From a virus: a stretch of DNA of 47,471 bases. Shown here one piece after another: positions 1 through 47,471 of this stretch. Location: positions 1-47,471 of IMG/VR virus record IMGVR_UViG_3300033146_003239. One strand, given 5' to 3'. The notes under the pieces are model-generated. The model searched no databases. It was given only the letters and a program-made list of their open reading frames with translations, and was not told where the DNA came from. A program made the position numbers and the translations under genes. The stretch's first letter is position 1. Each line of letters begins with the position of its first letter.

Positions 1-114
1 AAACGTTTAGTCTCTATGGGTAAAGGTACTAGTATTGAAGAGTGTGTTGAGATAGAGAAACGATGGAATGCAGGTAAGATAGAGATGCTTGCAGCTTTCC
101 CTGGAACTGCAGCC
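1..114. repeat. Terminal direct repeat (left copy)
   Basis: These 114 bases are identical to 47358-47471. The repeat lies inside one helicase gene and keeps its reading frame, so joining the ends restores a single open gene. The simplest explanation is an assembly overlap of a circular or circularly permuted genome of 47,357 bp. A true short terminal repeat inside a gene is less likely. Confidence 0.93.
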
Positions 115-369
115 TTAGGTCTTAACCTACAAGAAGCAGGTAACGACGTCTTCTGGTATTCTCTTATAGATGATTTAGAAGCTTATGACCAATTCAATAA
201 GCGAGTATTGAGGCAGGGTAACAACCATAGCCATGTCCGTGTGCATCATGCTATTGCTGAGGGAACTGTAGATGAAGTAATCTACGCTGGGTTAGCTAAG
301 AAGTATAGAACTCAGAAGAAATTTTTTGATGGAATCTTAAAATATATTGAAAAAAAGTACAAAAAATAG
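1..369 (+). CDS. SNF2-type DEAD-like helicase, C-terminal part
   Basis: This is the last 122 residues of the helicase that starts at 46263; the reading frame is open from base 1. It carries the helicase C-terminal motifs: a GLNLQEA stretch (motif V-like) and a QFNKRVLRQG stretch with the arginines expected in motif VI. Together with the other piece the protein is about 487 residues, normal for the small single-subunit helicases that phages encode beside a VRR-NUC nuclease. The expected role is ATP-driven remodelling of DNA during replication or recombination; the exact substrate is not known from sequence. Confidence 0.9.
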   Translation, partial: KRLVSMGKGTSIEECVEIEKRWNAGKIEMLAAFPGTAALGLNLQEAGNDVFWYSLIDDLEAYDQFNKRVLRQGNNHSHVRVHHAIAEGTVDEVIYAGLAKKYRTQKKFFDGILKYIEKKYKK

Positions 370-397
370 TTTACAAGTGGGTTAGTTGGTGTAGAAT
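370..397 (+). promoter_or_regulatory. Predicted sigma70-type early promoter
   Basis: TTTACA (370-375) and TAGAAT (392-397) are separated by 16 bp, close to the sigma70 consensus. The stretch after the -10 box resembles the one after 31349-31354, upstream of another early gene. It lies in the 67-bp gap before the gene at 437 and after the helicase stop. Confidence 0.6.
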
Positions 398-436
398 AGT
401 TGATGTTGGTAATCAAAACTACATAGGAACATTAAT

Positions 437-919
437 ATGAAAACGCTAACATCTCACGGTATGTCTTTTGAAGTTAAACGTAAATCCAAGTGGACAGTTG
501 AAGCTTGGGCAAACGGAGAAAAATGTGCCTCTGCTCCATCCATTCCTAAACTCCAAAAGAAGCTTGATGAACAACTTAAGCCTAAAGTTGTAGATGAAGA
601 AGCTGCCAAAGCTGTACTTGACGAAAAGTTTGGTGCAGAAGAAACCCCCACTGAAGAAACGCCTCCACCTAAGAAGACAGCTAAACCAAAGAAAGCTAAA
701 CGCAAAACCATCAAAAGTATTGTTCTTGATGCTATTACTGAAGGCAAAGAAGATGAAGAAATCATTGAATTGGTAAAAGCTGAGTTTCCAGATTCCAAAG
801 TTAACAAAGCTCATTGCAGCTGGTATCGTTCAACATTGACTCGTGATGGAGTTTTGGATGATATTTACGCTCCTAAACAATCTAAACGTTACAAAAAAGC
901 TGTTAAAGTAATACAATAA
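437..919 (+). CDS. Hypothetical basic protein, paralogue of next gene
   Basis: 160 residues. The N-terminal 50 residues look like a small folded domain. A Pro/Lys-rich linker follows at about 70-97 (PPPKKTAKPKKAKRK). The C-terminal domain, about 98-145, has an alternating helix pattern ending in FPDSKVNKAHCSWYRSTL. That C-terminal domain matches the N-terminus of the downstream protein (IPDSKADASHIKYYVRERV), so the two are paralogues in tandem. A DNA- or RNA-binding helical domain is a fair guess. The start has AGGA eight bases upstream in a recurrent leader (TAGGAACATTAATATG). Confidence 0.85.
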   Translation: MKTLTSHGMSFEVKRKSKWTVEAWANGEKCASAPSIPKLQKKLDEQLKPKVVDEEAAKAVLDEKFGAEETPTEETPPPKKTAKPKKAKRKTIKSIVLDAITEGKEDEEIIELVKAEFPDSKVNKAHCSWYRSTLTRDGVLDDIYAPKQSKRYKKAVKVIQ

Positions 920-955
920 CCTTTCCACTAACTCACTCTGACTGGGAGAACCAAC

Positions 956-1288
956 ATGTCAAAGAAAGTAACCGCTAAAAGCGTAATCGAAAATGGTCTT
1001 GATAAAGGCTGGACAGCTGAACGCATCTTAAAGGATGTTGCTAAGAAGATACCAGACTCAAAAGCTGATGCTTCTCATATCAAGTACTACGTTCGTGAAC
1101 GCGTGCGTAAACAAGCAATGTCCGCTGCTGATGCTGAAAAGTATGGTGTGAAAGCTGCACCTGCTAAGAAGAAAGACACGCCAGCTAAGAAATCTTCTGC
1201 TAAGAAGAAAGACACGCCAGCTAAGAAATCTTCTGCTAAGAAGAAAGATTCTTCAAAAAAGCCCCCCGCGCGTCGTTCAAAAAAATAA
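956..1288 (+). CDS. Histone H1-like basic protein
   Basis: 110 residues. Residues 1-60 form a helical domain related to the C-terminus of the upstream protein. Residues 65-110 are an Ala/Lys/Ser/Pro tail with tandem units (AKKKDTPAKKSS), like histone H1 or bacterial Hc1/AlgP tails, so nonspecific DNA binding is likely. The zero frame stops at TAA 1286-1288, directly after the heptamer A AAA AAA. A second slippery heptamer, A AAA AAG (the E. coli dnaX type), lies at 1255-1261. Start context is ACTGGGAGAACCAACATG, shared with the gene at 40768. Confidence 0.88.
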   Translation: MSKKVTAKSVIENGLDKGWTAERILKDVAKKIPDSKADASHIKYYVRERVRKQAMSAADAEKYGVKAAPAKKKDTPAKKSSAKKKDTPAKKSSAKKKDSSKKPPARRSKK

Positions 1289-1476
1289 AAGGTACTCGTA
1301 AAACTGTCTGTGGGGTAGAGGTAATCTACTCCGCAGATAACAAAAGCGAACTACTAACTGTAGTACAAGTTCAGCTCATAGAGACCGGAGAAAAAGCTAC
1401 CACAACCATTAGTCCAGATGGAAGTGTTAGAAGAACGGTGCGCAAACTAACGAAGCAACTAGCTCATTTACCCTAG
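956..1476 (+). CDS. Predicted -1 frameshift product of the H1-like gene
   Basis: The -1 frame is open from 1240 to the TAG at 1474-1476 and has no usable start codon of its own (no ATG, GTG or TTG in frame). Slippage at A AAA AAA (1279-1285) would add 63 residues and give a 173-residue protein; slippage at A AAA AAG (1255-1261) also enters this frame. The added part looks like ordinary protein (CGVEVIYSADNKSELL, then ISPDGSVRRTVRKL). Its stop falls in the leader of the next gene with no wasted sequence. A sequencing error in the A7 run is the main alternative. Confidence 0.6.
1163..1248 (+). repeat. Tandem 36-bp repeat in H1-like tail
   Basis: Two perfect 36-bp copies (1163-1198 and 1199-1234) are followed by 14 bp of a third. 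They encode the AKKKDTPAKKSS repeats. The identity at DNA level means recent duplication, so tail length may vary between relatives. Confidence 0.95.
1305..1339 (+). other. RNA hairpin downstream of slippery sites
   Basis: TCTGTGGGGTAGA (1307-1319) pairs with TCTACTCCGCAGA (1325-1337) over 13 consecutive pairs, two of them G-U, around a 5-base loop. Two more pairs (1305/1339 and 1306/1338 G-U) extend it to 15. It begins 19 nt after the second slippery heptamer, farther than the usual 5-9 nt. No U-run follows, so it is not an intrinsic terminator. Confidence 0.8.
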
Positions 1477-1486
1477 GAATATTAAG

Positions 1487-1807
1487 ATGCATAACCATAA
1501 CCCCTATAAGCCTCGTCCCCGCAAGACTCACTTCCCTCATAAAGGTCTAACAGGTATTAAAGACTGTCTAGACAAAAACCATAAAGACTTTGAGATGCTG
1601 AAGCACGCATCAAATAACAATCTGAAAGGTTGGTGGGAATTCAATTGCTCGACTTGGTCTCATAGAGGTTATGGCTCTTATAAGCAAGTCCGTTATGAAG
1701 CTAAAAAGTCTTATTCAAGAATAAAGCTCACAAGTTTCGGACAAATCTTTGTTCAATCTTTCACTCCCGAAAGTAATCCTAAACAAACTAATCTTCCTTT
1801 GGAGTAA
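1487..1807 (+). CDS. Hypothetical protein
   Basis: 106 residues, rich in His, Lys and aromatic residues, with a Pro/Arg/His-rich N-terminus (KPRPRKTHFPHKG). No family recognised. It starts in the recurrent TTAGG-type leader (TAGGAATATTAAGATG), and its stop is two bases before the next start, so it belongs to the same transcript as its neighbours. Confidence 0.75.
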   Translation: MHNHNPYKPRPRKTHFPHKGLTGIKDCLDKNHKDFEMLKHASNNNLKGWWEFNCSTWSHRGYGSYKQVRYEAKKSYSRIKLTSFGQIFVQSFTPESNPKQTNLPLE

Positions 1808-1809
1808 TT

Positions 1810-2067
1810 ATGGCTCGCGTAGTTAAAGGGACCAAGGTCGAACTTGGCTCCTTGAATAGTGGTCACTGTTGTGATATTAGCTGGGACGGTAAAACATCTA
1901 CATACATCGTCTGCAAAACAACAAATGGTGACTCAGTAAACCCTTCATCCAAAGTCACAGTGTGTAATCTTGAAACTGGCAGAATAGTAACTAAGCCTGC
2001 TGATTTAAAGGTTATCCAGATGGCTGTAACCATTAATGCAAAGCCTATGGAGAAACGTAATGGCTAA
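1810..2067 (+). CDS. Hypothetical small protein
   Basis: 85 residues, predicted mostly beta (for example DISWDGKTSTYIVCKTT), with four Cys but no clear metal motif. GGAG lies upstream of the start (TTTGGAGTAATTATG). It overlaps the following methyltransferase start by 8 bp. Function unknown. Confidence 0.75.
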   Translation: MARVVKGTKVELGSLNSGHCCDISWDGKTSTYIVCKTTNGDSVNPSSKVTVCNLETGRIVTKPADLKVIQMAVTINAKPMEKRNG

Positions 2068-2857
2068 TGATAGAACTAAAGATGGCAAAGACGTTAACCG
2101 CGAATTTGACCAGACTCAATTAAAGCTTGCTCAGTTCAAGCATCAACCCCATAAAGATTATCTTGGTCATATTCTTCGTTGGGGTTTTGCCAGTAAATTC
2201 GTAGACAAAAAGAAGAAAGTTCTTGACGTCGGTTGTGGCCAAGAGCAACCATTTGCTCGTAGTTTAGGTGGAGCTAATCCTAACTCAGTCCCAGAACTTT
2301 ATGTTGGCTGCGACTTAAATAAAATTAAAACTCCAATCAAGCGTAAGAATTTCCATACAATGGATGAATTCAACTTTACTAAAAGTTATCGTAAGTTGAA
2401 ACGTCAATTCGGTTTGTTCGATGTGATTGTTAACTTTGAAGTATTTGAGCACATGCAAATGGAACATGGTCGTAAACTTCTTAAAGGTATGCGTTCATTG
2501 TTAGCAGAAGATGGTAAGCTTATATTCAGCATGCCAGTCTATTCTGATCGTTATAAAATGGCTCGTAACCATATCAATGAACTTCGTAAAGAAGAAATTG
2601 AAGCTGAGTTACACCGAGCAGGTTTTAAAATCATTGCTCAGTATGGCACATTCGGTAATTGGCATGACATTAAAAAGTGTATGTCTAAGAAAGAAATTGA
2701 AACCTATAAAACCTGTGGTGAATTCTACAGCAATGACTTATTAGGTTGCTTCTTATCTCCCAAATATCCTGAAGCTGCTCGCAATATCACTCATATCTGT
2801 GTACGTGATGATAGTGATTTGCCTGAGTGTGAATTTGTAGATTCAATCATTCAATAG
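2060..2857 (+). CDS. Class I SAM-dependent methyltransferase
   Basis: 265 residues. SAM-binding motif I is KVLDVGCGQEQP, an acidic strand end follows (YVGCDLN), then FDVIVNFEVFEHM (motif IV region) and a GKLIFSMPVY strand, all in the order of the Rossmann-fold methyltransferases. There is no DPPY/NPPY motif of the N6-adenine or N4-cytosine DNA enzymes and no PC motif of C5-cytosine enzymes, so the substrate cannot be read from sequence. I chose ATG 2060 (GGAG seven bases upstream) over 2036. It lies just upstream of nucleotide-metabolism genes, so a nucleotide or DNA substrate is possible but unproven. Confidence 0.85.
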   Translation: MANDRTKDGKDVNREFDQTQLKLAQFKHQPHKDYLGHILRWGFASKFVDKKKKVLDVGCGQEQPFARSLGGANPNSVPELYVGCDLNKIKTPIKRKNFHTMDEFNFTKSYRKLKRQFGLFDVIVNFEVFEHMQMEHGRKLLKGMRSLLAEDGKLIFSMPVYSDRYKMARNHINELRKEEIEAELHRAGFKIIAQYGTFGNWHDIKKCMSKKEIETYKTCGEFYSNDLLGCFLSPKYPEAARNITHICVRDDSDLPECEFVDSIIQ

Positions 2858-2866
2858 AGGTGAACC

Positions 2867-3856
2867 ATGTTTGAACAATCAGTAAAACAAATGCATGATA
2901 AATTTGGCTTTGATAATCCACCATTTCCAAAAGAACTATCTGAAGGTGAATATAAATTTCGCTGTATGGCTTTAGCTGAAGAGCTATTTGAATATATTGA
3001 ATCTATCGTTGGTAAAGACGAAGAGTTTCAAGATATTCATGATGGGCTAAAGCAATGCATCACTCACATGAAAATACTTGATGACGTTGATGACCCAATT
3101 ATTTTAGAAAAACAGTTTGATGCTTTATTAGACTTAGTAGTATTCGCTTGTGGTGCTATGGTATGTCACGGGTTTCCTATTGAAGAAGGTTTTAAACGTG
3201 TTATGTCTGCTAATATGGCAAAAGAACTTGGCCATACAGGTAAGCGTGGTAACTGGAAAAAAGACCTTGTTAAACCTGAAGACTGGAAAGCTCCAGATTT
3301 GCTTGACCTAGTTACATCTTCAAAGCCAAAAGGTGTTATTATTCTTGATGGTCCAGATGGAGTAGGTAAAACTACTATTGCTGAATTATTAAAAGAAAAA
3401 TATGATGCTGAATACATTCATCTAACATGGAGTCCAGAAATTGAAGAACGTATGGACTGCTATATGTGGGATGCTTTGTATGAAGCCGTTAACAAAAGTA
3501 AAGATGGTTTGTGTGTTATTGACCGTCACTACTTAAGCGAAATGATTTATGCTGAAGTTTATCGTGAAGGCACTAAGTATAAAGGTATGCATGAGTCAGT
3601 AATCCGCAAGCTTAATGAAATTGGTGCTATGCTTGTTCTCTGTTTACCGGAAGATAAAGAGCGTTATTTAAAGCATTTTGACAGTCTTAAAGAAGACCGT
3701 GAAGAAATGTATACTACTATGGATGAAATTTATAAAGCTTACGAGTTTGAAACAATCCATGGTACTTACTTTCCTAAAAAATATCTTCGTTATGATTTAT
3801 TTCAATACGAAGGTAGACCTGAAGTTTTTGTTAACCAAATATTGGAGAAGATGTAA
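2867..3856 (+). CDS. MazG-like pyrophosphohydrolase fused to dTMP-kinase-like domain
   Basis: 329 residues, two domains. Residues 25-120 fit the all-alpha MazG-type NTP pyrophosphohydrolases: EELFE at 38-42 (EExxE) and D85/D89 in the partner helix for Mg2+. Residues 155-329 are a P-loop nucleoside monophosphate kinase of thymidylate-kinase type: GPDGVGKTT at 162-170 and a DRHYLSEMIY stretch like the DR(Y/W) motif. One protein could cleave an NTP to NMP and phosphorylate another NMP. The stop overlaps the next ATG by one base (TAATG), implying coupled translation with the thymidylate-synthase-like gene. Confidence 0.88.
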   Translation: MFEQSVKQMHDKFGFDNPPFPKELSEGEYKFRCMALAEELFEYIESIVGKDEEFQDIHDGLKQCITHMKILDDVDDPIILEKQFDALLDLVVFACGAMVCHGFPIEEGFKRVMSANMAKELGHTGKRGNWKKDLVKPEDWKAPDLLDLVTSSKPKGVIILDGPDGVGKTTIAELLKEKYDAEYIHLTWSPEIEERMDCYMWDALYEAVNKSKDGLCVIDRHYLSEMIYAEVYREGTKYKGMHESVIRKLNEIGAMLVLCLPEDKERYLKHFDSLKEDREEMYTTMDEIYKAYEFETIHGTYFPKKYLRYDLFQYEGRPEVFVNQILEKM

Positions 3857-4713
3857 TGAATGATGCGAATGTAGCTTGGATTCGTTTGTTAAATGACTTA
3901 GTTAACGCTGGTGCTGAAGTGTCGCCACGCGGTAAGAAAACAGTAGAGATACTTGGGTACCAATCCAAAGTCGATATGAAGAAATGTGTAGTTAGTTTAC
4001 CTGAACGTAAAATTGTTTCTTCATTCTTATTTGGCGAAGCGCATTGGATTCTGTCTGGCTCTAACCGTGTATCAGCTATATCTCCATTCTTACAAAAGAT
4101 TGAAGAGTTTAGTGATAATGGTGTTATGTTCTATGGTGCGTATGGTCCTAAAGTAGTTGACCAAATTAGCCATGTAGTTCGTTCACTCTTTAAAGATGAA
4201 TTCTCTCGTCAAGCTGTTATCAATATATGGCGTGAAAATCCACAAGAAAGTCGTGACATACCATGCACACTATCATTGCAGTTTGTTATTCGTAACAATA
4301 AGCTTGATTGTATTGCCACTATGCGTTCATCTGATGCTTGGCTTGGTTGGGTTTATGATGTATTTAACTTCTCAATGATTAGTGCTTGGGTAGCTATCTT
4401 CTTAAACGTTATGCGAGCTGAGCACGAGTTTGAACCACTTGAGCTTGGTACACTTCATCTTAATGCTGGCTCTCAACATTTGTATGAGCAAAACATTAAA
4501 GAAGCCAAGCGTATTATATTAAAATACTCTGATGAAAGGCAAGGAATAGTCACACCTACTGCATTTGAGTTAGATGGTTATGAGCATCCAGATGAATTAG
4601 TTCAGGATTTGTTGTTTGCTGCATCTAAGAATGAAGTTGTTCAACTACCTCAAACGTTCCAAAATGTAATTGCTATTGAAGAGTCATTGAAAAATGCGTC
4701 CAAACAAAGTTGA
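3856..4713 (+). CDS. Thymidylate-synthase-like pyrimidine C5 (hydroxy)methyltransferase
   Basis: 285 residues with the thymidylate synthase plan: E61 in EAHWILSG, FYGAYGPKV, catalytic Cys137 in DIPCTLSLQF, phosphate-binding R157 and D160 in MRSSDAWLG. The position equal to Asn177 of E. coli ThyA is Asp168 (GWVYD). In this fold Asn binds uracil, and Asp marks dCMP-using enzymes such as T4 dCMP hydroxymethylase. The His-Tyr motif is also altered (LHLNAGSQHLYEQN). It may act on dCMP rather than dUMP; a diverged dUMP enzyme cannot be excluded. It overlaps dCMP deaminase by 20 bp. Confidence 0.85.
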   Translation: MNDANVAWIRLLNDLVNAGAEVSPRGKKTVEILGYQSKVDMKKCVVSLPERKIVSSFLFGEAHWILSGSNRVSAISPFLQKIEEFSDNGVMFYGAYGPKVVDQISHVVRSLFKDEFSRQAVINIWRENPQESRDIPCTLSLQFVIRNNKLDCIATMRSSDAWLGWVYDVFNFSMISAWVAIFLNVMRAEHEFEPLELGTLHLNAGSQHLYEQNIKEAKRIILKYSDERQGIVTPTAFELDGYEHPDELVQDLLFAASKNEVVQLPQTFQNVIAIEESLKNASKQS

Positions 4714-5152
4714 TTACTTTCTTAATATAGCTAAACTGGTTTCAACTCGAGCCACATGTAGCCGTCGCAAAGTTGGTTGTGTTCTTATTAATGAGCATAA
4801 CCATATTATTGCGACTGGTTATAATGGAGTTGGAGCTGGTATGCCTCACTGCGAAGGGGACAATCTATGCCCAGGAGCCCAGCTTAGTTCTGGGTCTGGG
4901 CTAGACCAATGCCAAGCTATTCATGCTGAACAAAATGCTTTACTTCAATGCCGCGATGTACAAGAAATCAAAGTTGCCTTCTGTACAACTAAGCCATGTA
5001 TCCATTGTATGAAAATGCTTTTAAATACTAGTTGTGAGATAATCATTTATGACCAAGACTATGGACATAATACTGAAGAGTTATGGACTTCGGCTGGCCG
5101 TAAGATTTTTGGTAAAGAAGAAGCAAAACAGTTAAGATATGAGCTATTCTGA
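4694..5152 (+). CDS. dCMP deaminase
   Basis: 152 residues of the zinc cytidine/deoxycytidylate deaminase family. H77 and E79 lie in AIHAEQNALL; C102 and C105 lie in KPCIHCMKML. These are the Zn ligands and catalytic Glu. An additional His/Cys cluster (PHCEG, CPGAQ) is typical of the dCMP deaminase branch. It converts dCMP to dUMP. Translation probably couples to the thymidylate-synthase-like gene, whose end it overlaps. Last gene of this plus-strand block. Confidence 0.95.
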   Translation: MRPNKVDYFLNIAKLVSTRATCSRRKVGCVLINEHNHIIATGYNGVGAGMPHCEGDNLCPGAQLSSGSGLDQCQAIHAEQNALLQCRDVQEIKVAFCTTKPCIHCMKMLLNTSCEIIIYDQDYGHNTEELWTSAGRKIFGKEEAKQLRYELF

Positions 5153-5193
5153 TTAAATTTTGTACAGTCCTAGAAGCTCCCTCGTTCATCCGT

Positions 5194-5249
5194 ATCGCGT
5201 TTTAATCTAAGGCCATAAAAGCCTACATACTAGCTGATTAAAACGCGAT
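5194..5249. other. 14-bp perfect inverted repeat between convergent genes
   Basis: ATCGCGTTTTAATC (5194-5207) is the exact reverse complement of 5236-5249, around a 28-bp loop that itself has a short AGGC/GCCT stem. It lies between the end of the plus-strand dCMP deaminase gene and the end of the minus-strand lysis block. Position suggests a bidirectional transcription stop, but neither side is followed by a clean U-run. The rest of 5153-5254 holds no gene that I can see. Confidence 0.7.
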
Positions 5250-5254
5250 TCTGA

Positions 5255-5509
5255 TTATAAGGATTTAATCATTTCAATGATTAATTCGTCTAACGCAAGT
5301 CCTATCCCAGTTGCCATAGCAGCTAATACACTAAAAATCCAATTTTTGAATTTACACCAAAAAATGCGTAGCTTACCGTCTATAGTATTATTAGCTACAT
5401 ATTCGGCTACAAGGTCAGCATCTTCACGAGCTTCCTCAATGCTAGCACCTTCTTCTATTCGCTGCATAAATACAGTTGGTGAAGTTGGTTTGTCTTCTTC
5501 ATTACTCAT
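5255..5509 (-). CDS. Small C-terminally anchored membrane protein, lysis cassette
   Basis: 84 residues. A charged N-terminal half is followed near the C-terminus by one hydrophobic segment (NWIFSVLAAMATGIGLAL). I chose ATG 5509, which overlaps the end of the Rz1-like gene by 8 bp and has a G-rich upstream stretch, rather than ATG 5536. Its place at the end of the lysis genes suggests a holin accessory or antiholin, but nothing in the sequence proves that. Confidence 0.7.
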   Translation of the reverse strand: MSNEEDKPTSPTVFMQRIEEGASIEEAREDADLVAEYVANNTIDGKLRIFWCKFKNWIFSVLAAMATGIGLALDELIIEMIKSL

Positions 5510-5837
5510 CACTACCCCCGAAACGTTGTTCAACATAGTTTTGGCGTTTGCGAATTTGTTGAACTAACTCATTATGACTTTTAATACAACCAGCGTGAAG
5601 AATATCTGAAGAACCAATTTCATTTGCAAATAACTTTGTGTCGGATTTAACAAAATTATCTGGCCTTGGACAAGGAACCAACAACCAATCGTCAAACTCT
5701 AAAAGTTCTTTAATCACCAGTTGAGTCGATGCTGGGCTCTCCGAAGATTCTGTTTCTGTTGTTGTTGAGCACGCCGATAAGGTTAGCACCAACATTGTCA
5801 CAAACGTAAACTTCTTTCTCAATAGTCTTTTCAACAT
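5502..5837 (-). CDS. Rz1-like outer-membrane spanin lipoprotein
   Basis: 111 residues. A signal sequence ends in a lipobox (VLTLSAC), so maturation at the Cys and anchoring in the outer membrane are expected. It overlaps the upstream Rz-like gene by 128 bp in another frame, the classical partial-overlap arrangement of two-component spanins. It is longer than most Rz1 proteins; the C-terminal half is not Pro-rich and has two more Cys. Role: fusing inner and outer membrane in the last step of lysis. Confidence 0.72.
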   Translation of the reverse strand: MLKRLLRKKFTFVTMLVLTLSACSTTTETESSESPASTQLVIKELLEFDDWLLVPCPRPDNFVKSDTKLFANEIGSSDILHAGCIKSHNELVQQIRKRQNYVEQRFGGSDE

Positions 5838-6087
5838 ATTTTACTATCTCTACAGTTTCAATAATACTAGGCGCAGGAGCTGTATCTTCCTTAATTTCAT
5901 CCAATTTGTTAATGATTTCAAGGTTTTCATTGTCAATCTTTTCTTTCTTATCGCCTTTAGCTTGCTCACATTTTACTGTAGCAGCGTCATAACCAGCTTG
6001 CCAAATGACGTCATGTCCCCATTTAATAAAACCAATTATAGCAGTGATAATAAAAGCACCTGCAATTATTTTAAGGTTCGTCGGCAT
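5710..6087 (-). CDS. Rz-like inner-membrane spanin
   Basis: 125 residues. One N-terminal transmembrane segment (IIAGAFIITAIIGFIKWG) is followed by a periplasmic, charge-rich coiled-coil stretch (about 40-100). This type II topology plus the overlapping lipoprotein gene makes it the i-spanin. There is no sequence motif specific to the family, so the call rests on topology and context. Confidence 0.7.
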   Translation of the reverse strand: MPTNLKIIAGAFIITAIIGFIKWGHDVIWQAGYDAATVKCEQAKGDKKEKIDNENLEIINKLDEIKEDTAPAPSIIETVEIVKYVEKTIEKEVYVCDNVGANLIGVLNNNRNRIFGEPSIDSTGD

Positions 6088-6367
6088 AGTCTTCGCCTTT
6101 TAATTTGTCATGCTCAAATGGTTTAAATGCATGTTCTAATCCCCATCTTAGTGCGGCTATAATAGGAACTACCATTGCACCGAATACCCATTTAGAATGC
6201 TCTGTAAGTATAGTGTGATTCGTTTCAAACCACTCCCACATCTCATTAAGCATAAGAGCAAAATAAATTAAGACAGCAATAGGGAGAACCCTATACTGCC
6301 TTAACGTTACATGGAAAGGCAGTTCGAAACTAGCCTTCGCTTTCTTCTTTATCGGTTCCCAATCCAT
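6071..6367 (-). CDS. Putative holin, two transmembrane segments
   Basis: 98 residues from ATG 6367 (an in-frame TTG at 6376 is possible; neither has a clear Shine-Dalgarno). Two hydrophobic segments (LPIAVLIYFALML and WVFGAMVVPIIAAL) are separated by an acidic stretch, and the C-terminus is charged. Length, topology and position between an endolysin candidate and spanins fit a class II holin, which would form the inner-membrane lesion that starts lysis. Confidence 0.6.
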   Translation of the reverse strand: MDWEPIKKKAKASFELPFHVTLRQYRVLPIAVLIYFALMLNEMWEWFETNHTILTEHSKWVFGAMVVPIIAALRWGLEHAFKPFEHDKLKGEDYADEP

Positions 6368-6830
6368 CACTGTCAATATAGCGAATTATCGCATTACCTT
6401 TTTCAGCTGCCGCAATTACTTTAGGATAGAAAGCTTTATAAGCTTGTGTAGAAGATAACACTTCCATTGGAAGTTTACCAGACATACCACTTTGGCCAAG
6501 TAGCAAACAACCATCAGTGTTTTCTTCTGTATTACCGATATGAATAAGTATATATTCAAAGTCAGGAACGTCCATAACTTGCAACATACCTTTATGCATA
6601 TCAGGGAATTTTTCAGAATAACGATTATGGAAACCACCTACTTTTCTAACGTTAAGCGGGTATTCACCTGCTGGGATACGTGTCTCACCAGGAACTTTAT
6701 CCTCGCGAAATTCGTCTTCTAAACCGAAACATTCAAACTTGCCATCGATACTAACAATAGAAAGTGTTGAATCGTTATCAGATTTAACTCGCTCAACTGT
6801 TACGACGAGTTGTTTTGCTTTCTTAGCCAT
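6330..6830 (-). CDS. DUF5675-type protein, endolysin candidate
   Basis: 166 residues. Residues 10-130 match the DUF5675 pattern: GLEDE, IPAGEYPL, then ILIHIGN and a following DGCLLLG with conserved His, Asn and Cys, reminiscent of L,D-transpeptidase-like catalytic sites. Phages often carry this family in lysis cassettes. No lysozyme, amidase or chitinase domain exists elsewhere in the window, so this is the best candidate for the cell-wall enzyme. Strong AGAGGAG upstream of ATG 6830. Confidence 0.7.
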   Translation of the reverse strand: MAKKAKQLVVTVERVKSDNDSTLSIVSIDGKFECFGLEDEFREDKVPGETRIPAGEYPLNVRKVGGFHNRYSEKFPDMHKGMLQVMDVPDFEYILIHIGNTEENTDGCLLLGQSGMSGKLPMEVLSSTQAYKAFYPKVIAAAEKGNAIIRYIDSDGLGTDKEESEG

Positions 6831-6846
6831 AAGTTCTTCTCCTCTA

Positions 6847-8106
6847 TTAGGCTTTGATTAATTTACGCATCCCCATATAAGGATGGTAGTTACTTGCTGC
6901 TGGAACTGTCACAGTGTGTGTATGAGCACCTGCATTAGGCACTGTGACAGTATGCGTATGAGCTCCAGCGTTTGATGTGGTAAATGTATGAGTATGAGCT
7001 CCAGCATTACCTGAATTAGCGTCATGAGCGTGTCCACCATCGCCACCAGCTCCTTGTGTAGACTTAGCACTATCTACAATATTCTGATTATCATACATGA
7101 CTCTATTCACCGGGAGCCCCCCAGAGTTAGCACCATCTCTCGCATGTTGATTACTTATAACATGAGAATGACTAGGAATCTCATTAATAGTTAATGTATG
7201 ACTTGATACTGTAACTGAATGGTTATGCTCACCATCTTCATCAGTTGGCCCTGAATGTGTGTGGCTTCCAGCGGAATCGGTTGTAGCAGCATGAGTATGA
7301 GAACCTGCTGAAGCGGTTGTAGCAGCATGAGTATGTGTAACTGAGCCACCTCTACTTCTTACAGCAAATCCAGCTCCTGAAGCTACAGTACTACGACCAA
7401 GTACGCCTTCCAAATTAACATTGAAAGCATCTGTTATTTCTGGAAATGCAGCAGCAAGTCTCCAGTAGTTATTTTTATCTAGAGAAATAGTTGTGTCACT
7501 TGAACCTAGGTCTACATAACCTTCTGGAGCTGTTGCACCTGGCCAATCAATAACAGCACCTGAAGGTACACCGTCATAAGCAATCCATTTTTCAAATGAG
7601 TTAGGAAAGCGGTTTGCTGGATTAGTTGGGTCTTCATTAGTAATTGTACCAGACTGCTTATAGCACTCATAGTATTTACCATCAGAACCTAACACAACAT
7701 CTCTTGAGTTATAAGCAAGAGTTGGGTCGTAAGGACCAAATTGAATCTTGGCATTTAACTGAGATAAAGTCTGGAAACCGAATTTCCAATTAGTACCTAT
7801 TTCACCTGGTTGAGTTGGGTCATTACCTTGGTTTTCATCAGTTAATGAAATATAGTGAACATCACCAATCATTACTTGAGAATCAACAAAATAAATACTA
7901 TTAGCATCCCATTCAGAAATACCTCTTTCATTAAGGTATTTAAGCATCTGACTCGCTGTTTGTTCGAGCCAGTTAAACCACTCATAAGGTGGTATCTCAG
8001 CATCCCAACCTTGTCCGATTTTTACATCAGATGGCGGTACTACGTTCGATGGAAGAGCATTCTCTGCCCATATCTTCGACACATCTGGTTTTGGCGTTGC
8101 AGGCAT
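6847..8106 (-). CDS. Tail fibre/collar-like protein with HxH repeats
   Basis: 419 residues. The N-terminal domain (about 1-90) resembles particle-attachment parts of tail fibres (IWAENALPSNVVPPSDVKIG). From about 285 on there are many His-x-His units (HTHAATTASAG, AGAHTHTVTVPN), ending in YHPYMGMRKLIKA. In T4 gp37 such HxH motifs bind iron along a trimeric needle, so a metal-stabilised trimeric fibre tip is a good inference. GGAGG lies upstream of the start. It sits between the large baseplate protein and lysis genes. Confidence 0.8.
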   Translation of the reverse strand: MPATPKPDVSKIWAENALPSNVVPPSDVKIGQGWDAEIPPYEWFNWLEQTASQMLKYLNERGISEWDANSIYFVDSQVMIGDVHYISLTDENQGNDPTQPGEIGTNWKFGFQTLSQLNAKIQFGPYDPTLAYNSRDVVLGSDGKYYECYKQSGTITNEDPTNPANRFPNSFEKWIAYDGVPSGAVIDWPGATAPEGYVDLGSSDTTISLDKNNYWRLAAAFPEITDAFNVNLEGVLGRSTVASGAGFAVRSRGGSVTHTHAATTASAGSHTHAATTDSAGSHTHSGPTDEDGEHNHSVTVSSHTLTINEIPSHSHVISNQHARDGANSGGLPVNRVMYDNQNIVDSAKSTQGAGGDGGHAHDANSGNAGAHTHTFTTSNAGAHTHTVTVPNAGAHTHTVTVPAASNYHPYMGMRKLIKA

Positions 8107-8118
8107 GTTAAGTCCTCC

Positions 8119-10764
8119 TTAGTTTTGTTTAAAAGCTAACCAGTTAGTTTTTACGAAATTATCTAAAGCAGTTTCATCGGCAAGACCAACATCAAGTGTT
8201 GTTATTGCTACTGCTTCTAAATCATCTATGTCATCTCCTAGAGTAGCTGGAGTATCAGCCGCAACTATAATTGGAGTAGTCATATCAAAGTTGCTTACAG
8301 AATCAACCTTGAGTTCATTAACCCACAGTTGAGCCCATGAATTTGCTGGGTCTAACTCATTACGAGATAACACAATTGCTATTTCTCTAGAAGTACCATC
8401 GTCTAAGTTGCCTGTATTTGTTAATAGGTTAAATACATTACTATTAACGTTTCCAAGGAACTCTAAATTATTACCTGTCATATTAAGGGTAAAACCATCC
8501 GTACCACCATCATTATAAAATACAGCGGTTCCGGCTTCATCTCCAAAGTTACTTCTTAAGAATATAATAATGCTCTGAGGATTGCCAGGAATAGTCAAGG
8601 GCATTTCATCTCCAGCATAAAATCTAGCTGAAGGTTTATACCCAATTATACCTGCACCTTGTAAAGTAAATGAACGAAGATAAGTATCAGAGTTATCATA
8701 CTCAACTGTAGGGTCATTTAATGCTCTAAATTCATTAGTTGGCTCTGACGTATTTGAAAGGCTAACTAATACTACTTCTTTTAAGTCATCAATAGTTGTT
8801 GAAGTAAGTGTATGAGAAGCAGATGGAGCTTGAGCCGCAGTTCCTCCAATGTAAACATTGATATTGCCATTTTCATCTAGTGTGCATGCTATTTGAGTTC
8901 CAGCAGTATACGGAATTGCTACTGGAACAATTGTGTTATCAGATGAAAAAGTGTTACCCACTACGATAGAAGTTATATTTCCAGAGGTTTCTTCGAAAGT
9001 AAATAATACACCAGCAACTTTAGATATTGGGCCATTTACTTCTGCATTACCAAACAAAATACCGAATTGATTACCATCTCCAGCTCCAACAACATCCATT
9101 GACATATAAAGCGCATAATTGCGTCCAGTAAAGTCTATAACATCTGAACCTATAGTTGAAGCAGCTATAATCTGGCTTAGGCTTCCTGGATTAGCTTTAA
9201 ATGCATTATAACCAACAGGACCTATAAAAGCATTCAAGTCTGTTAGTTCATAACGTTCAGTATATGTAATAACTTGCGTATCAAAGTTTTTAAGTTGTGA
9301 ACTATTAGGAAATTCAACAGCAGGAACTTCTTGTAAGTTAATACGTGAATTAAATAAACTAGTATCATAAGTATCAACGTCACTTATAGCGTAGAATATT
9401 TGAACAACTTCATCCATTCTTGCTGTAAGCTCAGGTGGGGCAGGTAATTCAAGTGATTCAAAAACAACTCCGTTAACTGAATAACCAAACAAAGCATTAC
9501 CTTCGCTATCAACTCCAAAAAATACTTCGGTACCAGCGTTATATTCAAATTGAAAACCACAAGTGTTATTACCTTCTCCGGATATAGGCTCATTGTTTAA
9601 TACTGCCATACCAAATATCTGCGAGCCTGGAGCATTATCTAATCTAAAAAAAGTAACAAAAGTGCCTAGTAAATCTTGTATTGCAATAGTAGAACCAGTA
9701 GGAACTATATCTTCACCATAACCAAGTACATGAGTAAAACCATCTTGTTGCGGAAAGTCATTAGGATTAAGTGTTATATACACTCCTTCAAATTGACCTA
9801 CAGAACCACTAGTAAAATCAAGCGTTGGTTCACTACGTATCATAGCTAAATCATCACCAGGACCTATAGTACTTACTGATGGGCCATAACCATCTAATGT
9901 GACATTCATATTTGCTCTATCAGCATTGTCAGTACTAAAAGGTAAAGGAATAGCTTCTTCTACATCTTCAAATATTGGGTAAGCATTTGAGATAAAAGTA
10001 GGCTGTTTAGCTAGGTCAGGTTGTTGACCATCATTCTGATTTAAAGTTGAATCTTTAAATACACCTATTAAATCACCATTGCTATACAAAGTAGCTAGTT
10101 CAGTTGCAACAGTGTATTGAGATGAATAGATAAGAGGGTTGTTAGGGTCAATAAGAGAATTCCCAACATACTCAACAGTTACGCCGCATGGTTTAGGCAC
10201 GATTCCACTCGATAGCAACAATTGGTCCCCAGCAGTAAGCTGTTTATTGATAAAAGCTCTATACTTAGCTATATCACCATCTGGATTTTCTAAAATGTAA
10301 GTAAAGGTTGTGCCAAATATAAAGTTTATAATTTCAGCAATTTCATCTGGTGTTACTGTAGTGTTATTACTTTTAATCTTTGCACGAATGAAAACTCTAT
10401 ACTCTTCGTCAGTAAGCACGCGGACAGCGGTTGAGCTTTCTAAACGGCTTTTAAGTCTACCGCCTTCGCCAGGTTCGGTTAATGAACCAAACTCTTTAGC
10501 GCCTGGGAAGTCAAAGAACCCAAAATAAGGAATGTTAGCAGCATCAATCAACTCACGTGGTTGACCTACAATCTCTCCTATAATATCAAGCTGAATGCCT
10601 ACTGCAATATCAATTGCTCTTGAGTTAATAACATCAACATAAGCTTGTTCAAGCTCCTGAGATTCTTTAGAGAAAACTTCATAAGTATCTTTGAGGTTAC
10701 TCTCTTTGTATTGTTGGCGTAAACGTGCTACACCAATTTGAAAATAATCTATTGGTTCAAGCAT
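8119..10764 (-). CDS. Large tail protein, DUF2612 N-terminus plus beta-rich extension
   Basis: 881 residues. Residues 1-200 fit DUF2612, the Mu gp48/P2 gpI-like baseplate-to-fibre connector (SRAIDIAVGIQLDIIGEIVG, and a long helix before it). Residues from about 200 are a long beta-rich, Asn/Ser/Gly/Thr-rich region, with segments that look like lectin-type jelly rolls (for example DNFDQPD-like short strands and repeated LDEN/GNINVYIGG turns). Family members are usually near 200 residues, so roughly 680 residues are an added receptor-side part. The ATG overlaps the stop of the baseplate J gene (TAATG). Confidence 0.8.
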   Translation of the reverse strand: MLEPIDYFQIGVARLRQQYKESNLKDTYEVFSKESQELEQAYVDVINSRAIDIAVGIQLDIIGEIVGQPRELIDAANIPYFGFFDFPGAKEFGSLTEPGEGGRLKSRLESSTAVRVLTDEEYRVFIRAKIKSNNTTVTPDEIAEIINFIFGTTFTYILENPDGDIAKYRAFINKQLTAGDQLLLSSGIVPKPCGVTVEYVGNSLIDPNNPLIYSSQYTVATELATLYSNGDLIGVFKDSTLNQNDGQQPDLAKQPTFISNAYPIFEDVEEAIPLPFSTDNADRANMNVTLDGYGPSVSTIGPGDDLAMIRSEPTLDFTSGSVGQFEGVYITLNPNDFPQQDGFTHVLGYGEDIVPTGSTIAIQDLLGTFVTFFRLDNAPGSQIFGMAVLNNEPISGEGNNTCGFQFEYNAGTEVFFGVDSEGNALFGYSVNGVVFESLELPAPPELTARMDEVVQIFYAISDVDTYDTSLFNSRINLQEVPAVEFPNSSQLKNFDTQVITYTERYELTDLNAFIGPVGYNAFKANPGSLSQIIAASTIGSDVIDFTGRNYALYMSMDVVGAGDGNQFGILFGNAEVNGPISKVAGVLFTFEETSGNITSIVVGNTFSSDNTIVPVAIPYTAGTQIACTLDENGNINVYIGGTAAQAPSASHTLTSTTIDDLKEVVLVSLSNTSEPTNEFRALNDPTVEYDNSDTYLRSFTLQGAGIIGYKPSARFYAGDEMPLTIPGNPQSIIIFLRSNFGDEAGTAVFYNDGGTDGFTLNMTGNNLEFLGNVNSNVFNLLTNTGNLDDGTSREIAIVLSRNELDPANSWAQLWVNELKVDSVSNFDMTTPIIVAADTPATLGDDIDDLEAVAITTLDVGLADETALDNFVKTNWLAFKQN

Positions 10765-11942
10765 TATTGACTCACTGTAATGTTAGCTACTAAGAATAAA
10801 GAAACTTCACGTATACGGATTGCTATATTTGAAGTTCCTAGTGGTTGACCTGATTTAGCAATTTCAAGAGAATTAACTGAGTGCCCTGGAACTGTGTTGA
10901 TGGGAGTATAAAGCTCAGATAGAATAACGTCGTCACCGGTTGAGAACCCGCGGTCTTCAAAACCTTCTAACTGGCCATTCGCGTAATCTACGATTGCTTG
11001 TTTAATTAAGTCTTCACCATTACCTGGGAAATCTGCTAAAGCCGTTATTTCAACATTTACTTCAATCTCAATATCAGCAGGTCTAGTAAAACGTATCGGC
11101 TGTGCAAATCCTTGTTTATCCGGAATCTGAACAACAGTACTTCCTAAAGATTGGATGCCAGTAGGTTTCTTACCACGAATAGCAGAGCCGATCTGGCCAT
11201 CATTACCGCCTTTAACAATAACTTCAAATGCATGTGGCGTTAATCCATTACCATCAACTACATCTGTCTCATTTTCTAATACGACAACATCAGTTGTACC
11301 GTCAACATCAGAAACTGCAGAGAATATAGCATCAGTAGTATTTGACGCAGCAACACCAACTGATTTTTCACGTCGTATTCTGAATTCTTCGTCTGTTTCA
11401 AGTTCTGTACCTTCTTGCGCTGCATCTGGATTTGTTACAGTATCCCAGCCAGGAATAGATGTGATAATAGTCGTAATGGTGTTTATACCAGCTGCTATAG
11501 GACCAGTATTTTCTGACTGAGCCGTAACTAATACTGAGCCAGACTGAATAACAGCATCTTGAGTTGTTATAAAAACTTCACCTGTATCAGTAACTTCAAC
11601 CTTAGAACCAATTTCTATTGGAGTGTTATCATCACCTCCAAGCTCTAATATAACAGTTGAACGAGTAGCTTCATTACGGCGTAAACCATTATACTCAGCT
11701 ATGGTATCTAAATAGAAGCCAGTCGCTTGAGAAGGTGAGAACGAACTGAATGATAGTTCAGCTATTTCCCATAAATTAGCAAAATCGCCGGATTGTAATC
11801 CAGCTAAAACTCCAAATGGGGTTGAGTCATCTAAAGTAAAGTTGTCACCATAAGCGACTTGATAATTTTGCTCTTGACTAATAACAATATCATCAAGTCT
11901 TTTTCTAGTGAAACCTACTTCACTTAATCCAAAATCAGACAT
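10764..11942 (-). CDS. Baseplate J-like wedge protein
   Basis: 392 residues. Its features are those of Mu gp47/P2 gpJ-type wedge proteins: a central GFYLDTIAEYNGLRR helix followed by a beta domain (IEIGSKVEVTDTGEVF), and a later GTELETDEEFRIRREK stretch. It forms the baseplate periphery with the gp25-like protein encoded just upstream; its start overlaps that gene. Confidence 0.92.
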   Translation of the reverse strand: MSDFGLSEVGFTRKRLDDIVISQEQNYQVAYGDNFTLDDSTPFGVLAGLQSGDFANLWEIAELSFSSFSPSQATGFYLDTIAEYNGLRRNEATRSTVILELGGDDNTPIEIGSKVEVTDTGEVFITTQDAVIQSGSVLVTAQSENTGPIAAGINTITTIITSIPGWDTVTNPDAAQEGTELETDEEFRIRREKSVGVAASNTTDAIFSAVSDVDGTTDVVVLENETDVVDGNGLTPHAFEVIVKGGNDGQIGSAIRGKKPTGIQSLGSTVVQIPDKQGFAQPIRFTRPADIEIEVNVEITALADFPGNGEDLIKQAIVDYANGQLEGFEDRGFSTGDDVILSELYTPINTVPGHSVNSLEIAKSGQPLGTSNIAIRIREVSLFLVANITVSQ

Positions 11943-12300
11943 CGATTGTTACCCCCTCGTAAGTGCCATAAATTGATTCAAATGAAAATGCTATTAATAA
12001 TTTACGTGGAGCGTCTGTAGTTCCAAATGTAATAGCGAATTCTGTTATATTAGTTACATCATCTGTTTCAAGAATTCTTTGTTTTATCAAAGATTCAATG
12101 TTAGCTATATCAGCTGGTTTTTTAAATATCTCTTGGAAGTAAGGAACTCCAGAGTCTCTATCTAAAAACCATTCGCCCAAGTAAGCTAATAGCCTAGAGC
12201 GAAGTCTTTGTACTAACTCAGCTCCATCTTGAACAATAGCAAAAGTCCCATTCTGTAGGACTAAGTTGTTGTCTTTGTCTAATGCTACATGAGAAGCCAT
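11935..12300 (-). CDS. gp25-like baseplate wedge protein
   Basis: 121 residues. The EWFLDRDSGVPYFQEIF stretch carries the hallmark of gp25/W-type proteins, where the sheath-initiator strand docks; VVQRLRSRLLAYLGE-type helices precede it. Start chosen at ATG 12300 with AGGA eight bases upstream; an in-frame TTG at 12306 is less likely. It anchors the first sheath ring on the baseplate. Confidence 0.88.
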   Translation of the reverse strand: MASHVALDKDNNLVLQNGTFAIVQDGAELVQRLRSRLLAYLGEWFLDRDSGVPYFQEIFKKPADIANIESLIKQRILETDDVTNITEFAITFGTTDAPRKLLIAFSFESIYGTYEGVTIDV

Positions 12301-12302
12301 AG

Positions 12303-13034
12303 TCAAGGTCCTGTATTAATAAATGTTTTAAGTCTAGTAGATAACAGAGTTATGTTTAGGGCATTTGTTAATGGAGCCCCTGGAGGACAATTTGAAGTTG
12401 CTATAGCATCTAAAGCTTGAGTTAACAAATCAAACAGCTCTCCTCCAACAGGTGGTAAATTAACAGCTGAGTTATCAACTGAAGCATATCCACCTTCAGA
12501 TATATTAAACACAGTGCCATCAGGGGTTTCGATAGAAGCGCTGTCTGTTTGTACTGTTATCTTCATCCCATCTGCGTGTTTAATTTCTAAACCATCAGTC
12601 GGCGTAGCAATTCTATTTTTATTAGAACTTGCTCCAGGTAAAAAGAACGCGTCAGTCGCTTCATGAAAACGGCGGTTAGAAGGTGGGCGAATATCTCCGA
12701 ACTTCTTCCAATCATCTAAGGCTCTTTGCGAGAATATCAAAATACCTTCGTCACCTTTTTCAACTTTAAGCGAAATGCTATACCCGCCACTACCTACTGA
12801 GTGAACAGGCACTTTATTTATTTTAGGCAAGTTAACCTGTTGCTCACCATCGTCATTAACTACAATAGTGCTTATAGTAGGCAACACGGAAACGGTTCCA
12901 TCATCGTTAACTCTGTCAACAATACCCGGCATACACGTATACAAATCTTCTAAAGCAGCTTGTACACCAGCAGCAACCATCTGCGGAAAACTATTGGCCT
13001 CTTTACGGGCTGGATTACTAGGGTCATTACTCAT
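12303..13034 (-). CDS. Baseplate spike protein, Gp138-N-like
   Basis: 243 residues. An OB-fold-like N-terminal part (about 30-120, PGIVDRVNDDGTVSVLPTI and GDEGILIFSQRALD) matches the Gp138 N-terminal/gpV-like spike family. A short beta-prism-like stretch follows (GMKITVQTDSASIETPDGTV), then a C-terminal helical part. ATG 13034 overlaps the preceding stop (ATGA) and has GGGAGG upstream. It should form the membrane-piercing tip. Confidence 0.8.
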   Translation of the reverse strand: MSNDPSNPARKEANSFPQMVAAGVQAALEDLYTCMPGIVDRVNDDGTVSVLPTISTIVVNDDGEQQVNLPKINKVPVHSVGSGGYSISLKVEKGDEGILIFSQRALDDWKKFGDIRPPSNRRFHEATDAFFLPGASSNKNRIATPTDGLEIKHADGMKITVQTDSASIETPDGTVFNISEGGYASVDNSAVNLPPVGGELFDLLTQALDAIATSNCPPGAPLTNALNITLLSTRLKTFINTGP

Positions 13035-13888
13035 TGCGGTAAAGGCCTCCCAATAGTTGTTTGACTCCAATCATTAGCTCTTGTATCACCTTTCATTGTA
13101 GTCTTTACTACTTTATAAAAACCTTCGGCATCAGTTCTAGGTGGATTTGAAAAGAACAAGTTGCCGAATTGTAAATTAGTTGCTTCACTTTTTATTTCAA
13201 TAATTTGGCCAGGTACGACCTGTGGTTCAATTAACGATTGAACCTCAACACCTAACTCAGTTATAGTTGGAGAACTAATCATACCTGTTGAAGAACTTAT
13301 AACTATAATTGGTCTATCATTTTCTGCGTCATAACCAAGTAGCTGTATCTTACCATCTTGTATTGACCAATCGGATTTAGTTTCAGCAGCAAGTTTATCC
13401 ATAACTTCACTAAAGTTACCTGACATAGCTATACCATCTTCACGTTTAGCGGTTTCATCTAAACCACCAACAAAACCTTTTACTAACTCAGGCGTCTGTT
13501 CAAGTATGGTATCTAGAATTTGTTCTGTTGTAGCAGCATTTTCTAAGCTGAAACTAACAAAGCCATTTCTATAAGTCTTGTCACCATCACCACAGAATAA
13601 AGTAGTTATGAAATCAACACCTTGCCTAGCGTGAGAAACGTTTCTTATTTCACCGATGAAAACATTTTGAACGTTTCCTTTATACCCGATGTTAAATACA
13701 ATTGCTTCAAACTCATCTTCAATTTGTGCACGTGTATCTTTAGATAAATTATAAATATTAATGCGCGCAAGGTTAGGTACACCAAACAAATCTTTAGTGA
13801 TTTCAAACGAGACTCGTAAGTCTGTAATTTTAAGAGCTTCTTCATTATTGCCAACAATAAGCTCATATTCACGTAAAAACTTACTCAT
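13031..13888 (-). CDS. Baseplate hub protein
   Basis: 285 residues. Pattern of the hub (gp27/gpD-like) proteins: N-terminal tube-like beta domain (LRVSFEITKDLFGVPNLARI, NLSKDTRAQI), middle region, and a late GFYKVVKTTMKGDTRANDWS stretch typical of the family. Gene order (plug, hub, spike, gp25, J) supports this. Start overlaps the preceding stop by four bases. Confidence 0.8.
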   Translation of the reverse strand: MSKFLREYELIVGNNEEALKITDLRVSFEITKDLFGVPNLARINIYNLSKDTRAQIEDEFEAIVFNIGYKGNVQNVFIGEIRNVSHARQGVDFITTLFCGDGDKTYRNGFVSFSLENAATTEQILDTILEQTPELVKGFVGGLDETAKREDGIAMSGNFSEVMDKLAAETKSDWSIQDGKIQLLGYDAENDRPIIVISSSTGMISSPTITELGVEVQSLIEPQVVPGQIIEIKSEATNLQFGNLFFSNPPRTDAEGFYKVVKTTMKGDTRANDWSQTTIGRPLPQ

Positions 13889-14286
13889 AAGAATGCTAGG
13901 TCATCGAAACCATCGCTGAATGCGCCCTCATCTGAGATGTTAGCACCGCCAGTCGCTATAAACTCTTCGACAAACTCTTTTTCCTCTTCAGTAAAATGAA
14001 TCAATATAACATCAGTACCTAAGTTATCTTGATTTGCTTCTGTACCACTTTCTGTTGTATCATACATAATTAATGCCCCTAAACCTAGGTCAACAAAATT
14101 ACGTATTAAATCTGCACCTAAAACCAATGGAAGACCTGCGCAAAGTGTTATGCCATTTTCAATAAGGTCTATGGTCCAATGGTTTGCTCTTACATTAAAC
14201 TTAGTTTGAATAGTAATATCTCTATCTTCAAAAACTACTTCTTCAACTATTGAAGGTTCATTTGTTAAAGGAACTATAGTTGCCAT
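13885..14286 (-). CDS. Baseplate plug-like protein (Pam3 gp18 type)
   Basis: 133 residues. Beta-rich core with NVRANHWTIDLIENGITLCAG followed by LVLGADLIRNF, the pattern of the small baseplate plug domain found between the Dit-like and hub genes in short myoviruses such as cyanophage Pam3. The acidic C-terminus is variable. Identification rests on this pattern and on gene order. Confidence 0.65.
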   Translation of the reverse strand: MATIVPLTNEPSIVEEVVFEDRDITIQTKFNVRANHWTIDLIENGITLCAGLPLVLGADLIRNFVDLGLGALIMYDTTESGTEANQDNLGTDVILIHFTEEEKEFVEEFIATGGANISDEGAFSDGFDDLAFL

Positions 14287-14288
14287 AA

Positions 14289-14903
14289 TTAACCTCCATA
14301 ATTATTTAATAGCTTCTGGGCAATGCTTGTTCTTTGCGCATCTGAAGCTGGGAGTGCAGTTTGCTGTCTACCTTTCTGGCTAGGAGAAGAGCCTTGTAAT
14401 CGGTCATTGCCTTCTAATTGTTCTTCGGGAAACTGCACACGTTCTGATTTAGGAACAAATATCTCGACCAATGTTGCGCTAAAGAACAACGCTTTGGAAG
14501 TTGATTTGTTCTGATTTATTTTTAAATTAGTAAGAATAAGATTCTCATAAAGTTTAAGACCTGTCTGAACCGTTATAAGTTCCCTGGCCACACGAATCTT
14601 TTCTAATTCTTCAAATGCTATTTGAGCACGAGTTGCTCCAGTTCCGGTTGAGTCGCCGATGAAACCAGAAACGCTATCTTTAATCTGGCCTAGCGCAGCA
14701 ATACCAATTGGGGTATTTGTCACAACACCTTTCATTATATATACTAAAGGCTTTATAATCGCATGGTCATTCATCTCAGAGCCAAATTCTACCGGATTAG
14801 AAGTAACCTCAACGGATAAGTCGTAATCTTCTTCTATAACAGCATCGAGGCGTAAATCACCTATGGTTCTTGTTCTTCTTACAAATAAATTGCCTAGAGA
14901 CAT
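14289..14903 (-). CDS. Dit-like baseplate/tail protein
   Basis: 204 residues. N-terminal beta domain with VIEEDYDLSVEVTSNPVEFGSEMNDHAI, the signature of the Dit-like family of myoviruses, followed by a helix-rich middle and a Gln/Ser-rich tail. Located directly after the tape measure gene, as usual. It links tube end and hub. Confidence 0.75.
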   Translation of the reverse strand: MSLGNLFVRRTRTIGDLRLDAVIEEDYDLSVEVTSNPVEFGSEMNDHAIIKPLVYIMKGVVTNTPIGIAALGQIKDSVSGFIGDSTGTGATRAQIAFEELEKIRVARELITVQTGLKLYENLILTNLKINQNKSTSKALFFSATLVEIFVPKSERVQFPEEQLEGNDRLQGSSPSQKGRQQTALPASDAQRTSIAQKLLNNYGG

Positions 14904-16480
14904 TATCTACTCCTGTTACTTTGGAGTTCTTGAGTTGCTGATTTAGTCTGGTCATTAATAACACCTTCAACAACTCTTCTTACTTCACTTAAATCACCAC
15001 CATTAACGTTAATGATAGTATCTCCGGTCGTACTATTGTTTGTTGTGCTTGTATTACCAACTGCTGGAACTGCTGCTGCTTCAACAGCTGCACCTTGATT
15101 AAATCCTAATAAGTTACCTACAGCTCCAACTGGGTCATCGACAAAATTACTAACGGATTCTTTTGCTCCACCAATTAAATCTCCACCTTTATCAAGCAGA
15201 TTTTCAGCTCCCTCTATGATATTATTAAAGGGCTCAAACTCACGAAGCAAATCAATTATCTTTTCAAATGCAGCAAATAAAACATTAGAAACAAAGTTAG
15301 CTAAGCTTGTGGCTCCTTCTAACCAAGCATCAAAGAAAGCAAGTGCATCTTTATTGAGTATGGCTTCCCACATTCCCGTGAATGCATTAACCATTATCTC
15401 GATTAAATCTGTTACTCCCGCGATAACGTCATTGAATATATCGAACTCACGAAGTCTTTCAATAACATCGCCTATTACTGAATCTCCACCTTGAAGAGCA
15501 ACCCAAATGTCTTCAATAAGTAAAGCAGCAGCAATTGCAGCAGCGCCAATCAATAACGGTATTGCTAAAACTTTTGCTTGCATCAATAAAGCGGCAAGAC
15601 CTATTTTCTTAATCAAAGTAAATACTTTAACTAGTCCAATAATAAACGTGCCAAGTTTAATAGCAGCAATCGCAGCTATAGCTACACCTAAAGCTTTAAA
15701 CACCATTTCAAGGTTATTAAAGAATGTAACAATACCGGTTGTTAAAAGCTGCCGGTTTTCTTTCACCCACGCTCGGAAGGTTTCCGTAAACTCTGTAAAG
15801 AGTGGAAGAAGCTGTGTGGCGAACTCTCTAACAAGTCCTTTGACCACACGCATGAAGCGGTTCCATTCATCATTAAAGGCTTCAGCTGCTTTGGCATCTT
15901 CTTCAGTTACAACACCTAAGCTACGAGCTTCTTCAGTCAGAGCACGGATACCTCCCGAGCCTTCCCGCAATAACAAGTCAAGTTCTTTTAAGCCGAGTTT
16001 ATCTGCAAGTTCTAGACGTTGGCCTTCATCTTCTAACGCATTCAATGCATCAGCTGATTCAAGAAGTAGTGAATTTGTATCTTTAATCTCGCCATTAGCA
16101 TCTGTAAGCTGTACGCCTAAAATACCGAATGCTTCTAAAGCACTACCAGTACCGCGTGCGGCTTCGCCTATACCAACTGAAAATGTTTCTAATGATGAAA
16201 ATAAATTGTCTGATGTTCCTGTTGCTTGTTCAGCAGCAAAGGAAAGTGCATCATACTGGTCTACCGCGACCTTTACCTGCCTTGCATTCTTAGCGGTTTG
16301 GTCAGTGCTTTGAGCTGAAGCTACTGTGATACCAGTAATAGCAGTGGCGGCAATAGTAGCTGCTTTAGCTAACTGCTTAGTTAAGTCTTCAGCAAACTTA
16401 GTGGACTCAGCATATTTTTTGAGGTCATCATCCTCAAATTCATAACCGAGTACCGTAAATAAGCTATCTACTATTGCCAT
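14903..16480 (-). CDS. Tail tape measure protein
   Basis: 525 residues, alpha-helical and Ala-rich. A hydrophobic patch (IPLLIGAAAIAAALLIED) lies near the middle and two FE.FNDVI/FEPFNNII-like repeats occur later. At about 0.15 nm per residue the tail would be near 80 nm, a short myovirus tail. Its ATG lies inside the end of the -1 frameshift extension of the upstream chaperone gene, the standard arrangement. Confidence 0.9.
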   Translation of the reverse strand: MAIVDSLFTVLGYEFEDDDLKKYAESTKFAEDLTKQLAKAATIAATAITGITVASAQSTDQTAKNARQVKVAVDQYDALSFAAEQATGTSDNLFSSLETFSVGIGEAARGTGSALEAFGILGVQLTDANGEIKDTNSLLLESADALNALEDEGQRLELADKLGLKELDLLLREGSGGIRALTEEARSLGVVTEEDAKAAEAFNDEWNRFMRVVKGLVREFATQLLPLFTEFTETFRAWVKENRQLLTTGIVTFFNNLEMVFKALGVAIAAIAAIKLGTFIIGLVKVFTLIKKIGLAALLMQAKVLAIPLLIGAAAIAAALLIEDIWVALQGGDSVIGDVIERLREFDIFNDVIAGVTDLIEIMVNAFTGMWEAILNKDALAFFDAWLEGATSLANFVSNVLFAAFEKIIDLLREFEPFNNIIEGAENLLDKGGDLIGGAKESVSNFVDDPVGAVGNLLGFNQGAAVEAAAVPAVGNTSTTNNSTTGDTIINVNGGDLSEVRRVVEGVINDQTKSATQELQSNRSR

Positions 16481-17113
16481 TTTGTGGTTTCCTCAATTTC
16501 GCTCTAAGGGCTAAAACCTCCAACATATCCAACAAATCAATGTAACTATAAGTCCCATCTTCAAGCTGATGATATTGACACAGTGGCGGGTCTGCCATAA
16601 CTGGTGCCCATAACTCGGCTTTCCAAGGTTTGTTTTTGTCAAATATGTTGGGAGCAATATCACTTACTTCGAATCCGCTGTCTGAGTCGGTTGCGAAGTA
16701 GTCTGGTCGAGTTTCAGCCCTTTCAAAAAACCCGAAAAATTACACTTAATAACCCACAAGAAAACTTTATAAGCTTCAAGTAAATCATCCCCAGCATATA
16801 GCGATTCAAATGATGTAGAATCCATACGGCTCATCTTATCATCTGCGCCTTTGTAGTTAACTGTACAGACAATCTTTTTAACGAAAGCAAAAACTTCGTC
16901 ATGACCATTCTCTTTAACTACTTTAGAAATAACCTTAAAAAGAATAGCAGCTTGCTCATCTTCTTTTTTACCGATTACTCCCATTAATTCTTTAATGCCT
17001 TCACCAAACATTCCAGCAATTTGGAACTTAATTGGACCAGCCATTGATGGCGGCATTTGTGTAACCGAATAATCTCGGCCATTAATTGTTTCTTTAAATG
17101 TCTCGCAAGCCAT
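16464..17113 (-). CDS. Tail assembly chaperone -1 frameshift product (GT-like)
   Basis: In the zero frame codons TCG GGT TTT TTG place the heptamer G GGT TTT at 16733-16727 on the minus strand, an exact X XXY YYZ site. Slipping back one base opens a frame from 16727 to the TAG at 16466-16464, adding 87 residues to the first 129 (216 in total). The extension reads through 16663-16481, which otherwise has no gene, and ends 14 bases inside the tape measure gene. This is the same logic as lambda gpG/gpGT. Confidence 0.85.
16664..17113 (-). CDS. Tail assembly chaperone (G-like)
   Basis: 149 residues, zero-frame product. Located between tail tube and tape measure. An N-terminal INGRDYSVTQMPP start and helical remainder are typical of myovirus tail chaperones. 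The gene holds a slippery heptamer near its end, see the next entry. Start context is ACTGGAGAAACAAAATG. Confidence 0.85.
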   Translation of the reverse strand: MACETFKETINGRDYSVTQMPPSMAGPIKFQIAGMFGEGIKELMGVIGKKEDEQAAILFKVISKVVKENGHDEVFAFVKKIVCTVNYKGADDKMSRMDSTSFESLYAGDDLLEAYKVFLWVIKCNFSGFLKGLKLDQTTSQPTQTADSK

Positions 17114-17152
17114 TTTGTTTCTCCAGTCTTAATTCCAGTCTAGTTAATATGA

Positions 17153-17214
17153 AGTGACAAAGCTGTTATACAGTAGACTGGAAGAACCCATATAACAATT
17201 ATTGCTTTGCCACT
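17153..17214 (-). other. Long RNA hairpin between tube and chaperone genes
   Basis: In the minus-strand transcript 17214-17204 pairs with 17163-17153 (one mismatch in 11) and 17197-17191 pairs with 17170-17164 (7 of 7), with a 6-nt bulge on one side and a 20-nt loop. It lies directly after the tail tube stop. There is no U-run. It may protect the tube mRNA end or reduce read-through so that chaperone is made in small amounts. Confidence 0.7.
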
Positions 17215-17221
17215 CCAAACC

Positions 17222-17656
17222 TTATGGCTGAATTACCTCATTACCACCAAGTAATAAGTCAAGACGTTCTACAACAACCAACCAAGGTTGTGTAGCAATT
17301 CCTGCGCCACGTTGTACTTCAGGATACTGACGAATATAGCCACTTGTACCTGATGCTAAATCATCACCGTTAAGGTCTTTGTACTGAACAAAGATTGGTA
17401 CGAAAGCACCATTCTCAGCAGCAACTGCAAGGCCTGTAAGGTATTGATTTGAGCGAGAGGTCTGAAGCAACTTCATTTCAAATTCACCAGTACGGTCAGC
17501 TGTTTGATATACTGCCATGTCACCAGTCGAACCGACCACATCTAAGAATGGTTCTACACGACGACGAACAACAAGCGAATCTTCACCTGGAGCCCATTCA
17601 CCGATTTCAACACCGTTGACAAGAACAATAGTATTTAAAAACGAAAACTGTTTCAT
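17222..17656 (-). CDS. Tail tube protein (DUF3277-like)
   Basis: 144 residues. It opens with FSFLNTIVLVNGVEIGEWAPGEDSLVV and continues to a TGEFEMKLLQTSRSNQYL stretch, the pattern of the DUF3277 tube family of myoviruses. Adjacent to the sheath gene, as expected. Followed by a strong hairpin. Confidence 0.85.
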   Translation of the reverse strand: MKQFSFLNTIVLVNGVEIGEWAPGEDSLVVRRRVEPFLDVVGSTGDMAVYQTADRTGEFEMKLLQTSRSNQYLTGLAVAAENGAFVPIFVQYKDLNGDDLASGTSGYIRQYPEVQRGAGIATQPWLVVVERLDLLLGGNEVIQP

Positions 17657-17662
17657 TATCTA

Positions 17663-19132
17663 TTACTCCGCGGTTCCATCAATCTGAATAGAGTGGATTG
17701 CACCAGACAGAATGATTGTGAAGTTAATAGCAGGACCAACACGGTTAGCTTTATCAGCTGGGTTAATATCAGCAACTGCCTGAACAGAAGTTTTATAACC
17801 ATTTCCTAAGAACTCACCATCAAGTGTTTCACCTGGGCCAGTCATGCCGTTATTCAACGCTTTACTCAAAACGTTGATTACTTGTTGCTCCATAGCAGCT
17901 CCACCTTTGTCCGTTAACGGGACTTTAGTGCTTTGCTGATACAAATAAGCAAACAAAGTAATTTCAAGCTCGTTCTTCAACCATGCGATATTGTGGGCAT
18001 CATCGAAGAAAATAGAGCCTTTCATGTAAGATTCTGCGAACATTGGATTGCCGCCGACGTTGATATAAGTACTAATCCGACGAGAATCAAGAGTTAATTT
18101 CTCCCCTTCAGTAACTGGTTCAACAGATATGCCAGCTAATTGCTTAAATTTCAAAGTTAATGTAGAATCTGGTTGGTTGAAATTAACTACGAATGCGCGA
18201 GACATCGCCGCAAAATCAGGGTATTGACTTGGGTTAGATGAATAAATAGGCATTGTAAAGTTAAAGCCATCCAAATAAGCTGTTGGGTCTGCAGCACCTG
18301 AATTCTTAGCATTTGCACTGTTTGTTGGAGTAACAAATACACGTTCAGTCGCTTCACAAAATTGAGCAGCTTGTAATGGACCATTCTCACCATTAACCGT
18401 TAAACCATCACGCATTTCCTTAGTGAAACCTACACCAAAGAATGAACCATCAAATGCTTCAAGAGCATTTAAGCTCGCACCGATAGTTTCAGGGTCAACG
18501 CCATCTGAAGATGATAGAACACTATCTTCGCTCATAGCAAGAAGAGTAGTAAGGTCTGTACCGCTATCTGGAACATCAAGGAAAGCGCTAATAGAAGAAC
18601 TTCCGCTTACTGTGCCTGACTTAATAGTAAAACCTACATCTTCAACAAAGATACAAGTTGCTGCAGCATAGCCGCCAGTGCCGACTGCACGGATTGCTGT
18701 TTGAATGATAGAAGCCACGTCATTAAGGTCAGAAGCTCCAGTCAAATCAATAGGCTGAATTTCTTGGCCGTCACCATCGATGTTGATTTTAAAACCACCA
18801 TCTGAAATAGGAGTGAAGTCACCAATTGCGCCGTATTCTTCGCCGCCGACTAAAGCAGCTGCCGCACCCGCTGGGAAGCGAATACCTGCCATAAAGTTAG
18901 AAGCATTAGGGTTTTGGCTGTAGTAAGCTAACGCAGCCTGGTAAACTTCAGAGCTAGTGCTCCAATCGCTACCAACACTGGCCAAAGACTGATATTTGCG
19001 AGAACGCTGAGCTACAGATAAAGGACCTGCTTCAGCGGTCACGACCATTGCAGTCGATACATCACCTAGGTTTACAACACCAGGCGTGATGGCAATGTTA
19101 ACTCCTACAACGCTTGAGATTGGAATTGTCAT
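17663..19132 (-). CDS. Contractile tail sheath protein (DUF3383-like)
   Basis: 489 residues. The N-terminus (PISSVVGVNIAITPGVV) and the AALAYYSQNPNASNFMAGI stretch match the DUF3383 sheath family, and the C-terminus ends in an IILSGAIHSIQIDGT strand that would carry the handshake contact. It proves contractile-tail morphology together with the tube and baseplate genes. Its start overlaps the tail terminator stop. Confidence 0.9.
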   Translation of the reverse strand: MTIPISSVVGVNIAITPGVVNLGDVSTAMVVTAEAGPLSVAQRSRKYQSLASVGSDWSTSSEVYQAALAYYSQNPNASNFMAGIRFPAGAAAALVGGEEYGAIGDFTPISDGGFKINIDGDGQEIQPIDLTGASDLNDVASIIQTAIRAVGTGGYAAATCIFVEDVGFTIKSGTVSGSSSISAFLDVPDSGTDLTTLLAMSEDSVLSSSDGVDPETIGASLNALEAFDGSFFGVGFTKEMRDGLTVNGENGPLQAAQFCEATERVFVTPTNSANAKNSGAADPTAYLDGFNFTMPIYSSNPSQYPDFAAMSRAFVVNFNQPDSTLTLKFKQLAGISVEPVTEGEKLTLDSRRISTYINVGGNPMFAESYMKGSIFFDDAHNIAWLKNELEITLFAYLYQQSTKVPLTDKGGAAMEQQVINVLSKALNNGMTGPGETLDGEFLGNGYKTSVQAVADINPADKANRVGPAINFTIILSGAIHSIQIDGTAE

Positions 19133-19671
19133 GATTCATTTACCTCAAAGTTTATAGGGATTATTTCTTCTGGAGTCTGAGCTTCGCCCGTGACAGTCAC
19201 AGAACCAATCGTTGATTCGACCAAGCTTTCAAATGAACATACGTTTAACCGTACAGTCATTCCTGCTCTTTCTTCCATCTTAGCATCGTTAACTGGTTGC
19301 GTAAGATTGGTCATAGCGGTTCGGTCGACAAACCCTAATCCCAGAGCAGTAAGTTTCTGAATAGCATTATAACTAACCAGATACCGTGAAACGCGGCCAA
19401 GTGCTGTTCTAGCACCTGGTCTATAAGTTTGTACTGATACAGATAAAGCAGTTTGTTCTGCGTATATCTCATCTAGTGTATCTTCATTTCCGTCAGTAGG
19501 TTTATAACTACTTGACCCTGGACCCCATGGAGTATCATCAGTAATAACGACTGTCCCATATAATGTTTTAGGACGAGGAGCATTCTGATTACCAGGTACG
19601 AATACTATACCAAGGTTATCTTGAAACAATTTGCAAAGTGCTGATTCAACACTTTCATAGGAAACAGACAT
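19129..19671 (-). CDS. Tail terminator protein (LIC_12616-like)
   Basis: 180 residues from ATG 19671, chosen because GGAGGGAG precedes it and TAATG couples it to the preceding stop; an upstream in-frame start at 19701 would add ten residues. Features of the family: VFVPGNQNAPRPKTLYGT and an SVQTYRPGARTALGRVSRYL stretch. It caps the tail tube and joins it to the neck. Confidence 0.75.
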   Translation of the reverse strand: MSVSYESVESALCKLFQDNLGIVFVPGNQNAPRPKTLYGTVVITDDTPWGPGSSSYKPTDGNEDTLDEIYAEQTALSVSVQTYRPGARTALGRVSRYLVSYNAIQKLTALGLGFVDRTAMTNLTQPVNDAKMEERAGMTVRLNVCSFESLVESTIGSVTVTGEAQTPEEIIPINFEVNES

Positions 19672-20060
19672 TAATCTCCCTCCACAGCAACACAGCACCA
19701 ATAACCGTTAGCCGACCAGTTATCAACATGAACAACTTTATAAGTTGCTCCATTCCAGACTATTTGGTCAGCTGTACCTGCAGGAGAAGTCTTATCAGTA
19801 TAGAAATCATCAGCAGGACTTTGTGAAATAACTTTTATAACATTTTTTGTATATGAATTCTCTGGCACAACTTTTAAAGTTTCACCATCAGCAATCTGTA
19901 CATCACCTTGACGAGGAAGAGTTTCATCTGGGTCTCCCTCTTTCCATTGGCCAAAGTCAGCTTCATCAGTGCTATAGTCAGCACCTACGCCAGGTCTTAT
20001 AACAGTATAGCCTTGGATATTAAAATCCGCAACAACATCTGACATATCAATTAAGCTCAT
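19671..20060 (-). CDS. Putative neck or head-closure protein
   Basis: 129 residues, beta-rich, no recognised motif. It lies between the gp10-like neck gene and the tail terminator, overlapping both by short coupled junctions, so a neck role is inferred from position alone. ATG 20060 has GGTGA upstream; ATG 20045 has none. Confidence 0.6.
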   Translation of the reverse strand: MSLIDMSDVVADFNIQGYTVIRPGVGADYSTDEADFGQWKEGDPDETLPRQGDVQIADGETLKVVPENSYTKNVIKVISQSPADDFYTDKTSPAGTADQIVWNGATYKVVHVDNWSANGYWCCVAVEGD

Positions 20061-20538
20061 TAGGATTCACCACATATCTAATTGATTGACGAAGATGACC
20101 AGTCTCAATAAGTGGACTAGACTTAGGTGCTTTAGCTTTAAGTGTAGATGGAGCATTTGCAGGTTGTGAGATATTAACAATCTGTTGCTTAACTTCTGCT
20201 TCAGCAATTTGACCAATTATCTCAAGTGCTTTAACTGACTTAAGAGAACCATCTAAAACTCTTTTAGCAAGAGCAAATCGATTTGTTTTAGTAATTTTCT
20301 TCTGTGCTTTGCGTGTACCAGTACGAAGATAAGAACGTTCTGGGATAGTACCATCAACAGAACCAAATTCATTAACAGTACCAACCATAACAGTTGAAGT
20401 TCCATCAGGGTATGGAGTAGCATCACGCGGAATACCAATTGCTACAACAGAAGGTTGCTTCACTACTTTCTGAAGCTTCTTAAGATGTTTTTCTAGCTTG
20501 TCTCCGCCACGAGTTTTTACTTTCGATTTAACAGCCAT
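20047..20538 (-). CDS. HK97 gp10-like neck/tail completion protein
   Basis: 163 residues. VNEFGSVDGTIPERSYLRTG is the classic (E/N)FG...IP.RPFLR signature of gp10/gpG-like minor tail proteins; LIETGHLRQSIRY near the C-terminus is also typical. Acts at the head-tail junction. Confidence 0.85.
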   Translation of the reverse strand: MAVKSKVKTRGGDKLEKHLKKLQKVVKQPSVVAIGIPRDATPYPDGTSTVMVGTVNEFGSVDGTIPERSYLRTGTRKAQKKITKTNRFALAKRVLDGSLKSVKALEIIGQIAEAEVKQQIVNISQPANAPSTLKAKAPKSSPLIETGHLRQSIRYVVNPNELN

Positions 20539-20908
20539 TCAAACTCACCATTCCAGCGCAGAAACGGCGAACTAGTTCCGAGAATTGCTGGCCATAAATC
20601 GTTGAGTTCCAATATACATCTCCGGCACCTTTCATAGGAACCGAAGCATAAGTGGCAGAAACTTTATCTACAGTTTTACCAGTCATTTGACTAGCAGCTT
20701 GGCCTACACCTTTGCCAGTAGAAGAACGAATGGCTAATGCAGCGTAGTGAGCAGCTAAAAAGCATACTGCTCTATCTTGAACACACTCAGGGAATTTGCT
20801 TTTATCTAAGTCGCATTCCGCATCATCAATATGCAATTGAAGAAAAGCATCGTCATAAGACGAGAACTCAGGGAAACGAGTTTTCATATCACTTGGAGTC
20901 GTTGCCAT
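20528..20908 (-). CDS. Head-tail connector (DUF4054-like)
   Basis: 126 residues. The pattern FPEFSSYDDAFLQLHIDDAE, followed by ...RAVCFLAAHYAAL and later SELVRRFCAG, matches the DUF4054 adaptors that form the first ring below the portal. I chose ATG 20908; an in-frame TTG lies three codons earlier. Confidence 0.85.
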   Translation of the reverse strand: MATTPSDMKTRFPEFSSYDDAFLQLHIDDAECDLDKSKFPECVQDRAVCFLAAHYAALAIRSSTGKGVGQAASQMTGKTVDKVSATYASVPMKGAGDVYWNSTIYGQQFSELVRRFCAGMVSLNGC

Positions 20909-21338
20909 CTTCTTCAACCTTTTCTTTTTGCTCTAGCTCTTTATCACGAGCCATAACAACTTTGTCTTTACTTGTTAGGTGGTATCCTGCTGTCATTATC
21001 GCAACACCAGCAATAATACCAAATATCCACCCCACTATATTCTTACCAATGTTAACATAAATACTTTGTATGGTATCATTGCTAGTAAGGTTTGCTATCA
21101 TCAACTTTAACTCTTCAAAGTCTGAGTTAAGGTCGCTGCGCATTTCTCTTTCTCTTTCTTCTAGACCAGTAACTGATTTTTCTAATCTTGTATGGTCATG
21201 AAATAAAGCTTTGATTTGCGCTTGGTTCGTACTGCTTTGAGCTATTAAGGTCTGCACGTTACCATTTAATTCATCAACTTTACTAAGGATTTTCAGAGCT
21301 TCTTGCATAGTGATACCGCTCTCTCTATCATTCCCCAT
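20889..21338 (-). CDS. Coiled-coil protein with one transmembrane segment
   Basis: 149 residues. Residues 10-85 are a long charged coiled coil (LEKSVTGLEEREREMRSDL). A transmembrane segment follows (IVGWIFGIIAGVAIMTAGY) and then a highly charged Lys/Glu tail. The shape recalls XhlA-type proteins of phage lysis systems, but it stands inside the head genes. No family assigned. It overlaps the DUF4054 start. Confidence 0.7.
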   Translation of the reverse strand: MGNDRESGITMQEALKILSKVDELNGNVQTLIAQSSTNQAQIKALFHDHTRLEKSVTGLEEREREMRSDLNSDFEELKLMIANLTSNDTIQSIYVNIGKNIVGWIFGIIAGVAIMTAGYHLTSKDKVVMARDKELEQKEKVEEDGNDSK

Positions 21339-21416
21339 GTATTAAAACCCTTAGTAAAATTCATTTTTATAATTGAATGAGGGCGGGTTAACACCCTCAT
21401 CCATACTACTTTCCGA

Positions 21417-21716
21417 CTACTTGTCTTTTTTAGCTGCACGCTTTTTACGCGTAGCTTTCTTAGCAGGTTTCTTTTCTTCAAAACCTTCAGGCGTTTCAAC
21501 GACTTTACTCATTTCACCTTCAACAAGCATTTTTTCTTTAAGCCAAATCTTACACATTTTGTTTTCTTTGACTTCTTCCCAAAGGTCATCATCTACCTCA
21601 GTAGCTTCACCTGGGACAAATTTAATACGCTCAATGCGTACTTTATTTTCAACGCCTTTAACAGGTCTTGAATATTTAAGAATAAGAGGACGTTCTGTTG
21701 TATTCGCAATATGCAT
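21417..21716 (-). CDS. Small structural-region protein with basic tail
   Basis: 99 residues: a beta-rich core (RPLILKYSRPVKGVENKVRI, FVPGEATEVDDDLWE) followed by an Ala/Lys-rich tail (KKPAKKATRKKRAAKKDK). Small proteins like this often follow the major capsid gene in myoviruses. Function unknown; the basic tail could touch packaged DNA. Start context AGACTGGAGAAAGAAAATG. Confidence 0.75.
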   Translation of the reverse strand: MHIANTTERPLILKYSRPVKGVENKVRIERIKFVPGEATEVDDDLWEEVKENKMCKIWLKEKMLVEGEMSKVVETPEGFEEKKPAKKATRKKRAAKKDK

Positions 21717-21746
21717 TTTCTTTCTCCAGTCTTCTGGTTAACATTA

Positions 21747-21766
21747 AAAGGGGCCGAAGCCCCTTT
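21747..21766 (-). terminator. Intrinsic terminator after major capsid gene
   Basis: An 8-bp perfect stem (AAAGGGGC with GCCCCTTT) around a four-base TTCG loop in the minus-strand RNA, followed by a short U stretch. It begins two bases after the capsid stop. Partial termination here would give the capsid mRNA a higher level than downstream joining genes. Confidence 0.85.
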
Positions 21767-21768
21767 AA

Positions 21769-22695
21769 TTAGATACCCTCAACAATGTTGATAGATAGTG
21801 GGTAGTAGATATTCAAACCACCAATTGAGCACAGACCTGGTACAACCATTTCCAAACCTTGCTCTTGCACCGGTAAGTACTGAAGCTCGTAAGGAATTTC
21901 AAGTTGTAGTTTTTCAGGGTTAGCATCATAAGCAATCATGATGTCAACGCCGCCTGTACCTGCGCCTTCTAGCTCATTGATAGCCATAACATCATTCATA
22001 GAGTTGATGAATGGGCTGTTATCAACGAACCACTTTAAGATAGAAGTATCTGAAGTAGAAGAACGAGGAGTCGTTGCAATCAAATTCCACTGTTCAACTG
22101 GAAGAAGTAAACGATTTGGACGTTCAATCTTCTTAGTCAAAGCGAAAATGTCATTGCACGCAGCATTCAAATCAGCAAGGATTTGGTCTGGGGTTTTGTT
22201 AACAAATTCAGTGCCTGAACCTGGGTCAGTCGCAGTAGCTTTAGGTATATTGGGGTTGTTAAGTAAACCCGGAAGACCATGTTCATCACGACCATAAAGT
22301 GCAATGTGGTTGATTTCTTCTTCAACCGAACGACGAGATGCATTAGCACGACGTTGGTCAAGAGATTTACCTGTCAATTGAGAAGAAGCGATTTCCTTAA
22401 CGGTATAACCATAAGAAGTACCGATTTCTTTAACAGGGATTGTTGTTTCTTTACCACTTACATCAGCACGAGGTAGGTCTTTAGCGTAAGCATTGATAAT
22501 CTTCGCTGTACCACGTTTGTCATAAGTAAGGTAAGTAATCGAGGTAATACCTAGACCACCTTCATTATTCACAGGGAATAAGTCACGAGCTGGCAGTTCC
22601 GCGTAGACTACGTCATACGAACGGCTTTTAATCTGTTCAAGCTCACGAGCAAAGAAGATGCCTTGGTCATTATCGAGCAAATTGAATTGAGACAT
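21769..22695 (-). CDS. Major capsid protein (DUF2184-like)
   Basis: 308 residues. The ARELEQIKSRSYDVVYAELPARDLFPVN opening and VKEIGTSYGYTVKEIASSQLTG are the pattern of the DUF2184 encapsulin/HK97-fold capsid group. SVEEEINHIALYGRDEHGLPGLLNNP is another family hallmark. Followed at once by a strong terminator. Confidence 0.92.
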   Translation of the reverse strand: MSQFNLLDNDQGIFFARELEQIKSRSYDVVYAELPARDLFPVNNEGGLGITSITYLTYDKRGTAKIINAYAKDLPRADVSGKETTIPVKEIGTSYGYTVKEIASSQLTGKSLDQRRANASRRSVEEEINHIALYGRDEHGLPGLLNNPNIPKATATDPGSGTEFVNKTPDQILADLNAACNDIFALTKKIERPNRLLLPVEQWNLIATTPRSSTSDTSILKWFVDNSPFINSMNDVMAINELEGAGTGGVDIMIAYDANPEKLQLEIPYELQYLPVQEQGLEMVVPGLCSIGGLNIYYPLSINIVEGI

Positions 22696-22729
22696 TATTT
22701 TCTACTCCAATTAATAACTAGAACTTAAA

Positions 22730-23218
22730 TTAAGAACCAGCAACTACGGTTAATGAACGAAGATGGATAAGACCAACTTCACCTGCAGCTGTAACTTCTT
22801 CAAGGTTTCCATCCAGCTGAAATTCACCAGGGCCAGCTACGCCGACATCAACAACGCCTGTAGTAGCATTTACTTTGAGCTTGTTGCTTGCGTTGCCGCC
22901 AGTCGGGATAACACAATACATGTGGCCGGACTGAAGGATTGGCAGTGAATCTTTTTCTTGATAAACAATGTTGCCTGCTACAACTTCATCAGCAAGGTCA
23001 CGCACAGCTAAACCAGCGAACTGATTAACAGATGCAACACCAAGTGCTACAATGCGGTCTTTTTCAGAAGTAGTTTCAACAGAAACAGCATTCGAAGGTT
23101 TAACGTCAGAGCCAGCTGCTACAACAGTACCGGTGACAACGTCATTCCAACCAATATCGGCTAATTGGCCTGCGTAGCCTTTCTTTAAGCCGGATTCGTA
23201 AGAGTTTTGAGCACTCAT
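22730..23218 (-). CDS. Capsid cement/decoration protein
   Basis: 162 residues, beta-rich. KKGYAGQLADIGWNDVVT, ALGVASVNQFAGLAVRD and YQEKDSLPILQSGHMYC fit the phage cement protein group (DUF2190-like) that is coded between scaffold and capsid. Stabilises the expanded shell. Confidence 0.8.
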   Translation of the reverse strand: MSAQNSYESGLKKGYAGQLADIGWNDVVTGTVVAAGSDVKPSNAVSVETTSEKDRIVALGVASVNQFAGLAVRDLADEVVAGNIVYQEKDSLPILQSGHMYCVIPTGGNASNKLKVNATTGVVDVGVAGPGEFQLDGNLEEVTAAGEVGLIHLRSLTVVAGS

Positions 23219-23251
23219 TTGACTTCTCCTATTTAGGAATTAACGAAAGGC

Positions 23252-23863
23252 TTATTCAGCCGAGGTTTGTTGGCCAGGTTGCTTGAAACGAGTTTTGTTT
23301 TTGTCAATAAAACCTTGACGGGCTTTATCAGAGTCCATCATTTCTTTATTGTCATCAGTTTTCGCATTCTGGCGCATGGCATCTTCCATTTTAGTGGATT
23401 TGCCATCTTTCAGACGGTCAGCGATTGCATCGAAGCGAGCTAAGATGTATTCGGCAGACTTGTCTTTCAACAAGGTCTCTGCATCATCACCTAACTCAGC
23501 AGCAACAACTTCGTGTCGGATTTCTTCGCAGGTTTTGCCTGCAGCGTCGAATTTTTCAATAGCTTTATCAGCCACTGCAATCACAGCCGAACGCTTGTCA
23601 ATAAGCTCGTCCAGCATTTCTGGAGTAACCTTATTTTTCTCAGCATCGTCAAGTTTAGCTTGGATAGTATCCACCGCTTTCTTCTTGTCTTTTTCAGCAT
23701 CATCAAGTTTCGCTTGAAGCGAATCGATTTCAGCTTGCTTGTCAGCTACAGCTGTTTTCTTACTTTCTTCGGCGTCATCGATTTGAGTTTGGAGTTTACC
23801 AACGGCCTGCATGACCTGGTCAGTGACTTCATACTCGACGCCATCAATAATTGCTTTTGCCAT
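23252..23863 (-). CDS. Internal in-frame scaffold protein
   Basis: ATG 23863 lies in frame at residue 191 of the protease-scaffold gene, with AGAGGAG eight bases upstream, one of the strongest ribosome sites in the region. It would make a separate 203-residue scaffold (MAKAIIDGVEYEVTD... coiled coil). The same arrangement is known for lambda C/Nu3. Confidence 0.75.
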   Translation of the reverse strand: MAKAIIDGVEYEVTDQVMQAVGKLQTQIDDAEESKKTAVADKQAEIDSLQAKLDDAEKDKKKAVDTIQAKLDDAEKNKVTPEMLDELIDKRSAVIAVADKAIEKFDAAGKTCEEIRHEVVAAELGDDAETLLKDKSAEYILARFDAIADRLKDGKSTKMEDAMRQNAKTDDNKEMMDSDKARQGFIDKNKTRFKQPGQQTSAE

Positions 23864-24433
23864 TGTTATATCTCCTCTGTCAGAATCAGAAACTCGGCAA
23901 GATGGACCACAGCGACCTCTTTCCACTACAGCAACATGGTTGCCAATAATGTCAGTTTGAATCGCATCGTATTTTTCACCATCAGGTGTTAAGCCTGGGG
24001 TGAAATCAATCTCCGAAGTATATCCATTAGATAGCTCAGCTTTGCCATCAACTATCTTCTGGACAAGTTCTGCATCGGTGATTGTTAGAGTATCAGCAAC
24101 CAAAAACTTACCATCTTCGCGATTAGCATCACCAGAGAATCCACGACTATACTGTCTAGCATTCTTGGCTGTAATCATCTCAGGTGGATGGTCATCAGTA
24201 ACTGGTACATTCAGGAAAGACGCCATTGAGGCTTTGTCGAAGACTTGCTCTGGCGGTCTGTAAAGGCGGACAATTGAGGTAGGTTCTCTATCTGTTAAAC
24301 CTAGCTCTAATGCATAGTACTCTTGAATACCAGTACGAGAAATCCTAGAATCTTTGATGACCATAAATCCTTGGTCAGTTATCTCGCGTTTAGTATTATT
24401 AAGAGAGACTGCATCTTTGATGTTTACTTGCAT
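23252..24433 (-). CDS. Prohead protease-scaffold fusion (DUF2213-like)
   Basis: 393 residues. N-terminal protease of the DUF2213 group: H82 in VTDDHPPEM, S135 in ELSNGYTSEIDF, and GNHVAVVERGRCG. From about 191 on it is a Lys/Glu/Asp-rich coiled coil (scaffold). ATG 24433 has AAGGA eight bases upstream; the TTG at 24472 has no ribosome site. The protease half should cut the scaffold during head maturation. Confidence 0.85.
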   Translation of the reverse strand: MQVNIKDAVSLNNTKREITDQGFMVIKDSRISRTGIQEYYALELGLTDREPTSIVRLYRPPEQVFDKASMASFLNVPVTDDHPPEMITAKNARQYSRGFSGDANREDGKFLVADTLTITDAELVQKIVDGKAELSNGYTSEIDFTPGLTPDGEKYDAIQTDIIGNHVAVVERGRCGPSCRVSDSDRGDITMAKAIIDGVEYEVTDQVMQAVGKLQTQIDDAEESKKTAVADKQAEIDSLQAKLDDAEKDKKKAVDTIQAKLDDAEKNKVTPEMLDELIDKRSAVIAVADKAIEKFDAAGKTCEEIRHEVVAAELGDDAETLLKDKSAEYILARFDAIADRLKDGKSTKMEDAMRQNAKTDDNKEMMDSDKARQGFIDKNKTRFKQPGQQTSAE

Positions 24434-24460
24434 GCAATTTTCCTTGGAAAAATCATCAAA

Positions 24461-24540
24461 AATTTGTTCCAAATATATTTAAACTTGGTATATAATGGAA
24501 ACTTTTTGAACCAAAAATTGTCTTTGGTATAATTTTTATA
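24461..24540. promoter_or_regulatory. AT-rich control region with paired CCAAA/TTGG elements
   Basis: Two related units, TTGTTCCAAA...CTTGGTATATAAT (24465-24496) and TTGAACCAAA...CTTTGGTATAAT (24506-24533), each hold an inverted CCAAA/TTTGG pair. On the plus strand TTGAAC (24506-24511) and TATAAT (24528-24533) are spaced 16 bp, a good sigma70 promoter pointing antisense into the head genes. The minus-strand TTGGTT...TATACC could serve the protease gene. Confidence 0.5.
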
Positions 24541-25369
24541 AATCGTCGAGCTTAATAACGGGTTCAGCCACACAACGGCAGTTTATATCCTCCCCAGGAT
24601 GTCCTGTATCTTTAGGTGGTTTATCCCAACGGAATATCTTGCCATTGTGTGCTGCATGCGTATGGCGTACAGACTCATCCCCTACAGTGCGCCATCGGTA
24701 TTCTTGAATACCAAGATTCTGTTGTCTTGCTTGCGTTATAGCACTATTGGTCTTCTGAGTCTGGTCACGCGCAATCAACTTAGCTCTATTAACAGTAGTC
24801 TTTTTAAGCTTAAGTATTTCTTTGGTAATACCTCCAGCTGATTCACCGCGTGTTGTACCTTCATTAACTATAGTAACTAGCTTCTTGAAGTACTCATCAG
24901 GAATCGATTGGATAAGACCAACATTCTCGGCTATCTTAGATTGCACTATTGCATCAACACCAGGTTCACTAATAGCACCTTGGATATTAACACCTACAGC
25001 TCGCTCCATTGCTTTATGAAACATATTACGATTTCTAACATTAACCCCATTAGCCATTTCACTAGCAATAGCAGATGCTTGGTTACCAACATCTCTGTAT
25101 CGCTGCGCAAGAGCTCGAATAGTTCTGTTAATCATCTCAGCATAGTTATCAACGATATACTCAGGCTCAGTTGATTTAAGCATCTCAGGTAGTGAGTCCA
25201 TAACATCTTCTGTGAATACGTTTATGAACTCAACTAGCGAGCGGAAATAAGCAGCACGCTCAGAGCGAACTCCAGCGCCTTGCTTAACGATTATCTCGTT
25301 ATTGCGACGACGTCTGGTTGCTTCTAATATCCTAGCCTTTAGAGCTAGTGGCATGAACCTTTGAGGCAT
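24536..25369 (-). CDS. Mu gpF-like minor head protein
   Basis: 277 residues. The C-terminal signature VRHTHAAHNGKIFRWDKPP followed by TGHPGEDINCRC is that of phage Mu protein F/SPP1 gp7-type head morphogenesis proteins. RAKLIARDQTQKTNSAI is the usual helix before it. Start overlaps the portal stop. A few copies sit near the portal inside the capsid. Confidence 0.92.
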   Translation of the reverse strand: MPQRFMPLALKARILEATRRRRNNEIIVKQGAGVRSERAAYFRSLVEFINVFTEDVMDSLPEMLKSTEPEYIVDNYAEMINRTIRALAQRYRDVGNQASAIASEMANGVNVRNRNMFHKAMERAVGVNIQGAISEPGVDAIVQSKIAENVGLIQSIPDEYFKKLVTIVNEGTTRGESAGGITKEILKLKKTTVNRAKLIARDQTQKTNSAITQARQQNLGIQEYRWRTVGDESVRHTHAAHNGKIFRWDKPPKDTGHPGEDINCRCVAEPVIKLDDL

Positions 25370-26832
25370 TATTCTTCTCCGCTGCTATCTTCTTCTTTCT
25401 CTGTTTCATCTCCTTGAGTTTCATCTTCTTCATTTTCCAAGTCGGCATCGTCATCTTCATTTTCTAGGCTCTCCTCATAAGCTTCAGCAGCTTCTTTTTC
25501 AAGTTTCTCAACTTCTTTAATAAATTGAGGTGTTATATCGGTATAGACATCTTCTTCCATAAGCTGAGTAAGTATCTTGCTAAATGGCATGCCCATATCG
25601 TAGTAAGTTCTGTCACGTTCAGAGTTAGACTTCTGAACTTCAGCTGTTTCTTTATCAGATAGTTGCCATAGTCTATTCCAATCGTAATCCATTTTCTCAG
25701 GGTCAAGACCTAAGTGGCGGGCTAATATCTGGTCAAGATAATGCAGCTGGTCATCGAACTCATTTGTTTGACGCGATTTAATGTGGTCATAGAAGTTACG
25801 AGTATTCTCTTCACCACCATTATTTAAACCTTTAGCAGCTTCACCGAATAAACGAGTAGCAGGAACATCTGCAATGGCTGATACCACAATCATGAATACA
25901 CGAGCAATAGCATCAAGGTTAGCAAAGTTCTGAGATGACTTCTGATAATCTTCATCAGCATCTAACAATGTGATGTTGTTATTTGCTTTAAGCATTTTAG
26001 CTATAAAGAAGCGGTCAGTAAGCAAATCAGTACCAGCAGATGTAGCTAGGTTCGTCATTAAGTTTTTAACCTTAACAATATCCACATTAGCTTCAAATAC
26101 CATACCAGCAATATTTGTTAATGTAGAATCAAGGTTAATAAATGAATCGTAAATTCGATTTATAACACTATCATTCCAGTAACGATTACGACGGAATTCA
26201 TTAAACGGTAATGGTTGACCATCGAAACGTAACACACGGGTATGATGGATTTCTACCTGTGAATTCGTTAAGCGATAAGTTTCAGGCTTATTAAAGTTAG
26301 CTTCTAATGGACGAAGGTTATTAATTTTAGAATAATGAGCATTTTCACTATCATAAACTGTTAATGCTTTTAATGAGCCAGGCTTAACTGCATCAAGGTT
26401 TAATGGTTCCCATGGTTCACCAGTTCCCTCAACATTCATTACTATAAGAGAACCACCATATAATCGAGCCCATGTTTTAGCATCTTTGAATTTAAGCCTT
26501 ACACTAAATTCTTTTTCTGCCTTAACAATTAAATCGATTTGTTCTTCTTCTAAACCTGAGTCAGCGAATGAGCGCCATTCTCTTGTCATTTCATGTGGGA
26601 TAATATCCACAATCTTACCTACAAGACCTGTCTCACGATACATCGCTTCAAGAGTAGGAGCATCTAATCGTGTGCGAGTTTTGCGGAATATAGAATGCAT
26701 CAACTTATCTTTACTGGTACCTAGGTTAGCAGCAAAGTTAACTAACGAGTCTGTAAACCCCATTAGTGATTTAGCTTGTTGCGCAAGCTTCACTTTACGC
26801 GTCACAGCAGGTTGTTGTACTTCAGCTTTCAT
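25369..26832 (-). CDS. Portal protein (DUF1073-like)
   Basis: 487 residues. Typical portal features: ARLYGGSLIVMNVEG near 125, HHTRVLRFDGQPLP, RIYDSFINLDSTLTNIAGMVFEANVDIVKV, and AIADVPATRLFGEAAKGLNNGGE (clip region). The C-terminus is a strongly acidic tail (Glu/Asp-rich, last 40 residues). Confidence 0.92.
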   Translation of the reverse strand: MKAEVQQPAVTRKVKLAQQAKSLMGFTDSLVNFAANLGTSKDKLMHSIFRKTRTRLDAPTLEAMYRETGLVGKIVDIIPHEMTREWRSFADSGLEEEQIDLIVKAEKEFSVRLKFKDAKTWARLYGGSLIVMNVEGTGEPWEPLNLDAVKPGSLKALTVYDSENAHYSKINNLRPLEANFNKPETYRLTNSQVEIHHTRVLRFDGQPLPFNEFRRNRYWNDSVINRIYDSFINLDSTLTNIAGMVFEANVDIVKVKNLMTNLATSAGTDLLTDRFFIAKMLKANNNITLLDADEDYQKSSQNFANLDAIARVFMIVVSAIADVPATRLFGEAAKGLNNGGEENTRNFYDHIKSRQTNEFDDQLHYLDQILARHLGLDPEKMDYDWNRLWQLSDKETAEVQKSNSERDRTYYDMGMPFSKILTQLMEEDVYTDITPQFIKEVEKLEKEAAEAYEESLENEDDDADLENEEDETQGDETEKEEDSSGEE

Positions 26833-26841
26833 TGTTATCTC

Positions 26842-27738
26842 CTACCAGTTAATTTCACGTTCTGGAAACGTGTCTTGAGTTGTATAAGTTAATGTATCAA
26901 CCATAAACTTTTGCAGTGTTACGCCGCCTTGTATTTCTGTTTTCAGCCAGGTATATTCTTGTGTTACATCAAGCGCTTCTATATAATGGCAAAAATCTTC
27001 GGTACCTATTTTTATAAAGTTGTATGTCATATCTTTACAATATTCTAAAAAAGGAGCTACTACCACCGCTACATGGTCTGTATCCCAAGTTGGATTGTTA
27101 ACCAATAAAGCCCCTGTAGCCGCCCCAGTAATATACTTAATAAGATAGGCCCTTGCTGATTCGCGCTCCTCTATAATGCTGAATAAGTCATTAGGGTTTG
27201 TTTTGTCGTAAGTTTTCTTTTTAATAAGAATATCAGGAGTCCATGTGCCATCTTGTTTGACATAGTTTAATACTTCAGCACGACGATGCATCATAATAGA
27301 GTCGATTTGATTGCGGAATACAAACTGCACTCTGCATAAAAGCTCCTCATCAATAAAATAATTAGCTTCTTTTGGCCTACCATCCGGAGAACGAGTAACT
27401 ACTTTATTCAGGCTCATAGGGGGTTTCAAATGCCGCTTAAAATCAAAAACGTTATATGGTTGTTTTATCATTTCTAGCTCAGCATATTTACCTATTTTAA
27501 GAGCTTCTACAGTATCTACAACAGCTGCAATAACACTATAATCATGGCTTGATATTAAAGCATCAAGAGCTGTTTTACCGTCTGCATTAGGTTCTTTTTT
27601 AAGGGTTAGTTTATACTGGTAATTAGGAAACTTTGCGTGCATGTCTTTCAACTCAGAAGCTTCAAGACCTATGCTTTCTAGCTCTTCTATAAACATAAGA
27701 GGATTAAGTCGTTTTGTAATTTCTTTAGACCAAGTCAT
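26842..27738 (-). CDS. Unknown protein between terminase and portal
   Basis: 298 residues, mixed alpha/beta, no motif that I recognise. Contains RSPDGRPKEANYFIDEELL and a conserved-looking WLKTEIQGGVTL near the end. Coded in the packaging/head block with tight spacing, so a virion or DNA-packaging accessory role is likely, but only by position. Confidence 0.7.
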   Translation of the reverse strand: MTWSKEITKRLNPLMFIEELESIGLEASELKDMHAKFPNYQYKLTLKKEPNADGKTALDALISSHDYSVIAAVVDTVEALKIGKYAELEMIKQPYNVFDFKRHLKPPMSLNKVVTRSPDGRPKEANYFIDEELLCRVQFVFRNQIDSIMMHRRAEVLNYVKQDGTWTPDILIKKKTYDKTNPNDLFSIIEERESARAYLIKYITGAATGALLVNNPTWDTDHVAVVVAPFLEYCKDMTYNFIKIGTEDFCHYIEALDVTQEYTWLKTEIQGGVTLQKFMVDTLTYTTQDTFPEREINW

Positions 27739-28505
27739 TATTGAAAACTCTCCAAGTTGACGCGAGTAATATCCACATTATCAAGCGTAAGATTAATACC
27801 GTCAGTTAGTAATTCTATTTCGTAACCATCTGTTGAGGATGATGAATCTGATATTGTTAAAAATAAAAACTGCGTTTCAAATGTTTGGTATGTACCACCA
27901 GCTAATAGCACTTGTCCTTGTACTATTTGGAATCCTGAAATTGGATTTCGCATAGTACAAATCAATTCACGATTATTATTAGTATTATTACGGGTATATT
28001 GAATTTCTATTCGCCATAATTGAGCTTGAAAATCTGACTGATGGTCTAGCCATCTGTTATTTCCTGTATTGTAAATATAAGGAACAAAAGCATCTGGGTC
28101 CGTTTGAGGAGTTTCTGGCTGCTCAGCTTCGCGCACTGACTTAGGAAACCTTGTCACAGAGCTGAACTCCGTAGGCGCAACGATTGGTGTTGTTAGTTCT
28201 ACCAGATAAGGTACAGCGCTCAAAACTACGTCTCCTTGAATAACTCCATTTAACTTAGCCGTCCCGTTAGTTGGGTTAGGTACCGATAGTTCGGAGCCTT
28301 GTATTAGTATCTTTTTAAGGAAATTAACATCGCCTGCTACTTCATCTCCATCTGGAAAATCTTTATTTTCTGCTAGGTTTAATGAAGATTCAGCAAGCGC
28401 CACCAATGCATTACGCACTGATTCAGGTGTTACTAACTTCTGGTTATTGTCTGGAATCAATATAGCGAATAAGCTATTTAATTCTTCACGAGTCATTGCT
28501 GCCAT
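27738..28505 (-). CDS. Unknown, possibly head fibre-like protein
   Basis: 255 residues from ATG 28505 (CGGGAG nine bases upstream; ATG 28523 is inside the terminase gene with no ribosome site). The N-terminus (TREELNSLFAILIPDNNQKLVTPESVRNAL) resembles the short N-terminal anchor seen in virion fibres; the rest is beta-rich. It overlaps the terminase stop by 20 bp. Function inferred weakly. Confidence 0.65.
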   Translation of the reverse strand: MAAMTREELNSLFAILIPDNNQKLVTPESVRNALVALAESSLNLAENKDFPDGDEVAGDVNFLKKILIQGSELSVPNPTNGTAKLNGVIQGDVVLSAVPYLVELTTPIVAPTEFSSVTRFPKSVREAEQPETPQTDPDAFVPYIYNTGNNRWLDHQSDFQAQLWRIEIQYTRNNTNNNRELICTMRNPISGFQIVQGQVLLAGGTYQTFETQFLFLTISDSSSSTDGYEIELLTDGINLTLDNVDITRVNLESFQ

Positions 28506-30018
28506 TGTGTATAGCTCCCGCATAGATTGATGGTTGTTCGATTAAGAGGTCCTCGATTGCATCCATAGTTGGGTCAATCTGGTCATCATGTTTATGTGTC
28601 ATTAACGGAGTAAACTTATTGAACTCTGTTATATAGTCACTTATCCAGTCTGCTTCTTCCGGTATCCACACATTACCACTAGCAATCTGAGGTACAACAC
28701 CGAAAGCACGCATAACCTTATCTCTGTTTCGTTCAATACCTTCCACAGGGATATGGGTCTTACGATTTAGTGTTTGAAATAAGCTACTACCTGAAGACTT
28801 TTTCTCTATCTTCATCATTTGAGCACCAACAGGGTTCTTAATGTGGTGGTACTTATGCTTATTCCAGAAGTCTTTAGCTGTTTGTTCTAATTCAGGAGCT
28901 TCCCATTTACCTCTTTTCTGGTCAATAAGAATAGCACCCATAGACATTGATAATCCCCAGCATTGAAATACAGACCAGTCATTATGTGTTTTAACTTCTT
29001 GTGCTGTATCTGCATATATGCGTTTAAGGATAATGTCTTTAGGTAGAGCTCCATAACGTTTCCAGAACTCTTCTTTAAATATCATGCCACCTTTAGGTGA
29101 TGGTCTCTGCATGTTCTGTGCAGCATGTGTATATGGGTCAGCACTCTCAAGCTTAGTTATTTCTTCTTGTGAATGCTTAAATTCCCATAATGGACCTGGT
29201 GGTAAATCGTAATCAACAGGAATGCCATGTGTATACTCTTTGGGGTACCATTCACTAACAGGCTCTTCAGGTATTTCCATAGGTAGCATTAAATGATGCC
29301 ACATTTCATCTGTACCGCCACGTAACAAATAACCACTTGGGTCATCTTCATGTATACGTTGCATGATAAGAATAATAGGGGTTGTATCTTCTAATGCTAA
29401 ACGTGATTTAAATGTAGAGTTGAAACGGTCATTAATTCGTTCTCTTATAGCATCTGAATAAGCGTCTTGTGGTTTAATAGGGTCATCGATTATCATCGCA
29501 CCAGTAAATTTGTTTTTAAGCATACGACCAGCACGAAAACCCGTTACAGCGCCACCAGCCGCAGTAGCATAAACACCACCACCTGCTTCTGTGTACCATT
29601 TCTTCTTAGCACTAATATCGTGGCGGATAGGCATATCGAAAACTTCTTGAAATTCTGCACTACTTATAATGTCCCTACATAATGTGCTATTCCATAATGC
29701 TAAATCATCTGCATAAGAAAGATGCATGAATAACGACTCAGGATTCACAGCTAATCCACGCGCCATAAAATGTATAACGGCTTCTTCTGTTTTAGTGTAA
29801 CCTGGTGGGATGTTTATAATAAGTCGCTTTATTTCGCCTGTGATAACTCGTTGTAGAGTTTCAGACATTATTCTATGGTGGTCATTCACCATGAACTTAC
29901 GACCTTCACGATGCTTAAAGAAATAACGAGAAAAAGCTAATGGGTCATTTAACAGATGATGTTTCAACATCCTCTTTTCGTTATATGTCCATAAATTAGT
30001 ATTGTAATCAATAGTCAT
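28486..30018 (-). CDS. terL: Terminase large subunit
   Basis: 510 residues. ATPase: IINIPPGYTKTE (a variant Walker A) near 70, GAMIIDDPIKPQDA (Walker B with the DD pair) near 175, and IILIMQRIHEDDPSGYL (coupling motif). Nuclease domain: KRIYADTAQEVKTHNDWS near 330, then HKHDDQIDPTMDAIE near the end with the acidic residues for metals. Packages DNA through the portal. Confidence 0.95.
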   Translation of the reverse strand: MTIDYNTNLWTYNEKRMLKHHLLNDPLAFSRYFFKHREGRKFMVNDHHRIMSETLQRVITGEIKRLIINIPPGYTKTEEAVIHFMARGLAVNPESLFMHLSYADDLALWNSTLCRDIISSAEFQEVFDMPIRHDISAKKKWYTEAGGGVYATAAGGAVTGFRAGRMLKNKFTGAMIIDDPIKPQDAYSDAIRERINDRFNSTFKSRLALEDTTPIILIMQRIHEDDPSGYLLRGGTDEMWHHLMLPMEIPEEPVSEWYPKEYTHGIPVDYDLPPGPLWEFKHSQEEITKLESADPYTHAAQNMQRPSPKGGMIFKEEFWKRYGALPKDIILKRIYADTAQEVKTHNDWSVFQCWGLSMSMGAILIDQKRGKWEAPELEQTAKDFWNKHKYHHIKNPVGAQMMKIEKKSSGSSLFQTLNRKTHIPVEGIERNRDKVMRAFGVVPQIASGNVWIPEEADWISDYITEFNKFTPLMTHKHDDQIDPTMDAIEDLLIEQPSIYAGAIHNGSNDS

Positions 30019-30430
30019 TATTAAAGGTCCTATTGAATCGTCTAATTTCTCGTTTTGTTAAATCGGTAGGAGCTCCATGCTTATTAGTAGATTTATCCGT
30101 TATCTCAACTGCTTTCTTTTTATTATGCATATATTCGACGACTGCTTTCTGAGCATCTTTTTGTACTGTTTGCTCTACAGGTTTCCATCGGCAATGCTTA
30201 AAAACTTCTTCCAAAAATTCTAATATCTCAAATTCGTCTATTTCACCAATTTCTATAGATTCTTGGATGTTTAATGCCATTTCATACACCAAAGATTCTT
30301 TTGATAAATCCTTTCCGTTAGCTAATCCTACCAAAAGGACCATAGGGTCTATTAATCCTAGGTCTTTACAAGCGCCATGGAGTTTTTCATCCAAGGACAA
30401 TAAATTCAAATCATTTGGTTTCTTACTCAT
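30008..30430 (-). CDS. Putative terminase small subunit
   Basis: 140 residues, helical, acidic centre and basic C-terminus (TDLTKREIRRFNRTFNNDY). First gene of the minus-strand block, overlapping the terL start by 11 bp, the usual place of terS. No family motif is certain, so the call is from position, size and helix content. ATG 30430 preferred over the in-frame GTG/TTG just upstream. Confidence 0.65.
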   Translation of the reverse strand: MSKKPNDLNLLSLDEKLHGACKDLGLIDPMVLLVGLANGKDLSKESLVYEMALNIQESIEIGEIDEFEILEFLEEVFKHCRWKPVEQTVQKDAQKAVVEYMHNKKKAVEITDKSTNKHGAPTDLTKREIRRFNRTFNNDY

Positions 30431-30604
30431 CACCAAAACCTTGTTTTATCCAGTCATTATTGGCTTATATACTAGAACCAAAGGGATTGAAACCAAGAAT
30501 TTTTTTAACAATAATTCACCAAAAGTGTTTACTTCACCAAAAATACCTTTATAATAGATAAAGAGTTGAGCAATAAAGCTTAACCAAAACTTAGGAATAT
30601 TAAT
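30431..30604. promoter_or_regulatory. Divergent control region with repeated ACCAAA sites
   Basis: No gene. ACCAAA occurs at 30432, 30477, 30518, 30536 and 30583 and ACCAAG at 30492, often as TTCACCAAAA. On the minus strand TTGGTT and TAGTAT or TATATA boxes face the terminase genes. On the plus strand a good promoter faces 30605. The repeated half-sites look like binding sites for a protein that sets the balance of the two units. Confidence 0.6.
30528..30555 (+). promoter_or_regulatory. Predicted sigma70-type promoter
   Basis: TTTACT (30528-30533) and a perfect TATAAT (30550-30555) are 16 bp apart. An ACCAAA site lies in the spacer, so a bound protein would block polymerase. Drives the two small genes at 30605 and 30801. 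Confidence 0.65.
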
Positions 30605-30799
30605 ATGTCTAAAAAGTATAATGTAACCTACACCTTCCAATTTACCTATGTTGCTACTGAAGCTGATAAAACTATGGGTAATACTAAATCAACAGATATT
30701 ATTGCTAAAAACTTTAAAGAAGCAATTGCCACTTTTCAAGAAATGTATAGTCTTGTCGATGAAACAAAAATAATAAATATTAAACGACGAGGTAAATAA
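30605..30799 (+). CDS. Hypothetical small protein
   Basis: 64 residues, probably a small beta-alpha-beta fold (NVTYTFQFTYVATEA, NFKEAIATFQEMY, KIINIKRR). No family recognised. It has its own promoter and the recurrent TTAGGAATATTAATATG leader and is followed by a tiny membrane protein and a strong terminator, so it forms an isolated two-gene unit beside the origin-like array. Confidence 0.7.
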   Translation: MSKKYNVTYTFQFTYVATEADKTMGNTKSTDIIAKNFKEAIATFQEMYSLVDETKIINIKRRGK

Positions 30800-30800
30800 A

Positions 30801-30872
30801 ATGGAATTAACTGATGCTGAATTTATAGGATGTTTAATAGTTTTATTAATGTTTGTTATAGCAGTTAAATAA
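30801..30872 (+). CDS. Tiny membrane protein
   Basis: 23 residues: MELTDAEFIG and then one hydrophobic segment to the C-terminus (CLIVLLMFVIAV). GAGGT lies seven bases upstream of the ATG and it starts one base after the previous stop. The coding call rests on this ribosome site and spacing; short length keeps it uncertain. Confidence 0.5.
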   Translation: MELTDAEFIGCLIVLLMFVIAVK

Positions 30873-30876
30873 TTTT

Positions 30877-30909
30877 AGGACCTTCGGGTCCTTTTTTTTT
30901 TTTTTTTTT
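30877..30909 (+). terminator. Strong intrinsic terminator
   Basis: AGGACC (30877-30882) pairs with GGTCCT (30887-30892) around TTCG, followed by 18 T in a row to 30909. It isolates the small plus-strand unit from the array that follows. Confidence 0.95.
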
Positions 30910-30944
30910 ATTCTACCTCAGTTTTTTCTCATTCTACCTAAGTC

Positions 30945-31298
30945 TGTTCATTACTGCTTTTTTCTTACTCTTCAATAGCTTACGGCTACTCTGTTCATTA
31001 CCTGTTCATTACTGTAAAAACAGCTTTCGTCTTACTTTTCAATAGCTTAGAGCCAGAGTTGTGCAGTGTTCATTACTGACTGAGACTTATATACTAATAA
31101 ACGTTTATAGAGGACCATATTTTTAGTCTCTTTTTGTATTTTTAACTATTTCTAAACTTATTAGTAATGAACAATGAACAACTCTATACGTAAGTTATTG
31201 AAAAGCTTATAAAAAGCTGTTTTCTCAGTAATGAACAGGTAATGAACAACTCTATACCTAAGTTATTGATTTCTATACAAAAGTACCACTAATGAACA
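30945..31298. repeat. Mirror-symmetrical iteron array, probable replication origin
   Basis: TGTTCATTA occurs forward at 30945, 30992, 31003 and 31067 and as TAATGAACA at 31165, 31229, 31240 and 31290, with a degenerate copy at 31172. A second element, CAATAGCTTA at 30973 and 31040, faces TAAGTTATTG at 31191 and 31259. Distances from the centre (about 31120) match within one base on both sides, so about 100 bp on each arm form an imperfect inverted repeat. The centre is AT-rich with a palindrome (ATAAACGTTTAT). The gap 30910-31390 has no gene. Iterons plus an AT-rich centre are typical of origins. Confidence 0.75.
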
Positions 31299-31326
31299 GA
31301 AATAACACTTTTTGCAGGATTATGTA

Positions 31327-31354
31327 TGTACATTAGAAAAAACCACAGTAGAAT
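31327..31354 (+). promoter_or_regulatory. Predicted early promoter
   Basis: TGTACA (31327-31332), 16 bp, TAGAAT (31349-31354). The -10 and downstream stretch (GTAGAATAG, then GTTAGGTAAT) repeats almost exactly the one at 391-417. It should drive the plus-strand block starting at 31391. Confidence 0.55.
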
Positions 31355-31390
31355 AGAAGCTGTTAGGTAATTAATTTAGGAACTTATATT

Positions 31391-31693
31391 ATGTCTCAAT
31401 TTGTGCAAGCCACTAAAAATGCTCTCAATACAAATCACCGAGGGTTAGATAAAAAGAAAACCATAATCGCAAAGCGTCATTTAGATGAACTTTTCCGTCA
31501 TTGGGAAAGACTTGATGTTGATATGCGAACTGACTATTATAAGATGGAAAGTCTTAAGGACGAGTTACATCAAAAAGCTAAGTACATTTCTGAATTAGAA
31601 AGAAAGTTAAATACTGCTGAAGCTGCTCTCCGTTCATGTTACAACGCTTCAGGTGGTGCATTAAATCTTAAAACTTCGGAGAGACAAAAATGA
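31391..31693 (+). CDS. Hypothetical coiled-coil protein
   Basis: 100 residues. Residues 25-85 are predicted coiled coil (HLDELFRHWERLDVDM, ELHQKAKYISELERKL). First gene after the origin-like array, with the leader TTAGGAACTTATATTATG. Its stop overlaps the next start (ATGA). No family recognised. Confidence 0.75.
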   Translation: MSQFVQATKNALNTNHRGLDKKKTIIAKRHLDELFRHWERLDVDMRTDYYKMESLKDELHQKAKYISELERKLNTAEAALRSCYNASGGALNLKTSERQK

Positions 31694-32133
31694 GTGATAT
31701 AAAACTATCTGTAGATGGTAAGATTATTCCTTGTAAAGATATTAGTATTCCAGAGCCAACTCAAGAATTCTTTCGTGAACACCTTGAAAAACCGCTAGGA
31801 ATAGAATTAGAAGGTTTACTTGGACAACCATTGGACTCTGAACTATTTAAGCAACGCATGGAGATAGCTCTAAAAGATAGTTTAGATAACACTTTATTTG
31901 AATCTCCAGTTAATGACATGAAAGTATATATTGTTAAAGACCGAAATGCTTTCAAAGACCTTCATTGGAAAAATAATATGTGGTATATCGGCGAAGTAGA
32001 TTATAATTTCCCAAGTCGTCGTATTGCTAAAGTATTTCTAAAGAAAAATATGAGAGCAGTATTAAGTACATTATCTTTGCCATTAGCAGCTGAACTTAAA
32101 ACAGTTGAGATAGAAGGAATAGTAGAACTATGA
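31690..32133 (+). CDS. Hypothetical protein
   Basis: 147 residues; acidic N-terminal half and a C-terminal half with KVYIVKDRNAFKDLHWKNNMWYIGEVD. No recognised family. Joined by four-base overlaps to both neighbours, so translation is coupled. Confidence 0.75.
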   Translation: MSDIKLSVDGKIIPCKDISIPEPTQEFFREHLEKPLGIELEGLLGQPLDSELFKQRMEIALKDSLDNTLFESPVNDMKVYIVKDRNAFKDLHWKNNMWYIGEVDYNFPSRRIAKVFLKKNMRAVLSTLSLPLAAELKTVEIEGIVEL

Positions 32134-32468
32134 GCACCATCAGTCCTTTTGTAGTACCAAAGCTTAACGATAAACAGCTGAAGTCTGAGTTTAATACGAT
32201 AGCAGCTATATTTGATAAGGTCATCACACGCATCCAAAGAGGTGAGCATCCATCAGATATAGAAATCCCAACCGATTACGTCACCAAAGGTAAGGGTCAT
32301 CAAACGTTCTTTTTTGACAAATGCTTTTATCTTTATACGCGTTATCATGCTATATTCAACGAAATGCATTATCGTGACGATGCACTCAATGAAGAGAAGT
32401 TTCAAGAGTACATCTTCAAATACAAAAACCACATACACATGTCCTCATGGGACGGGAGTTGGAAATGA
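32130..32468 (+). CDS. DenV-like protein lacking catalytic residues
   Basis: 112 residues. It lines up without gaps to the N-terminus of T4 endonuclease V (pyrimidine dimer glycosylase, known sequence): L12, D14, L17, E20, GKGHQTFFFDK (54-64) and YLYTRY all fit the family pattern. But the catalytic Glu23 of T4 is Thr23 here, Arg22 is Asn22 and Arg26 is Ala26, and Thr2 is Ser2. The C-terminal part that contacts DNA in T4 is shorter. So it probably keeps the fold and perhaps DNA binding but not the T4 reaction. Confidence 0.8.
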   Translation: MSTISPFVVPKLNDKQLKSEFNTIAAIFDKVITRIQRGEHPSDIEIPTDYVTKGKGHQTFFFDKCFYLYTRYHAIFNEMHYRDDALNEEKFQEYIFKYKNHIHMSSWDGSWK

Positions 32469-32914
32469 GCAAAGAATCTATTGAATGTAAAAACTGCGAA
32501 GAATATTTTACTCCTGAACATCACTTCCAAAATATATGTTATACATGTATGTGGTTTGTATTTAATGGGTTAAATCATGAAGGATATAAACCTGAAAGAG
32601 CAAAAATAGTTCCAAATGGAATGGGTGGGTATTTTAATATTCTTGAAAATGCCTTCGCTATACAGTGGAAAGAAGAATGTTCAAGAGAGCCAAGAATAAA
32701 TGGCGGACAAGGAATACTTGATTGTTTAGTTCAAGGAGAAGTCACTCAACGGGATGCCCATGTAGCTGCTTCTGTAATCCAATGGCTTGGAACTAATTGC
32801 GGACAATCATTTTTACATGAAGTAGATAAACGTATAAAGAGAACTAAAAAAGAACTTGAGCAAAAAGATAATGTTAAATCAAAATTAGCTGTTCATGTTT
32901 TTCCAGGGATGTAA
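32465..32914 (+). CDS. Hypothetical protein with N-terminal zinc finger
   Basis: 149 residues. CKNC and, 16 residues later, CYTC (within residues 7-30) fit a four-Cys zinc site. The middle and C-terminal parts (INGGQGILDCLVQGEVTQRD, AASVIQWLGTNCGQSFLHEVDKRI) look folded. I chose ATG 32465 because it overlaps the preceding stop as ATGA and has GGGAG upstream. Function unknown. Confidence 0.75.
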   Translation: MSKESIECKNCEEYFTPEHHFQNICYTCMWFVFNGLNHEGYKPERAKIVPNGMGGYFNILENAFAIQWKEECSREPRINGGQGILDCLVQGEVTQRDAHVAASVIQWLGTNCGQSFLHEVDKRIKRTKKELEQKDNVKSKLAVHVFPGM

Positions 32915-32916
32915 TA

Positions 32917-33198
32917 ATGCTTAATCACCAAATCATAGAAGAACGAATCCAACTGTTACCTGAAGACTCAATTATCAAACAGATTACATCAGGCAATACT
33001 TATGAGTCTGAGCAACCAATTGACTTCGGTACAGTTGATAAACTAATTCAAAATGTTGTTGAGCAGTTTGAAGAGCATTATGAATGTCCTGCAGTAGAGG
33101 TTAAAGAAGATGAGTGTTATAAAGCATTCAAGTTCAGTGACCAACTTCTACTAACCTACAAAATCGAAATGTTAAACCAAACGGAGACAATCCAATGA
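32917..33198 (+). CDS. Hypothetical protein
   Basis: 93 residues, acidic, mixed helix/strand. No recognised motif. Overlaps the next start by four bases. Confidence 0.7.
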   Translation: MLNHQIIEERIQLLPEDSIIKQITSGNTYESEQPIDFGTVDKLIQNVVEQFEEHYECPAVEVKEDECYKAFKFSDQLLLTYKIEMLNQTETIQ

Positions 33199-33560
33199 AA
33201 TACTTCAAAACTCTTGAAGCAAGATTATTAGCAAAAATAGAAGCTGATGCTAATACTATTCTTTTAACAGGAGCTCCAACAGGTCCAATTGTTACTCCTC
33301 AAAATCCATTTCAATATAAAAGTGCTGAAGAAATTGCTGAACATATTCGTAAATGTGATTTAGACATCCGTAAACAATTGCAAGAAAGAGCTTTTGCAGA
33401 CCTTGAACTTGCTATATTAGCAGCAGGTGTTCCTGCATCTGAAGTACAGTTATTTAGATATAATCCTGAACCTTTAATTAGTTATTATCCTCAACCATCA
33501 ATAGAAAGAATCACAGTAGTATGTGGCGGTAAAGCAATCGCCCATGTTGATATACCATAA
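33195..33560 (+). CDS. Hypothetical protein
   Basis: 121 residues. Contains an N-terminal helix, a Pro/Thr-rich link (GAPTGPIVTPQNPFQY), a helical centre and a beta end (ERITVVCGGKAIAHVDIP). No family recognised. Same transcript as neighbours. Confidence 0.72.
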   Translation: MKYFKTLEARLLAKIEADANTILLTGAPTGPIVTPQNPFQYKSAEEIAEHIRKCDLDIRKQLQERAFADLELAILAAGVPASEVQLFRYNPEPLISYYPQPSIERITVVCGGKAIAHVDIP

Positions 33561-33578
33561 ACCAAACGGAGAACTAAA

Positions 33579-34148
33579 ATGAAATACTTAATACTTTTAA
33601 TCGCATTAACTTTAACTGCATGTAACTATGAAGACCTTCAGTTCGATGAGACTGATTTTAATCTTGATAATGCATTCACTTATAACTATGTAGCAACCAA
33701 TCCTGGTGATACCACAGTCATCGATTCAACGACTTATCGCACATACAAAGTACCTCTTGTTGATAAGTACAACGGAAACTACTATCACTTAACACTTCTA
33801 TCAAGCAATGAGGTATCAATAGAGGCTGAAAGGTTAAATGAAATAAACATCACACCAAATAACTTTGCACCATCAAGACTTGTATACATCGATACCTATC
33901 CAGCTCTTATCCATGAGAACTGTAGCTTCGGTGTTTCAATGGGAGTAAGCATTTACTGTGAATCAAAAGTCGTTATGAAGATTGATAGCTTAATAGTTAC
34001 TATCTACATAGAGGGAACCACAATAGACAGCTCACAGGCTCTATCGGGATTCGACTATACACTATCTTACAGCCCAGACCTAACGCCTTATGACTACGAT
34101 GCTCATATTGATAACTACATTGACTATATTAAGGTAGATGTACAGTGA
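33579..34148 (+). CDS. Phage-encoded lipoprotein
   Basis: 189 residues. Signal peptide MKYLILLIALTLTAC with a good lipobox (LTAC), then a beta-rich mature part with many Asp/Thr/Tyr and two further Cys. It is on the plus strand, apart from the lysis genes, so it is probably made early. Early phage lipoproteins (for example T5 Llp) block receptors against superinfection; that role here is inference. Residue +2 after the Cys is Asn, which favours the outer membrane. Confidence 0.75.
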   Translation: MKYLILLIALTLTACNYEDLQFDETDFNLDNAFTYNYVATNPGDTTVIDSTTYRTYKVPLVDKYNGNYYHLTLLSSNEVSIEAERLNEINITPNNFAPSRLVYIDTYPALIHENCSFGVSMGVSIYCESKVVMKIDSLIVTIYIEGTTIDSSQALSGFDYTLSYSPDLTPYDYDAHIDNYIDYIKVDVQ

Positions 34149-34540
34149 GCATAATGTTCAGAGGGTATACAGTACTTATACAACGCCCAGTTGAAGTGCC
34201 AAATAAACCTCATAAAAAGAAAAGCTGGATGAGTGATAACTACCACAAACGCATTCAAAAGAAATGGAATAAGCGATTTGGTAGTTATTGGACTTACATA
34301 CTTGAAGAAGGCCAGGTTTTAATGTCAAAAATTCATAAAACAATTGCTATAAGAGAGGATGACTTTCAAAAAATTAAGCATGAGTGTTATGAAGGTAGAG
34401 ATTCTGTGTATCCTAATTCAATGATGCCAGGCTTCCAAGCTTTAGACCAGTTTATACCAAGAGAAGAATTCAGTTGGAAAACTTCTATGGATGTAACTGT
34501 TAAAAGGCCAACATTAATATCCAAAACAATAGGACCTTAA
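34145..34540 (+). CDS. Hypothetical basic protein
   Basis: 131 residues. Basic N-terminal third (KPHKKKSWMSDNYHKRIQKKWNKR). GTG 34145 overlaps the preceding stop; ATG 34154 is an alternative. No family recognised. Confidence 0.65.
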   Translation: MSIMFRGYTVLIQRPVEVPNKPHKKKSWMSDNYHKRIQKKWNKRFGSYWTYILEEGQVLMSKIHKTIAIREDDFQKIKHECYEGRDSVYPNSMMPGFQALDQFIPREEFSWKTSMDVTVKRPTLISKTIGP

Positions 34541-34554
34541 TCCAAAAGTCTTAT

Positions 34555-34583
34555 GTACATCAGTTGACTAGTACTATATAAGA
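34555..34583 (+). promoter_or_regulatory. Predicted early promoter
   Basis: TGTACA (34555-34560), 17 bp, TATAAG (34578-34583) in a 73-bp gap. It shares the TGTACA -35 box with the promoter at 31327. Serves the gene at 34614. Confidence 0.5.
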
Positions 34584-34613
34584 GTCATTCAAATTAACTA
34601 ACTGGAGGCAGTA

Positions 34614-34895
34614 ATGTCTATCGCATTTAAGAAATCGTCCAATAACAAATACCTCAAACGTCAATTGGCTAATGACAACCAAACCATGGAAGTCGTTGAG
34701 GTTAATGAGCTTAATGAAGCGTCAATATTCCCTGACCATACGTTCCACTTAATGAAAGGTCAAATGCAAGCTTTAGCAGGTGAAGATGTTACAATGATGC
34801 GTTGTGAAGCCAAGACTTCTTATGAAGAGATTGGTGCTATATCTGTTGAAGACCTGCAAGCTGAGCTCTTCCCAGTTGAAGAGGAAAACAGCTAA
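34614..34895 (+). CDS. Hypothetical protein
   Basis: 93 residues, acidic C-terminal half. No family recognised. Strong ribosome site (ACTGGAGGCAGTAATG). Its stop shares a base with the next start. Confidence 0.75.
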   Translation: MSIAFKKSSNNKYLKRQLANDNQTMEVVEVNELNEASIFPDHTFHLMKGQMQALAGEDVTMMRCEAKTSYEEIGAISVEDLQAELFPVEEENS

Positions 34896-35299
34896 TGAAG
34901 CATTTTGTAATAGTATTTGTAAGTGATAGTTTCCGCTGGTATCTTGTTGAGAGTGAAATAAAAGGCTGCAGGGTTTTTGATAAAACTAATACCATTGAAG
35001 CTGCTACACAATACCCTTTTGAATCTGATGATGATATTCAAGATAAAATATACGAAGCAGCTTCTAGTATTGGTGTTGATGCTACTAACTTTGACTACGA
35101 AATTATTGATGCCGATGAACAAAAGCCTGAGTGGGTAATAATAGATGAAGAATTGACCGACAAAGGGCTTTATGTCAAGTACCAAAAAGAAGGCATGTGG
35201 TTCTTGGCTTCAGGTTCTAATCAATGGCAAAAGCTTACTTATCCACACGAAATCTTCAACGACTCAACACATCCAATGCATCAAACTGAGGAGTCGTAA
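34895..35299 (+). CDS. Hypothetical protein
   Basis: 134 residues, acidic, mixed alpha/beta (HFVIVFVSDSFRWYLVESEI; KPEWVIIDEELTDKGLYVKY). No recognised motif. Its stop codon lies in the loop of a terminator. Confidence 0.75.
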   Translation: MKHFVIVFVSDSFRWYLVESEIKGCRVFDKTNTIEAATQYPFESDDDIQDKIYEAASSIGVDATNFDYEIIDADEQKPEWVIIDEELTDKGLYVKYQKEGMWFLASGSNQWQKLTYPHEIFNDSTHPMHQTEES

Positions 35300-35313
35300 G
35301 ACTCCTTTCTTTT
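35289..35313 (+). terminator. Intrinsic terminator
   Basis: AGGAGTC (35289-35295) pairs with GACTCCT (35300-35306) around GTAA, then TTCTTTT. The loop holds the stop codon of the preceding gene. The next gene's leader begins at once, so read-through must be partial or anti-terminated. Confidence 0.8.
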
Positions 35314-35325
35314 AGGAATATTAAT

Positions 35326-35643
35326 ATGCCAACTTGTCCAAACTGCAAATCTCCTACACCTTTTACTTCAAAGAAATGTATAGTATGTGGAACCAATTGG
35401 GCCGAATACAAAACTCCCATTGATACTGTTAACCATATTAACTGCCGCTCAGCTACACTACCTCCTATTCAACTAGGCAAAGGTGTTATATGGATTCACT
35501 TCCGTAGTATATTCAGTACTGATATAGTCAAAACATTATTAGACAAAGGCGAGTATGATGAAGCCTTTGACTATCTAAACGAATCATGTAATATTGCAGA
35601 CGAGAACTGCACTCAAATAATAGAGGAACTATCCGAATGTTAG
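35326..35643 (+). CDS. Zinc-ribbon small protein
   Basis: 105 residues. CPNC at 4-7 and CIVCG at 18-22 form a rubredoxin-like zinc knuckle. The remainder has GKGVIWIHFRSIFS and an acidic C-terminus. Leader TTAGGAATATTAATATG. Function unknown. Confidence 0.75.
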   Translation: MPTCPNCKSPTPFTSKKCIVCGTNWAEYKTPIDTVNHINCRSATLPPIQLGKGVIWIHFRSIFSTDIVKTLLDKGEYDEAFDYLNESCNIADENCTQIIEELSEC

Positions 35644-35834
35644 ATAAAATGCACGATGATGACCAAGATAATGAGTTTCATAAGGTCACAGATAAACTTC
35701 ACGAGACTGATAAAGCCATAAAGTTTCGTGATGTATTAGGTGAATTCTGGGTACCAAAATCTGTACTTGTCAACTTCAATGACCTCGACATGGAGATTGA
35801 AGTACCTGAATGGTTTGAATGGGAGTATGAATAA
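35637..35834 (+). CDS. Hypothetical acidic small protein
   Basis: 65 residues, very acidic (about one quarter Asp/Glu), with an EIEVPEWFEWEYE end. No motif. Overlaps both neighbours by a few bases. Confidence 0.65.
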   Translation: MLDKMHDDDQDNEFHKVTDKLHETDKAIKFRDVLGEFWVPKSVLVNFNDLDMEIEVPEWFEWEYE

Positions 35835-36418
35835 TGGAGAATTTTATCCGTGTATACGATGACCTATTCACCCCTGATGAATGCCAATACATCATCGATT
35901 GGTTTGAGACAGTACAAAACTATGGCGGGTATGTTGTAAACCGTAAGCAATTATCTAAGCATAATAGAACCGAGAAAGATGACCATACATTTCAATTTGA
36001 TACATCTGAGTCTCTTGCTATGAATGAAACTGTAGACATTCTACAAAAAATAATGCCTAAGTTTATTACAGCTTATGAGCGTTATACTGAATTATTCCCA
36101 GTTGTTAACCAATGTGCGATAGCTTTGCGTAGAGTTTGGATGCATAAGACTACACCTGGTGGCGGATACCACATGTGGCATTATGAAAACCAAGGTCGTA
36201 TCTCAGTGAACAGAGCAATAACATTCTTAGTATATCTTGTAGACATAGAAAAAGGAGGGGAGACTGAGTTTCTATACCTTCGCCAACGGTTCAAACCAAA
36301 GCAATGCCGTATTATAGTATTTCCAGCTGGATACACTCACACACATCGAGGCAATCCAGTATTATCAGATGAAAATAAATACACATTAACAGGATGGTTT
36401 GAGTACAATGATACTTAA
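35834..36418 (+). CDS. 2-oxoglutarate/Fe(II)-dependent oxygenase
   Basis: 194 residues of the prolyl-4-hydroxylase-like fold: FTPDECQYIIDWF at the N-terminus, HMWHYE around residues 113-118 (first His and acidic ligand), GGETEFLYL, then YTHTHRGNPV (second His ligand) and a KYTLTGWF strand where a basic residue binds 2-oxoglutarate. Substrate is unknown; phage members include DNA base or protein hydroxylases. Lies before the DUF1353-like gene and overlaps it by 11 bp. Confidence 0.85.
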   Translation: MENFIRVYDDLFTPDECQYIIDWFETVQNYGGYVVNRKQLSKHNRTEKDDHTFQFDTSESLAMNETVDILQKIMPKFITAYERYTELFPVVNQCAIALRRVWMHKTTPGGGYHMWHYENQGRISVNRAITFLVYLVDIEKGGETEFLYLRQRFKPKQCRIIVFPAGYTHTHRGNPVLSDENKYTLTGWFEYNDT

Positions 36419-36929
36419 TAAATTACGAAAACTAGTAGGACTACGCATCAAAAAGAAGAAATGGATATTTCGATTAGAACGGGACTATTGGTTTCAGTTA
36501 CCAGTAGACATGGGAAACTATCGTGAATACATGCACAAAGGTGTAGTGTGGTTTACGACAGAAAACTTTTATGGTTGTATCAAAGCAGGTTATGCTTGGG
36601 ATGGATGCACACCAAAGTGGACTATAAGAGGTAAGTTATTTGGAACTCCTGATGGCCCAATTATTAGTCACACACTTCTTGACCTAAAACAAACAAGCTC
36701 TGAGCTTGTCTTCACAGGTAGAATGGAGAAAGGTGAGCTTAGGAAGTTTGCTTCATTGGAGCATGATGTACAACTACAGTTCTTAAAACAGTTACCAAGT
36801 CAGCTTACTGAGTGGATGATTCATAGGTCTTTTAAACAACACTTAGAAAGAGTTGGTGATGATGCTGCTAAGTTATACCATTTTGGTGTATCTGCATGGG
36901 GAAAATTTAAACGGATTTTTGGAAAATAG
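36408..36929 (+). CDS. DUF1353-like protein
   Basis: 173 residues from ATG 36408. GYAWDGCTPKWTIRGKLFGTPDGP and ASLEHDVQLQF are the hallmarks of DUF1353 (small phage proteins, sometimes near tail or lysis genes). The His-Asp pair in EHDV is conserved. Biochemical function is not established for the family. Confidence 0.75.
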   Translation: MILNKLRKLVGLRIKKKKWIFRLERDYWFQLPVDMGNYREYMHKGVVWFTTENFYGCIKAGYAWDGCTPKWTIRGKLFGTPDGPIISHTLLDLKQTSSELVFTGRMEKGELRKFASLEHDVQLQFLKQLPSQLTEWMIHRSFKQHLERVGDDAAKLYHFGVSAWGKFKRIFGK

Positions 36930-36967
36930 TATTTCACCAATCGATTAAAATAAACTAATATTAGAAA

Positions 36968-37049
36968 TCTCTGCGGCTCTCACCCCAGAGAAACCACTTA
37001 AACCCGCTGAGCCATTAATATTGCAAAGTATTTTAGGCTCAGCGGTTTT
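36968..37049 (+). other. Two hairpins in leader region
   Basis: TCTCTG (36968-36973) pairs with CAGAGA (36986-36991). CCGCTGAGCC (37004-37013) pairs exactly with 37036-37045 around a 22-base loop and is followed by TTTT. The second may end the upstream transcript. Both lie in a 153-bp stretch without genes before 37083. Confidence 0.6.
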
Positions 37050-37082
37050 ACAACCAGACATATTTGTATACAGGTTATAACA

Positions 37083-37259
37083 ATGCAGAATATAGAGCAA
37101 GCTGCTGAGCTATCAGCTGAAATTACCAAAGCCCTTCTAAAGAAAACCGAAGAAATTATCAATGATAAGTTCGGTCCTGAATATTCCAAAAAGAATCCTG
37201 CATTAACCTGTGCAGTGCTAAAAACGCAAAGTGATTTAACCATTAAGCTTTTATCATAA
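37083..37259 (+). CDS. Small helical protein upstream of primase
   Basis: 58 residues, nearly all helix (MQNIEQAAELSAEITKALL, LTCAVLKTQSDLTIKLLS). The primase ATG follows 10 bases after its stop, with AAGGAG overlapping its end, so the two are probably co-translated. No family recognised. Confidence 0.65.
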   Translation: MQNIEQAAELSAEITKALLKKTEEIINDKFGPEYSKKNPALTCAVLKTQSDLTIKLLS

Positions 37260-37269
37260 GGAGATATTG

Positions 37270-39630
37270 ATGAGAGCTGTTATAGCACTTGGTAAGACTG
37301 CTAAGTCCAACCGTATTCACCAAAAAGAGGTCAGTATTCGAGGTCTCTTTAAAGCATTAACCAAACACGAAATAAGAGAAAAGAAAGATGGGAATTATTT
37401 TATCTTCGCCTCATTCAAAGGTAATAGAAGAAATGCTCACTCCGTTGATAAGTATTACGGTGCTACTATTGACCTTGACGATACTCCTCTGTCTATTGAT
37501 GAAATTCGAGAAGAATTCGCCGACTTTAATTACTGTATCTACACCACACACAGCCATAAGCTACCAGGCAAAGGGGATAGGTATAGGCTCGTGCTGCCTT
37601 TCAGTGAGCCGGTAAATCCCCAAAAATATGTACAAACAATTCTAGTCTTGATGCATCGATTAGGTGCAAGCAATGTTGATACATCATCTAAAGCTTTATC
37701 AAGGCCAATGTATCTGCCAGCGTGTCCTGCTAAAAAGAGAAAATATTCTCAAGCCATCACTCATACAAAAGGCAAATACTTTAATCCTTATGAAGATGCT
37801 AACCTAACAAAAGCAGAACAATGGGAAATAGACCAACAGCAAGACCATGAGTTTAAAGAGAAGTTCGACCCAAATGAAGAGTATTCAGAAGGTGGTCGTA
37901 ATGATGCTTTAACCAGACTAGTTGGTAAGTTCATTCATAATGGAATGGACATGAATACAATTATTGGTTCTTCATTAGCATGGAATGATGCAAACTGCAG
38001 CCCACCATTATCAGAGAACGAAGTAAAAACCATTGTTGAGTCAGTCTATAAAGCTCATAAACGAAATAGTAAAGATAGTGGTTGGGGTGCTGATGAGATA
38101 AAACGTCGCATCGATAAGATGGACAAAGACCAAGACTATGATTTAGCCATAACACTTATAGCGGGTAGTCGTGAGAAGCTTAAGAAGTCACAGGTTGAAA
38201 CTTTATGCAAGAAAGCCTCAGGCAAATTCGGTATCACATTAGGTACAGTTAAATCAGAATTAAAAGAGAAGTTTGATGAACGTAAGATTGATGTTGAAGA
38301 AGAGGAAGAAGAAAAACAACAACTTTCAGCTAAAGGCCTTAAGAAAGAATTTGCAGACTTTATATATTTGCGTCTTGACGACAAGGTATATTGCAATACT
38401 AATGGTTTGCGTTATGGTGTGGATGGTTTTAACCGCACCTATTCACACATGACAGATAAAGGAACTTTACTTTCATTACTACTACAATATAAATGCATTA
38501 AACAAGCAGACCTGAGACAGTTCCATCCATCAGAAAAAGAAATATTTAGAGAGCAAGGAATTATATACGCTAACAGCTATGTTCCAGTTGAGCTTGACCC
38601 AGAAGATGGAGATGTTTCTCCTATGCTTGACCATTTTAAGTACCTTATTCCTGATAGAAAAGAGCGGAATATTCTTCTTAATTGGATTGCTTTTGTAATT
38701 CAAAACCCTGGTGAGAAAGTACGTTGGATGCCAATCCTTAAAGGTAATAAAGGAATCGGTAAGTCGATTATATCAGACCAAATACTTGTGCCATTACTTG
38801 GTCTGCGCAATGTAACTCCAGTAACATCTAAAGTTCTTAAGTCGGACTTTAATGCATGGCAAATAGATACTCAGCTATGTGTATTCCACGAATTAAAAGC
38901 AGGTGAGACGTTAAAAGAGCGACAGCACGTCACAGACACAATAAAAGAATTTGTCACTGACCCTTATATTCAAGCTCACTTCAAAGGCGTAGATACATTC
39001 TCAGTTCATAACAGATGTAACGCACTTGCATTCACAAACCACGAACAACCAGTTATTATAACGCCAGATGAACGTCGTTTTTGTTTCATTAAGACTGGTG
39101 TAAGACCTAAGTCATCAGCTTACTATAAGAAGCTTATCAAATGGTTCACATCACATCATAGTGAAATGTATCACTACTTTCTTAATCGTAAGATACGCAA
39201 CTTCAATGAATCAGAAGCACCTGATACAGCAGCAACACGTGAGCTTAAATTAGACTCAATGTTGTGGCCAATGAATGTAATAAACCAAATGCTTAATGAT
39301 AAAGAGCATCCAATGAATATTGATGGTTGTATGACGTGGGCTAACATAGTTGAGTATGTCCGCCACGAGTCAGCAGGCCGTGACTTAGCAACAGCGGAAA
39401 ATCTTGTTAAAGCGTCATCAAGCCAAGGCTATAAGTTAACCAATGCACTTAAAGAGCTAGGTTTTGTTAAGTGGAGTGCTAAAGGTGCAGGTGATAGAGC
39501 ACGCGTGAATGGTTCATTGGAAAAAATATGGTTGCATCCTAACCATTTACGTTTGCAAGGCACTAAGGCTGCAATAAAATTATGCGAGAAACAAAAATCA
39601 ATCTGGGACTTTGAAGATGAATCAGAATAA
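37270..39630 (+). CDS. PrimPol-like primase-helicase
   Basis: 786 residues. N-terminal archaeo-eukaryotic primase motifs: DLD at 68-70 (GATIDLDD), THSH at 93-96, and RYRLVLPF at 104-111. A PriCT-like helical domain follows (GRNDALTRLVGKFIHNGMDM, SENEVKTIVESVYKAH, about 215-270). The C-terminal SF3-type helicase has GNKGIGKS near 495 and LAFTNHEQPVIITPDERRF, as in the DUF5906/NrS-1 primase-polymerase group. ATG 37270 has AAGGAG; the TTG before it is not needed. It primes and unwinds at the phage origin. Confidence 0.88.
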   Translation: MRAVIALGKTAKSNRIHQKEVSIRGLFKALTKHEIREKKDGNYFIFASFKGNRRNAHSVDKYYGATIDLDDTPLSIDEIREEFADFNYCIYTTHSHKLPGKGDRYRLVLPFSEPVNPQKYVQTILVLMHRLGASNVDTSSKALSRPMYLPACPAKKRKYSQAITHTKGKYFNPYEDANLTKAEQWEIDQQQDHEFKEKFDPNEEYSEGGRNDALTRLVGKFIHNGMDMNTIIGSSLAWNDANCSPPLSENEVKTIVESVYKAHKRNSKDSGWGADEIKRRIDKMDKDQDYDLAITLIAGSREKLKKSQVETLCKKASGKFGITLGTVKSELKEKFDERKIDVEEEEEEKQQLSAKGLKKEFADFIYLRLDDKVYCNTNGLRYGVDGFNRTYSHMTDKGTLLSLLLQYKCIKQADLRQFHPSEKEIFREQGIIYANSYVPVELDPEDGDVSPMLDHFKYLIPDRKERNILLNWIAFVIQNPGEKVRWMPILKGNKGIGKSIISDQILVPLLGLRNVTPVTSKVLKSDFNAWQIDTQLCVFHELKAGETLKERQHVTDTIKEFVTDPYIQAHFKGVDTFSVHNRCNALAFTNHEQPVIITPDERRFCFIKTGVRPKSSAYYKKLIKWFTSHHSEMYHYFLNRKIRNFNESEAPDTAATRELKLDSMLWPMNVINQMLNDKEHPMNIDGCMTWANIVEYVRHESAGRDLATAENLVKASSSQGYKLTNALKELGFVKWSAKGAGDRARVNGSLEKIWLHPNHLRLQGTKAAIKLCEKQKSIWDFEDESE

Positions 39631-39865
39631 ATGTAACATTAAACATTACCCAAGTTTATCAATCTGCCAATCTTGCGGAGTATCTTGGGAGCCAGGTGAT
39701 ATACCTCCAGATTGTCCTAACGGCGAGCAAGAGGAAGGTGTTATAGAACAAATACCTCCTATGCCTATGGACGACTTGAAAGGCACTATCCTTGTTTTAG
39801 GTTTTGTATTTGGAGTAATGCTAATGTCTGTAGGTTTAGCTTTATTAGCAGGCAATATGCAATGA
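39617..39865 (+). CDS. Zinc-knuckle membrane protein
   Basis: 82 residues. CQSCG (about 17-21) and a later Cys form a possible zinc site. One C-terminal transmembrane segment (TILVLGFVFGVMLMSVGLALL). Start 39617 overlaps the primase end by 14 bp. Function unknown. Confidence 0.65.
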   Translation: MNQNKCNIKHYPSLSICQSCGVSWEPGDIPPDCPNGEQEEGVIEQIPPMPMDDLKGTILVLGFVFGVMLMSVGLALLAGNMQ

Positions 39866-40128
39866 AGCAAACACATATTCCAGTAGTTACAGGAGACCCA
39901 GAGGACCATGGTACTTGGTACGAAATAGATGCTATGGGAATGGATGCTTGTATTCATACAGGATATAACTACTGCGAAATGAGAAGTATAGAAGTAGAAA
40001 AGTTAGGAATCAGTGTAGAGGTTTATACTAAATCAGATGAACCTGAAAAGTTACAGATTGCAAGAGCAAAAACATTTATTAGGGGATTCTTTGTAAATGG
40101 CAAAGAGAAAAATCCAAAGGCAGAATAA
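39862..40128 (+). CDS. Hypothetical protein
   Basis: 88 residues, alpha/beta, acidic start and basic end. No motif. Overlaps both neighbours (four bases before, 32 bases after). Confidence 0.65.
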   Translation: MKQTHIPVVTGDPEDHGTWYEIDAMGMDACIHTGYNYCEMRSIEVEKLGISVEVYTKSDEPEKLQIARAKTFIRGFFVNGKEKNPKAE

Positions 40129-40360
40129 GAAGAATACATTCACATCTCGTTCTCAACGTGTTTACGTTTGTCCTAAAACAGGTCAAATGGTTAAACGACT
40201 AAAAGCTCCAAAGAGGGATAGAGATGTTTATATGATGCTTGATTTAGCTTTTAGTTATGATGAAGCTTTAGAAGTTATGGAAGCAATGAAGAAGTGTAGA
40301 GTTAGTAGACTGGCAAGAAAGAAACTAGATGAAGCGATATATCAGTCGCAGAGGTATTAA
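40097..40360 (+). CDS. Hypothetical basic small protein
   Basis: 87 residues; basic N-terminus (KRKIQRQNKKN), CPKTG-type turn, then helices with LDLAFSYDEALEVMEAMKKCRVS. It could bind nucleic acid. No family recognised. Confidence 0.65.
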   Translation: MAKRKIQRQNKKNTFTSRSQRVYVCPKTGQMVKRLKAPKRDRDVYMMLDLAFSYDEALEVMEAMKKCRVSRLARKKLDEAIYQSQRY

Positions 40361-40361
40361 G

Positions 40362-40691
40362 ATGGCCAATAAAAGATTACCAGAATACGAACATGTAACA
40401 CCTAAGTCAGCTCCAGCTATTACATTAGAAGGACTGCAAAAAATTGAAAAGCTTTGTGAGGGTAATACTAAGAAGCTATTATCTTCAACAACAATTAGAG
40501 TCTTTCTAGCTATTGCTGAAGGAGCCAATGACTTGAATAAAATAAATAAAACAGTCAACACCGATAGAACCAATCTATATGGTATTGTCGGAAGATTAGA
40601 ACAATTAGGGTTGGTGATAGATATGTTTTCGCACTATGAAATCACCAGAGATGGTAACTCCATTTTGGAATATACTGACCCTGATTGTTAA
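40362..40691 (+). CDS. Winged-helix transcriptional regulator
   Basis: 109 residues from ATG 40362 (GAGG upstream). STTIRVFLAIAEGANDLNKI, TDRTNLYGIVGRLEQLGLV and then HYEITRDGNSIL form the helix-turn-helix and wing of MarR/ArsR-like regulators. The only clear transcription regulator found. An inverted repeat starts six bases after its stop, before the next gene. Confidence 0.75.
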   Translation: MANKRLPEYEHVTPKSAPAITLEGLQKIEKLCEGNTKKLLSSTTIRVFLAIAEGANDLNKINKTVNTDRTNLYGIVGRLEQLGLVIDMFSHYEITRDGNSILEYTDPDC

Positions 40692-40696
40692 ACATT

Positions 40697-40715
40697 TTGT
40701 ACTTTCTGTGTACAA
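40697..40715. promoter_or_regulatory. Inverted repeat TTGTAC-7-GTACAA, possible operator
   Basis: TTGTAC (40697-40702) and GTACAA (40710-40715) are an exact inverted pair with a 7-bp spacer, in the 76-bp gap before the gene at 40768. A TACAAT box (40711-40716) overlaps it and could be a -10. The preceding gene codes for a winged-helix regulator that might bind here. Confidence 0.5.
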
Positions 40716-40767
40716 TTAAACCCTAGACATTTAGTCTACTAACCAAACCAAACTGGGAGAACCAACT

Positions 40768-41286
40768 ATGTCAATTTTAAAACTTGACGATGATTCAATC
40801 GAAGCACTAGCAGATGCCATTGCAGAACGTCTTAATGACAACTCAGGCAAAAGTGCAAAAACAACCAAAGCAGCTAAAGACGAGCCGGACTCTGAAGAAA
40901 GCTCTGAAGACCTTGTTGAAAAAATGACTGAACTTTGTGATGAAGTTAAGTCTGAAACAAGTGCAGCAGAGCTTAAAGAAATTCTTGCTGAGTTTGATGT
41001 TAAGACACCTAAGTCTGCAGCTAAGCTTGATGACGAAACTCTTGAAGAGTTAATTGAAGCTCTTGAAGATGCGTTAGAAGGTGGTGATGATGACGGTGAT
41101 GATGAAGATGACCGTACAGTCGATGAAGTTAAGAAACTTTGCCAGGCGTTCCAAAAAGCGAACAGCAAAGATGAATTAACTGAAATTCTTGAAGAGTTCG
41201 ATATTGAGAAAGTAACTCAATTGAAAGAACTTGAGCAAGAAGACCTTAACGAACTATTCGACACTCTTACTGAAGAGTTAGAATAA
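40768..41286 (+). CDS. Acidic protein with internal duplication
   Basis: 172 residues, very acidic. After an N-terminal helix (LDDDSIEALADAIAERL) come two related modules, about 48-105 (LVEKMTELCDEVKSETS, AELKEILAEFDV) and 115-172 (TVDEVKKLCQAFQKANS, ELTEILEEFDIEKV), joined by a Gly/Asp linker. Start context ACTGGGAGAACCAACTATG equals that of the basic H1-like gene at 956. Function unknown; a DNA-mimic or protein-partner role is conceivable. Confidence 0.8.
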   Translation: MSILKLDDDSIEALADAIAERLNDNSGKSAKTTKAAKDEPDSEESSEDLVEKMTELCDEVKSETSAAELKEILAEFDVKTPKSAAKLDDETLEELIEALEDALEGGDDDGDDEDDRTVDEVKKLCQAFQKANSKDELTEILEEFDIEKVTQLKELEQEDLNELFDTLTEELE

Positions 41287-41293
41287 AACTTAT

Positions 41294-41348
41294 TTTCCTC
41301 CAATATGTGCGTGAACGTTATGTCGACAGTAGCGCATTGAGGAGGAAA
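41294..41348 (+). other. Hairpin that masks a ribosome site
   Basis: TTTCCTCC (41294-41301) pairs with GGAGGAAA (41341-41348), extended by AAT/ATT and GCG/CGC. The 3' arm contains GGAGG, the Shine-Dalgarno of the small reading frame at 41356. The stem would close that site. It begins eight bases after the acidic-protein stop. Confidence 0.65.
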
Positions 41349-41355
41349 GTCCTTT

Positions 41356-41445
41356 ATGTCTATAACTTTATATGGGTTGAGTGTAGGAGCTCGATACTAC
41401 GTAAAGCCGAAGAAGCTTGGTGCGACTTCAAGACTACAAAGGTAA
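41356..41445 (+). CDS. Possible 29-residue peptide
   Basis: MSITLYGLSVGARYYV followed by a basic end (KPKKLGATSRLQR). ATG follows GGAGGAAA. Coding is supported only by this ribosome site. The rest of the gap to 41492 shows no other convincing gene. Confidence 0.35.
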   Translation: MSITLYGLSVGARYYVKPKKLGATSRLQR

Positions 41446-41492
41446 GCGGATTCCTACTCTGCAAGTGCCATTTATTAACTTAGGATATTAAT

Positions 41493-41675
41493 ATGAAAAT
41501 TTTTATCACTCCTCCAGGCGGTAACAAAGTTAAACGCCGTTCAGTTCAAGCAGCAATGACTTATCTAAAAGACCAAGTTGATATGGACTTTGATACTTTC
41601 CAAGAACTGAAAAACACAATTAACAAGCGTGGTGTATATCACCATCAAGGCCATAAGATTGAGGTTTGTCTATGA
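41493..41675 (+). CDS. Hypothetical small basic protein
   Basis: 60 residues; VKRRSVQAAMTYLKDQV and YHHQGHKIEVCL. No family recognised. Leader TTAGGATATTAATATG, as in other early genes. Confidence 0.65.
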   Translation: MKIFITPPGGNKVKRRSVQAAMTYLKDQVDMDFDTFQELKNTINKRGVYHHQGHKIEVCL

Positions 41676-41851
41676 AAAAGTCTGTATACAAAGCAAAGCA
41701 AAATGCTTCTAAGTTTGCTCTTCAAGCAGAGAAAGCAGGTAATGGTTTTATGAAGATTGCTGTATTGATTAACAAAGGCATTCGTTTAAATACTCCAAAG
41801 AAAGAAAATGGAATGCAGAGAGCTCGTAAGAAGCTGCTAGGTAAGAAGTAA
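41672..41851 (+). CDS. Hypothetical small basic protein
   Basis: 59 residues, Lys-rich and helical (KSVYKAKQNASKFALQAEKA; RARKKLLGKK). Overlaps the preceding end by four bases and shares its stop base with the next ATG. Possible nucleic-acid binding. Confidence 0.65.
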   Translation: MKKSVYKAKQNASKFALQAEKAGNGFMKIAVLINKGIRLNTPKKENGMQRARKKLLGKK

Positions 41852-43137
41852 TGTCTAAGCATCACAAGTATGGCGGCTCAACTACTTCGCGTTGGTTAGT
41901 ATGCACTGCTTCGACTGCTGCTATTGAAGAAGATATTCTAGCAGGTAAAATAGCTCCAGGTGGTACATCTATCTATGCTGACCAAGGTACAGTAGCTCAT
42001 GCATTAGGTGAGCATTGTCTTAAAACAGGCTTGGAACCAAATGATTTCTTTATGCAGAAGTTCCATACAATTAAAGACAAGCGCAAACTTGAATATGTAA
42101 TGGATGAAGACTTTGTTGATGCTGTTACTGTCTACACTAATTACATTCGTCCAAAGATTGAGAGAGCTATTTATACAAAGCTTGAAGGCAGATTCAGCCT
42201 TAAGAAATATCTCAATGCAGATGCTGGTGGTTCAGCTGACTATTTAGGCGTTATAGATACCACGATGCATGTTGATGATTATAAGCATGGTAAAGGCGTT
42301 GGTGTTGAAATAGAAGGTAACACACAAACTAGATTTTATGGTTTAGGTGCTTACTTAAAACTTAAAAAGTATCGTCCTAAAGTAGCTAAACAAATCCAAA
42401 ATGTTCAAATGAGCATAATACAGCCAAGGTTTAAGCATAAAGATGGTCCTATACGTCCAGAAACTATTCCATTAGTTGAGTTGGTCGAGTGGGGCGAAGA
42501 TATAGTTAAGCCAGCTATTCATGCAAATCAAACTCCAAAGCTTCGTAAGTTTGTTCCAGGTGAAAAGCAATGCGCTTGGTGTAAACGCAAAGATTATTGT
42601 GAACCAAGGTTAGAATGGCTTGGTAACGAAGCAATGCTTGACTTTAAGGATGTATTAGAAGAAGAGTTTATTGAACCTAACTCATTAACTATACAGCAAC
42701 TGCTTAACGTGTTGGCGCGTAAGAAAGAAATAACAGATTGGTTGAATTCAATTTATGACCATCTTTATTCACGTGCTAACCTTGGTACCAGCATACCAGA
42801 GCATAAGTTGGTCGATGATTATGGCAATCGTATATTTAAAAAGGAAATGTCTCAGCGTAAAATAATGCGTAAGATACTAAAAGAGACCAAGCTTGATAAA
42901 GACTTATTCTTTGAAGAACCAAAGATGAAGTCAGTTGCGCAGATTGAAAAAGTTATAGCACATCATTCATCAAAGAAAGATGCTGAAAGAATTATGAAAC
43001 TAGTTGCGGAGAAACCTCACAAAGGTACCAAGCTAGTTCATAATAACGATAAGCGGACAGAAGTACCTCCGTCTATCGAGGCCGATTTTGCCGAGGTCAT
43101 AGAAAAAGGCAACAAACGAAAAAACAGGAAACATTGA
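41851..43137 (+). CDS. DUF2800 PD-(D/E)XK-type nuclease
   Basis: 428 residues. GTVAHALGEHCL near 48 (helix with the first acidic residues), GGSADYLGVI near 128 (catalytic Asp), HVDDYKHGKGV near 140 (the D-x-K-like strand), and a CAWCKRKDYC cluster near 238-247 that recalls the Fe-S/zinc site of AddB/Cas4-type nucleases. DUF2800 proteins stand beside DUF2815 and PolA in phage recombination modules; exonuclease activity is expected. Confidence 0.85.
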   Translation: MSKHHKYGGSTTSRWLVCTASTAAIEEDILAGKIAPGGTSIYADQGTVAHALGEHCLKTGLEPNDFFMQKFHTIKDKRKLEYVMDEDFVDAVTVYTNYIRPKIERAIYTKLEGRFSLKKYLNADAGGSADYLGVIDTTMHVDDYKHGKGVGVEIEGNTQTRFYGLGAYLKLKKYRPKVAKQIQNVQMSIIQPRFKHKDGPIRPETIPLVELVEWGEDIVKPAIHANQTPKLRKFVPGEKQCAWCKRKDYCEPRLEWLGNEAMLDFKDVLEEEFIEPNSLTIQQLLNVLARKKEITDWLNSIYDHLYSRANLGTSIPEHKLVDDYGNRIFKKEMSQRKIMRKILKETKLDKDLFFEEPKMKSVAQIEKVIAHHSSKKDAERIMKLVAEKPHKGTKLVHNNDKRTEVPPSIEADFAEVIEKGNKRKNRKH

Positions 43138-43138
43138 T

Positions 43139-43780
43139 ATGTCCGAAACTAAAGTAATCACTGGTGTTAAATGCCGCTCATCATTCATGAAAGTTAACTC
43201 CTTACAGGAAGATGACTACGGTACGAAGAAATGCCAAACCATGATTCTTATCCCTAAATCAGATAAGAAGACGGTTAAAGCAATTCAGAAAGCAATCGAT
43301 GTTGCTCACCAAGCTAAGTTTGGAAAGCCAGCAAATGCTAAATCTTCCAAGAACAAATACCCATTAAAAGATGGTGATGTTGAACTTGAGAATGAGAATG
43401 TCGAAGGTGAATGTTATGAAGACCATTACTACATCAACTGTACTGGATACAAAATCCCAGGTTTGGTAGACAAGACTGGTGAGCGTATTGAAGACCCAGA
43501 TGAGCGCGAAGAAATTTGCGTTAGTGGTAATTACTTCCGTTTCTCTATTACCCTTAAGGGTTATGAAAACGACAAAAACAAAGGTGTTCGTGCCATTCTA
43601 AACAATCTTATGTTTACGAATGAAGGTGAGCGTCTTGATGGCAGCATGAAAGCTGAAGATGAATTCGCAGAGTTCGCTGAAGCCGATGACGATGATGTTA
43701 TCGATTTTGATGATGACGAAGATGAAAAGCCACGCCGTAAAAAGCGCAGCGGCTCACGCAGAAATCGTCGTAGAAAATAA
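43139..43780 (+). CDS. DUF2815 ssDNA-binding protein
   Basis: 213 residues. QTMILIPKSDKKTVKAIQKAI and GNYFRFSITLKGYEN are the pattern of DUF2815, regarded as the single-strand binding partner of DUF2800 and PolA. The C-terminus is unusual: an acidic run (ADDDDVIDFDDDEDE) is followed by a basic run (RRKKRSGSRRNRRRK). Most SSB tails end acidic. Confidence 0.82.
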   Translation: MSETKVITGVKCRSSFMKVNSLQEDDYGTKKCQTMILIPKSDKKTVKAIQKAIDVAHQAKFGKPANAKSSKNKYPLKDGDVELENENVEGECYEDHYYINCTGYKIPGLVDKTGERIEDPDEREEICVSGNYFRFSITLKGYENDKNKGVRAILNNLMFTNEGERLDGSMKAEDEFAEFAEADDDDVIDFDDDEDEKPRRKKRSGSRRNRRRK

Positions 43781-43794
43781 GTCGTTTATTAAAC

Positions 43795-43816
43795 AAAGGG
43801 ACTTCGGTCCCTTTTT
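43795..43816 (+). terminator. Intrinsic terminator
   Basis: AAAGGGAC (43795-43802) pairs with GTCCCTTT (43807-43814) around TTCG, followed by TT. It separates the ssDNA-binding gene from the polymerase gene. Confidence 0.9.
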
Positions 43817-43831
43817 ATTTCTGGAATTCCT

Positions 43832-45862
43832 ATGAAATTTATTGACCTTGATTTTGAAACCCGCTCTAAAACCAAAATAACACTTGGCGCATGGAAATAT
43901 TCTGAATGTCCATCGACCGAAATCTTATGGGCGAAGTTTGAAATAAATGGTCGTATGTACGAATGGAAAATAGGTGATAAACCTCCAAAGCGTTTATTTA
44001 GAGCAGTCAAAAGAGGATACATTATTCGTGCTTTCAATTCATTCTTTGAATTTTGTATTTGGGTTAATGTAGCAACCCCTAAATTAGGTTGGCCTAAAGT
44101 CACCATCGAACAATTCTACTGTGTACAAGCTCTTGCTCAGTCTAAAACATTTAAGGGAAGCCTGGAAGATGCAGGTATAGACATGGGGTTAAATGTTACT
44201 AAAGACAAAGAAGGTAAACGCTTGATTAATAAGTTTTCTGCTCCATCACGTAAGAAAGACCAAGAATGGAATGAACCTTATGACCCAGCAAATGTACCAG
44301 ATTTTATGCGATTCGGAGATTACTGTGAGACAGACGTTGATGTGCAGATTGGCATAGCAGATTTTACAGGCTTATTGTCAGAGTTTGAGTATCGCGTTTT
44401 TATGATGACCGAACGCATGAACGCAATTGGTATACCTATAGATGTAGATATGGCTAATGGAGCACTTGCTCTTGTAGATAGAGCTGTATCTGCTGCAAAC
44501 AAAGAATTTCAAACATTGAGTGGAACCACTTTAAATTTGTCCCAAAAGCAGGCTGTTAAAGATTGGTTAGAAGAGGACGGGTTACCAATGCCTAATATGC
44601 AGGCAGGTACCATTGATAAGAAATTAAAAGATAAGAAAATATCTGATGACCATAAGCGCATTTTATATCTAATTAAATCTGCAGGTAAAACATCAACTTC
44701 TAAATACAAGAAAGCAGTTGAGATAGTCGGTAAAGATGGTTTCATTCATGGTATATTAAAATATCACCGTGCAAGAACAGGACGTTGGGGAGGAGCAGGA
44801 ATACAGCCTCAAAACTTCGCCAGACCAACTTTACCAAAATGGACGGATTATGAGTATCTTGCTGAGTTAATTGCTGATGAAGATTATGAAGCTATCGAGC
44901 AACTCTTCGATGACGTTATGGAGGCTTTGTCTAGCGCGCTCAGATCAATGATTTGCGCAACACCCGGTAATAAACTAATAGCGGCTGACTATGCTCAGAT
45001 TGAAGCACGTGTCGCGTTCTGGTACGCAGATGAACAAGATCCGTTAGATTTGTTTAACAAAGAAGCTGAGCTACTTAAAGCAGGGAAAATAGAAGAGGCA
45101 GAATGGTTTAAAAAAGAAGGAGGGGGAGACATATATAAAGTAATGGCCTCTGACATCTATAGTAAACCAGTAAGTAAGATTACAGATGATGAACGATTTA
45201 TGGGTAAGCAATGTATCTTAGGCCTAGGTTTCCAGATGGGAGCACCTAAGTTTAAGAAAACTCTGTATGATACTTACGGTGTTATTATCACCAACCAATT
45301 TGCAACTGAAACAGTTAATGCTTACCGTAAAAAATATCCTAAGATAAAAAAGATTTGGTCGCAACTCAATGAAGCAGCAATTAATGCTGTGACGAATAAA
45401 GGCCATGCTTTTAAAGTTAGTAAGCAAAATATCATTTATAAGTACGAAGACCAATACTTAACGTGTCGCCTACCTTCCGGACGTAAGCTTCATTACTTTC
45501 AACCTGAAGTTAAAGTCATTCCTTCACCTTGGCAAAAGAACGAGGTTATGGACCAACTTACTTTCATGGGTATAGATTCGTTCTCTAACAAGTGGAAACG
45601 TTTAACAACGTATGGCGGTTCATTATTCGAGAATGTGGTACAGGCAACTGCACGAGACTTAATGTGCTATGGTATGCTTAATGCAGAAGATAACGGGTAT
45701 CAATCATTGTTTACAGTCCATGATGAAGCCATTACAATGGTTCCTGATGAGCCTAAGTATACTTATCAAGAATATGAACAACTATTAGCAGCAACACCTA
45801 ACTGGGCAAAAGGCATACCTGTCGTTGCAGAAGGTTGGGAAGGTAAAAGGTACAGAAAATGA
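43832..45862 (+). CDS. Family A DNA polymerase with 3'-5' exonuclease
   Basis: 676 residues. Exonuclease: DLDFETRS (5-12), NSFFEF (exo II) and YCETDVDV (exo III). Polymerase: motif A AADYAQIEARV (about 384), motif B RFMGKQCILGLGFQMG with K459, motif C VHDEA (629-633). No 5'-3' nuclease domain. The residue equal to Phe762 of E. coli Pol I is Leu463. Main phage replicase. Confidence 0.95.
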   Translation: MKFIDLDFETRSKTKITLGAWKYSECPSTEILWAKFEINGRMYEWKIGDKPPKRLFRAVKRGYIIRAFNSFFEFCIWVNVATPKLGWPKVTIEQFYCVQALAQSKTFKGSLEDAGIDMGLNVTKDKEGKRLINKFSAPSRKKDQEWNEPYDPANVPDFMRFGDYCETDVDVQIGIADFTGLLSEFEYRVFMMTERMNAIGIPIDVDMANGALALVDRAVSAANKEFQTLSGTTLNLSQKQAVKDWLEEDGLPMPNMQAGTIDKKLKDKKISDDHKRILYLIKSAGKTSTSKYKKAVEIVGKDGFIHGILKYHRARTGRWGGAGIQPQNFARPTLPKWTDYEYLAELIADEDYEAIEQLFDDVMEALSSALRSMICATPGNKLIAADYAQIEARVAFWYADEQDPLDLFNKEAELLKAGKIEEAEWFKKEGGGDIYKVMASDIYSKPVSKITDDERFMGKQCILGLGFQMGAPKFKKTLYDTYGVIITNQFATETVNAYRKKYPKIKKIWSQLNEAAINAVTNKGHAFKVSKQNIIYKYEDQYLTCRLPSGRKLHYFQPEVKVIPSPWQKNEVMDQLTFMGIDSFSNKWKRLTTYGGSLFENVVQATARDLMCYGMLNAEDNGYQSLFTVHDEAITMVPDEPKYTYQEYEQLLAATPNWAKGIPVVAEGWEGKRYRK

Positions 45863-46044
45863 GCGATTTTAAACTACCAAATCCAGGTGATACTTTCTTC
45901 TATGATGATAAGCGTTATCGTTTTAATAGTCTTATTAGCTATAATGAAAAGACGGGCGTATTCAAATGCCGTGCCCGTTATCTTGTTGAAGAGGTTAATG
46001 TAACACTTGTAGTTGACATCACACGTTATGTCGCGGAATCCTGA
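45859..46044 (+). CDS. Hypothetical small protein
   Basis: 61 residues, beta-rich (GDTFFYDDKRYRFNSL; VTLVVDITRYV). Overlaps the polymerase stop (ATGA) and the nuclease start. No family recognised. Confidence 0.68.
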   Translation: MSDFKLPNPGDTFFYDDKRYRFNSLISYNEKTGVFKCRARYLVEEVNVTLVVDITRYVAES

Positions 46045-46324
46045 ATCCAAAATAGAAGATGGTTTTGGAGACTGGTTAAAAGAGAGTGACTACAAAGCGT
46101 TATATTTAAAACTCATTCTGTTTTCTGGCATAGGATGGCCTGACAGAATGATTTTTTGTCAAGGTAAACTAGTTATAATGGAGTTCAAAACTCCTAAAGG
46201 CAAACTCTCACCACAACAAAAACATTGGAAACGATTACTAGAAAGAGTAGGATTCAAAGTCTATGTCCCGACGTCGATTGCGGAAGCGAAAAGGTTTTTC
46301 ATTAAAGAGATGGAAGCCGCATAA
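46028..46324 (+). CDS. VRR-NUC nuclease
   Basis: 98 residues. GWPDRMIF (catalytic Asp), then VIMEFKTPKGKLSPQQKHW (E-x-K) is the standard VRR-NUC core; family members of this size stand alone in phages next to a helicase. ATG 46028 chosen; the TTG at 46013 would only add five residues. Probably acts on branched or flapped DNA. Confidence 0.9.
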   Translation: MSRNPESKIEDGFGDWLKESDYKALYLKLILFSGIGWPDRMIFCQGKLVIMEFKTPKGKLSPQQKHWKRLLERVGFKVYVPTSIAEAKRFFIKEMEAA

Positions 46325-47471
46325 TTATCAGCAGACTTGTGTTGCATTAGGTATAACGCATCCACACTATGCTTTCTTTCTAGACCCAGGTCTAGGCAAA
46401 ACTACAATCATACTTCAGATAGCAAAAATCCTTTTGTTAGCCGGAGACGTCAAATCAATATTAGTTGTTGCACCTCTTAGACCGTGTTATATGGTATGGC
46501 CTAAAGAGGTTCGTAAGTGGTCTAACTTTAATGATTTATCCGTAGGAGTTTTACATGGTGGTACGAAAGATAAAGTCTATCAAGAACAACATGACATCTA
46601 TGTTATTAATCCTGAAGGTCTACCTTGGCTTATGTCCAAACTCAAAGGAAAAAGAAAAAAGAGTTGGCCATTTGATATGCTTGTTGTGGACGAATCGACG
46701 AAATTCAAAAACATGTCTAGCAAGCGATTCAAAAACCTTTTCAAGCTTCTTCCTGGGTTCACTAGAAGGTATATACTCACTGGAACACCCATACCAAATG
46801 GACTACTGGGTATTCAGGGTCAAATCGGAATTCTTGATGCAGGAAGTTCGCTTGGACGTAAGCAGAAGGGTTTCAGGGAAAAGTACTTTAAACAGATTGG
46901 CAGACCAGAATGGAAGAAATTCGTCCCTATTGATGAAGTTCATGAGGACCAGATTTATGCTGAAATTTCGCACATGTGTATACGCATTGCTGCTGATGAC
47001 TACCTCAAACTTCCAGAGCGAGTTGACAACGACATAATAATAAAACTACCTCCTAAAGCTCAGAAAGCTTATAAACAAATGGAGGAAGAACTTGCTGCAG
47101 AAATTTTAGATAAGCAGATAATAGCTTTACAATCTTCATCAGCACGAATCAAATGTCATCAAATAGCTAATGGTTGCGTGTACGAAGACCAAGACCCGTT
47201 AGAGAAGCCACTACCATCTCATAAGAGGCCAGTCATCCATGTGCACGATGCTAAGTTAGATGCACTAGAAGACCTACACGAAGAGCTAGACTACAAACCC
47301 ATATTAATTGGTTACTGGTTTACTCATGACCTTATTCAACTTAAAAAGAGGTTTGGTAAACGTTTAGTCTCTATGGGTAAAGGTACTAGTATTGAAGAGT
47401 GTGTTGAGATAGAGAAACGATGGAATGCAGGTAAGATAGAGATGCTTGCAGCTTTCCCTGGAACTGCAGCC
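46263..47471 (+). CDS. SNF2-type DEAD-like helicase, N-terminal part (no stop before the end)
   Basis: 403 residues to the window end; continues at base 1 (487 in total). RWKPHNYQQ (Q-like motif), Walker A DPGLGKTT at 41-48, motif II VVDESTKFKN at 141-150 (DES instead of DEAH), LTGTPIPNG (motif III). It begins inside the VRR-NUC gene (62-bp overlap), so the pair is translated together. Open frame is continuous up to the last base. Confidence 0.9.
   Translation, partial: MSRRRLRKRKGFSLKRWKPHNYQQTCVALGITHPHYAFFLDPGLGKTTIILQIAKILLLAGDVKSILVVAPLRPCYMVWPKEVRKWSNFNDLSVGVLHGGTKDKVYQEQHDIYVINPEGLPWLMSKLKGKRKKSWPFDMLVVDESTKFKNMSSKRFKNLFKLLPGFTRRYILTGTPIPNGLLGIQGQIGILDAGSSLGRKQKGFREKYFKQIGRPEWKKFVPIDEVHEDQIYAEISHMCIRIAADDYLKLPERVDNDIIIKLPPKAQKAYKQMEEELAAEILDKQIIALQSSSARIKCHQIANGCVYEDQDPLEKPLPSHKRPVIHVHDAKLDALEDLHEELDYKPILIGYWFTHDLIQLKKRFGKRLVSMGKGTSIEECVEIEKRWNAGKIEMLAAFPGTAA
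47358..47471. repeat. Terminal direct repeat (right copy)
   Basis: Identical to 1-114, see that entry. It should be removed from one end when the molecule is drawn as a circle. Confidence 0.93.

Follow-up and report, generated by a model that had tools for sequence, protein, structure and literature searches.

Evidence for programmed -1 ribosomal frameshifting in a conserved gene of the DNA-metabolism region of an uncultivated phage

The DNA analysed here (the window) is a single virus record of 47,471 bases. Because an identical 114-base direct repeat occupies its two ends (1-114 and 47358-47471), the record is probably a complete circular map, whether circular or circularly permuted, and a helicase ORF in fact spans the ends, running from the last into the first bases. 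The gene of interest, 956-1288, lies in the DNA-metabolism side of this map, 3' of the helicase and of gene 437-919, and 5' of a methyltransferase gene (Table 1). Further downstream, MazG-like pyrophosphohydrolase and thymidylate-kinase-like parts are found in one 329-aa protein. The tail assembly chaperone and tape measure genes of the window match phage families.

Table 1. Coordinates of the features discussed, in window numbering.
Feature	Position	Strand	Basis or context
Upstream gene with the same kind of helical domain	437-919	+	Adjoins the candidate frameshift gene in 6/6 viruses
Zero-frame gene, 110 aa (helical domain and lysine-rich tail)	956-1288	+	ORF; homologs in five viruses
N-terminal helical domain	956-1153	+	AlphaFold2 model, alignment, second copy upstream
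36-base tandem repeat, 2.4 copies, encoding the KKKDTPAKKSSA tail	1161-1248	+	Tandem Repeats Finder, 100% match
Open -1 frame	1240-1476	+	ORF reading; conserved as protein; beta4-alpha model
A AAA AAG in the zero frame, possible first slip site	1255-1261	+	
A AAA AAA abutting TAA, probable main slip site	1279-1285	+	Aligned with A AAA AAG of L003 and L037
15-bp hairpin (1305-1319 with 1325-1339, loop 1320-1324), candidate stimulator	1305-1339	+	Folding energy
Methyltransferase gene	2036-2857		Downstream of the candidate frameshift gene
MazG-like and thymidylate-kinase-like protein	2867-3856		Downstream of the methyltransferase
Tail assembly chaperone, phrog_1613	16664-17113	-	Adjoins the tape measure gene

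Gene 956-1288 stops at TAA 1286-1288, its end reading TCA AAA AAA TAA. AlphaFold2 modelled its N-terminal domain as four helices (pLDDT 83.5), and a PDB fold search with this model returned no match below E 3. A preliminary description of this DNA had called the product histone H1-like, a likeness that turned out to be one of composition only, residing in the lysine-rich tail: no Pfam family scored above cut-off, and no histone model was listed at E values up to 1. What the protein shares with the bacterial histone H1-like lysine-rich proteins is a repeated lysine/alanine-rich tail, whereas its helical domain without Pfam match and its putatively frameshifted beta4-alpha extension are unlike them.

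Both X XXY YYZ heptamers of the preliminary description do lie in the zero frame where it had placed them, and the -1 frame is open, as it had also stated, to a stop at 1474-1476 with no start codon that could account for it. The first ATG, GTG or TTG in this frame is the GTG at 1438, which cannot start the extension because it comes far too late. A slip at either heptamer would give a 173-aa product, in which the fused part would be the described 63 residues (1285-1473) for a slip on the A7 run, or 71 residues (1261-1473) for one on the upstream A6G. The extension was modelled as beta-beta-beta-beta-alpha (pLDDT 76.4). Fold searches with this model yielded nothing convincing, the best Foldseek hits being at E 0.49 in the PDB and E 0.14 in BFVD; in VIA-align the best Z was 6.4, and many dsRNA-binding domains appeared at Z ~4, the range of common arrangements. 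The extension may be a PC4/Whirly-like beta4-alpha single-strand DNA-binding domain, although the fold searches listed no such domain. A possible kinship between the extension and the N-terminal domain of 437-919 was also considered.

Direct searches of annotated phages and viral contigs with the window gene or its extension found no relatives (best phage match to the extension, E ~8). Four relatives, L003, L033, L035 and L037, were reached instead via the neighbouring kinase and methyltransferase genes, and a fifth, L042, by a profile of the helical domain, which is 42-48% identical to that of the window in the former and 52% in the latter. All five, which are distantly related viruses, carry the helical-domain gene followed by a homologous -1 extension, and in none of them is there an ATG, GTG or TTG able to start the whole extension. 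Their zero/-1 overlaps span 31-166 nt, with differing A-runs and spacers, and the fused proteins would be 173-202 aa long across the family. Neither module was matched in the DNA examined of the helicase-based loci L004-L030, nor in L036, a 42 kb record in which the methyltransferase is present; the L034 sequence starts at the methyltransferase, the distant L053-L055 gave no match, and a final scan with the extension profile recovered known members only. The phage contig L037 (CAJYBF010000017.1) has been placed in a MAG labelled 'uncultured Mollicutes', an assignment that may be wrong, as the contig's genes resemble those of these uncultivated phages. The helical domain encoded by 437-919 is a divergent second copy; it comes after a lysine-rich linker and an N-terminal part that is unrelated, and this N-terminal part differs between L003/L037/L035 and L033/L042.

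Lack of conservation of the extension as protein among relatives had been named beforehand as evidence against frameshifting; the comparison was made, and the extension proved to be conserved in the same -1 relation. Between the window and L003 the extensions score 63 by BLOSUM, whereas 2000 shuffles averaged 23 (sd 4.4) and never exceeded 47 (z 9), and when all nine frame pairings of these two sequences were compared only the -1/-1 pairing rose above background (61 vs <=27). Leave-one-out profiles recovered 6/6 extensions, with 0/2000 shuffles reaching any real score. The selection check that had been suggested gave a divided answer: the closest pair, L003-L037 (59% aa identity), has a pN/pS of 0.31 in the -1 frame, compared with 0.68 and 0.85 in the two others, while L033-L035 (pN/pS 1.11) gave no signal. 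In pairs that have diverged further, synonymous sites are close to being saturated.

An in-frame A AAA AAG is found inside the overlap in 6/6 viruses, that is, the window and its five relatives, and in L003, L042, L033 and L035 it is the sole X XXY YYZ heptamer of the gene. The A7 heptamer of the window aligns with the A AAA AAG of L003 (859-865) and of L037 (4500-4506), the latter also directly preceding the stop. In lysine-rich genes AAA AAG is often present by chance, and synonymous shuffles place a heptamer in the overlap with a frequency of 0.18-0.65 per gene; the product over all six overlaps, the sequences being assumed independent, is ~7e-4. The corresponding product for a -1 frame that stays open over the overlaps by chance, under the same assumption, is ~4e-8. 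The heptamer A_AAA_AAG has been treated in E. coli (PMC5009743), where A AAA AAA is reported to be less shifty than A AAA AAG, although the host of this phage may have a different tRNA-Lys set. In the window, the upstream A AAA AAG could act as a second slip site.

The hairpin downstream of the A7 run, and its 19-nt spacing from it, hold as originally described, with 15 bp of stem; its folding energy is -23.8 kcal/mol (z -6.0), and 0/200 shuffles were as stable. L003 and L037 also have hairpins that cover these codons; the distance from the heptamer is 19 nt in the window, 32 nt in L003 and 31 nt in L037. A search for strict base-pair homology between the window hairpin and those of L003 and L037 was negative: they have the 3' arm (TACTCC) in common, but the register in which the 5' arm pairs differs. 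In L033 a 6-bp hairpin lies 6 nt 3' of the heptamer, and Shine-Dalgarno (SD)-like elements precede the heptamer in L042 (AAAGGAGGT, ~14 nt upstream) and L035 (AGAAGGAG, ~10 nt upstream), with energies that codon shuffles match in 10% and 42% of cases, respectively. No single stimulator is thus common to the family. A stimulatory role for the window hairpin is plausible, but we do not call it a stimulator with confidence because it lies too far from the slip site.

Taken with these observations, the reading put forward in the preliminary description, a programmed -1 frameshift, has gained support, as five relatives share the -1 layout together with an A AAA AAG in the overlap and the extension is conserved. 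Other explanations could nonetheless be envisioned. Since the junction is a homopolymer and the virus record behind the window is metagenomic, the A7 run could really be A6 or A8, and one continuous gene would then have been split by a sequencing or assembly error. We consider this extremely unlikely, and indeed rule out a homopolymer error in A7, given that five other records show the same -1 relation with differing A-runs, spacers and overlaps, and that in L042, L033 and L035 the overlap is a whole run of codons, for which a single indel at one A-run close to the stop would not account. Slippage during transcription of the A-run, which would alter the frame of the mRNA itself, is in our opinion very unlikely. 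The window does have AAAAAAA at 1279-1285, a sequence that is underrepresented in every frame of E. coli genes, perhaps through transcriptional slippage (PMC4066793); however, the element common to the family is A6G in the phase of a zero-frame tandem slip, which is a ribosomal signature, and phase is irrelevant to a polymerase. A run of six A residues is also short for polymerase slippage.

The extension might alternatively be made as a separate protein, either from a rare start (ATA, ATC, ATT, or an internal GTG or TTG) or by termination-reinitiation at TAA 1286, and a GAGGT does precede ATC 1324. Pseudomonas phages KPP23 and RSP appear to carry the two modules in just this manner: downstream of a gene whose product is weakly homologous to the helical domain (E 4e-5) there is, in the -1 frame, an ORF of 67 aa whose ATG overlaps the stop as ATGA, with no slippery heptamer. 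Against the extension profile this 67-aa ORF scores 12.8 bits, a value reached by 0/2000 shuffles (maximum 7.1), although it did not reach E 0.1 in a genome search with that profile. Module order and -1 relation in KPP23_014/KPP23_013 are those of the candidate frameshift gene, which differs from this pair of ORFs in lacking a normal ATG start and in having a slippery heptamer; the pair may tentatively be regarded as a split form of the same modules. For the window and its relatives, however, we deem a separate protein quite unlikely. In 6/6 viruses the domain has no ATG, GTG or TTG at its start or upstream of it; the GTG and TTG codons of L033, L035 and L042 are inside the domain and at differing aligned positions; an in-frame heptamer would serve no need; and the aligned -1 sequence of these three relatives begins well before the zero-frame stop. 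This pre-stop stretch is 40-50% identical over 20 columns in two of the pairs and 23% identical over 26 in the third, and would favour fusion over a separate start, even if only as moderate evidence because the same bases encode the lysine-rich tail.

Frameshifting of this type is well known in other systems. In E. coli dnaX (tau/gamma), as in the family studied here, an A AAA AAG tandem slip lies near a stop and the products share their N-terminal part, and some family members have candidate SD-like and hairpin stimulators that resemble those of dnaX, where the SD is a major feature (PMC5009743). The proteins are unrelated, however, and the frameshift of dnaX generates the short form, whereas that of 956-1288 would generate the long one; in addition, the window has A AAA AAA at the matching position and a far more distant hairpin. 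Lambda G/GT is likewise a phage gene in which a -1 slip yields a long minor form with a C-terminal extension that has no start of its own, but 956-1288 belongs to another gene family and another genome region. We rejected 956-1288 as a lambda-type tail assembly chaperone, as it has no chaperone PHROG match and the chaperone of this phage lies elsewhere. When ORFs of at least 60 aa on both strands of the genome were scanned for -1 extensions of 45 codons or more that have no ATG, GTG or TTG near their beginning and a slippery heptamer in the overlap, only two loci emerged, 956-1288 and that chaperone. The latter carries G GGT TTT / T TTT TTG, and its -1 extension, 67 codons with no start, reaches 16464 (-); 17113-16464 (-) is expected to be the second programmed frameshift of this phage, and a built-in positive control.

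Overall, gene 956-1288 very probably uses programmed -1 ribosomal frameshifting to yield two products. Most ribosomes would stop at TAA 1286-1288 and release the 110-aa protein, made of the helical domain and the lysine-rich tail, while some would slip back one base, most likely on A AAA AAA 1279-1285 and possibly also on A AAA AAG 1255-1261, and continue to 1476, giving a 173-aa protein with the beta4-alpha domain added. We infer from this arrangement that ribosomes slip here, as well as the ratio of the products, with the short form predominating. Both forms would be nucleic-acid-binding proteins of the DNA-metabolism region, and the molecules of the long form, a subset, would bear a second module for binding or for a partner. 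Whether this is a nucleoid-like phage protein made in two forms at a ratio set by the ribosome, the long one bearing an undescribed beta4-alpha domain, and whether relatives swap the fusion for an ATGA pair in a series from frameshifting to coupling, is a broader picture to which we give about even chances.

The mechanism is of a known kind, and the gene family is apparently undescribed; no account of it or of its frameshift was found in the open papers that our literature search covered. Well-documented programmed frameshifts of tailed phages mostly concern tail chaperones, coat or tail proteins (PMC5009743), and gene 956-1288 would add to them a conserved case in the DNA-metabolism region, brought out by the comparison of uncultivated viruses. 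Gene callers that require a start codon would report the 110-aa form only, so that the extension domain is easily missed. The probable split form in KPP23 and RSP, in turn, offers phages of a known host that would allow each module to be studied separately.
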